From positions 1 to 37,627 of the forward strand of contig JADZBU010000075.1 in assembly GCA_020851955.1 (NCBI GenBank): a DNA stretch of 37,627 bases. Reading direction: 5' to 3'. Position 1 is the first letter of the stretch. Every line of letters begins with the position of its first letter. Shown piece by piece: positions 1-37,627 of this stretch. The notes under the pieces are model-generated. The model saw only the letters and a list, made by a program, of their open reading frames with translations. It was not told the origin of the DNA and did no database searches. The position numbers were made by a program, and so were the translations under genes. Source of the stretch: Chromatiaceae bacterium. Lineage in GTDB: Bacteria; Pseudomonadota; Gammaproteobacteria; Chromatiales; Chromatiaceae.

Positions 1-1528
1 AGTTGGCGACACCTTCGTTGAGCAGGATATAACCCGCCGCCAGCGCCAGGAGGGTGGCGGCGGTCTTTTCCGCCAGGGGCCGCGACCCAGATTGCCGGCG
101 CAACGCCAGTACCAGGAAGGGCACGAGGCCGCCGATGAGCTGGGCGTAGGGAAAATCGACATAGCGGGGGTCGAACACCAGCATCAGCGCCGTCTGGATG
201 GTCAGGACCATCAGGGCCGCCAGGGCCAGCCCCGCGGCGACCGCGCGGCGGTCCCGGGGCCAGCGGGGCACCGGGCCCAGCACCCGGTAGAGGGGCGGCA
301 CCCCTTGCCGCCCCATCAGGGCCGCCGCGCCGGCGATGGGTGCCAGGGCCGCCACCGCCACCCAGGCCAGGGATCCGATCCAGCCCGTCAGACCCAGGCT
401 CTCCACCCACATGGCCTCGACGGCCAAGCCGATGGCGGTGCCCGACACCAGGGCGATGGCCGCGACGCCCAACCAGGCGACCGTCGTGGCCCCGCCCTCG
501 GCCCCGCCCTCGCGCTTTGCCGAGGCGCCCGCGGCCAGGAAGACGAGGGTGACCAGCAGGACGCCCAGCAGGGCTTGCCAAGGCCAGAAGGGATGGTTCG
601 ACACCGGCTGGCCCCACGTGAACTTGGGCGCGCGCCCCTCGGCATCGAAGAGGCCCCAGTAGCCGCCGACCGTGCCCTCGCGCTGGCGCTTCCAGGGCTG
701 ATCAAAGGCCTCGATCAGATTGACGCCAAACTTTTCCCGGTCGGCCAAGGCCATGACCTCGTGCAGAAAGCGGGCCTGGTTGACCCGCGAAGGAAGGGCC
801 CCCTCCCGCATCCGTCCCGCGCTCGGCCAGCCGATCTCGCCGATGAAGATCTCCTTGTCTGGTAGCTGGGCCACGATTTTCTGGCGCGTCGCCTCCGCGT
901 GAGCGACCGCGCCCGCCACCGGGGTGGGGAAGTCCTCCCAGTAGGGCAGGAGATGGATGGTGACGAAGTCCACGTCCCTGGCCAGGTCGGGATGACGCAG
1001 CCAGAATTCCGGGACATCCGCGTAGGTCACCGGCACCGGCACGGCGGCCTTGACCTCGCGGATGGTGGCCCCGATGTCGGCGGGAGTCATCTCGCCGCGC
1101 AGCAGCACCTCGTTGCCGACCACCACGGCGGACACGACCTCGGGATAGCGTTGCGCCAGCTCGATGGCGGTATCGATCTGCTTGCGATTGCGGTCGCGCT
1201 CCGGGGCGAGCCAGATGCCCAGCATCACCTTCAGCCCGGCTTGCTTGGCCAGTTCCGGCACAAGATGGGTCCCATGATTGACGCCGTAGGTGCGGATGCA
1301 GCCGGTGCGGGTCGCCAGTTGGCCCAGGTCCGCCGCGATCCGGGCCGGCTCGATCTGGATGTCGCCGACGAGCGGACTCTCGTCGCCGCGAAAGGGCGCA
1401 TAGGAGAGGCAGGGCGTTTGGCTCGACTCGCCCGCCAGGGTGGGCATGGGTACCGGCCGACCCAGCCCCCACCAGAGGGCCGTGACCACCAGCAGAGACA
1501 GCACATAGAGACTAAGGGGGAGTTTCAT
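1..1528 (-). CDS. GH17-family membrane glycoside hydrolase or transglycosylase (3' end cut by the window)
   Basis: The frame is open from the ATG at 1528 to the window edge, giving 509 residues without a stop. It begins with a hydrophobic segment (MKLPLSLYVLSLLVV) that looks like a signal anchor. The next roughly 290 residues have the GH17 (beta-1,3-glucanase/glucosyltransferase) layout: the acid/base motif VVGNEV with E140 and the nucleophile motif GEIGWPS with E231. From about residue 310 on there are several hydrophobic segments, so this is a periplasm-facing catalytic domain joined to a multi-span membrane part. It lies 116 bp downstream of the GH26 lipoprotein gene on the same strand and probably belongs to the same polysaccharide operon. 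Acting on a beta-glucan or on the product of the neighbouring synthase is inferred from family and context. No strong ribosome binding site is seen before the ATG. Confidence 0.8.
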   Translation of the reverse strand, partial: MKLPLSLYVLSLLVVTALWWGLGRPVPMPTLAGESSQTPCLSYAPFRGDESPLVGDIQIEPARIAADLGQLATRTGCIRTYGVNHGTHLVPELAKQAGLKVMLGIWLAPERDRNRKQIDTAIELAQRYPEVVSAVVVGNEVLLRGEMTPADIGATIREVKAAVPVPVTYADVPEFWLRHPDLARDVDFVTIHLLPYWEDFPTPVAGAVAHAEATRQKIVAQLPDKEIFIGEIGWPSAGRMREGALPSRVNQARFLHEVMALADREKFGVNLIEAFDQPWKRQREGTVGGYWGLFDAEGRAPKFTWGQPVSNHPFWPWQALLGVLLVTLVFLAAGASAKREGGAEGGATTVAWLGVAAIALVSGTAIGLAVEAMWVESLGLTGWIGSLAWVAVAALAPIAGAAALMGRQGVPPLYRVLGPVPRWPRDRRAVAAGLALAALMVLTIQTALMLVFDPRYVDFPYAQLIGGLVPFLVLALRRQSGSRPLAEKTAATLLALAAGYILLNEGVAN

Positions 1529-1644
1529 CGGGAACCTGTGGTAAGCGGGAGGGATAGGGAGGCTGCTGGACGCCGGATCATCAGGGACCGGGTTGGCGTC
1601 GCATCAGGGGCAGGGAGGCGGTTTCCCGGGTCTCGGCCGCGCCA

Positions 1645-2856
1645 TCAGGGCTTGGCGTCCTGAACTGGCGGGGCGGGGCTGGGCGGCGCGGGACTGGTCG
1701 CCCTAGGCTCGAACTGGGGGCGATCCAGCCAGTAGGGGTCCGCCACGCCCTCGCGATAGGCCGCCAGGGACTCGGGGGAGGAGTTGACGCGCAGGTTAGC
1801 GTAGGTCCCTTCCTCCGTCTCCCAGCGCTCGTGCCAGAAGACGGCGGCGCGGAAGAGGGGGTACAAGTCCTTGAGGGCGGGGAAGGCGGCGCGGATGAAT
1901 TCCGCCTTTTCCCCGGGCTTGAACTCGCCCACTCCCCACTCGGCCAGAATCATGGGCTTGTCGGGATTGATGGCGTGCAACACCGGGTAGGCATCCTCTA
2001 CCACATCATTGAAGGTAGGCGAGCCGTCGAAGCGATTCAGCTTGCCGTAGGCGCTCAGTCCCAACCAATCCACGTAGGCGTCCCCGGGATAGTAGCTGGC
2101 CATGATGTTCCAGGGCGCCTTGGGCAGGGAGGCGTTGTTGGCATGAAAACCCCAGAGGATGTTGTCCACCCCCCGGGCCCGCACCCGGTCGATGACATAG
2201 CGGTTGGCCTTTTTCACCAGCTCGGGGCCGGCGTACAGGGGCCGCCCCGCTTCCTCGCCGACAATGTCGCCGCCCCCGTAGAAGACGCCGGACCAGGGGA
2301 ACCAACTGCCGTTGGCCTCCAGGCCCCAGGTGACGAGCAGGGGCTTACCGTGGGCCTTGGCCCCATCGGCCCACTGGTCGATGTAGGCGTCCCATTGGCC
2401 CGCGAGGATGCTGGGGACGTTGAAGCGGTCCGGACCCCGGTTTTCCATATAGGGCCGATCCCAGGGCGACCAGAAGATCAGGGGCACGGCGCCATAGGCG
2501 GCAATGATATGGGTGGCCTTGGCGGGGAACTGCTGCTCGCCCCAGAAGCTGCCAAAGGCGACGATGGCGAGATGCTTGCCGGTCAGCTTCTCGAAGTCCA
2601 TCAGGGCGTCGTAGGTGACATCGCCCTCGCCCTCGCCGAAATCCACATAGGCGCCCGTGTAGGCCCCTTCCTTGGGCATGACCAGATCCACCGGCCCCGT
2701 AGGCACGACCGCCGCCGGTACCCGCTTATCCGCCGGCTCGCCCCCTCGGCCGCAGCCGGTCAGGACTACCAGCAGGCCCAGCAAAACCAGGAGGCGGATG
2801 GGGGCCGAGCCTGGCGCTCGCCCACCTCGGAAGGGACCCGCCCGTCGCGGCCTCAT
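1645..2856 (-). CDS. Lipoprotein with GH26-like glycoside hydrolase domain
   Basis: This is a 403-residue protein. The start at 2856 is chosen because its ATG overlaps the TGA of the upstream synthase gene (ATGA), which implies translational coupling, and because it is followed by an arginine-rich stretch, a hydrophobic run (IRLLVLLGLLVVL) and the lipobox LTGC. The mature part resembles GH26 (mannanase/glucanase clan A) enzymes. LEANGSWFPW places the putative acid/base at E180, and ILAEWGV places the nucleophile at E306. The C-terminal tail is rich in Pro and Ala. The enzyme would be membrane-anchored in the periplasm or outer membrane and would trim or release the polysaccharide made by the upstream protein. 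That role is inferred from operon position. The exact substrate cannot be read from the sequence. Confidence 0.8.
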   Translation of the reverse strand: MRPRRAGPFRGGRAPGSAPIRLLVLLGLLVVLTGCGRGGEPADKRVPAAVVPTGPVDLVMPKEGAYTGAYVDFGEGEGDVTYDALMDFEKLTGKHLAIVAFGSFWGEQQFPAKATHIIAAYGAVPLIFWSPWDRPYMENRGPDRFNVPSILAGQWDAYIDQWADGAKAHGKPLLVTWGLEANGSWFPWSGVFYGGGDIVGEEAGRPLYAGPELVKKANRYVIDRVRARGVDNILWGFHANNASLPKAPWNIMASYYPGDAYVDWLGLSAYGKLNRFDGSPTFNDVVEDAYPVLHAINPDKPMILAEWGVGEFKPGEKAEFIRAAFPALKDLYPLFRAAVFWHERWETEEGTYANLRVNSSPESLAAYREGVADPYWLDRPQFEPRATSPAPPSPAPPVQDAKP

Positions 2857-5800
2857 CCCCGCCGGCCCTCCGCCAGGCCCTGGGCGACCGTGGCGGTGCG
2901 ATCCAGTTTGCCCCAACCCACCCAGACACCCTTGAGGGCCTTGAAGATGGCCTTGGCGACGGCGTAATTGAAGACGGGCCGGTAGATGATCCGCATGGGC
3001 AGGATGAGCCAGACCTGGCGCAGGGGTTCGCGCTCGATCCAATAGGCCACCGCCGCCAGCAGCATGTCGGAGGCGATGAAGGTGAAGAAGTAGATATAGA
3101 GCAGCAGATTGGTCGGGTTGAGGACGAGGGCCGCGAGCAGCACCGCATCCACCAGCAGCCCGATGGCGACCAGCACGAAATTGAAGAACCAGGCATTGGG
3201 CAGGCTGAACCAGCCCAGGGCGCCATGGCGCAGGGCGAAGAGCATGTCCCGGTGCTTCCAGAGGCACTGCAAGGTGCCAAAGGCCCAGCGGAAGCGCTGG
3301 CGGGCGAAGGTGCGCGGCGTCTCGGGGGCCTCGGTCCAGGCCACCGCCCGGGGGGCATAGCGGATGCGGTAGCCCTGACGGTGCAGACTGAGGGTGAGGT
3401 CCGTGTCCTCGGCCAGGGTCTCGGTACTGATACCCCCCGCGGCCTGGATGGCGTCCAGCCGGAAGGCGCTCACCGCCCCGGGGACCACGGTGATGCAGTT
3501 CAACTGGTCATAGGCCCGGCGGTCCAGGTTGAAGCCGCAGGAATACTCCAGGGCCTGGAAGCGGGCGAAGAGGGTGTCGAGGTTACCGACCCGCGCCCGG
3601 CCGGAGACGGCGCCGACCTGGGGATCGGCGAAGGGCCGCACCAGTTCGGTGATGGTGCCGGGCTCGAACTGGGTATCGGCATCCAGGCTGACGACGATGC
3701 CATGCCGGACCTCCTGGAGGCCCCGGATGAGGGCCCGGGCCTTGCCCAGATTCGCTTGGCGGACCAGACGGATGCGGTCGTCCTCCCGCGCCAGGGCGGC
3801 CACGATATCGCCGGTCCCGTCCCGGGAACCGTCATCGACCACGATCACCTCCATGGGGCCAGGATAGCCGGTGGCGAGCACGGTTTTCAGCGTCTGGCGA
3901 ATCACCTTGGCCTCGTTATAGGCCGCCACCAGCACGGACACGGGCGGACAGACGGGGGGCTGACACTCCAGCGGAGGCCAGTCGGAGGCGGCCCGGGCCA
4001 GGCGCTCGGCGCGACGGCTGCGCAAGGCGAGGCCAATCACCATGAGGGTCTTGAGGATGGTCAGGGCGGTGGCCAGGATCAAGAGGGCCCAGAGAAAATT
4101 GCTCACGGCGTGGATGATCTCGAAGCCGCCGTCGCTGATCATGCGGATGAGGGGCTGCTCGTTGGCCGGCACGGGGGGCATGAGTTGCGCCGCCGGGATT
4201 TTCAGCATCTCGGAGAGCGGCAGGATGGTCTCGCCCCGGGCCCGCAGGTAGTGGATGATCTCGGGCAAGACCTCGAGGGTCTGGCTGCGGTCGCCACCCG
4301 CGTCGTGCAGCAGGACGATGCTGCCCCCATCCCGCCGCCCCATGCGGACCCGCTCGAGCATGGTTTCCACCCCGGGCTTGGCCCAGTCCTCGGGGTCGAT
4401 ATCCATGGTCACCGTCAGATAGCCCATGCGCTGGGCGATGCCGATGGGCACCAGTTCCTCGACGGTATGGGGGTTGGTGTCGGCGTTGTAGGGGGGGCGG
4501 AAGAGGATGGTGGACTGGCCGGTGATGGACTCGATCAGGCGCTGGGTGGCGTTCAGCTCCAGCTTGGCTCGTTCCTCGGAGACCTCGGCGATATTGGGGT
4601 GGGTGTAGGTGTGGACGCCGATCAGGTGCCCCTCGCGCACGATCCGCTGGACCAATTCGGGGTTCTCTTCCATGTTGGCGCCGATCAGGAAAAAGGTCGC
4701 CCGCACCCCCTCGGTCTTGAGAATGTCCAACAGGGCCGGGGTCCATTCGGGGTCCGGGCCGTCGTCGAAGGTAATGGCGACCGCGTCCCGCGGTCCCGCG
4801 CCCTCATGCACCAGGGTCAGATAGGTCGGGAACTTCTCGTAGCGGGCGCTGGCCAGGTTGTGCTTGTCCAGGGTGACGCGGCGGAGGCCATCGGCGCGGT
4901 GGTCGTCGATGGTAATGAGGCTGCCCGTGCCGACATGAGCCATGGCATCGCCGGGGCTGAGGGTTTCGAGCTGGGCGAGATCGAGCGGGGCCAGGGGCTT
5001 GGCGGGGTCCAGGGCCAGGACGGGCCAGATGTCGGGGTCCTCGGTCCCCAGCCGGAAGATGGCGATGCCGCCGGCCTGACTGGCCCGCGTCGCCCGCAAC
5101 TGGTTCAGGAAGGTAACGGCGTCCAGAAACCAGATATTGTGGACGGCGTCCTGATCCTGGTAGCGGACGCGCGGATTCAGGGTCGAGGGATCGAAGGTCA
5201 GACCTTTTTGGGCCGAGCGCCCGGCCCGGGCCATGGCGTCCTCGAAACTGATGAGACTGGCCTCCTCGTCACCGTCCCGCCAGTCGTAACCATAGGCACC
5301 GATACCAATCACCCATTGGTCCGGCCGGCCATAGCTCCGGGTCAGGGCGCCGAGCCAACCCTCGAAGAAGGCTTGGGAGGCCACCGGGCCGGGCGGATTG
5401 AGTTCGGCGTTCTCGTCGTAGAGGGCGGCGACGAACCGATCGACATGGGCGGCGAGGGGCTCCAGGTCCAGCAGGACCAACTGGCGGCGAGCCGGAACAC
5501 TGAGCCACAGTTCCAGATCGTTGGCGTGGAGCGCCGCGGCCACTCGGGCCAGCAGGACGGTCAGGGCCTCCCGGTAGTGCGGATCGATCTGCTGCCAGTC
5601 GATGAGGACGCCCGCCGCACCGATCTCCTGGAGGGCCACCACCAGATTAGCCGCCAGGAGTTCCTGTTGGGCCAGGGACCCCGTCAGCAGGGTTTCCACC
5701 GCCTCGGGCTGCCAGACCTCGTTGGCATCCAGGTTGCGCAGTTGGGGAATGAGGGCCAGACCCGCCTCGCGCGCCAGCTCCATGACCTCCTCGGACGGGG

Positions 5801-6284
5801 TCAGCTTGATCCCGCCCTGGCCATTCTCCAGGGAGAGCCAGTCGGGAGCCAGGTGGGTGAGTTGGTCGGCATGGGCCTTGAGGGCGGCCAGGGCGGCGGG
5901 GTCCCAAGTCTCGAAATAGCCCAGGCGGATGTCACCCAGGGGACCCGCGCCGGACGCGGCCAACCCCCGGCCCTTGTTCTCCCGTGCGAAATCCAGCCAG
6001 AGGGGCTTGGCCGCCTCCCGACGGACCTGGTCCGCCGGGGGCTGGGCCTTTAGCCGCGATTTGAGTTGTTCCGCCGCCGGGGCCGGGCCGAGGCTTGAAG
6101 GGACGAACAGCGTCTGGATGAAAATGACCATGCCGAAGGCCGCCAGCCCCCCCAGGAGCAGGCTATAGCGCTTGAATCTTGGCCAGCGCTTGCCCAGGCG
6201 ATCCAGGAAGACGAAGGCCTCCGCGCCCTCGGCGCCTGGTTGACCTTCCTCCCGCCGATCGCTGGGTGTGGGTTCTGGTGACAT
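2853..6284 (-). CDS. Trifunctional exopolysaccharide protein: GH18-like domain, polysaccharide deacetylase, GT2 synthase
   Basis: The start at 6284 (MSPEPTPSD) is preceded by AGGA and gives 1143 residues. The order is a cytoplasmic tail, one membrane span near residues 40-62, a GH18-like periplasmic domain (about 110-450), a NodB deacetylase domain (about 500-700), a second span near 740, a cytoplasmic GT2 domain, and C-terminal spans. Deacetylase motifs are complete: TFDDGPD (D507, D508), HTYTH (H558, H562), RPPYNAD (from R596), DIDPEDW and LLHDAGG. GT2 motifs are complete: VVDDGSRDGT (D817), DAD at 868-870, EDTD at 959-962 and QRFRW at 996-1000, as in processive PgaC/IcaA-type synthases. 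In the GH18-like domain the usual DxDWE core reads LIDWQ (D229, Q231), so the catalytic glutamate is missing. A poly-N-acetylhexosamine that is polymerised, exported and partly deacetylated is the likely product. That is inferred. Confidence 0.88.
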   Translation of the reverse strand: MSPEPTPSDRREEGQPGAEGAEAFVFLDRLGKRWPRFKRYSLLLGGLAAFGMVIFIQTLFVPSSLGPAPAAEQLKSRLKAQPPADQVRREAAKPLWLDFARENKGRGLAASGAGPLGDIRLGYFETWDPAALAALKAHADQLTHLAPDWLSLENGQGGIKLTPSEEVMELAREAGLALIPQLRNLDANEVWQPEAVETLLTGSLAQQELLAANLVVALQEIGAAGVLIDWQQIDPHYREALTVLLARVAAALHANDLELWLSVPARRQLVLLDLEPLAAHVDRFVAALYDENAELNPPGPVASQAFFEGWLGALTRSYGRPDQWVIGIGAYGYDWRDGDEEASLISFEDAMARAGRSAQKGLTFDPSTLNPRVRYQDQDAVHNIWFLDAVTFLNQLRATRASQAGGIAIFRLGTEDPDIWPVLALDPAKPLAPLDLAQLETLSPGDAMAHVGTGSLITIDDHRADGLRRVTLDKHNLASARYEKFPTYLTLVHEGAGPRDAVAITFDDGPDPEWTPALLDILKTEGVRATFFLIGANMEENPELVQRIVREGHLIGVHTYTHPNIAEVSEERAKLELNATQRLIESITGQSTILFRPPYNADTNPHTVEELVPIGIAQRMGYLTVTMDIDPEDWAKPGVETMLERVRMGRRDGGSIVLLHDAGGDRSQTLEVLPEIIHYLRARGETILPLSEMLKIPAAQLMPPVPANEQPLIRMISDGGFEIIHAVSNFLWALLILATALTILKTLMVIGLALRSRRAERLARAASDWPPLECQPPVCPPVSVLVAAYNEAKVIRQTLKTVLATGYPGPMEVIVVDDGSRDGTGDIVAALAREDDRIRLVRQANLGKARALIRGLQEVRHGIVVSLDADTQFEPGTITELVRPFADPQVGAVSGRARVGNLDTLFARFQALEYSCGFNLDRRAYDQLNCITVVPGAVSAFRLDAIQAAGGISTETLAEDTDLTLSLHRQGYRIRYAPRAVAWTEAPETPRTFARQRFRWAFGTLQCLWKHRDMLFALRHGALGWFSLPNAWFFNFVLVAIGLLVDAVLLAALVLNPTNLLLYIYFFTFIASDMLLAAVAYWIEREPLRQVWLILPMRIIYRPVFNYAVAKAIFKALKGVWVGWGKLDRTATVAQGLAEGRRG

Positions 6285-6500
6285 CTTGCTTGATCCTGCC
6301 GCCCAGGGCTGATGGTTATGAGGTGGCCGCCGGCGCGCCAGCCGGCGGTCTGCCTGCCTTGCTTGGCCGGCATTATGGCGAGCGCCGCATGGGGGTGAAA
6401 GAGTAGCGGCGAGAGGATATCCGGCGCAACGCCATCCCATCATCGGGGGCGCGTAGAATAAGCGAACTTTCGCCGGCCCGTGGATAAAAACCTCGCCCCC

Positions 6501-7514
6501 ATGAAACGCCTTATCCTCATTTGTTTGTTGGCTTTTTTGGTACTGTCCGCCTGCCAGCAGCCGACCGAAACCCTCCTGACCGGGGACACCCAAGGCACCA
6601 CTTGGCATCTGAAAATGGTCCTGGACGGCACCGCCGCCAACCCGGAGGAGATCGGAACGGCCGTCGCGGCCCTGTTTAGCAGGATTGACGAGCGCTTCTC
6701 CAACTGGCGCGAGGATTCGGAACTGGCCCGCTTCAATCGGCAAGAGACCACGGAGTGGCAAAGCCTCTCGCCGGAGGTCGTCCAGCTCACCCGCCTGGCC
6801 CGCGAGATCCATGACAAGACCGGGGGCTGTTACGACCCGACGGTGCAGCCCCTCTCGGAACTCTGGGGTTTCGCCCGCGAGGAACAGCGGGTGCCCGCTC
6901 CCGGCGAGATCCAGGCCGTCCTCGCCCACATCGGCATGGACAAGCTGGAGATCGACGCCGCCGGGGACCGGCTGCGTAAACGGGACCCAGCGCTACGGCT
7001 CAGCCTGGATTCCATCGCCCAGGGCTATACCATCGGCGCCATGGCCCAACTGCTGGAGGACCGGGGTATTCACAACTACCTCGCCGAGATCGGCGGCGAG
7101 ATGAAGGTCAAGGGCCACAAGGCCAACGGCGGCGCCTGGCGGGTAGCGGTCGAAAAGCCCAAGCCGCTGACCCGGGAAGTGCAACGCATCCTGGAACTCC
7201 AGCGGCAAGACGGCATCGCCGTCATGACCTCGGGGACCTACCGCAACTACTTCGAGGCCGATGGCAAGACCTATTCCCACATCATCGACCCCCGTACGGG
7301 GATGCCCGTCAACCACCAATTGCTTTCGACCACCGTCCTGCACGAGAACCCGACCCTGGCCGACGCCTGGTCCACGGCCCTCCTGTGCGTGGGCGAGACC
7401 GAGGGGTTGCGCATCGCCGCAGCGGAAGGGTTGCGGGCCCTCTTCATCCACCAGGAGGGGGACCAGCTCAAGGAGACTCTGAGCCCGGCCTTCGCCCAGT
7501 ACCTGGGGCCCTGA
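6501..7514 (+). CDS. apbE: FAD:protein FMN transferase, ApbE lipoprotein
   Basis: ApbE attaches FMN covalently to Ser/Thr residues of exported redox proteins such as Nqr/Rnf subunits, using FAD and Mg2+. The 337-residue product starts at the ATG at 6501. An in-frame GTG seven codons upstream is less likely, because the signal sequence MKRLILICLLAFLVLSAC with lipobox LSAC (C18) fits the ATG exactly. Family signatures are present: DSIAQGYTIG, an NYLAEIGGE stretch where typical members have a D-x-G-G loop, HIIDPRTGMPV for FAD/Mg2+ binding, and the C-terminal ADAWSTALL. Length is normal for the family. It is transcribed divergently from the polysaccharide synthase gene and is followed 144 bp later by a P-type ATPase. 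No flavinylation target is seen in the window. Confidence 0.93.
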   Translation: MKRLILICLLAFLVLSACQQPTETLLTGDTQGTTWHLKMVLDGTAANPEEIGTAVAALFSRIDERFSNWREDSELARFNRQETTEWQSLSPEVVQLTRLAREIHDKTGGCYDPTVQPLSELWGFAREEQRVPAPGEIQAVLAHIGMDKLEIDAAGDRLRKRDPALRLSLDSIAQGYTIGAMAQLLEDRGIHNYLAEIGGEMKVKGHKANGGAWRVAVEKPKPLTREVQRILELQRQDGIAVMTSGTYRNYFEADGKTYSHIIDPRTGMPVNHQLLSTTVLHENPTLADAWSTALLCVGETEGLRIAAAEGLRALFIHQEGDQLKETLSPAFAQYLGP

Positions 7515-7569
7515 CGACCCTGTCCACTGGCCGGCGGGCACTCCGCCGCTAGCGCGTCCGGGCCTGGGT

Positions 7570-7584
7570 GCCGGGAACCCCGGC
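7570..7584 (+). terminator. GC-rich hairpin after apbE (weak terminator candidate)
   Basis: A perfect 6-bp stem (GCCGGG/CCCGGC) with a 3-nt loop lies 56 bp after the apbE stop. No T-tract follows, so it may only attenuate or may be incidental in GC-rich DNA. Confidence 0.25.
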
Positions 7585-7658
7585 CGGCAACCGACTATCC
7601 AATTCATGCTATCGGCCCACATCACTTAGTCCAGTCCCGCTCTCCCTGGAGGTCCTCC

Positions 7659-10358
7659 ATGTCGCCCTCACCCCTTTGGCACCAGCACGACGTCGCCACC
7701 AGCATCCAGGAACTCGGCTCCCGCCGGGAGGGCCTGACGGAGGCCGAGGCCCAGGAACGCCTGGCCCGTTTCGGCCCCAATCGCCTCACGCCCCCCCGCA
7801 AGCGCGGACCCCTGATGCGCTTCCTGCTGCAAATCCACAATGTCCTCATCTATGTGCTGCTGGGTGCCGCCGGGGTCACCGCCCTGCTGGGGGAGTGGGT
7901 GGATACGGGCGTCATCCTGGGCGTGGTCCTCATCAACGCCCTGATTGGCTTCATCCAGGAGGGCAAGGCCGAAAAGTCCCTGGACGCCATCCGCAACATG
8001 CTCTCGCTCCAGGCCACCGTCATCCGGGACGGGCACCGGCGGGAGATCGCCGCCGAGGACCTGGTGCCAGGCGAGGTGGTGCTCCTGGCCTCCGGCGACA
8101 AGGTCCCCGCCGACCTGCGCCTGATCGAGACCCGCAACCTGCGCATCGAGGAGGCGGCCCTCACGGGTGAATCGGCGCCGGTGGAGAAATCGCCGGACCC
8201 GGTCGCCGCCGCGGCCCCCATCGGCGACCGGACCTGCATGGCCTACTCCGGCACCCTGGTGGTCTTCGGCCAGGGCCGGGGCCTGGTAGTGGCCACCGCC
8301 GACCACACCGAGATCGGCCGCATCGGCCGCATGCTGGCGGACGTCGAAGGGGTCGTGACCCCCCTCCTCAAGCAGATGGCCGTCTTTGGCCAGTGGTTGA
8401 CGATCGTCATCCTGGCCCTGGCCGGCTTCGCCCTGGCCTTTGGCATGCTGGTCCATGGCCAGGGTGCCGCCGACATGTTCCTCGCCGCCGTCGGCATGGC
8501 CGTCGCCGCCATCCCCGAGGGCCTGCCCGCCATCATGACCATCACCCTGGCCCTGGGGGTGCAACGCATGGCCGCCCGCCGGGCCATCGTGCGCCGCATG
8601 CCCGCCGTGGAAACCCTGGGGGCCGTCACCGTCATCTGTTCCGACAAGACCGGCACTCTGACTAAAAACGAGATGACGGTGGGTCGCCTCATCATCGCCG
8701 GCCAGGTCATCGAGGTACAAGGCACGGGTTACGCGCCCCAGGGTGGCTTCTCGGCCCAGGGTCGGGAACTGGACCTGGAGGAGACGCCGGCACTCCTGGA
8801 ACTGGGCCGCGTCGCCCTACTCTGCAACGATGCCCGCCTGCGGGAGACCGGGGGCGACTGGACCCTGGAGGGTGATCCCACCGAGGGGGCCCTCCTGACC
8901 CTGGGCCACAAGCTGGGTCTGGACCCCCATTTCGAGGCCGAGGCCCTGCCCCGCCGCGACGTCATCCCCTTCGAATCCCAGCATCGCTTCATGGCCACCC
9001 TGCACCACGACCACGCCGGCCACGCCTTTGCCTTCATCAAGGGCGCCCCGGAAGAGGTGCTCCTGCGGTGCGCCCACCAGCGCCAAGCCGGCACGGACCA
9101 GCCGCTCGATCTCTCCTGGTGGCAGGGCCAGATGGAGACCCTGGCCCAGGCCGGCCAGCGGGTCCTGGCCCTGGCCCTAGCCCCCATGCCCCCCGGCAAG
9201 ACGGACCTGGATTTCGCCGACCTGGAAGGCGGTCTCACCCTGCTGGGCCTGGCGGGCATCATGGACCCGCCCCGCGAGGAGGCCATCCGCGCCGTGGCCC
9301 ACTGCCAGGCCGCCGGCATCCGGGTCAAGATGATCACCGGCGACCATGGCGTCACCGCCCAGGCCATTGGCGCCAGCATGGGCATTGGCAACGGCCGGGC
9401 CCTCACCGGGGCCGAGGTGGAAGCCCTGGACGACGAGGCCCTGCGGCAAGCGGCGGCGGAGACGGATGTCTTCGCCCGCGCCAGTCCCGAACACAAGTTG
9501 AGGCTGGTCCAGGCCCTCCAGGCCAATGGCGAGGTGGTGGCCATGACCGGCGACGGGGTCAACGATGCCCCGGCCCTGAAACGGGCGGACGTGGGCGTGG
9601 CCATGGGTCACAAGGGCACGGAGGCGGCCAAGGAGGCAGCGGCCGTGGTCCTGGCCGACGACAACTTCGCCACCATCGCCGCCGCCGTGGAGGAGGGCCG
9701 CACCGTTTACGACAACCTGCGCAAGGCCGTCATCTACGTGCTGCCCGTCAGCGCCGGCCAGGCCGCCATGGTGCTGGTGGCCGTGCTCCTGGGTTCCACC
9801 CTGCCCATCACCCCGGTGCAGATCCTCTGGGTCAACATGGTCACCGCCGTCACCCTCTCCTTGGCCTTCGCCCTGGAGAAGCCCGAGGCCAACATCATGC
9901 GGCGCCCACCCCGTGACCCCGCCACGCCCCTGGTGGACGGCTTCATGCTCTGGCGCATCCTCTTCGTCACCCTTCTGATGGCCCTGGCCTCCTTTGGGCT
10001 CTTTCTCTGGGAGACGGCGCGGGGCGCCGATGTGCTCACGGCGCGGACCGTGGCGGTCAATGCCCTGGTGGTGGCGGAGATGTTCTACCTCTTCAACTGC
10101 CGCCGCCTGCATGATTCCATCCTCAACCGCGAGGGTTTCCTGGGCAACCGCCTGGCCCTCCAGGCCATCGCCTTCCTGCTGCTGCTGCAACTGGGCTACA
10201 CCTACCTGCCCCTGATGCAGACTCTCTTCCACACCGCCCCCATCGACCTGGCCGCCTGGCTGCGCATCCTGGTGGTCGGCGTCCTCCTGCTCCTGATCGT
10301 GGAGGGGGAAAAGGCCCTGATCAGCCATTACCAGCGGCGGGGGACGCGGGGTCGCTGA
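7659..10358 (+). CDS. Type II (PacL/Pma1-like) cation-transporting P-type ATPase
   Basis: This 899-residue ATP-driven cation pump of the inner membrane has a clear ribosome binding site, GGAGG at 7648-7652. All P-type signatures are present: TGES in the actuator domain (169-172), PEGLP in M4 (286-290), the phosphorylation site DKTGTLT (D329), a KGAPE nucleotide-binding motif, and TGDGVNDAP in the P domain (from 630). About ten hydrophobic spans with a cation-ATPase C-terminal domain make it type II. The residues that in SERCA-type pumps bind Ca2+ are not kept. M5 has S698 and Q701 where SERCA has Asn and Glu, and M6 reads WVNMVTAV with A730 instead of Asp. Calcium is therefore not a safe substrate call, and the group resembles cyanobacterial Pma1-type pumps. 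It is followed 12 bp later by an anion permease, so the two are probably co-transcribed. Confidence 0.93.
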   Translation: MSPSPLWHQHDVATSIQELGSRREGLTEAEAQERLARFGPNRLTPPRKRGPLMRFLLQIHNVLIYVLLGAAGVTALLGEWVDTGVILGVVLINALIGFIQEGKAEKSLDAIRNMLSLQATVIRDGHRREIAAEDLVPGEVVLLASGDKVPADLRLIETRNLRIEEAALTGESAPVEKSPDPVAAAAPIGDRTCMAYSGTLVVFGQGRGLVVATADHTEIGRIGRMLADVEGVVTPLLKQMAVFGQWLTIVILALAGFALAFGMLVHGQGAADMFLAAVGMAVAAIPEGLPAIMTITLALGVQRMAARRAIVRRMPAVETLGAVTVICSDKTGTLTKNEMTVGRLIIAGQVIEVQGTGYAPQGGFSAQGRELDLEETPALLELGRVALLCNDARLRETGGDWTLEGDPTEGALLTLGHKLGLDPHFEAEALPRRDVIPFESQHRFMATLHHDHAGHAFAFIKGAPEEVLLRCAHQRQAGTDQPLDLSWWQGQMETLAQAGQRVLALALAPMPPGKTDLDFADLEGGLTLLGLAGIMDPPREEAIRAVAHCQAAGIRVKMITGDHGVTAQAIGASMGIGNGRALTGAEVEALDDEALRQAAAETDVFARASPEHKLRLVQALQANGEVVAMTGDGVNDAPALKRADVGVAMGHKGTEAAKEAAAVVLADDNFATIAAAVEEGRTVYDNLRKAVIYVLPVSAGQAAMVLVAVLLGSTLPITPVQILWVNMVTAVTLSLAFALEKPEANIMRRPPRDPATPLVDGFMLWRILFVTLLMALASFGLFLWETARGADVLTARTVAVNALVVAEMFYLFNCRRLHDSILNREGFLGNRLALQAIAFLLLLQLGYTYLPLMQTLFHTAPIDLAAWLRILVVGVLLLLIVEGEKALISHYQRRGTRGR

Positions 10359-10370
10359 AGTCACGCCCCC

Positions 10371-11597
10371 ATGAACGCGGCCGTCCCGGTCATTTTCGTC
10401 ATCGTCTATCTGGGCATGATTCTGGGCGGCCTGCCCTTTCTGCAACTGGACCGCACCGGCGTGGCCCTGCTGGGCGCCATCGCCCTGGTAGGCGTCGGGG
10501 CGGTCAGTATCGAGGCGGCGGTGCAAGCCCTGCACCTGCCGACCCTGATCCTGCTCTTCGCCTTTATGGTGGTGTCGGCGCAACTGCGGCTGGGGGGCTT
10601 CTACGCCTGGGTCACTCTCAAGCTGGGGTTGCTACCCCTGCGGCCCCCGCTCCTGCTGGTGGCCCTGGTGGCCCTGGTCGGGGCCCTTTCGGCGGTGTTC
10701 AGCAATGATGTCGTCTGTCTGGCGGTGGCGCCGGTCCTGATCGACGCCTGTCGGCGGCGAGGGCTGGATCCGATCCCTTTCCTGCTGGGGCTGGCTTGCG
10801 CCGCCAATGTCGGCTCGGCCGCGACCCTCATCGGCAACCCCCAGAACATGCTGATCGGCGCCACCCTGGGGCTCTCCTTCGGCGGCTATACCGCCCAGGT
10901 GCTGGCGCCCGTGCTGCTGGGCCTGGTGGCGACCTGGGCCATCATCGCCTGGCAAGCGCGGGGGCACTGGGCCCTGCTCGTTGATGGCAAGGGGGAGGCC
11001 CGGGGGCGGCGGCCCCCCGAGGCCCCGACCTTCAACCGCTGGCAAACCGCCAAGGGCTTGCTGGTGGCCGGGGCCCTGCTGGGGGTCTTCCTCTTCACCT
11101 CCTGGCCGCGCGAGGCGGCGGCCCTGGTGGGGGCCGGGGTCATGCTCACCAGCCGCCGACTGCATTCCCGCCAGATGCTCGGGCTGGTGGACTGGGAATT
11201 ACTGGTGCTCTTCATGGGCCTCTTCGTGGTCAACCATGCGCTGCAGGATAGCGGCCTGGTGGCCGAGGCGGTGCGGGCGCTGGCGGCGGGAGGCGTACCG
11301 CTCGCGGAGCCCGGACCCTTGTTCGCGGCTGCGGTCCTGCTCAGTAATCTGGTCTCGAACGTGCCGGCGGTGATGCTGCTGTTACCCGTGGCGACCGATC
11401 CCCTGGCGGGGCCCATCCTGGCCCTGGCCAGCACCCTGGCCGGGAATCTGCTGCTGGTGGGCAGTATCGCCAACCTGATCGTGGCGGATGCGGCCGGGCG
11501 GCGCCATCTGGTGCTCGACTGGCGCACCCATGCCCGCGCCGGGGTGCCGGTCACCCTGGCGACCCTGGCCATCGCCGCCGCCTTCCTGCATCGCTAA
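10371..11597 (+). CDS. ArsB/NhaD/SLC13-superfamily anion permease
   Basis: This is a 408-residue, highly hydrophobic protein with about 10-12 predicted spans. It has the two-halved ion-transporter layout: a first half with SNDVVCLAVAPVL and LIGNPQNMLIG, and a second half with LSNLVSNVPAVMLLLP and GSIANLIV. The Ser-Asn-Asp/Asn-x-Pro and Gly-Asn-Pro-type hairpins are the substrate and sodium binding elements known from this superfamily (citrate, dicarboxylate, arsenite, Na+/H+). The substrate cannot be decided from sequence. It starts 12 bp after the P-type ATPase stop with no separate promoter visible, so the pair may couple cation and anion movement (inference). Its TAA stop overlaps the stop codon of the convergent DUF1703 gene. 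Confidence 0.85.
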   Translation: MNAAVPVIFVIVYLGMILGGLPFLQLDRTGVALLGAIALVGVGAVSIEAAVQALHLPTLILLFAFMVVSAQLRLGGFYAWVTLKLGLLPLRPPLLLVALVALVGALSAVFSNDVVCLAVAPVLIDACRRRGLDPIPFLLGLACAANVGSAATLIGNPQNMLIGATLGLSFGGYTAQVLAPVLLGLVATWAIIAWQARGHWALLVDGKGEARGRRPPEAPTFNRWQTAKGLLVAGALLGVFLFTSWPREAAALVGAGVMLTSRRLHSRQMLGLVDWELLVLFMGLFVVNHALQDSGLVAEAVRALAAGGVPLAEPGPLFAAAVLLSNLVSNVPAVMLLLPVATDPLAGPILALASTLAGNLLLVGSIANLIVADAAGRRHLVLDWRTHARAGVPVTLATLAIAAAFLHR

Positions 11598-13141
11598 CCC
11601 CAAGTCTCCACCTCGAACCCTACCACCGTGCGCCGCTCGCGGCTGAATTCGACGCCGATGAGATGCAAGGGACAGCCCTCGGCACGGTACTTGTCCGCGT
11701 AGCCGCGCTCCTTGATCTGGCGCAGGGCACGACCTTCGGCCTCCCCCGCCACGACCTTGAATTCAAACAGGTAGATTTGGTGGTTGAAGCGGACCGCCAT
11801 GTCCAGCCGTCCGGCGTTGCTGCTCTCCTCGGGAACTATCACGAGACCAAGGGAGGCGAAATAGGCATAGAAGACGCTGGCGTAATAGCCTTCGTAGCGG
11901 GCGATGGGGTTTTTGCGGTACCAGTCCGCGGGGATGCCGGCGAAAAAGGCGGAAAACAGCCGCTCGAGTCCGGTGAAGTCGTTGGCCAGGAGCAGGTCGT
12001 AGAGCCGACCGACATGCTCCATCGTGGCATCGGAACGAGCGGCAAGCTGCTCCAACAGCGCCCCGTTCAAGCCGGCGCGGACCTCCTGGTTCGGGTAGCG
12101 GAGTCGATATTGGATCACGGGGCCGAGCTGGCGGACCGAGTCGATGGTCAGATAGCCGGTCTGGAACAAGAGGGCCTCGGTGGCAATCCGATCCACGTCA
12201 AAGGCGGAAAGCAGTTGCTCGCTGGCTAGCAGATGCTCCAGGCGAGGGACAAAGACCTGGCGCTCAAGCAAGAGGTCCACGAGAAAGGTCGGAGTGGCCG
12301 TCTCGAACCACCAGGGGCGGAATTGGCGCTTTTCGAACAGCAGCAGCACATCAAAGGGATTGTAAACCGCCTCTCCCGTCCAGTTGTAGCCGTTGTACCA
12401 GTCGCGGATCTGGTCCCGATCGAGTCCTGGAAGTTCCGGGGCGAACACCCCATTCAAGTCAGTCTCGGTGTAGCCGCACAGTGCCGAGTACTTGGCATCG
12501 ACGCTGATATCATTAAGATTGTTCAGTCCAGAAAAAAGACTGACCTTGCTGAATTTCGAGACGCCGGTCAGAAAGGCGAACCGCAAATGCGGGTCCGCGC
12601 CCTTGATGACTGAATACAGATTGCGCAAGCCATCGCGCATGGCCCGCGCGATCTCGGGCGCGGTCAGGTTGTCCAGGATGGGTTTGTCGTACTCATCGAC
12701 CAGGACGACCGCGCCCTCACCATACTTGGCCTGGGCCGCGCGAATCAGGCCGAGGAAGCGGCCCGCCACGCTCCGGTGCGGGCTTTGGACCCCGAGGTTT
12801 GCCTCGTTATCGGCGAGGATCTCGCCGATCCGCTGATCGAGTTCGGCCCGGCTGTGCATCACCCCCTCGGCGAAGCTCAGACGAATCACCGGATGACGCC
12901 GGCCCCAGTCCCAGCGCGAATGCGCCCAGAGCCCCCGAAACAGCGGTTCATTGCCCGCAAACAGCTCGCCCAAGGTATCCAGGAACAGGGACTTGCCGAA
13001 CCGGCGCGGACGCGACAGGAAGAAATATTTGCCTTGCTCGATCAAGTCCAGGGCGTAACCCGTCTTGTCAACGTAATAACAGTCACGCTCGCGGATTTCG
13101 CGGAAGGTCTGGATACCGATGGGTAGGATCTTGCGTGTCAT
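11594..13141 (-). CDS. AAA-ATPase-like / PD-(D/E)XK nuclease-like protein (DUF1703 type)
   Basis: This is a 515-residue protein. The start at 13141 (MTRKILPIG) is preceded by GGAG at a 7-nt spacing. The N-terminus is the typical AAA-ATPase-like fold of this family: YYVDKTG, then the P-loop-like RPRRFGKS (44-51) and a Walker B-like VVLVDEYDKPILD. The C-terminus carries a PD-(D/E)XK-type nuclease signature, RLDMAVRF followed by FEFK (E460, K462). The family is abundant in Bacteroidetes and in Chromatiales-like genomes. Its function is not established, although a nuclease or mobile-element role is often proposed. It lies 87 bp downstream of the druE-like gene on the same strand, so it could be read from the same transcript, but nothing shows that it belongs to that defence system. 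The stop codon overlaps the stop of the convergent permease gene. Confidence 0.88.
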   Translation of the reverse strand: MTRKILPIGIQTFREIRERDCYYVDKTGYALDLIEQGKYFFLSRPRRFGKSLFLDTLGELFAGNEPLFRGLWAHSRWDWGRRHPVIRLSFAEGVMHSRAELDQRIGEILADNEANLGVQSPHRSVAGRFLGLIRAAQAKYGEGAVVLVDEYDKPILDNLTAPEIARAMRDGLRNLYSVIKGADPHLRFAFLTGVSKFSKVSLFSGLNNLNDISVDAKYSALCGYTETDLNGVFAPELPGLDRDQIRDWYNGYNWTGEAVYNPFDVLLLFEKRQFRPWWFETATPTFLVDLLLERQVFVPRLEHLLASEQLLSAFDVDRIATEALLFQTGYLTIDSVRQLGPVIQYRLRYPNQEVRAGLNGALLEQLAARSDATMEHVGRLYDLLLANDFTGLERLFSAFFAGIPADWYRKNPIARYEGYYASVFYAYFASLGLVIVPEESSNAGRLDMAVRFNHQIYLFEFKVVAGEAEGRALRQIKERGYADKYRAEGCPLHLIGVEFSRERRTVVGFEVETWG

Positions 13142-13228
13142 GGGACTGCTCCGGGGCTTTGTCCAAGGGAGAGACTCCAACCCACCGCACCGCTCCAGTC
13201 GAAACCAAAGTTAACGGTGATCGCTCCG

Positions 13229-16200
13229 TCATGACTCCACCCGGTAACAGAAGAGCTTGGTAGGCTTGGCGGAGTCGAGAAGGAAGTCGATACCGCCGGT
13301 GAGGTCATAGCGATATTCGACCTCGCACCCGTTTTGGTCGATCAGGGCGATGTCGATGGTCCGGTCATGGAAGTCGCGGCTCTTATGGAATTCGTGGACC
13401 AGTGACAACAGGTTGCTGCCGGCGAAAACCGTTCGCAGGGCATTGGTTAACTCGCGCGCAACGACATGTCGGGGTCGATAGTTCGGGTCCTTGTTGCGCA
13501 GTTCGCGGCCGTGGACCACCAACCGCTCCACCTTGGCTGCACTGGCGACGAGGAAACTCACCAACTCGACTAGCGCCGCCGTCTGGCTGGCACCGGCACC
13601 GCAGTAGGGATCTTTGATGGTGATGCTGGAGACCATCTGTCCCGCGATCGGCGCGAACCAGAGTGCGGGCGTGCGCGGGGCGCCGGCCTTGAACTCCCAA
13701 CGCTCCACTGGCAGAGAGGGGCGGAAGGCATCCGCAGCCACGGGGTGGGCCGCAGCCAGCAAGCCCCGCAGCATCTCGCTAACCGTGCCATCCAGGGTTC
13801 CGCGATAAATCGGAGGGGGCAGGATTTCCTGTAACAGGGGTTGGGTCGGCAGGAGCGAGAACCAGGCGCGCGCGCCCTCGTCGACCCCAGCCGCAACCCG
13901 CGGCAGTTGGATCAGATCTACCGGGTCCAGATCCTGGAGTTGGTCAATACGCAGCCGCGCGTCTTCCAGATAAGGCGAGAGATACCGCAATGCCTGGCGC
14001 TGGGCGACGGTGGCCGCCTTGATCCCGATGACAGGACTAACCAGCAGATGCAGGTGAAGCTTCAGCCCAGCGTTGAGAAGGTCCAAGAGCCAGTGCAACG
14101 GGAGTTGTTCCTCCCCGGCCTCGCCCACCAGACGCAGTGCGAGCAGATGGAATTGCGGCAACGCCTTTAGTGCGCGGCCAAGCTGCTCCAGGCTGGGGTC
14201 CTGCCAACGCGTAAGTCCAAGCCCGGGATAGATGTCCTCGGAGACCTCATCGCGGAGCACAGCGAGCCAAGCCTGGACCGGCTTGCGGTTGAGCTGGTCC
14301 CAATAGGTCTGATTGGAGTAGTCGCAGAGACAGGCGGTACAGGCGGTGGCACAGTCCGCCTCGCAGTTGAGGCGACCCACGGCGTCCGCCAGCAACGCCT
14401 TCACCGAAACGCTTTCTGCCAGGCGTACGCAGTATCCCGCGCCCCCGGCGACAGCGTCGTAGAGTACGATTTCAAGGGTGCGTGCGCGCAGCCTGAAGGT
14501 GGCGCGCAGCTCGCTTGTCTGGATCTCCAGTCGCGCCGCGGCGGTGAAGCGCAGGGCCTCGGCCAGGGTCCGGGCGAAGCATTCCGCCCATTGGCGCGGG
14601 TTGGCCTCGGCCCGATCCGGCGGCGGCACCGGGGCGGCGAAGCGCCAGAGCACCACGTCCGTGGCGAACTCGTGGGCAAGGTCCTGGGTATAGAGCGGCC
14701 CACTGTTTACGCACGTCTTGTCGCTCAGCAGGTCTTTGTGAACGATCTTGTTTGGTCCCGGCTTTTTAGCCGCAGTGGCGAAATTGCAGCGCGGACAGAC
14801 GTGGTACCCCTGGCCATAAGTTCCGCGATTGACAATGAACATCCGTCCATCGCTCTGTCCGTCTTCCGCCGGCCGCGCTCGCAGAAGGGTGACGCGGACC
14901 CGTGGGTGATCTGTGTCGCGGTAGTGATCATCCCGCGGGAGAGTGATCAAGCGCGCCTCGTCCGCGGGCCGCTCCCGCCTACGGTTAGTACCGGGGTCCT
15001 TACCGTTGCGATCGGAGTAACTGGTAACGAAACCGCGGGGACGCAGATAGGCCCGGCGCAGCCTACCAGCGCTAGCGCCACAATGGCTACAGGCCGGCGG
15101 CAGGTCGTCGCGGTCTAACCCAGTGTCGACATGGTGGCATTCGGGACAGGCGGCATACCATTCCCGCGGCATGAAGGTGCGGGGGTAGTAAGCAAGCCCT
15201 GCACTGGTCCAGATGCGACCGTTGGCGACGACCTCCGCGCCTGGGGCATACTCGCTGATGCCCAACATGGCGTCGCGGGAGAGCGAGACGTCGCCCTCCT
15301 TGCCCCAAAGTCCCTGCTGACCGAAGTTACGGGTCACCTCCAGGGTCAGGCTGTGCACCGGGAAGCTGTAGGTCGGGATCAGACTGCGCTGTGAGAACTG
15401 GTCTACCAGGAACTGCTGCATGTAACGCTCGCGCATCCGCATCCAATGCAGTTGTTTGGCTAAGCCGGCAGCGTCGGCAGATCCGGCGGCAGCCTCTTTC
15501 ACCTTGTCCTCATAGCGCTGCCACCGCCCGTGGACCTCCCCGGCGAAGGCGGCTATCTGCTCACGCACATGCCCCACCAAGGCAGGGCCGCGTAGTGCAA
15601 TGGCATCGGCGACCTGAGGCGGGAGGCGCTCGGCAAGACCTTCGGCCTCAGCAATGGCCTGGGCGCCACTTGGTTCTGACAGCCACCGGTCCAGCCAGTC
15701 GGTGGATCCTTGCAGGGCCATCGCATCGAATTGATCGCCGAATAGATCCGCCAGGCTTGGGGCGTTGACGGCCAGGTTGGTAATTCGCTGACGCAGCAAG
15801 TGCGAGAGCATCACCCCGACCTGATGGCGCTGAAACAACTGGGCGTTGTCGAGCAGCAGGAAGGGCACCGGTGCCGTCCCCCCCAGATACTCTCGAAAGC
15901 ACCGGTACATAGCTTGATCGTACTGGGCATTGCGCGCGACCGTGACGCAGAAGGGCGCCGCCTGGGCGCGCCGTCCCGCGCGGCCCGTGCGTTGCTGGTA
16001 GTTGGCGATGCCTGGCGGGATGTTGAGGTTGGCTACCGCTTCCAGGTCGCCTAGGTCGACGCCCATCTCCATCGTCGTGGTACAGCTCAAAAGATTAATC
16101 CCGCCACGGGCAAAGTCCCGTTCCACCTGCTCGCGCAGGTCGGTGGAGAGTGAGGCGGTGTGCTCGTGGGCACGGGCGGTCATGGCCCGACCTTCCCGGT

Positions 16201-19123
16201 AGAGATGAATGTAGTGGTTCTCATCCACCATGCCGCGGCGCTCGGCATCATCCAATCGACGGACTGTGCCAGTGCAGCCGAAGGCGGTGCAGCAGTCAGC
16301 CACCACGTCAGTCTGCAACAGGCCGCAGGTCGCGCAAACGAAGAGCGGGAACCCGGCGGCGTCTTCAAAGCGAAGTGCTTTCCCGTCCAAGCCGAAGCCC
16401 GGTTGATGGCGCACCGCGAGCCGCGTCGCCTGGAGGACATCCCAGACCACCGCAAGGAAGTCCCGGGCCTCAACCTGCGACCAACCGAGTCGCTTCATCA
16501 GGTAGGCAGTCCGGCGGTTGTGCCGCTGGGTACCCTCAGGGGGTAGCCAGGCATGACTGGCGTCGCTGCCCGAGTGGAGTGCGAACGAACGGTGCCCCGC
16601 ATAGGATGCGCCCCATACATATTCAGAGCGCAGGTCCACATCCCAGAGATTAACGATAGCCTTTTCCCGGCGCATGGTCTCCAACAGAAAGCGTAAGAGC
16701 GCCTCTGCCTGGGTCCGGTGGCGCTCCGGAATCTGCTGGGAGCAGTCCCGCAGCAGCTTGCGGAAGGCGCTTTTTTCCCAGGACACCCGCACCAAGCCGA
16801 GGGCCTCCAGTGAATTACGCCGGCCCCCCGGGGTACAGAATTCGGCCGCAATCCGCCCCATCAGCGGATCGCGCATCTTGCGTTTGTCGCTCTGGACCTC
16901 GCCATTCTCATCGATCAGCACCGGCTGTCCGCGCCTCTTCCAAGCCTTGAATACCTCCTCGAATAAGAGTTCCAAATCGAGTGGTTCATCCTCGCCCTGG
17001 AGTGCGTGATAGATGGCACTGCGCAACGCCAACTCGCCCGCCGTGCGCTCGAAATAGGGGGCAAAAAAGGCAGCGTTCTGGCGGTTATCTGAGAAGGTGA
17101 GGAGCGTTCGGCCGTCCATTGGCCGCGGTTCACCGAAGGGGTCAGGACGAGCCGGCAAAGCCTCCAGGACCTGTTGCACCACGACCGAGGACAGGGCCTC
17201 GTTACCGGGGTGCATCCGCGTGACAACCTCGGCTTCAGCCCCCGAGCTGCGCCCGCCGCAAGCCGGGCAGCGGGTGACATAACGGGCGCGATCCTGTTCG
17301 TCTTCCTTGGTGTCGATCTCATAGAGGGTGACGCCAGTCGCCCCACCGGTAGGCGGCAGCCCGGTGTGCGGATCGATGATGCGATGCTTGAACTGACTCT
17401 GGGGCGCGGCGATCGCGTCGGCGTCCAGATCCTCCTCATCGGCGGTCATGACATCCGGCGGTTTACCCAACCAGAAGATGTGACGCTTGACTTGGCCCTC
17501 GTCCACCAAGGGGCGGCGGTTGTGCAGACGCCCATGGTGGTCGAAACCCTCCAGGTAGGGCTGACCACACTTACGGCACACCAGGAGCGGAAAATATTGG
17601 CCGGTGTCGTCCGCATAGACGCGCAATGGCTTGAGAATGCGCCAGCCTTCCGGTGCATCGCCATTCAGTGCGACCGAGACCCCTTCGATGCCACTCACCG
17701 CCAGGTGATAGCGGGCCGGGAGTAAGGGGAAGGCGTCCTCGTGGGCACGCGCCAGCATCCCCAGATGGATGACCGCGCTCAGAGCAACGGTGCGGTCATC
17801 GGCGTCGCCATCGGCAGCGCCGCCGAACACCCGCTCCGCCACTTCGGCAAAGGCCAGCACTCCGCCGGCGGAGAGGATGGCAGAGGTCGCCCGAATCTCA
17901 CGGTTGTGGCTGAACACCGCCTCCAATGCAGGCCCGAGCCGCTGCTGGTCGGCCGGGAGGCCGGGCATCCGGTCTGCGATTGCCTGATCCGCAAGCGCCT
18001 CGTGCCAATGGACGGGCCCCGGTTCCGGCTCGGCAGTGACGGACTCCAATACCCGGCCAATGGCGCACCAGGTCGTAAGGTCGAGGCTGAACTCTTCGGG
18101 ACTAGGCCGGGTGAGTCCGTAGTGCGGGATGCGTCGGCCCCGGATGATCTGGTCAACCGGCTCGCCGAACAGGTTCTTGGCGAAGGTGAGGATCTGGCGA
18201 TTGTTGTCCTCGCCCTCCGGCAGGCTAGCGCTGGTCCCAAAGACCTGGAGCCGACACGTCAGTCCCAACCGATTCTTGAGCTTGCGCAACAGATAGGCCA
18301 CCTCGGTGGCCTGGGCCCCCGTGTAGGTGTGGATCTCGTCCAGGATCAAGCACTCCAGGCTATCATGGGCGAACAGGGGTGCATTGCGGGGCAAGAGCAG
18401 CAGATGCTCCAGCATGGCGTAATTGGTGATGAGGATGCGCGGTGGGTTGGCGAGCATTTCCTCGCGGGTTAGACGCCAATGATCCGGGATGCGTCCGCCC
18501 AAGGCGGACATCAGCTTGTCGTTCTCCCGCAGCCGGGACTCTTCTTCATCACGCCGTGTCTTAGCGCGGATCTGGGAGGTGAAGCGTCCGAAGCTGATAC
18601 GCGCCGACGCCAGTTGTCGGCCAAACAAGGGGGCGATGCGGTAGTAAAGCTGATCATTGGCCAGGGCGTTCATCGGATAGATCAGCAGACCTCGCACCCC
18701 CGGACGGTCGGGTTGTGGGTCATCCAGCAAACGATGGGCCAGCGGGTAGAGGAAGGTCTCGGTCTTGCCCGATCCGGTGCCGGTGGCGGCCAACAGACTC
18801 TCTTGGCGCTCGCAGGCGGCACGTAGCGCCTGCTCCTGGTGCAGGTGCAGGGGGCGATCCAGGATGTGGGCCGGCAAATCGGCTAATCCGTCGTGCAGGA
18901 AGCCGCCCTGGGCACGTAACAGGGTACGCAGGGATGCACCCTTCTCGAAGTCCGGTAGGGCCTCCAGGTAAGGCCCCTTCACCAACTCCTTTTGTTCGAC
19001 CAGATCGCGAAAGGCCTGGCGCAACTCTGGATAGCGCCGGCTGATGGGCAGGGTGGTCGGGATATATCGTCGCAGAGTGTCGCGCAGGCTGCGGTACAGG
19101 ACCAGGGGGTTGCGCTCAGACAT
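13229..19123 (-). CDS. druE: Druantia DruE-like helicase with DUF1998 region
   Basis: This 1964-residue superfamily 2 helicase starts at the ATG at 19123, which has GAGGAG about 8 nt upstream and overlaps the end of the preceding gene by 8 bp. Helicase motifs are the Walker A GTGSGKT (115-121), the DEIH box (262-265), GTSASL, and TTMEMGVDLGDL with QRTGRAGR (1044-1051). The two helicase lobes are separated by a long region with Cys pairs (CRKCG, CPACGG, CATCG and CCTAFGC). After the second lobe come CPECHH...CSHCG and a DUF1998-type cysteine cluster (C..CATACTACLCDY, near 1585-1600). The last roughly 140 residues contain KDPY (1837-1840) and FHDR (H1919-R1921) and look like a MIT_C/phospholipase-D-like domain. 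Size, motifs and the partner gene fit DruE, the hallmark protein of Druantia anti-phage systems. DISARM DrmA/DrmB-type helicases are the main alternative, but their partners are absent. Confidence 0.78.
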   Translation of the reverse strand: MSERNPLVLYRSLRDTLRRYIPTTLPISRRYPELRQAFRDLVEQKELVKGPYLEALPDFEKGASLRTLLRAQGGFLHDGLADLPAHILDRPLHLHQEQALRAACERQESLLAATGTGSGKTETFLYPLAHRLLDDPQPDRPGVRGLLIYPMNALANDQLYYRIAPLFGRQLASARISFGRFTSQIRAKTRRDEEESRLRENDKLMSALGGRIPDHWRLTREEMLANPPRILITNYAMLEHLLLLPRNAPLFAHDSLECLILDEIHTYTGAQATEVAYLLRKLKNRLGLTCRLQVFGTSASLPEGEDNNRQILTFAKNLFGEPVDQIIRGRRIPHYGLTRPSPEEFSLDLTTWCAIGRVLESVTAEPEPGPVHWHEALADQAIADRMPGLPADQQRLGPALEAVFSHNREIRATSAILSAGGVLAFAEVAERVFGGAADGDADDRTVALSAVIHLGMLARAHEDAFPLLPARYHLAVSGIEGVSVALNGDAPEGWRILKPLRVYADDTGQYFPLLVCRKCGQPYLEGFDHHGRLHNRRPLVDEGQVKRHIFWLGKPPDVMTADEEDLDADAIAAPQSQFKHRIIDPHTGLPPTGGATGVTLYEIDTKEDEQDRARYVTRCPACGGRSSGAEAEVVTRMHPGNEALSSVVVQQVLEALPARPDPFGEPRPMDGRTLLTFSDNRQNAAFFAPYFERTAGELALRSAIYHALQGEDEPLDLELLFEEVFKAWKRRGQPVLIDENGEVQSDKRKMRDPLMGRIAAEFCTPGGRRNSLEALGLVRVSWEKSAFRKLLRDCSQQIPERHRTQAEALLRFLLETMRREKAIVNLWDVDLRSEYVWGASYAGHRSFALHSGSDASHAWLPPEGTQRHNRRTAYLMKRLGWSQVEARDFLAVVWDVLQATRLAVRHQPGFGLDGKALRFEDAAGFPLFVCATCGLLQTDVVADCCTAFGCTGTVRRLDDAERRGMVDENHYIHLYREGRAMTARAHEHTASLSTDLREQVERDFARGGINLLSCTTTMEMGVDLGDLEAVANLNIPPGIANYQQRTGRAGRRAQAAPFCVTVARNAQYDQAMYRCFREYLGGTAPVPFLLLDNAQLFQRHQVGVMLSHLLRQRITNLAVNAPSLADLFGDQFDAMALQGSTDWLDRWLSEPSGAQAIAEAEGLAERLPPQVADAIALRGPALVGHVREQIAAFAGEVHGRWQRYEDKVKEAAAGSADAAGLAKQLHWMRMRERYMQQFLVDQFSQRSLIPTYSFPVHSLTLEVTRNFGQQGLWGKEGDVSLSRDAMLGISEYAPGAEVVANGRIWTSAGLAYYPRTFMPREWYAACPECHHVDTGLDRDDLPPACSHCGASAGRLRRAYLRPRGFVTSYSDRNGKDPGTNRRRERPADEARLITLPRDDHYRDTDHPRVRVTLLRARPAEDGQSDGRMFIVNRGTYGQGYHVCPRCNFATAAKKPGPNKIVHKDLLSDKTCVNSGPLYTQDLAHEFATDVVLWRFAAPVPPPDRAEANPRQWAECFARTLAEALRFTAAARLEIQTSELRATFRLRARTLEIVLYDAVAGGAGYCVRLAESVSVKALLADAVGRLNCEADCATACTACLCDYSNQTYWDQLNRKPVQAWLAVLRDEVSEDIYPGLGLTRWQDPSLEQLGRALKALPQFHLLALRLVGEAGEEQLPLHWLLDLLNAGLKLHLHLLVSPVIGIKAATVAQRQALRYLSPYLEDARLRIDQLQDLDPVDLIQLPRVAAGVDEGARAWFSLLPTQPLLQEILPPPIYRGTLDGTVSEMLRGLLAAAHPVAADAFRPSLPVERWEFKAGAPRTPALWFAPIAGQMVSSITIKDPYCGAGASQTAALVELVSFLVASAAKVERLVVHGRELRNKDPNYRPRHVVARELTNALRTVFAGSNLLSLVHEFHKSRDFHDRTIDIALIDQNGCEVEYRYDLTGGIDFLLDSAKPTKLFCYRVES

Positions 19124-22100
19124 CGACAGACTCCTCATCCGCAGCGTCCGCATCGGCGGCGAACACCAGTTCCCAGAGCATCAGATAAAACTCAAAGACA
19201 TCCCGGCCGACATAGAGTAGGTAGCCAACGGCCTGGGTTTGGGCCTGGACATCGAAGTCGGAGAGCAGCCCTTGGCGCAAGGTTTGTTGCCAGGCACTCA
19301 AGGGGCCGGCGCCCCGGGCCTCCCAGCGGCAGACGGACGCAAACAGGCAGAGCGTCCTGTCGATCAACAACAGATTCTCCTGCTCTTGGTCCCAGCCACC
19401 GGCAGGCATCGTGATCATCAGCCCCAGCCCGTCAGCATCGTGCAGGTGGGCCGGAATGCCTGGGGCGAAGCTCGCCAGCGGTCGGCTCCGGAATGCGCGT
19501 ACCAGACGCATAGCCCAACCGCGGCGCGCCTCGTTTCCGGCCAGGGTGGCACGGTAGCGTTGCTGCAGCGTGCCAAGGGCATAGCGCCAATGTACTGGCC
19601 CCAGGTAATCGCCCTCGGTCGGACGCCAGTCTTCACGACTTAGCCGGGACCAGGCGTCGTCAATGTTGCGGGCAAAAAGAGCTGCCCGGTAGCGCTTGAG
19701 CGAGAATCCGCACGGCGGCGTGCCCTTCTGCATCCGCATGACATTGTGAAACCCAATCGCCAGGGTCTGTTCAATATGTTGCTGGAGGAACAGTTGGCAG
19801 AGCGGGGCGCGGAGCCGACACAGTTCACCGAGCAGGCCGCCGCGCCCACCAATGGCGTGATAGGCCACGGATTCGCGTGCGTAGCACCAAGGTATGGCCG
19901 CGCCGATAGAGAGTAGGGGAAACCAGCTCACCTGGGCAGTCAGTGGCGGACCGAGCGCATCCAGGGCGACCAATTCTGTCAGGGTCTGCCCGCTGACCGG
20001 CTCAAGCCGCCGAGCCAGCCTACGCCAGATGGCCTCAAGCCACATGATGCCGTGCCAGGCGTCAGGGGCGTAACAGGCTAAGAGGGCTTTGTGGACACGC
20101 TTGAAGACCGTGATCAATTTCGCTAGGTCGAGTGCGTCGGTCTGGCCCAGTAACCAGTGCTGGGTTACAGAGTTCCCAGCGTCGTTGATTAGGGCACCCC
20201 AGGCGTATATATCTTCCCGTTCGTTGACCAGGGCGCCCCAGCGACCATGGAGTCTTACTTCCACCCGGAGCAGCCAAGCCCCCCCCGACCAGCGCTCCAA
20301 GGGGAATTCAAGGCAATGGGGAAATTGGCCCGTTTCCCTGCGCTCGCCGCAGGATAGCCAGCCGAGGGTCGAGCGATCCAGGTGCGCGGCGGCCTCGTTG
20401 CAAAGTAAATCCAGTTCCAAGGTCCGCCCTGTCAGCAGGTCTTGGGCCGAGCAACGCATCGCTTCTGCGGCGGTCGGAAGGTTCAGCCTAACCCGCAACA
20501 AACCGCCCTTGGTGTCCGTCGTCATACCGAGAACCTGATGGGGCGTCACCAACTCCATGAGGGGCTCCGGTGTACCCCCCGGTAACTGGAACCAGAGTCT
20601 GTTCTGGCCCGGTTCCAGGTATTCCGCCAGCGATGACAGATGCAACCGCCGCATCCCGGGGCCGGACGGAACCTCCTTCCGCCATCGCCCCAGCGTCAGG
20701 GTTCCGCCTTGGCTGGAGTAAATATCCAGAACCTCCATGGAGTTGCCACGTACGGCCAGCACTGCGCCCTTACGTACGGGCGTCTCCTCCACCTGCCCTT
20801 CGTGAAAACGCTTCAGGATCATGAAGGCGCCAGGCACCGCCCCGGCGAACTGGACGCTGCGGCCGGACACCAGCACGAAGGCGAACCTGAAGAATCGCTT
20901 GGCATCGCTGCGGTAGCTGATTTCCTGGCGGGTCTCATCAACCGCCAGGTTGTCGCACCGGTCAGGGTCCAGGTTGGACGGCAGCACCGCGCAGCGAAAT
21001 CGCACCCGGTCATCGATGCCCTGCAGTCCAAACCACAGATAGGCAGCCAAACGCGCCATGGGGCGGCGAATCTCTGTCCGCCGCAGTTCGACGCCGAGGC
21101 GGGTCAGACCCGGCCTAAATCCTTGGGTGACTCCTTCCAGGTCCACCTCGAAACGGCCATCGGCACCCGGTGTTACCGGGATCTCCAACTCCGAATCTAC
21201 GCCCGGCCCAGTAAGAACAAGGCGGAGCCCGCCCGACGGTTCAGTCAGCAACTCGTGCGGCACCTGTCCGCGCAAACCCAGGCCAGCCGAGGCATAGAAC
21301 TCGTTGCCGCCGACCCCCCGGAAGGATGCGCCATAGAAAGCTAGCGTCGGGCGGCCGCGGGCCGTCAGGAGGGCCTCGGCAGGACCGCGGCGTAGCGCCA
21401 GCGTTTCGCCAGGTGCCAGATCCGCCGCTAGCCAGTACAGGGTTGGGTCTGGACTGATCTCGGTGACCTCCCCCGGGTACTCATCCGGACGGAAGCGAGT
21501 CACCAGCGTAACCATCCCCGGGTCGATCAACAGGGTTTCTTCAGCGTTGAGACGCCCGCTAGCGCATAACAGCCCAGCAGAGTCGAAGGCGAGAAAGCGA
21601 TTGTTGCGCCCGTCATCCCAAAGGGAAAACGCCTTGCTCAGGGCGCCGTCCCTGCGTGAGACCTTGGCGCTACCCGGTAATGGCGGGCAATCAAACGGGA
21701 TGAATCGCGTATCTGTCGCGCCCCTGTAATGGTGGATCTGACCGTCGACATCGACGACCCAGGGGGTGCCATCGCCAGGGGGCAACTCGATACCCAGCCA
21801 GTCGTCGCGCCAGACGACCTTGGGAATGGACAGACCCTGCGGATGAATCGGCCCATGGCCGGCGATGGCTTCCGCCATCGCGGCGGCGATAGTCGAATCG
21901 GTCCCTGAGGGTTTGGAGTCGGCCTCCTTCAGGAGGCGCAGAAAGAGCCGCACATAGAATCCGTTGATGTCGCCGTGGACGGCCCTCTGCACGGTCAGAG
22001 GGACTGGCGGGCCGAGTCGCTCCGCCATGGCACCCTGCCATAGCACGACCCCATCCGGGTCGTCCGACTCGGGGACCCCGGCGAGAGCGGCATATTTCAG

Positions 22101-22583
22101 CATCCGCTTGGCAAGGTCCGGCACGAACAGCATCGGCACTCCTGCCTGGTGCAGATATTCGGCCACCATATATGCGGTGGTCGAGTGGGCAGGGACCACA
22201 TCCAACCCAAGCCGAATACAGGCGCGACGGTAAGCCCGCCAAAGTTTGTCCCGTTGCGCCTGCGTCAACTCGCGAGCATCTCCGAACAGGGCGGCGGTGA
22301 CGTAGGGATAGACGGCGGCATTACCTTCAGCGCCATATCCCTCAACCACATGCGCCGTCAGGTGAGAGGCAAAGACCGCGGGCCAGCGCTGCAATGCGTT
22401 CAGAAATCCTTGAAAAGGGTCGCGCAAGCCGGCAAGGGTGTTGCGCAAACGAACCCGCACGGTCTGGGTGAAAAGATCGGCGTAGAGCCCAAGGAAAGGC
22501 TTATCGCCGATATCGAGCTGTTGCCTGAGCGCCTGCTCCGTGTGCAAGAGCCAGATCTCGTTCGCAGATGAGAAAATGGGCAT
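19116..22583 (-). CDS. druH: Druantia type III DruH-like protein of unknown activity
   Basis: This 1155-residue protein has AAGGA eight nt before the ATG at 22583. I recognise no catalytic motif, signal peptide or membrane segment. The sequence is a mix of alpha-helical N- and C-terminal parts and a central beta-rich stretch (about 280-780) with many WVVDVDG- or LRLVLTGPG-like strands. It ends with an acidic tail (FAADADAADEESVDV). It is the first gene of a unit in which the last 8 bp overlap the DruE-like helicase, so the two are translationally coupled. A large protein of this length directly upstream of druE is the layout described for Druantia type III (druH, druE). The name rests on size, order and partner, not on residue-level recognition. 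Base composition is slightly lower in GC than the flanking metabolic genes, which fits an acquired defence cassette. Confidence 0.68.
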   Translation of the reverse strand: MPIFSSANEIWLLHTEQALRQQLDIGDKPFLGLYADLFTQTVRVRLRNTLAGLRDPFQGFLNALQRWPAVFASHLTAHVVEGYGAEGNAAVYPYVTAALFGDARELTQAQRDKLWRAYRRACIRLGLDVVPAHSTTAYMVAEYLHQAGVPMLFVPDLAKRMLKYAALAGVPESDDPDGVVLWQGAMAERLGPPVPLTVQRAVHGDINGFYVRLFLRLLKEADSKPSGTDSTIAAAMAEAIAGHGPIHPQGLSIPKVVWRDDWLGIELPPGDGTPWVVDVDGQIHHYRGATDTRFIPFDCPPLPGSAKVSRRDGALSKAFSLWDDGRNNRFLAFDSAGLLCASGRLNAEETLLIDPGMVTLVTRFRPDEYPGEVTEISPDPTLYWLAADLAPGETLALRRGPAEALLTARGRPTLAFYGASFRGVGGNEFYASAGLGLRGQVPHELLTEPSGGLRLVLTGPGVDSELEIPVTPGADGRFEVDLEGVTQGFRPGLTRLGVELRRTEIRRPMARLAAYLWFGLQGIDDRVRFRCAVLPSNLDPDRCDNLAVDETRQEISYRSDAKRFFRFAFVLVSGRSVQFAGAVPGAFMILKRFHEGQVEETPVRKGAVLAVRGNSMEVLDIYSSQGGTLTLGRWRKEVPSGPGMRRLHLSSLAEYLEPGQNRLWFQLPGGTPEPLMELVTPHQVLGMTTDTKGGLLRVRLNLPTAAEAMRCSAQDLLTGRTLELDLLCNEAAAHLDRSTLGWLSCGERRETGQFPHCLEFPLERWSGGAWLLRVEVRLHGRWGALVNEREDIYAWGALINDAGNSVTQHWLLGQTDALDLAKLITVFKRVHKALLACYAPDAWHGIMWLEAIWRRLARRLEPVSGQTLTELVALDALGPPLTAQVSWFPLLSIGAAIPWCYARESVAYHAIGGRGGLLGELCRLRAPLCQLFLQQHIEQTLAIGFHNVMRMQKGTPPCGFSLKRYRAALFARNIDDAWSRLSREDWRPTEGDYLGPVHWRYALGTLQQRYRATLAGNEARRGWAMRLVRAFRSRPLASFAPGIPAHLHDADGLGLMITMPAGGWDQEQENLLLIDRTLCLFASVCRWEARGAGPLSAWQQTLRQGLLSDFDVQAQTQAVGYLLYVGRDVFEFYLMLWELVFAADADAADEESVDV

Positions 22584-22656
22584 ATCGCTATTCCTTCGCT
22601 CGATCCGTCGCAGTCATTTGGTGCGGACTAGGTTCTTTGGAGACAAATGCAAGGGT

Positions 22657-22686
22657 TTTATCGTGCATAAGCGTTCCGAATGTCAA
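22657..22686 (-). promoter_or_regulatory. Sigma70-like promoter of the druHE unit
   Basis: On the minus strand a perfect -35 box TTGACA (22681-22686) is followed after 18 nt by GATAAA (22657-22662), which matches four of six positions of the -10 consensus. The transcript would begin near 22650 and have a leader of about 65 nt before druH. It sits in AT-rich DNA, unlike the rest of the window. Confidence 0.55.
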
Positions 22687-23075
22687 CAGAAACCCGCTGT
22701 TAACTTTAAATACCTATTCAAATTACGTTGTACGATTTTACTCAACATCGTTTTCCCCACGGGTATCTCTGTTCCTCATCAAGGCAGGCGAAATATCGCG
22801 GCCTGCGAACGGAGTTGAGATTCATTATTCAATCCAAGATGATCCAGGGCTCCCGAGGCCTAGGGATCTCAACGGGCGAACTTCAGCTCTAGAAAGCCAC
22901 GATTTCCTGCGCATCGCTGTTCCGTAACAGAAATCTCATAACCTTGTACCCAAGATATCCCGTTAAGTGTGATTATGTACCAAGAAGAAGCTATGCTAGC
23001 CGGAATCCCATCGCGAACCTCGGCCTTGATCCAGGGGATCATAAGTAAAAAATTTCCGAGGTTGCTGAATCGATT

Positions 23076-23089
23076 TGCTTCATGAAGCA
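23076..23089. promoter_or_regulatory. 14-bp perfect palindrome, possible operator
   Basis: The sequence TGCTTCATGAAGCA is its own reverse complement. It lies about 155 bp before the oxidoreductase operon and just upstream of the A/T-rich stretch that could hold its promoter, so it could bind a dimeric regulator. No regulator gene is adjacent. Confidence 0.35.
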
Positions 23090-23244
23090 TGGGGTAATTT
23101 TAGAATAATCGATTGATTATATTTAATAAAGGCTCAACCCAACTCCCTTGGGGAGTGCCTTATTATGGCGTCTTAGAGCCGTACGCAATCCGGCGGCGTC
23201 ACTGCGGTTGCGGGTCGCATCCGCCTACCCAATAAGGAGGAGAC

Positions 23245-23826
23245 ATGTTTCAGGTCCGTATTCACGGCCGCGGGGGCCAGGGCGTCGTCACCGGCGCCGA
23301 AATGCTCTCGATCGCCGCCTTTCTGGAAGGCAAGCACGCCCAGGCCTTCCCCAGCTTCGGTTCGGAGCGCACCGGCGCCCCGGTCGTCGCCTTCTGCCGC
23401 ATCGATACCCGGGAGATCCGTCTGCGCGAGCCCATCATGGCCCCGGACGCCATCATCATCCAGGACCCGACCCTGCTCCATCAGGTTGACGTCTTTCAGG
23501 GCCTCAAGCCCGATGGCTATGTCCTGATCAACTCCAGCAAGAGCTTCGAGGATCTGGACATCGGCGAGGTGGCCACCAAGCTGCGCGCCGATCGCCATGC
23601 CTGCGTCCCGGCGACGGAAATCGCCATGAAGCACCTGGGGCGGCCCTTGCCCAACGCCGTCCTGCTCGGCGCCTTCGCCGGGCTCTCGGCGGCCATCAGC
23701 CTCGCCTCGGTCATCTCGGCGATCCACGACAAATTCTCCGGCAAGGTCGCCGAGGGCAACATCGCCGCGGCCACCGCCGCGTTCGAATTCGTCAAGGGCA
23801 AACGCTCGCCAGGGGAGATCGCCTAA
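23245..23826 (+). CDS. 2-oxoacid:acceptor oxidoreductase, gamma subunit
   Basis: This 193-residue gamma subunit (PorC/PadE type) belongs to a thiamine-diphosphate-dependent 2-oxoacid oxidoreductase, which decarboxylates a 2-oxoacid to an acyl-CoA and passes electrons to ferredoxin or NAD. A strong ribosome binding site (AAGGAGGAG) precedes the ATG. The family signature RIHGRGGQGVVTGAEM is at residues 5-20, followed by the expected QAFPSFGSERTGAPV segment that lines the CoA site. Length is normal for a separate gamma chain. It is the first gene of a four-gene unit, and its TAA overlaps the ATG of the alpha gene (TAATG). The substrate is not fixed by sequence; pyruvate and aryl 2-oxoacids such as phenylglyoxylate are the candidates. 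Confidence 0.92.
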   Translation: MFQVRIHGRGGQGVVTGAEMLSIAAFLEGKHAQAFPSFGSERTGAPVVAFCRIDTREIRLREPIMAPDAIIIQDPTLLHQVDVFQGLKPDGYVLINSSKSFEDLDIGEVATKLRADRHACVPATEIAMKHLGRPLPNAVLLGAFAGLSAAISLASVISAIHDKFSGKVAEGNIAAATAAFEFVKGKRSPGEIA

Positions 23827-25079
23827 TGGCCCTCAAGCAAATCGAAGGTTCCCACGGGGTCGCCGAGGCGGTCGCCCTCTGCCGGCCCGAGGTCATCTGC
23901 GCCTATCCCATCAGCCCCCAGACCCATATCGTCGAGGGCCTGGGCGAGATGGTGAAGTCCGGCGACCTGCGCGCCGAATTCATCAACGTCGAATCGGAAT
24001 TCGCCGCCATGTCCGTGGCGATCGGCTCCTCCGCCGCCGGCGCCCGCACCTACACGGCTACCGCCTCCCAGGGCCTGCTCTTCATGGTGGAGGCCGTCTA
24101 TAACGCCTCCGGCCTGGGCCTGCCGATCGTCATGACCGTCGCCAACCGCGCCATCGGCGCCCCGATCAACATCTGGAACGATCACAGCGACTCCATGAGC
24201 CAACGCGATTGCGGCTGGCTCCAACTCTTCGCCGAGACCAACCAGGAAGCCCTGGACCTGCATATTCAGGCCTTCAAGATCGCCGAGGAGCTCTCGCTGC
24301 CGGTGATGGTGTGCATGGACGGCTTCATCCTGACCCATGCCTACGAGCGCATCGATGTCCCGACCCAGGAGGAGGTGGACAATTTCCTGCCCTCCTTCGA
24401 ACCCCGCCAGGTTCTCGACCCGGCGGCGCCCCTCTCGATCGGGGCCATGGTCGGCCCCGAGGCCTACACCGAGGTGCGCTACCTGGCCCATCTCAAGCAA
24501 CTCCGGGCACTGGATCTGATCCCGCGGGTCGCGGCGGAATTCAAGGCCATGCTGGGCCGCGAGGCCGGTGGCCTGATTCGCCCCTACCGGGTCGAAGGCG
24601 CGGAGACCATTGTGGTGGCCCTGGGTTCGGTGCTGGGCACCATCAAGGACACGGTGGATGAACTGCGCGAGGCCGGCCACCCGATTGGCGTCGTCGGCAT
24701 CACCACCTTCCGCCCCTTCCCCCTGGACGCCACCCGCTACCTGCTGCGGGATGCCAAGCGGATCCTGGTCGTCGAGAAGTGTTTCGCCATCGGCGTGGGC
24801 GGCATCGTCGCCACCAACGTGCGGTTGGCGCTCGATGGCACGGGTCAGCCGGTCCGGGACATCATCGCCGGCCTCGGTGGCCGCGCCATCACCAAGGACA
24901 GCCTCGCCCGTATCTTCCGGGAGGGCATGGCCGACCAACTCGAGGCCATGACCTTCCTGGACCTCGATCACGCCGTCGTTGACCGCGTGCTCGAGCGCGA
25001 GCGTCAATCGCGCCGTTCCGGCCCGACCGCCGAGAACATCCTGCGCGAGGTCGGCACGGTCGCTTCCAAGATCGCCTGA
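23826..25079 (+). CDS. 2-oxoacid:acceptor oxidoreductase, alpha subunit
   Basis: This 417-residue alpha chain (PorA/PadG type) carries the pyrimidine-binding domain and domain II of the oxidoreductase. The N-terminal part has GSHGVAEAVALCRPEV and YPISPQTHIVE, then the conserved NVESEFAAMSVAIG segment that supplies the catalytic glutamate contact to thiamine diphosphate, and TATASQGLLFM. The C-terminal part has the domain II features GSVLGTIKDTVDEL, TFRPFP and VVEK. Its start codon overlaps the gamma stop by one base, so translation is coupled. The beta gene begins 11 bp after its stop. Complete and of normal length. Confidence 0.93.
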   Translation: MALKQIEGSHGVAEAVALCRPEVICAYPISPQTHIVEGLGEMVKSGDLRAEFINVESEFAAMSVAIGSSAAGARTYTATASQGLLFMVEAVYNASGLGLPIVMTVANRAIGAPINIWNDHSDSMSQRDCGWLQLFAETNQEALDLHIQAFKIAEELSLPVMVCMDGFILTHAYERIDVPTQEEVDNFLPSFEPRQVLDPAAPLSIGAMVGPEAYTEVRYLAHLKQLRALDLIPRVAAEFKAMLGREAGGLIRPYRVEGAETIVVALGSVLGTIKDTVDELREAGHPIGVVGITTFRPFPLDATRYLLRDAKRILVVEKCFAIGVGGIVATNVRLALDGTGQPVRDIIAGLGGRAITKDSLARIFREGMADQLEAMTFLDLDHAVVDRVLERERQSRRSGPTAENILREVGTVASKIA

Positions 25080-25090
25080 GAGGGACCCCT

Positions 25091-26095
25091 ATGTCATTTC
25101 AACCCGTCCGTTTTTACCAGACCGGCACCTTCACCGTCGGTAACCGCCTGCTTGACGAGGATAACCGCTCGGTCCAGGCCACCCAGGTCCGCACCAATTC
25201 CCTGAACTCCGGCCACCGCGCCTGCCAGGGTTGCGGCGAGGCCCTCGGCGCGAGGTACGCCATCGACGCGGCCATGGCCGCCTCGGATCGGCAACTGATC
25301 GCCGCCAACGCCACCGGCTGCCTGGAGGTCTTTTCGACGCCCTACCCGGAGACCTCCTGGCAGATCCCCTGGATTCACTCCCTGTTCGGCAATACCGCCG
25401 CCGTCGCCACCGGCATCGCGGCGGCGATGCGCATCAAGGGCCGCTCGGATGTCCGCATCGTCGCCCAGGGCGGCGACGGAGGGACCACCGACATCGGCTT
25501 CGGCTGCCTGTCCGGCATGTTCGAGCGCAACGACGACGTCCTCTATATCTGCTACGACAACGAGGCCTACATGAACACCGGCGTGCAGCGCTCCTCGGCG
25601 ACGCCGCCGGCGGTGCGCACCGCCACGACCATGCCGGTCGGCCCCGAGCCGGGCAATGTCTTCGGCCAGGGCAAGAACGTCCCCCTGATCGCCATGGCCC
25701 ACGGTATCCCCTACGTCGCCACCGCCACCGTCGCCGACCTGCGCGACCTGGAGTACAAGGTCAAGCGGGCCATCGGCATTCGCGGGGCCAAGTACATCCA
25801 CATCTTCGTCCCCTGCCCCCTCGGCTGGGGGTCCCCCTCGAACGAGACCATCCAGCTGGCGCGCATGGTCAAGGAATGCGGCCTCTTCCCGGTCTACGAG
25901 GCGGAGCACGGCGAGGTGGTCAGCGTGTCCCGGATTCGTAAACAGATCCCGGTCGAGGAATACATGCGGCCGCAGCGGCGCTACGCGCACCTGTTCGGCA
26001 AGACGCCCGCCACCAAGGTCATCGCCAAGATCCAGGCCATGGCCGATCGCAACATCAAAAAGTTTGGCCTACTCGAAGAGGGGGGGAACCGATGA
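25091..26095 (+). CDS. 2-oxoacid:acceptor oxidoreductase, beta subunit
   Basis: This 334-residue beta chain (PorB/PadI type) binds the diphosphate of thiamine diphosphate and a 4Fe-4S cluster. It shows ACQGCGEAL with two cluster cysteines near residue 45, NATGCLEV with a third, and FVPCPLGWG with a likely fourth. The cofactor motif is QGGDGGTTDIGFG, followed by YDNEAYMNTGVQRS. This cluster-bearing form matches pyruvate- and phenylglyoxylate-type enzymes better than 2-oxoglutarate ones. The start lies after GAGAGGG, and the stop overlaps the next ATG (ATGA). It is complete. Confidence 0.93.
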   Translation: MSFQPVRFYQTGTFTVGNRLLDEDNRSVQATQVRTNSLNSGHRACQGCGEALGARYAIDAAMAASDRQLIAANATGCLEVFSTPYPETSWQIPWIHSLFGNTAAVATGIAAAMRIKGRSDVRIVAQGGDGGTTDIGFGCLSGMFERNDDVLYICYDNEAYMNTGVQRSSATPPAVRTATTMPVGPEPGNVFGQGKNVPLIAMAHGIPYVATATVADLRDLEYKVKRAIGIRGAKYIHIFVPCPLGWGSPSNETIQLARMVKECGLFPVYEAEHGEVVSVSRIRKQIPVEEYMRPQRRYAHLFGKTPATKVIAKIQAMADRNIKKFGLLEEGGNR

Positions 26096-27726
26096 GTACC
26101 GTCAAGAACAAGCCCTTTGCCATCACCCTCAATGTCGGCTCCTCGCTCGCCAACAAGACCGGCTCCTGGCGCACCGCGCGCCCCGTCTATCTCGACCGCA
26201 TGCCGCCCTGCAACAACCAGTGCCCGGCGGGCGAGAACATCCAGAGCTGGCTCTACCTCGCCGAGGAGGGCAATTACGAGGGGGCCTGGCGCAAGATCAT
26301 GGAAGAGAACCCCTTCCCGGCGATCATGGGCCGCGTTTGCTATCACACCTGCGAGGGCGCCTGCAACCGCGGCAAGGTGGACCTGCCCGTCGGCATCAAC
26401 TCCGTCGAGCGCTTCCTGGGCGACCAGGCCATCAAGTACGGCTGGACGGTGGCCCCGGGCAAGCCCACCGGCAAGAAGGTCATGGTCCTGGGGGCCGGCC
26501 CCAGCGGCCTCTCGGCGGCCTACCATCTCGCCCGGATGGGTCACGCCGTGACCGTCTTCGAGGCCAGCCCCAAGGCCGGCGGCATGATCCGCTACGGCAT
26601 CCCCAAGTACCGGATGCCCCGCGAGAAGCTGAACGCGGAGATCCTGCGCATCAAGGACATGGGCGTGGACATCCGCCTCAACAGCCGCGTCACGGACGTC
26701 GCCCAAACCCTGCGGGACGGCGGCTTCGCGGCCTGCTTCCTCGCCGTCGGTCTGCAACAGGGCCAGAAGGTCGATATTCCGCAAAAGGGCGATCTGCCGG
26801 TCCTGGACGCCATCAGCGTGCTGCGGGCGGTGGAACTGGAGGACCCGGTCGCCCTCTTTGGTCATGTGGTGGTCAATGGCGGCGGCAACACGGCCATCGA
26901 CGTGGCCCGGTCGGCGATCCGCCTGGGGGCCATCTCGGTTACCGTCATCGTCCGCCGGGCTCGCGAGTACATGCCCGCCCACCCCGGCGAGATCAGCGAG
27001 GGTCTCGAGGAAGGCATCAAGCTCCTCAACCTGCGCCAGATCATCGGCATCGACGGCCACACCCTGACCCTGGAGACCATGGTCCCCGGCGAGGGCAGCG
27101 GCATCCTGCGGACCGGCCAGACCTCGACCCTGGAGGCGGACGTCCTGGTCCAGGCCTTCGGCCAGACCGGTGACTTCTCGGCCTTCGACCAGTTGCCGGG
27201 GCTGGTGGTGGCCGACGGCGCCGTCCAGGTCGGCACCGACATGATGACCGGCGCGGTCGGCGTCTTTGCCGGCGGCGACATGATTCCCTGGGCGCGCAAT
27301 GCCACCGCCGCCATCGGGCTCGGCAAGAAGGCGGCACGCAACATCGACGCCTTCCTGCGCGGCGTGAAATATCAGCCGCGGCCGAAGGCGGAGATCGCCA
27401 CCTTCGACAAGCTCAATACCTGGTACTACTCGGACGCGCCCCGCACCATCAGCCCCATGCTCGACCTGGTGCGGCGCACCACGGGCTTCGCCGAGGTCGT
27501 CGGCAACCTCGACGAGGGCAACGCCCTCTTCGAGGCCCGGCGCTGCATGAGTTGCGGCAACTGCTTTGAATGCGATAACTGCTACGGCGTCTGCCCCGAC
27601 AACGCCGTGATCAAGCTGGGGCCCGGCAACCGCTTCCGGTTCAACTACGACTATTGCAAGGGCTGTGGCATCTGTGTGTCGGAGTGCCCCTGCGGCGCCA
27701 TCAAGATGGTCCCGGAAGAGATCTGA
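26092..27726 (+). CDS. GltD-like FAD/NAD(P)H oxidoreductase with ferredoxin-type clusters (electron-transfer subunit)
   Basis: This 544-residue protein links the oxidoreductase to NAD(P). The N-terminus has the glutamate-synthase small-subunit cysteine pattern for 4Fe-4S clusters (C40, C44, C83, C87, C91). Then come an FAD-binding fold at VLGAGPSGLSAAYH and an NAD(P)-binding fold at NGGGNTAIDVARSA. GGDMIPWARNATAAIG closes the FAD site. The C-terminus holds two cysteine groups, C485-C501 (C..C..C..C..C...C) and C522, C525, C528, C532, the latter a classic ferredoxin motif. In phenylglyoxylate dehydrogenase the NADH-oxidoreductase (PadH) and small ferredoxin-like (PadF) subunits are separate. 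Here one chain appears to combine them, and no separate delta gene is present in the unit. It overlaps the beta gene by 4 bp. Confidence 0.9.
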   Translation: MSTVKNKPFAITLNVGSSLANKTGSWRTARPVYLDRMPPCNNQCPAGENIQSWLYLAEEGNYEGAWRKIMEENPFPAIMGRVCYHTCEGACNRGKVDLPVGINSVERFLGDQAIKYGWTVAPGKPTGKKVMVLGAGPSGLSAAYHLARMGHAVTVFEASPKAGGMIRYGIPKYRMPREKLNAEILRIKDMGVDIRLNSRVTDVAQTLRDGGFAACFLAVGLQQGQKVDIPQKGDLPVLDAISVLRAVELEDPVALFGHVVVNGGGNTAIDVARSAIRLGAISVTVIVRRAREYMPAHPGEISEGLEEGIKLLNLRQIIGIDGHTLTLETMVPGEGSGILRTGQTSTLEADVLVQAFGQTGDFSAFDQLPGLVVADGAVQVGTDMMTGAVGVFAGGDMIPWARNATAAIGLGKKAARNIDAFLRGVKYQPRPKAEIATFDKLNTWYYSDAPRTISPMLDLVRRTTGFAEVVGNLDEGNALFEARRCMSCGNCFECDNCYGVCPDNAVIKLGPGNRFRFNYDYCKGCGICVSECPCGAIKMVPEEI

Positions 27727-27741
27727 GGAAGCTAACCTTCC

Positions 27742-27756
27742 CGTGCGCTTGGCACG
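27742..27756 (+). terminator. Hairpin after the oxidoreductase operon (weak)
   Basis: CGTGC and GCACG form a 5-bp stem with a 5-nt loop 15 bp after the operon stop. Two more short stems flank it (GGAAG/CTTCC before, CGCCCT/AGGGCG after). There is no T-tract, so termination would be Rho-dependent or weak. Confidence 0.3.
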
Positions 27757-27804
27757 CCCGCGCCCTCACCCGGGGGGCAAGGGCGAGCGTAACCGTTCAG
27801 ACCC

Positions 27805-28062
27805 CTAGCGGCATGGTTTGGGGGTGAGACAGGTGGCGCTCAGGACAGGCAGCCAATGCCGTTTGCCGCCGATGCGTACCCCGGTCTCGTCGGCATGGGC
27901 AACCTCCAGCGTCGCACCCGGATGCTGCTTATGCCCCCCGGGCTGCTGGCCACGGTTCGTCCGCAGGGATTTGGGGGGCGGTTTCTTGAAGGGGGGATCA
28001 GAGGACGGTGGTTTGCTGGAGTTGTGGCTATCCTTGGCCAAGCGCGCTTCCAGTTCAGATAA
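27805..28062 (-). pseudogene. IS66-family transposase remnant, internally deleted
   Basis: The frame reads LSELEARLAKDSHNSSKPP followed by SSDPPFKKPPPKSLR and a GGHKQHPGATL segment, the typical N-terminal linker of the IS66 TnpC transposase. It then jumps directly to VAHADETGVRIGGKRHW, which in intact proteins lies far downstream in the catalytic core and contains its first DDE aspartate. The intervening part (of the order of 150-200 residues) is missing, and the frame ends soon after at 27805. The piece cannot encode an active transposase. Its 5' part overlaps the last codons and stop of the PIN gene, so the element edge lies at that gene's 3' end. No terminal inverted repeats or other IS66 genes are seen. 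Confidence 0.82.
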
Positions 28063-28624
28063 GGTCGATATGATCCTCCAACAATGCAGCGACGCCCGTC
28101 AGACCTTGGCGGCGCAGACAGGCGACGAAAGCATCGGGCGTTAGCGGTGGATTGTGAAGCGAGGCACGCTGCTGTTTGGCCGCGACGATCAAGACGCCCG
28201 GTTCCAGGTCCGCCAGATCAAGCACAAAGTCGTCTGGATGGCGTGCGAAGATATCGAAGTCCCCAAGCGCGGCCTGGGGAAAGTCCTTCAGGTTAAGGGT
28301 TACGATGCACTGGGCACCGGCACGGATGGCCGCTGCCAGAACATGTCGATCGTCGGGGTCCGGCAGGTCCAGATCGTCGATCAGAGATTCGTAGCCCGTC
28401 ACGAGGCAGTCCGGTACCGCCCGGTCAATCAATTGGGCCGTCCGCGCGATGCTCTGCGGGTCCAGTTCAGAGCGCTGTCTCAGCAATGCGCCGATCCACT
28501 CCTGTCGAATGCGCTCGGTCCAGCGGGCACGAAACCGTCTGGTCTGGGCTAGACGGATCATCAGGTCCCGTAGCGGTGCCGGATAGAACAGGCATGCATC
28601 GTAGACGACCGTGAAGTTGGCCAT
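28055..28624 (-). CDS. PIN-domain toxin-like ribonuclease
   Basis: This 189-residue PIN protein (PIN_3/COG1569 type) is probably a metal-dependent ribonuclease toxin. The acidic residues expected for a PIN active site are visible: D9 in VVYDACLFYP, E42 in RQEWIG, D91/D92 in DPDDRHVLAAA, and the NLKDF motif with D114. Its ATG follows the stop of the HTH gene with no gap (TAGATG), the usual antitoxin-toxin order. The last codons and the TGA overlap the IS66 remnant, so the C-terminus may have been altered by that insertion, although the PIN core is intact. A VapBC-like function is inferred from family and gene pairing. Confidence 0.82.
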   Translation of the reverse strand: MANFTVVYDACLFYPAPLRDLMIRLAQTRRFRARWTERIRQEWIGALLRQRSELDPQSIARTAQLIDRAVPDCLVTGYESLIDDLDLPDPDDRHVLAAAIRAGAQCIVTLNLKDFPQAALGDFDIFARHPDDFVLDLADLEPGVLIVAAKQQRASLHNPPLTPDAFVACLRRQGLTGVAALLEDHIDLI

Positions 28625-29083
28625 CTAATACCCCAGGCCCAGCTCCTGAGCCACGGCGGTCAGGGTGTCCGCTGCTTCGCGACTGGCGTTATCGATCCGC
28701 TCCTTGTAGACCAGCAGATCGGCGAATCGGATGCGCCGATGACGGCCGAGCTTGTGGAACGGGATGTCCCCCGCCTCCAGCCGCTTGACCAAATAGGGTC
28801 GCGAGACATTCAACAGGTCCGCCGCCTGCTGGGTGGTCAGCTCCGCGTGCACAGGTACCAGCGACACCGCATTTCCCTGCGCCATCTGGCTCAAAATGTC
28901 AACGAGCATGTGGATGGCGGACACCGGCACCGTCACATCGGTGTCCCCGTCGATCAGGCGCAACCGCGCCTGCTTGCCGCCTCCCGCACAGGCGGCAAGC
29001 AAACGGCTGCTCTCCGCCGCAAGCCCGGCCTCTTCGTCGGTCGGCAAGCGGACGGTACGCAAGAGACTCGATGCCACGCTCAT
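28625..29083 (-). CDS. HTH (excisionase/MerR-like) antitoxin-type DNA-binding protein
   Basis: This 152-residue protein has a C-terminal helix-turn-helix of the excisionase type: LTTQQAADLLNVSRPYLVKRL, then GDIPFHKLGRHRRIRFADLL. The ATG at 29083 is preferred over a GTG two codons upstream, because GGAG lies 9 nt before the ATG and only a few nt before the GTG. The N-terminal 85 residues show no known motif. It sits directly upstream of the PIN gene, and such HTH-PIN pairs are a known toxin-antitoxin arrangement in which the HTH protein neutralises the toxin and represses the pair. Autoregulation is inferred. Confidence 0.8.
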   Translation of the reverse strand: MSVASSLLRTVRLPTDEEAGLAAESSRLLAACAGGGKQARLRLIDGDTDVTVPVSAIHMLVDILSQMAQGNAVSLVPVHAELTTQQAADLLNVSRPYLVKRLEAGDIPFHKLGRHRRIRFADLLVYKERIDNASREAADTLTAVAQELGLGY

Positions 29084-29089
29084 AGCCAC

Positions 29090-29446
29090 TCTCTCCGGTT
29101 CGGTTTTGTCTTAATCTGCCAACGATGATAGCCGAAAAACGAAATATCCGAAACGGAATCCCATAGAGATATCCCTAGCGTAACCTCTTGAAGCACCCTG
29201 CTCTGTCTCCCACCGCTTTCCCTGGTGCCAGGCGCGCTCCTTGGCCAACTCTGCGGCCTCGTCCAGACGCTCGATGATGGCCTGGTCCTCCTGTAGCGTC
29301 TGCCGCTCAGGTCCGGACAGGTCGGGCTCAGTCCTTCAAGGCGTCGTGACTTCCGGGACCTGGGAGCCCGAGGGGTGCGGTGTCGTCAATGGCGGCTGGC
29401 AGGTGGGGGTCATACCCCCGCGATATGGGCCGAGGCCAAGAACGAG
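29090..29446. other. Intergenic stretch without a supported gene
   Basis: These 357 bp separate the antitoxin start from the stop of the sugar dehydrogenase gene, both on the minus strand. The promoter of the toxin-antitoxin pair should lie in the more AT-rich part near 29100-29165. A charged minus-strand reading frame around 29165-29325 (with LSGPERQTLQEDQ) looks coding-like but has no credible start and no family I recognise. Confidence 0.4.
29405..29419 (-). terminator. Hairpin after the sugar dehydrogenase gene (weak)
   Basis: GGGGGT and ACCCCC form a perfect 6-bp stem with a 3-nt loop, 27 bp past the dehydrogenase stop on the minus strand. There is no T-tract, so its role is uncertain. 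Confidence 0.3.
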
Positions 29447-30901
29447 CTAGAGACGCCCATCGACGGCCGCCGCCGGCAGGATGGACTTGACGTCGTAGAG
29501 GATGGACCGGGCCTTACCCAGGGCCCGGAGGGCCGGGGCGCCCAGGGTGATGAAATCCCGGTGGGCAACGGCCAGGATGACGGCGTCGTAGCTACCGGGC
29601 GCGGGCAGGGCCGGCAGGCAGTCGATGCCGTACTCGTGCTTGGCCTCGGCGCGATCGACCCAGGGATCGAAACAATCCACCGCGATGCTGTAGTCACGCA
29701 AGGCGTCGATGATATCGATGACGCGCGTGTTGCGCAGGTCCGGGCAGTTCTCCTTGAAGGCCAGGCCCAGGACCAGGATGCGGCTGTTACAGACGCCGAT
29801 GCCATGGCCGAGCATAAGCTTGACGACGGTCTCGGCGACATGGGCGCCCATGCGGTCATTGATGCGGCGGCCGGCGAGGATGACCTCGGGGTGATAGCCG
29901 ATGGCGATGGCCTTGTGGGTCAGGTAGTAGGGATCGACGCCGATGCAGTGGCCGCCGACCAGGCCGGGGCGGAAGGGGAGGAAGTTCCATTTGCTGCCGG
30001 CCGCCTCCAGCACCTCCAGGGTGTCGATGCCGAGCCGGCCGAAAATAAGGGCCAGCTCGTTCATGAGGGCGATGTTGAGATCACGCTGGGTGTTCTCGAT
30101 GACCTTGGCCGCCTCGGCGACGCGGATGCTGCTGGCGGGGTGGGTGCCGGCGGTGATGATCTGGCGGTAGAGGGCATCGACGATGGCGGCGATGGCGGGG
30201 CTGGAACCGCTGGTGACCTTTTTGATGGTGGTGAGGCGGTGGTCGTGGTCGCCGGGGTTGATGCGTTCGGGGCTGTAGCCGAGGTGGAAGCCGTTGAGCA
30301 CGCTCCCCCTCTCCCCCGGCCCCTCCCCCGCCAGGGGGGAGGGGAGTGAAGATGACGCACTCCCTGCTCTCTCGCTAGTTAGGGGGGAGGAAGAATACGC
30401 ACTTCCTGCTCCCTCCCCCCTGGCGGGGGAGGGTTGGGGAGAGGGGGATGGCAGGTACTTGAGCCCGGAAACCCGCTCCAGCACCGGGGCGCAATCGTCC
30501 TCGGTGCAGCCGGGATAAACGGTGGATTCGTAGATGACCAGATCGCCGGGCTTAAGGACCTGGCCGACGGTGGCGGAGGCCTTGAGCAGGGGCGTGAGGT
30601 CGGGGCGCTTATACTCATCCACCGGGGTGGGGACGGTGACGATGAAGATGCGGCAGGCGCGCAAGGCCTCTAGGTCATGGGTAATACGCAACTGCCGGGC
30701 GGCGGCCAGGGCCTCGGGGGTGACCTCGCGGGTGCTGTCATGGCCCGCTTGCAACTCCGCGATGCGCCCGGCGTTGATGTCGAAGCCGACCACGGGGCGG
30801 TGCCTGCCGAATTCGACCGCGAGCGGCAGGCCGACGTAGCCCAGGCCGATGATGGCGAGCGGAGTGTCGGGGGCAGTGAGATGATCAAGGTTTTCGGTCA
30901 T
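29447..30901 (-). CDS. Nucleotide-sugar dehydrogenase (TviB/WbpA-type UDP-HexNAc 6-dehydrogenase) with in-frame repeat insertion
   Basis: This enzyme oxidises a UDP-N-acetylhexosamine to the uronic acid with two NAD+, feeding O-antigen or capsule synthesis. It has 484 residues against about 425-430 for the family. The NAD motif GLGYVG is at 19-24, the catalytic cysteine is C319 in [11 protein letters not shown], and [11 protein letters not shown] and [16 protein letters not shown] are conserved. The surplus of about 53 residues (roughly 150-202) lies between GLKY and [12 protein letters not shown], where homologues are continuous, and has a Ser/Pro/Gly/Glu-rich sequence ([14 protein letters not shown]) translated from a palindromic repeat. 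The frame is kept, so the product may still fold with an exposed loop, but activity is unproven. TviB/WbpA type is favoured over UDP-glucose dehydrogenase. Neighbouring genes give no pathway. Confidence 0.88.
30305..30447. repeat. Compound palindromic repeat element inside the sugar dehydrogenase gene
   Basis: Inverted arms of about 40 bp lie at 30305-30344 and at 30408-30447. Both contain CCCTCTCCCC, CCTCCCCCGCCAGG and GGGGGAGG in matching order and differ at only a few positions. Between them are two direct copies of a unit of about 40 bp with AGCAGG(A/G)AGTGCGT as its core. The GC-rich palindrome, read as [12 protein letters not shown] or [14 protein letters not shown], is of a type dispersed in many proteobacterial genomes, normally between genes. 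Here it sits inside a gene and leaves the frame open. Confidence 0.85.
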
Positions 30902-31179
30902 GATGGCAGGCTGGCGTTGACGTGGTAGGAAGGCTCGGTGGGGACGGGATGATAACCGGAACGGCAGCGGAAACCCACTTTCGCCGCCCCCCTTCAGGTC
31001 TCATCTTGTAACATCTTGTTGACACAAGCTAGACTGCGCCCATCGAGTCCGTTGGAGCCCTCTTCCACATCGCTCGCCGCGACCATCGGCACGAGCCGAT
31101 CGCCACCAGGACGAGATGCCGTCGCGGCCTCCCTGACCACCCCGCCTGGTCGCCTAAACCCGGAGCACCCCTGTCGAGG

Positions 31180-32301
31180 ATGGACGAACAAGATGCCACC
31201 CCGTCCGACCTCACCACGGCGCCGGCCGCCCTTGGCCGCTGGCCGCCCCTCGCGGCATCGCCTTCAGCCCCTCCCCCCTACGATGACGAACTGGCACACT
31301 TTTTCACCCAGTCCCTCGACCTGCTGTGCATTGCCGGATTCGACAATTATTTCAAGGTCTTGAACCCGGCGTGGACCCACCGACTGGGTTGGACCCTGCA
31401 GGAACTCAAGGCCAGGCCGATCCTCGACCTCGTGCATGCCGACGATCGCGCCGCCACCCGGGCCCAAGTCACCGCGATCGCCCGCGGGCAGGAGCCAAGG
31501 CTCTTCGAAAACCGCTTCCGTCACCGGGACGGCAGCTACCGCTGGCTGCGCTGGAACGTGCGCCCGGTGCCGGGCCGCGCACGGATCTACGCCATCGCGC
31601 GGGACATCACCCAACAAATACGCCTGGAGAGCGAGATCGTCGCGATCGCCGATCAAGAAAAGGAGCGCATGGGTCGGGAGTTGCACGACGGCTTGTGCCA
31701 GAACCTGGCCGGGATCGCGGCCCTGAGCGCGACCCTGTCCCGCCGCCTCGCGGCGCACGCCGACCCCGCCGCCTCCGCCGCCAGCGAAATTGCCAAGCTG
31801 CTGAATGACACCATCCGCCAGACCCGTGACCTGGCGCGTGGTTTCGTCCCGCTGGGCTTGCACGAGGCCGGTCTCGAAGGGGCGCTCGAGACCCTGGTCG
31901 GCAATATCCGGCAGCGGTTTCACGTCTCCTGCACCCTGGCCTGCGATCACCCACTCACCCACCTTCCCCCCGAGGTCGCGGTCCACCTGTTTCGCATTAC
32001 CCAAGAGGCCGTCCACAATGCCGTGGCCCACGGACGGGCCGATCAGATCGAAATCACCCTCGGCTGCCAGGATGGTCAAGGTCTGCTCAGCGTGCGGGAC
32101 ACGGGGGTCGGCCTGTGCGTGAAAGTCAGCCAAGGCAAAGGCATCGGCCTGCACACCATGGCCTACCGGGCGCGGATGATCGGTGGGACCCTGGAGATGC
32201 AGACGCCCCTCCGGGGCGGCACCCGGGTCCTCTGTGCCTTTCCCCTGCCCGCATCACCCGACGCCAGCGAGGCCCCCGACCATGCCCGTGACCCCACCTG
32301 A
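31180..32301 (+). CDS. Soluble PAS-domain sensor histidine kinase (NarL-partner, HisKA_3 type)
   Basis: This 373-residue kinase has no membrane segment and so senses a cytoplasmic signal. A PAS domain spans about residues 45-150 (SLDLLCIAGFDNYF through RIYAIARDIT). The dimerisation/phosphoacceptor part is RELHDGLCQNLAG with H169, the HisKA_3 form. The ATPase domain has ITQEAVHNAVAHG (N280), DTGVGL and GIGLHTM. No cysteine or histidine pattern for a bound cofactor stands out, so the ligand is unknown. The chosen ATG has GAGG directly before it, closer than usual, so a longer or weaker start is possible. The response regulator gene overlaps its 3' end by 20 bp, which makes it the obvious partner. 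Confidence 0.88.
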   Translation: MDEQDATPSDLTTAPAALGRWPPLAASPSAPPPYDDELAHFFTQSLDLLCIAGFDNYFKVLNPAWTHRLGWTLQELKARPILDLVHADDRAATRAQVTAIARGQEPRLFENRFRHRDGSYRWLRWNVRPVPGRARIYAIARDITQQIRLESEIVAIADQEKERMGRELHDGLCQNLAGIAALSATLSRRLAAHADPAASAASEIAKLLNDTIRQTRDLARGFVPLGLHEAGLEGALETLVGNIRQRFHVSCTLACDHPLTHLPPEVAVHLFRITQEAVHNAVAHGRADQIEITLGCQDGQGLLSVRDTGVGLCVKVSQGKGIGLHTMAYRARMIGGTLEMQTPLRGGTRVLCAFPLPASPDASEAPDHARDPT

Positions 32302-32974
32302 GGCAAGCGACCAGCCCGACCCGCGCAGGCGCATCCTGATCGTCGACGATCATCCCATGCTGCGTCGCGGACTCGCCGCCCTGATCGAATCCGTGCCCGA
32401 CCTCACTGTTTGCGGCGAAGCCGCCACCCGCACCGCCGCCCTCGAGGCCATCCGGGCTAACCCGCCCGACCTGGTGATCGTCGATCTCATGCTCGGGGAC
32501 AGCCATGGTCTCGATCTGGTCAAGGACCTCAAGATCCGCCACCCCGGGATGCCGGCCCTGGTCCTCTCCATGCATGACGAGGCCCTCTATGCGGAGCGTT
32601 CCCTGCGGGCCGGGGCCCGTGGCTACGTCACCAAGCAGGAGCTGGACGACACCTTGCTCATGGCCATCCAGCGGGTGCTGGCCGGAGACATCTACATGAG
32701 CGGCAAGCTCCAGGCCCGGCTCGCCGCCCATTTCGTCGCCGGGCCAACGCCGGAAACGGGTGCGACCTGTGAGGGGCTGAGCGACCGCGAACTGGAGGTC
32801 TTTCGCCTGATCGGCCAGGGGCGGGGTACGCGCCAGATCGCCGAGGCCCTCCATCTCAGTATCAAGACCATCGAATCGCACCGCGAACACCTCAAGCAGA
32901 AGTTGCGCCTGGCATCCGGCGTGGAGCTCGTCCACCGCGCGACCCAATGGGTCGAGCACGAACTTGCCGGCTGA
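32282..32974 (+). CDS. NarL/FixJ-family response regulator
   Basis: This 230-residue regulator starts at the ATG at 32282 inside the kinase gene, in another frame. The receiver domain has IVDDHPML, the phosphoacceptor D68 in VIVDLMLGD, LSMHD, and the conserved K118 in YVTKQE. The C-terminal LuxR-type helix-turn-helix begins at LSDRELEVFRLI and includes TRQIAEALHLSIKTIESHR. It should be phosphorylated by the overlapping PAS kinase and then bind DNA. Its targets are unknown. The next gene downstream on the same strand is the collagen-like protein 199 bp away, a possible but untested target. Confidence 0.92.
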   Translation: MPVTPPEASDQPDPRRRILIVDDHPMLRRGLAALIESVPDLTVCGEAATRTAALEAIRANPPDLVIVDLMLGDSHGLDLVKDLKIRHPGMPALVLSMHDEALYAERSLRAGARGYVTKQELDDTLLMAIQRVLAGDIYMSGKLQARLAAHFVAGPTPETGATCEGLSDRELEVFRLIGQGRGTRQIAEALHLSIKTIESHREHLKQKLRLASGVELVHRATQWVEHELAG

Positions 32975-33055
32975 CCCGGTCCGTCCCGCTCCTCGCCGAT
33001 CTCCGCCATCCGGCGGCATCCCCGCCTCCCTGACGCTTGCCCTCCCGCCGGCCTT

Positions 33056-33069
33056 GGGGGGAATCCCCC
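33056..33069 (+). terminator. Short G/C hairpin after the response regulator (weak)
   Basis: GGGGG and CCCCC form a 5-bp stem with a 3-nt AAT loop about 80 bp after the regulator stop, with no T-tract. It separates the regulator from the collagen-like gene and may attenuate read-through. Confidence 0.25.
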
Positions 33070-33173
33070 ATGGCAAAATCAGGTCGGTCCCCGATGCGCG
33101 GAGGATCCCTGGCACTTAAGCTCCTTCTCAAGCGCTCCTTCAGGTTGCGCACCACCAGAGTGAGGAGAATAAG

Positions 33174-34514
33174 ATGAAAAAACCTACCTTGAGCAGGATC
33201 GCGGTAGCGGTGAAAGCGGCCGTTTACGGCACGCTCGTGCTAGCGTCGGCCGGCACCATCGCCGACACGCTACATCTCACCGATGACACATACACCAAGC
33301 AAGACAAAGTCACCGAGAACAATGGCGCCCAACAGGTTCTGCAAATCAATGACAAGGTTGCTGGCAAGGAGCGCGTTGGGTTTGCCCGGTTTGATCTGAC
33401 CCCTTTGCCCGACGGCATCACGGGTGCGGACATTGAAAAGGCCACGCTGCGGGTCTGGGTGGAGAAAGTCGGGCAAGCCGGAGATATCAACTTCGTAATC
33501 GTTCAAAATCCCTGGGACGAATCCACGCTCACGGCAGGTCTTGCCGCTCAGTTCCCCCCGGGGATTCCGGTCGTGGATACCCTATCCGTCACGTCAGCGG
33601 ATGTAGAAAACTATGTGACCGTCGATGTCACCGACGCGATGCGGTCTTGGGTCGATGGAACCCACCCCAACAACGGGCTTGAAGCGATGCCGGTCGGGGT
33701 CGAGGTCGAACTGGGCAGTAAGGAGACCGACAAAGAGCACGAGATGCAGATTGAGGTGGCGCTGGTTAGTGTCGGGCCCGCCGGACCCGCAGGTGCTGCT
33801 GGTGTTGATGGCGCGGTTGGGCCGGTAGGTCCGCAAGGCCCGATAGGTCTGACCGGCGCGGTTGGGCCGACCGGTTCGCAGGGTCCAATAGGGCTGACGG
33901 GCCCAGCTGGGCCGACCGGTTCGCAGGGACCGACAGGTCTGACGGGCGCGACCGGGCCAACCGGCCCGCAGGGTCCGATAGGGCTTACGGGCGCGGTTGG
34001 GCCGACCGGTCCACAGGGACCTGCCGGTGCTGATGGTGCCATAGGACCACAGGGTCCGGCGGGCGCGACCGGTCCACAAGGATCCGGCGAGCCGCCCGTT
34101 TCGTTCTTTGTCGGCAACGATGCACAAAGTCCTCAATTGATCCCTGCAGGCGTAGGGGCGGACGTGGATTTCGACAATGTGCGATTCAACGAGGGTGGAG
34201 GCTTCAACGATGATACCAACAGGTTCACACCACCGAATTCAGGGGTTTACCACTACTCCGCGAACATCTCCTTCAAAGCGCCCGCTGGTCGAGTCGTGCA
34301 GTTCTTCCTGCGACACAGCGGCGGCGACCTCGCACGAGCGGAGGTAGACACCAGTGGCAGCGGATACGAGTTCGTGAACATGGACGCAACGTGGGACTCG
34401 ACCTATCGGGGTGGCCCCGTCTGGGTGAATGCGTTCCTGTCGGGAAGCGATGGCAATCTTGAGGTGAAGTACCTCACCAGCAACTTCAGCGGCCATCTCG
34501 TCTACCAAAAATAG
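33174..34514 (+). CDS. Secreted collagen-like protein with DNRLRE and C1q-type domains
   Basis: This 446-residue protein has GAGGAG eight nt before its ATG. A signal peptide (residues 1 to about 30, basic start then [13 protein letters not shown]) sends it out of the cytoplasm. Residues about 33-195 match the DNRLRE (CBM96-like) beta-sandwich, with [22 protein letters not shown] and [15 protein letters not shown]. Residues 201-302 are 34 uninterrupted Gly-X-Y triplets, largely [15 protein letters not shown]. The C-terminal part (about 310-446) is C1q/TNF-like: [28 protein letters not shown], and the closing FSGHLVY. Collagen segments with C1q heads trimerise in animals, so a trimeric extracellular stalk with binding heads is likely. 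Ligand and location (surface, matrix or spore-like coat) are unknown. A strong terminator follows, so it ends its transcript. Confidence 0.88.
33828..34007 (+). repeat. Four 45-bp tandem repeats in the collagen segment
   Basis: Four diverged copies of a 45-bp unit encode 15-residue blocks of the form [15 protein letters not shown] (with S, T, P and A variants at X and Y positions). A partly matching fifth block starts at 34008. Nucleotide similarity between copies points to recent duplication, and copy number may vary between strains. Confidence 0.85.
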
Positions 34515-34520
34515 TCCGAT

Positions 34521-34547
34521 GGGTGGGCACCTGGTTTGTGCCCACCC
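34521..34547 (+). terminator. 10-bp stem after the collagen-like gene
   Basis: GGGTGGGCAC and GTGCCCACCC pair perfectly across a 7-nt loop, 6 bp after the stop codon. No T-tract follows, so it probably acts with the next hairpin or protects the 3' end. Confidence 0.5.
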
Positions 34548-34578
34548 GACTTCGGGTTAACCCTCCACTCATGACCAC

Positions 34579-34609
34579 TGCCCAACCTACTCAGGTTGGG
34601 CATTTTTTT
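34579..34609 (+). terminator. Intrinsic terminator
   Basis: TGCCCAACCT and AGGTTGGGCA form a perfect 10-bp stem with a 4-nt loop, followed directly by seven T residues. This is the clearest Rho-independent terminator in the window and ends transcription of the collagen-like gene. Confidence 0.9.
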
Positions 34610-34740
34610 GACTCTCTTCCCTGCAGCGCGGGAAAGAGGTCAGCCTTCGCAAGCTCAAGCCTCGATCAAGGGGGCTCCTCGGGCTTGCAAGGAGAGGCCA
34701 GAACCCACTGTGCCCGGCTATCCGCCCCCCATCCCTCCAT

Positions 34741-35013
34741 GATCGCCAGCGCCTCGCCTTGTATGCCACCCATTTTCACCCCAATATCCGGGGCGTGACC
34801 GGAACCCCCGATCAGGTGGCTAAGGCTGCACAAGGCTATGGCATCGTCTTTAGCCGGATCGATCAGGGTGGTTCGTCTCTGGGCTAGAGGCTGGACCACT
34901 CGACGGAGACCCATGGGGCGTACCCCCGGGGTCGCTGGGTCCGGACCTTTCCCCACGCGACGCCCGCCACCAAAATCCGGATTTTCACCCCCGGCCTGCT
35001 GGCCTCGCATTAG
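34741..35013 (+). pseudogene. Degraded SCO1/SenC copper chaperone, C-terminal part
   Basis: One frame reads DRQRLALYATHFHP, then NIRGVTGTPDQVAKAAQGYG and IVFSRID, which is the SCO1/SenC segment after the DPERDTP motif. After an in-frame TAG at 34885-34887 the same frame continues with RLDHSTETHGAYPRGRW and VRTFPHATP, the family's DHS...P.G segment with the conserved metal-ligand histidine, and stops at 35011-35013. The N-terminal thioredoxin fold with its CxxxC copper site is not found between the terminator and this piece. The gene is therefore truncated at the 5' end and interrupted. Intact SCO1 delivers copper to cytochrome oxidase and is often a neighbour of PCuAC, the gene that follows here. 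Confidence 0.78.
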
Positions 35014-35050
35014 ATCTACCCTACCCCCGACCCAAGGAGACCCCAACTCA

Positions 35051-35497
35051 ATGATACGTTCCTCGTCCCTCCTCGCCGCCGCCCTCCTGGCCACCGCCAC
35101 CCTCGGTGCCCAGGCGGGCGATATTAGCGTAACCGACCCCTACGCCCTGGCGGTGCCGCCGGGCCAACCCAACAGCGCCGTCTTCATGACCCTGGTGAAC
35201 AACTCCAAGGAAAACCGGGCCCGGGTGGCCGCCGAAACCCCGTCCGCCGGGGTGGTGGAACTGCACACTCATGTCCATGAGGACGGGATGATGAAGATGC
35301 GCAAGGTCGACAACATCGAGATCCCCGCCGGTCAGACGGTGACCCTCAAGCCGAGCGGGTTTCACGTCATGCTGATCGGCCTCAAGGAGAAGCTGGAGCC
35401 GGGCCAGGAGGTGCACATGAATCTCATCTTCGACAAGGGCGGCAAGGAGCACATCATGGCCCCGGTCCGGGCGATGGCCCCGCCCATGGCCCATTAA
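35051..35497 (+). CDS. Periplasmic copper chaperone PCuAC
   Basis: This 148-residue protein has a signal peptide (MIRSSSLLAAALLATATLGAQA) and a PCuAC (DUF461) beta-barrel. The start at 35051 follows AAGGAG at a longish spacing. Cu(I) ligands are visible: VELHTHVHEDGMMKMR supplies His and Met residues, and FHVMLIGL supplies the late H-x-M pair. A His/Met-containing tail (MAPPMAH) could add ligands. PCuAC proteins carry copper to the CuA or CuB site of cytochrome oxidase, often with SCO1. The SCO1-like gene directly upstream is broken, so this chaperone may act alone or with a SCO1 encoded elsewhere. The frame extends upstream of the ATG, but only this start gives a signal peptide. Confidence 0.93.
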   Translation: MIRSSSLLAAALLATATLGAQAGDISVTDPYALAVPPGQPNSAVFMTLVNNSKENRARVAAETPSAGVVELHTHVHEDGMMKMRKVDNIEIPAGQTVTLKPSGFHVMLIGLKEKLEPGQEVHMNLIFDKGGKEHIMAPVRAMAPPMAH

Positions 35498-35620
35498 TCG
35501 TCGGCCGGACCCAGCCCTTGCCGGTGGCTCACAACCTGTCGTTCATCTCGTAAGGGTCCTGGCCCTTGCCATTGGCCTCGGCGCCGGGCCGGCCTTTGCC
35601 GGAGATCGGGAGGCAGGGGG

Positions 35621-37627
35621 TTAAGCGGATCTTGGTTCCCCGCGCTCCCGTAACCACAGAAAGATCACCGGCGTGACGATGAGGATATGCACCAGGCTGG
35701 AGATCATGCCGCCGACGACGGGGGCGGCCAGGGGCTGCATGATCTCCACGCCCGTGCGCTGGAGCCAGAAGATGGGGGTCAGGGAGGCGATGGTGGTGGC
35801 GACGGTCATGACCTTGGGACGTAGGCGCAGGCGGGCGCCCGCCTTGACGGCCTGGGTCAGTTCCTCGCGAGTCAGGGTCCGGCCCAGGCGCTGGCGCGCC
35901 GCCTGAACCGACTCCTCCAGATAGGTGACCATGATGACGCCCGTCTGGATGGCGGTACCGAACAGGGCGATATAGCCGACCCAGACGGCGACGCTGAAGT
36001 TAAAGCCCATCCAGGCCTGGAGCAGGACGCCGCCGGTAAGGGCAAAGGGCACCGCCAGCAGGACATGGGCCGCCTCCCCCACCGAGCGGAAGGTCATCAC
36101 CAGGGCCCCAAAAATAATCAGAATGACGGCGGGGAAGACATAAAGGAGGGTCTGACGGGCCCGCAACTGGTGCTCGTATTGGCCCGAGTATTCGATCGAC
36201 ATGCCCGGGGCCAGGTCCACCTCCGCAGCGATACGCGCCTTGATGTCCTCGACGAAGCTTCCCAGGTCGCGATCGCGGACATTGGCCTGGACGAAGACCC
36301 GCAGCCGGCCGTTCTCGCTCTGGATCTCGTTGGGGCCGACCACCCGCTTGATGTCGGCCACCTGGCGCAACTGGACGGTGGCTCCGGAGGGGGTGGTTAC
36401 CAGGATCTCGCCCAGCTTGTCGATGTCGCCGCGCTCGCCCTGCTCCAGACGCACCTGCAACGGCCAGCGCTCGCGGCCCTTGAGGGTGGTGCCGACGGTC
36501 GCCCCGCCGATCCCGGCCTCCACCTGGCGGAACACCTCCTGGACGCTGAGCCCGTAGCGGCCAAGCTGGTCGCGGCGCACGGCGATCTCCAGATAAGGCT
36601 TGCCCTGCACCCGGGAGGGCGCCACCCCCACCGCCCCCCACACCCCATTGATCACCCGCTCGACCTCGAAGGCCTTTTGCTGGAGGGCGTCCAGGTCGTC
36701 GCCAAAAATCTTGACCCCGACCTGGGCGCGGATGCCAGTGCTGGTCATGAGGATGCGGTTTTCGATCGGCTGGAGAAAGCCGGGCACATAGCCAGGCAGG
36801 TTCATCAGCTCCGCCGAGAGGTCGGCGATGATGGAGGCCTTGGTGGTCCCGGGCGGCCACTGGTCGCGGGGCTTGAGCTGGATGGTGGTTTCGATCATCT
36901 CCACCGGGGCCGGGTCGGTGGCGGTGGTGGCGCGCCCCAGCTTGCCCGCCGCCGAGATGACGGCCGGATGGGCGCTGATCACCTGGTCCTGCCAGGCCAT
37001 GATGCGCTTGACCTCCGTCAGGGCGGTGGCGGGGAGCAGGACCGGCATGAAAAGCAGGGAACCCTCCTCCAGGGTCGGCATGAACTCGCTGCCGAACCCC
37101 TGGGTATGCCGCGCGACGGACTCCGGCAGCCGCTCGTTGACCACCCGCGGCAGCCCCAGGGCGATCACCAGGCAGACGGCGAGCAGGCTGGCCGCGAGCC
37201 CCAGCACGGTTTTGCGGTGGTCGAGGGCCCAGTCCAGCGCCGGGTCATAGAGCCGCAGCAGCCCCTTCATCAGCCAATTCTGGTCCTCGGGCTGGAGCGG
37301 ACCCCGCACCAGCAGGGTGCAGAAGACCGGCACCGCCGTTACCGCCAGCAGGGTGGCGCCGATCAGGGCGAAGGTCTTGGTGTAGGCGAGGGGGTGAAAG
37401 AGCTTGCCCTCCTGGCCGGTCAGCAGGAAGACCGGGACAAAGGCCAGGATGATGATCAGCATGGAGAAGACCAGGGGCCGACCGACCTGGGTGGCGGCCG
37501 TCAGGGTCTGGGCAAAGACCTCGGCGGGGGTGAGCCGCCGGCGTAAGGACGCCTCGGTGCGCTCGCAGTGCCGGATCACGTTCTCGGTCATGACGATGCC
37601 CGCATCGACCAGGACGCCGATGGAGAT
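35621..37627 (-). CDS. CusA/CzcA-type heavy-metal RND efflux pump (5' end cut by the window)
   Basis: The frame stays open to the window edge, with ISIGVLVDAGIVMTENV at its start, which is the transmembrane 4 region of HME-RND pumps. So 668 of about 1,030 residues are present. Further signatures are FMPTLEEGSLLFMP, ENRILMTSTGIRAQVGVKIFG, GIGGATVGTTLKGRERWP and the C-terminal spans ending FLWLRERGEPRSA. The LMTSTGIR and the methionine-rich periplasmic stretch fit the Cu(I)/Ag(I) subgroup (CusA) better than zinc/cobalt pumps, but this is a judgement from the visible half. It acts as the inner-membrane proton-driven part of a tripartite pump. Membrane-fusion and outer-membrane partner genes should lie beyond the window. 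It converges on the PCuAC gene, so both flank a copper-related locus. Confidence 0.92.
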   Translation of the reverse strand: MSIGVLVDAGIVMTENVIRHCERTEASLRRRLTPAEVFAQTLTAATQVGRPLVFSMLIIILAFVPVFLLTGQEGKLFHPLAYTKTFALIGATLLAVTAVPVFCTLLVRGPLQPEDQNWLMKGLLRLYDPALDWALDHRKTVLGLAASLLAVCLVIALGLPRVVNERLPESVARHTQGFGSEFMPTLEEGSLLFMPVLLPATALTEVKRIMAWQDQVISAHPAVISAAGKLGRATTATDPAPVEMIETTIQLKPRDQWPPGTTKASIIADLSAELMNLPGYVPGFLQPIENRILMTSTGIRAQVGVKIFGDDLDALQQKAFEVERVINGVWGAVGVAPSRVQGKPYLEIAVRRDQLGRYGLSVQEVFRQVEAGIGGATVGTTLKGRERWPLQVRLEQGERGDIDKLGEILVTTPSGATVQLRQVADIKRVVGPNEIQSENGRLRVFVQANVRDRDLGSFVEDIKARIAAEVDLAPGMSIEYSGQYEHQLRARQTLLYVFPAVILIIFGALVMTFRSVGEAAHVLLAVPFALTGGVLLQAWMGFNFSVAVWVGYIALFGTAIQTGVIMVTYLEESVQAARQRLGRTLTREELTQAVKAGARLRLRPKVMTVATTIASLTPIFWLQRTGVEIMQPLAAPVVGGMISSLVHILIVTPVIFLWLRERGEPRSA

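Follow-up and report, generated by a model that had tools for sequence, protein, structure and literature searches.

A gene pair from a Chromatiaceae bacterium very probably representing a divergent Druantia type III antiphage system

The closest described systems include Druantia type III-A of E. coli, composed of DruH/YjiT and DruE (PDB 9tud, 9tu7-9tuc; PMC13192584), and DruHE of Mycolicibacterium smegmatis (MSMEG_1253-1254; PMC13316683). The trigger of E. coli DruH is a baseplate component (PMC13192584). The mycobacterial pair provides phage defence by abortive infection and is activated by a phage tail protein, namely a minor tail protein (PMC13316683). Type III DruE proteins carry two PLD-like domains, the last of which is predicted to be active, and the III-B branch is mostly devoid of a nuclease (Bell et al. 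2025, PMC12458937). According to the same work, ARMADA type II systems co-occur with Druantia III. A census of Druantia III published in 2026 required a PADLOC DruH match below 1e-10 (PMC13192584). Here, we describe a locus from a Chromatiaceae bacterium that would be missing from that census, because the PADLOC DruH models fail on the partner of its helicase.

The analysed stretch of DNA (the window) comprises 37,627 nucleotides of a contig from a Chromatiaceae bacterium, whose genome assembly is fragmented (475 contigs, 89% complete). In line with the initial annotation, ORF analysis revealed two intact genes on the minus strand, to which all coordinates of the pair refer, encoding proteins of 1155 and 1964 aa and overlapping by 8 bp (ATGTCTGA, 19116..19123). 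The first gene of the pair (19116..22583, ATG start) is druH-like and encodes a putative infection sensor; the second, druE (13229..19123, ATG at 19123), encodes a YprA-family helicase with predicted C-terminal tandem PLD-fold domains. Shine-Dalgarno-like sequences are located ahead of the druH-like start (AAGGAA, 22591..22596) and 7 nt before the druE ATG (GAGGAG, 19131..19136), and we infer that the two genes are translationally coupled. An alternative in-frame ATG at 19153, 30 bp upstream, could extend DruE by 10 aa to 1974 aa; most homologues start at the position equivalent to that of the 1964-aa version. The shared promoter proposed in the initial annotation was not recovered, as a consensus scan found no minus-strand sigma-70-type site upstream of the pair. 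Co-transcription is very likely because the genes overlap. The order of the operon, with the druH-like gene first and druE second and without the extra genes of Druantia types I and II, was the same in the loci of its relatives.

The 1964-aa protein matched seven PADLOC DruE models with scores of 547 to 304 bits, including DruE1 (547 bits), DruE3 (524 bits), DruE2 (379 bits) and DruE4 (330 bits). Among the models of other systems, DpdJ scored 85 bits and DrmA 40 bits. The top-scoring DruE model was DruE1, ahead of DruE3 by a small margin (547 versus 524 bits). DISARM was considered as a candidate and rejected, given the DrmA score of 40 bits against 547 bits for DruE, the lack of a DrmA/DrmB split and the fusion of DUF1998 within one ORF. 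The Pfam domains of the protein were DEAD, Helicase_C and MZB, the last of which (PF09369, the MrfA Zn-binding or DUF1998 domain; 14327..14566, E 7.4e-10) bears out the DUF1998-type zinc region reported earlier. The full set of SF2 motifs was found, including Walker A TGSGKT (aa 116-121, 18761..18778), Walker B DEIH (aa 262-265, 18329..18340) and motif VI QRTGRAGR (aa 1044-1051, 15971..15994). Comparison within the clade showed that the TGSGKT motif and the DEIH-type and QRTGRAGR-type motifs are kept in all 12 helicases examined, with the window counted in. Seven CxxC motifs are present in the window DruE, and seven or eight in each helicase of the clade. The nearest solved structure by sequence (phmmer) was 9tu7, a 2108-aa helicase (E 7.6e-66). 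Its length, its description and its place in the entry series that also holds DruH (9tud) identify it as the E. coli DruE of PMC13192584. Taken by its sequence, the 1964-aa protein is a DruE, a Druantia-type (YprA-family) helicase.

The trees of helicase cores, built with FastTree (SH-like support) and IQ-TREE (ultrafast bootstrap), were consistent with this assignment. All Druantia DruE proteins were grouped together against the ARMADA-type YprA helicases (UFBoot 100), and the window helicase belonged to a clade of its own inside Druantia (UFBoot 100), which was joined, also with a value of 100, by a Verrucomicrobiales sequence (L017). The E. coli-type III-A DruE proteins formed a separate clade (UFBoot 100) that did not include the window helicase. 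The window clade, placed outside both the E. coli-type and the main III-B clades, was only weakly supported as sister to III-B relatives (UFBoot 67, SH-like 0.90). The III-B relatives referred to here (L016-L081, mainly Actinobacteriota, Chloroflexota and Bacillota) were assigned to III-B by description (PMC12458937).

The 1155-aa partner had no family match in PADLOC, Pfam or NCBIfam, and the PADLOC DruH models gave no match to it at E values up to 1. The same models performed as expected on the positive control, E. coli YjiT/DruH, which matched 12 DruH3 models with a best score of 1828 bits. The initial annotation had regarded a missing DruH match of the upstream protein as evidence against Druantia, yet the profiles also missed the partners of type III-like DruE proteins from Mycolicibacterium, Mycobacterium, Herbiconiux, Nocardia and a Clostridiales genome, as well as the window-type partner of a further clade member (L002). 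Since III-B-type partners are missed too, the result reflects the limited reach of the profiles and not non-membership. Profile-profile comparison (hhalign) linked the window family to the III-B partners (probability 98.5, E 2.5e-15, 797 columns, colinear), and the III-B partners in turn to the E. coli-type DruH/YjiT family (probability 97.8, E 9.7e-13, 826 columns, colinear). The links were reproduced when the III-B set was split at random into halves and when subsets of the window family were used (E 4e-9 to 3e-15), while reversed profiles and a helicase profile, used as controls, gave no match. The direct comparison of the window family with E. coli DruH showed no match (probability 0.2), and searches of PDB sequences with window-family, III-B-partner and mixed profiles did not reach DruH 9tud. 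The partner thus appears to be a remote homologue of DruH by transitivity only, via III-B partners that are themselves DruH by inference. One clade member (L007) has a partner with an additional N-terminal stretch, in which two repeats resemble the N-terminus of YjiT (best E 1e-9).

The AlphaFold2 model of the partner (mean pLDDT 83) predicted an N-terminal alpha-helical region (aa 6-241, 21861..22568), a beta-sandwich (Ig/FN3-like) middle (aa 255-800, 20184..21821) and a C-terminal alpha-helical region (aa 808-1153, 19125..20162). This predicted helical/beta-sandwich/helical architecture agrees with that of the published DruH, which has helical N- and C-terminal regions and Ig-like domains at residues 257-464, 465-631 and 632-748 (PMC13192584). 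A fold search of the PDB with the model returned generic Ig/FN3 matches only (Z at most 8.1); DruH 9tud was not among them, the library used ending on 2026-04-08, before the DruH paper. Within the clade, the mean identity was 29% for the partner versus 49% for the helicase, and the partner value was the lower one in 55 of 55 pairs, which fits the expectation for a sensor. DruH has likewise been reported to be less conserved than its helicase (PMC13192584).

These data bear on the rival reading that survives best, in which a Druantia-type helicase was combined with an unrelated, independently recruited partner, so that the locus would be a distinct system with a convergent layout. The absence of PADLOC, Pfam and NCBIfam family matches and the failure of the direct profile comparison with E. 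coli DruH would be expected in that case, and YprA helicases are known with varied partners (PMC12458937). However, the profile-profile chain through the III-B partners is significant and colinear over about 800 columns with clean controls, the gene order, size and overlap are the same as in type III, and the predicted architecture matches, which together make independent recruitment unlikely.

The last 342 residues of DruE were modelled by AlphaFold2 (pLDDT 85) as two PLD-fold domains. The tandem C-terminal PLD domains that characterise III-A DruE thus appear to be present as a fold. The first domain (13727..14224) is PLDi-like and lacks an HDR motif; it matched PLD-fold proteins at Z 7-9, including the PLD-fold domain of FAM83B (Z 8.8). 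The second domain (13232..13717) is PLDa-like and matched the PLD-like domain of MITD1 (Z 14.6, rmsd 2.5, 138 aligned). It contains an FHDR motif (aa 1918-1921, 13361..13372), a candidate nuclease active-site motif on the basis of clade conservation: 10 of the 12 clade members have the (F/M)HDR motif, and the other two have lost it. The canonical catalytic lysine of HKD is replaced by arginine in the window DruE tail. A weak colinear profile match connected the tail to that of E. coli-type DruE (probability 45, E 2e-4); in this alignment, the HxR of the latter lies opposite the window HDR. By analogy with described DruE proteins, the PLD-fold tail may act as a nuclease. In a relative from Nostoc linckia (L139), the tail is kept and shows YRDRYL and HGR motifs, and the partner is III-B-like.

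A homologue of the partner was found directly upstream of a helicase homologue at 12 other loci, which places the pair layout far beyond chance. Every locus of the window clade with enough upstream sequence had a partner homologue immediately before DruE; at one rearranged locus (L014), a remnant corresponding to the last ~85 residues of the partner occupied this position. The clade occurs in Gamma-, Beta- and Deltaproteobacteria, the 12 loci being mostly proteobacterial, and its partners are about 1150 aa long. The closest named relative was Thiorhodococcus minor (L003), a purple sulfur bacterium, with 76% identity for the helicase and 57% for the partner. Partner relatives were recovered solely through the helicase: single-sequence searches with the partner (genome contigs, plasmids by tblastn and 274 genomes of the class) found nothing, the partner family profile gave no match on viral contigs, and across 398 genomes of the phylum it matched the window's own genome only. 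The pair is therefore rare and patchy, as neither the 274 genomes of the class nor the 398 of the phylum that were sampled yielded more than the window's own matches.

At least five of the 12 loci adjoin other defence genes. BREX genes are located near two pairs (L003 and L015), type I RM and Qat genes near the third (L006), a gene for a defence-type (GajA-like/Nsn-type) ATPase near the fourth (L013) and ARMADA-like genes near the fifth (L007). The surroundings in the window correspond only in part to the accessory region envisaged in the initial annotation. The DUF1703-type gene (AAA-ATPase_like and PDDEXK_9, 11594-13180) does lie next to druE, and the PIN/HTH pair (28055-29089) was also confirmed, but it is 5.5 kb away from the druH-like gene, beyond a four-gene oxidoreductase operon. 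The remaining flanking genes on both sides, among them those for a P-type ATPase and a CitMHS/ArsB-type transporter, are metabolic or transport genes, which does not support an accessory island. The DUF1703-type gene was considered as a third component of the operon and rejected, since none of the ORFs at the relatives' loci was homologous to it. Other contigs of the same genome contain two operons with full or partial ARMADA type II gene content.

YprA/MrfA helicases function in DNA repair in Bacillus, and the pair could accordingly be read as a housekeeping repair pair, formed by an MrfA/YprA-like helicase and an accessory protein, with no role in defence. Against this stand the rare and patchy occurrence among the sampled class and phylum genomes, the location of relatives in three proteobacterial classes near BREX, RM and Qat genes, the nesting of the helicase within Druantia in the tree and the fast evolution of the partner, so that we consider a repair function highly improbable. 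Reduction of another YprA-helicase class (ARMADA, DISARM or Dpd) by gene loss, at which the weak DpdJ and DrmA matches of the helicase core and the two ARMADA-like operons of the genome might hint, is the least credible reading and already largely refuted, with Dpd and ARMADA rejected by scores (DruE bits more than six-fold above those of DpdJ and DrmA), by the UFBoot value of 100 separating all Druantia DruE from ARMADA-type helicases, by the missing methyltransferase and SNF2/BrxHII helicase among the scanned window genes, and by a tail of PLD type instead of the ARMADA Vsr nuclease.

The pair is thus very probably a divergent Druantia type III antiphage system, built of a DruH-like sensor and a helicase-nuclease effector, and the Druantia type III-like reading of the initial annotation was right in substance, for DruE by score and tree and for the partner by the two-step profile chain. 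As such, it is an unrecognised branch of a known system and not a new kind of immunity. Its antiviral activity is presumed by analogy, and what is proposed here about the sensing of phage, the substrate, the nuclease activity and the sequence of steps is drawn from the E. coli and M. smegmatis systems (PMC13192584, PMC13316683). The fast-evolving 1155-aa protein would most likely bind a phage protein, be it a structural or a late one, or an infection-specific complex, and this sensing would license the 1964-aa DruE. DruE would use its SF2/YprA core and its zinc-rich canopy to load on phage DNA that is being replicated or has been processed, at 3' tails that are single-stranded, and would unwind this DNA, after which the C-terminal PLD-fold nuclease would nick or degrade the DNA and phage replication would halt.

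The window family, together with its link to the III-B partners, widens DruH past the reach of current profiles. The Druantia III-like branch of Bell et al. probably already took in helicases of this type, since occasional PLD tails are mentioned there (PMC12458937). More tentatively, the clade might constitute a separate Druantia III subtype, with a sensor diverged towards another class of trigger and a III-B-like core joined to a III-A tail, although we hold this to be rather doubtful. A III-B-like core with a III-A tandem PLD tail would imply a type III ancestor that already had the nuclease tail, with most of III-B having lost it since. The clade also informs the timing of the gain or loss of the DruE nuclease tail, and exchanging DruH between its members would be a natural way to ask whether phage specificity lies with DruH while DruE serves as a common effector.

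Among the known systems, ARMADA type II shares with the window a YprA-family helicase (PMC12458937). In contrast to the window, where these genes are absent, it needs ArmA (an SNF2/BrxHII-like helicase), ArmB (a PglX-like methyltransferase) and ArmD, and its nuclease tail is of the Vsr type. M. smegmatis DruHE resembles the window pair in its overlapping genes, in the length of DruH (1132 aa) and in the DEAD, Helicase_C and DUF1998 domains of DruE (PMC13316683); however, its DruE is 1667 aa long and is listed without a nuclease domain, and the assignment of this pair to III-B is by description only. The E. coli III-A system has two genes in the same order and of similar lengths, a DruE with DEAD, Helicase_C, MZB and a tandem PLD tail, and a sensor of helical/Ig-like/helical architecture. 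It differs from the window in that the DruE cores are only about 24-32% identical, the window partner is undetected by sequence or direct profile comparison, and the helicases fall into separate clades, each with 100% support. The III-B relatives are likewise two-gene systems, with a partner of ~1100-1400 aa directly upstream and frequent short overlaps; their partner family is related to that of the window (E 2.5e-15) and their helicase core is the nearest in the tree, with the weak support given above. The identity of their helicase cores to that of the window is 25-34%, and the III-B helicases examined have a median length of 1620 aa and stop after DUF1998, with no match to the tail in any of 67, whereas the window helicase retains ~340 residues past DUF1998, predicted to form two PLD folds.

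Immediately downstream of druE, the window carries a DUF1703-type gene (11594-13180) with AAA-ATPase_like and PDDEXK_9 domains, the G+C content of which is 61% versus 64-70% in its surroundings. No conserved counterpart of this gene was found beside druE in the loci of relatives. A PIN-domain and HTH_17 gene pair, located 5.5 kb from the Druantia pair (28055-29089), likely constitutes a toxin-antitoxin module. The 446-aa ORF at 33174-34514 combines CBM96, collagen-like repeats and a C1q domain, a make-up unusual in a bacterium.

A Nostoc linckia plasmid contains a Druantia III-like operon (L139:4179-14375), in which an additional 307-aa gene separates a III-B-like partner of 967 aa from a DruE ending in a PLD-type (phospholipase-D-type) tail. 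The rearranged locus L014:3986-9520 has the order BrxHII/DpdE-like helicase, DruH-like remnant (only the final ~85 residues) and DruE, the last being of the window type and broken. On the E. coli IncY plasmid NZ_CP127005.1 (locus L104), Zorya II adjoins Druantia III.

The window's own genome encodes two additional helicases of the YprA family, to which DruE belongs, on contigs C135 and C366. The C135 operon (L146:1-14760) comprises an SNF2/BrxHII-like helicase, a PglX/Eco57I-type methyltransferase and a YprA helicase, and that of C366 (L147:2484-18928) a methyltransferase, a YprA helicase and a GajB-like UvrD helicase. Judged by gene content, both appear ARMADA-like, matching ARMADA type II or part of it.

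At L007:16094-23910, a window-clade member from Methylococcaceae encodes, directly downstream, both a second YprA helicase and its neighbour, a GajB-like protein with 43% identity to the one of C366; this is apparently an ARMADA-Druantia III neighbourhood. Its DruH-like protein (L007:5348-9967; 1539 aa) is extended at the N-terminus by a stretch that contains two repeats resembling the E. coli-type YjiT/DruH N-terminus (E-values 1e-9 and 3e-6). In E. coli, co-occurrence of ARMADA type II with Druantia III has been reported (PMC12458937).

Follow-up and report, generated by a model that had tools for sequence, protein, structure and literature searches.

Between a collagen-like gene and the PCuAC copper chaperone gene of a Chromatiaceae bacterium lies a gap of 440 bp (34610-35050) that appears empty, and the question is whether it holds the remains of a gene and, if so, how the copper chaperone beside it has fared. 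The window, i.e., the whole stretch of DNA analysed, comprises 37,627 nucleotides (contig JADZBU010000075.1) and its features are collected in Table 1. A first-pass annotation had read in this gap two peptides of the copper chaperone SCO1 in a single frame, broken by one TAG and deprived of the CxxxC half. Our analysis indicates that the segment from 34729 to 35010 is very probably a pseudogene of SCO1/SenC, in which only the 3' half is left of a gene once located directly upstream of PCuAC.

Table 1. Coordinates of the features in and around the gap upstream of PCuAC.
Feature	Position	Strand	Evidence
Collagen-like gene: DNRLRE/CBM96, collagen repeats, C1q-like domain	33174..34514	+	
Terminator-like stem-loop followed by a T run, 3' of the collagen-like gene	34579..34602	+	
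DNA without SCO1 similarity, expected place of the SCO1 5' half	34610..34728	.	tblastn, DNA profile, family-genome search
SCO1/SenC remnant, C-terminal half (probable pseudogene)	34729..35010	+	PF02630, tblastn with intact SCO1 proteins, gap-free DNA profile alignment
In-frame TAG within the remnant	34885..34887	+	Column near-invariant among intact copies
Intact PCuAC periplasmic copper chaperone gene (stop included)	35051..35497	+	PF04314, motif
CusA/CzcA-type RND efflux gene, continuing past the window end	35621..37627	-	

The relationship with SCO1 is apparent at both the protein and the DNA levels. In the whole-genome scan PF02630 (SCO1-SenC) matched 34741-34908 (profile positions 71-124 of 134) with 33.6 bits, reading through the TAG and above the cut-off of 22.8 bits, a significant match that makes the remnant a sequence relative of SCO1/SenC. 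The 48 residues preceding the TAG matched the same profile by themselves (32 bits), and were matched by solved SCO proteins with E values from 2e-4 to 6.3e-4. Intact SCO1 proteins of relatives found the gap by tblastn with E values down to 4e-23 among the matches listed, and a nucleotide profile built from 34 intact copies (nhmmer) aligned with 34740-34978 without a single gap (E 9.9e-34). When the whole gap was scored with the profile of the 34 intact relatives it obtained 76.3 bits, the best of 1000 dinucleotide shuffles reaching 4.9. The distal histidine (DHS/DHT) is present as LDHS, in frame after the TAG, and a terminal in-frame TAG (35011-35013) directly follows the remnant. The first-pass reading thus holds for the common frame of the two peptides, for their SCO1 similarity and for the single internal TAG; of the extent that it had proposed, the SCO1 part stands, and the 5' boundary has to be moved from 34610 to approximately 34729-34740.

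The absence of the CxxxC half had also been correctly recognized. No SCO sequence was detected 5' of 34729, either by tblastn in the forward frames or with the DNA profile, so that this half is missing and with it the copper motif of a working SCO1. Nor did a degraded 5' half appear anywhere in 34000-35200 (protein profile in the three forward frames, DNA profile on both strands). A search of 194 family genomes with the stretch in its expected place matched the own genome only. As for the rest of the own genome, no matching SCO1 5' half was found there. The SCO1 profile gives the weak PF02630 matches on contigs C418 and C98 scores far under those of SCO1; the C98 frame is, as we read it, an AhpC-like peroxiredoxin, and the C418 match adjoins what we take to be an AhpF-like frame. 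The match on C345 and the first one on C191 were also weak, and C89 encodes a SCO-like protein that is longer and matches in part.

What the intact gene would have looked like can be seen in the relatives. Of the 71 loci examined, a set that includes duplicates (one genome in two collections), 59 have an intact, CxxxC-bearing SCO1 directly upstream of PCuAC and in the same orientation. In a wider set of 118 PCuAC loci, duplicates included, in which further decayed SCO1 copies were sought, SCO1 was upstream in 64 and not in 50, most of these distant, with too little sequence in the remaining four; two of the 64 (L038 and L137, both distant, with PCuAC 33-35% identical) had a SCO1 that aligned only partly. 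Since an intact SCO1 is found upstream in these proportions, SCO1-PCuAC is the usual arrangement of the family, as the first-pass annotation had expected of relatives, and the window keeps both the place and the strand of SCO1 relative to PCuAC. In one locus (L032, contig C64 of genome G007) a continuous open frame of 354 codons spans SCO1 and PCuAC, the two chaperones being apparently fused.

A way to assess the condition of the remnant is to compare its divergence with that of the adjacent PCuAC. For this comparison we have used 34 of the 59 loci with SCO1 upstream, leaving out the named-genome loci L076-L092 (mostly duplicates), those with PCuAC identity below 55% and identical sequences. 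The mean protein identity of the remnant to the 34 intact copies was 0.398, outside the range of the per-copy means of these (0.499-0.692), while the window PCuAC, with 0.581, fell inside the range of its relatives (0.568-0.714). Among the columns conserved in at least 90% of the intact copies, here called near-invariant, the remnant kept 17 of 30 and lost 13, the TAG column among them; each intact copy, left out in turn, kept at least 84%. PCuAC kept 50 of 55 (91%, the minimum among relatives being 89%). On a fixed tree, with a topology built on the position 1 and 2 columns of both PCuAC and SCO1 (remnant included), the window terminal branch at codon positions 1, 2 and 3 measured 0.543, 0.464 and 0.832 for SCO1, and 0.238, 0.201 and 1.271 for PCuAC. 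In the SCO1 tree the window was the longest of 35 tips only at positions 1 and 2, ranking 13th at position 3; it accounted for 0.050-0.159, 0.047-0.225 and 0.022-0.047 of the tree at the three positions, as bootstrapped with 15 resamples per partition. The remnant shows in this way the relaxed constraint of a pseudogene, and the pattern is that of constraint lost on SCO1 and retained on PCuAC.

Compared with working SCO1/SenC/PrrC proteins (PF02630), and specifically the copy paired with PCuAC in Chromatiaceae, the remnant shares the place, the strand, the C-terminal half and the DHS stretch. It differs from them in having lost the CxxxC half and conserved columns and in carrying one internal stop; an uninterrupted frame with a membrane anchor is precluded both by this TAG and by the lack of the N-terminal part. 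With ordinary bacterial pseudogenes it shares the truncation, the stop codon and the surplus of change at the first two codon positions, and it departs from them solely in having no indels over 239 aligned bases. This feature and the still good SCO1 score count against the pseudogene view. The lack of indels implies that the decay is fairly recent or that the frame was kept for some time, and suggests that the decay of the remnant is not old.

The neighbouring gene has the sequence features of a PCuAC (PccA/PcuC): the PF04314 domain at 129.2 bits, normal constraint and the copper motif H-x10-M-x21-H-x-M, which was found in the 34 relatives used as well. Its closest relatives are found in purple sulfur bacteria (Thiodictyon with 65% identity, Thiocystis with 60-64% and Thiocapsa with 54-59% being among the best named matches). 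It differs from the known system in that its adjacent SCO1 partner is broken, and the 50 loci mentioned above likewise have no SCO1 just upstream. A ribosome site AAGGAG (35034-35039) lies 11 bases 5' of the ATG; a promoter scan of the gap revealed no sigma-70-like site. In a mechanical ORF listing the longest PCuAC frame runs from 34838 to 35497 on the forward strand, with its ATG inside the remnant, and gene callers may therefore annotate a wrongly extended PCuAC. The start preceded by the ribosome site is that at 35051. The claim that the ancestral copper chaperone pair has been lost is only half right: the SCO1 partner alone appears to have decayed, PCuAC is intact, and the genome has elsewhere an intact SCO1, with CPDIC and DHS, on contig C191 (5215-5907), next to frames that we read as CyoE, CtaA and SURF1.

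We propose that the ancestral state was a SCO1 directly upstream of PCuAC, an arrangement still seen in purple sulfur bacteria related to this one. The anchor and the CxxxC half, neither of which was detected, would have been removed by a deletion or rearrangement that broke the gene at about 34729-34740. The remaining half has since drifted without constraint, as the excess of change at codon positions 1 and 2 shows, and carries a stop. PCuAC has retained its own ribosome site and, judging from its sequence, remains under selection. It may still carry periplasmic copper, delivering it to the SCO1 that is left or else straight to CuA proteins (Cox2, NosZ).

The nature of this event leaves room for other views. 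A doubtful but conceivable one is that the remnant and PCuAC form the edge of an acquired segment of about 34 kb, SCO1 having been cut upon transfer or insertion. The RND pump has orthologs in two congeners (87% and 86%), and in one of them (G001) a ferritin-like gene comes within about 1 kb after it, succeeded by a GH17-like gene, whose homolog lies at the opposite end of the window. Matches of the window to the G001 contig stop at 35646 and 1510; the ferritin-like gene sits there instead, and the approximately 34 kb in between (1510-35646), with PCuAC at the pump-side edge, have no counterpart at that place in G001. In congener G003 the ferritin-like stretch after the RND gene is shortened, PCuAC was not found in any of the three congeners, and the block encodes a DruE-like defence protein. 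However, PCuAC is common in the family, being present in 158 of 194 genomes (the own one included), so that its loss in the congeners is equally likely. Two of the three congener drafts have a completeness of 76% and 92%; moreover, the window has no tRNA, and the remnant is situated on the side of PCuAC that faces into the segment, opposite to the RND edge. The DruE-like protein is a helicase of 1974 aa (PADLOC, 547 bits) that adjoins a protein of 1155 aa (19116-22583) without Pfam or PADLOC match, both on the reverse strand (13229-22583), and the two are perhaps a Druantia-type defence locus. Also on the reverse strand (28055-29089), a PIN_3 domain protein lies beside an HTH_17 protein, resembling a toxin-antitoxin pair.

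The first-pass annotation had favoured a replacement, in which the SCO1 5' half was removed when the collagen-like gene inserted together with its terminator. Both do occupy the expected place of this half, and the gene was found full-length in the own genome only (55 genomes searched). On the other hand, some 120 bp without SCO1 similarity separate the terminator from the remnant, and neither a mobile element nor a target duplication was identified. In addition, the collagen-like gene, the kinase-regulator pair (31180-32974) and the RND pump had no homologs near PCuAC in the relatives' loci, for which mostly 1.5 or 5 kb of flank were compared, with the exception of distant kinase/regulator matches in L122 and a 21% RND match in L144. 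Both flanks have thus changed, neither matching those of the relatives, and the 5' loss cannot be pinned on the collagen-like gene. This is one of several changes, any role of it in the truncation is a guess, and the replacement seems to us unlikely. The palindrome at 34522-34546 was considered as a mobile repeat, but its pattern occurs once in the own genome and we take it as a terminator-type hairpin; similar stretches of 27-37 bp are found in four other family genomes (G006, G094, G100 and G138). A viral source of the collagen-like gene was unsupported, with relatives in 14 of 88 candidate viral stretches and matches centred on the collagen repeats.

Finally, both the TAG and the 5' junction are known from a single draft assembly (475 contigs, 88.9% complete, 4.87% contamination) that also has in-frame TGAs, possibly base errors, in a cox2 and an AhpC-like frame. 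That the species has a full-length SCO1, the contig being misjoined near 34729 and the TAG erroneous, is very improbable, as neither a misjoin nor one wrong base explains the 13 lost columns or the excess change at positions 1 and 2, and the search of the genome yielded no matching 5' half. The TAG could be a base error; correcting it would not restore the gene, since neither the loss of conserved residues nor the absence of the 5' half hinges on it.

The cox2 frame (COX2; contig C381, L209 1543-1545, minus strand) has its TGA exactly where the CuA motif should have its second cysteine (CAEL-stop-GTWHSRM), and selenocysteine, mutation or base error are all possible. Selenocysteine deserves little weight, the downstream sequence folding no better than shuffles; the AhpC-like frame of C98 also having a TGA, base errors or decay are favoured. 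Cox2 and the C474 protein with a CuA-type stretch, presumably a NosZ, are possible copper clients.

With the pseudogene reading, the PCuAC of this bacterium would be left without its adjacent partner. According to PMC7558416 and PMC9145763, PCuAC cooperates with Sco when CuA is assembled, in ways that differ among bacteria, and PCuAC is reported to insert copper into subunit II of the Thermus ba3 oxidase in vitro without Sco1; as the former describes, the need for a dedicated SCO1 partner varies across reported systems. In the open-access literature searched, by word co-occurrence only, Sco1, pseudogene and PCuAC never appear together in one paper, and neither do Chromatiaceae and PCuAC. Tentatively, PCuAC might have been naturally uncoupled, being selected after the death of the adjacent SCO1 and hence working with the SCO1 of C191 or loading CuA (NosZ, Cox2) directly, as for Thermus in vitro.

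In this purple sulfur bacterium, the locus appears to hold a pseudogene of the ordinary kind next to a chaperone that was retained. Its importance is mainly one of annotation, a seemingly empty gap being a recognizable pseudogene over which the ORF listing extends PCuAC. As a natural experiment, if a modest one, it also bears on the dependence of PCuAC on a SCO1 partner of its own.
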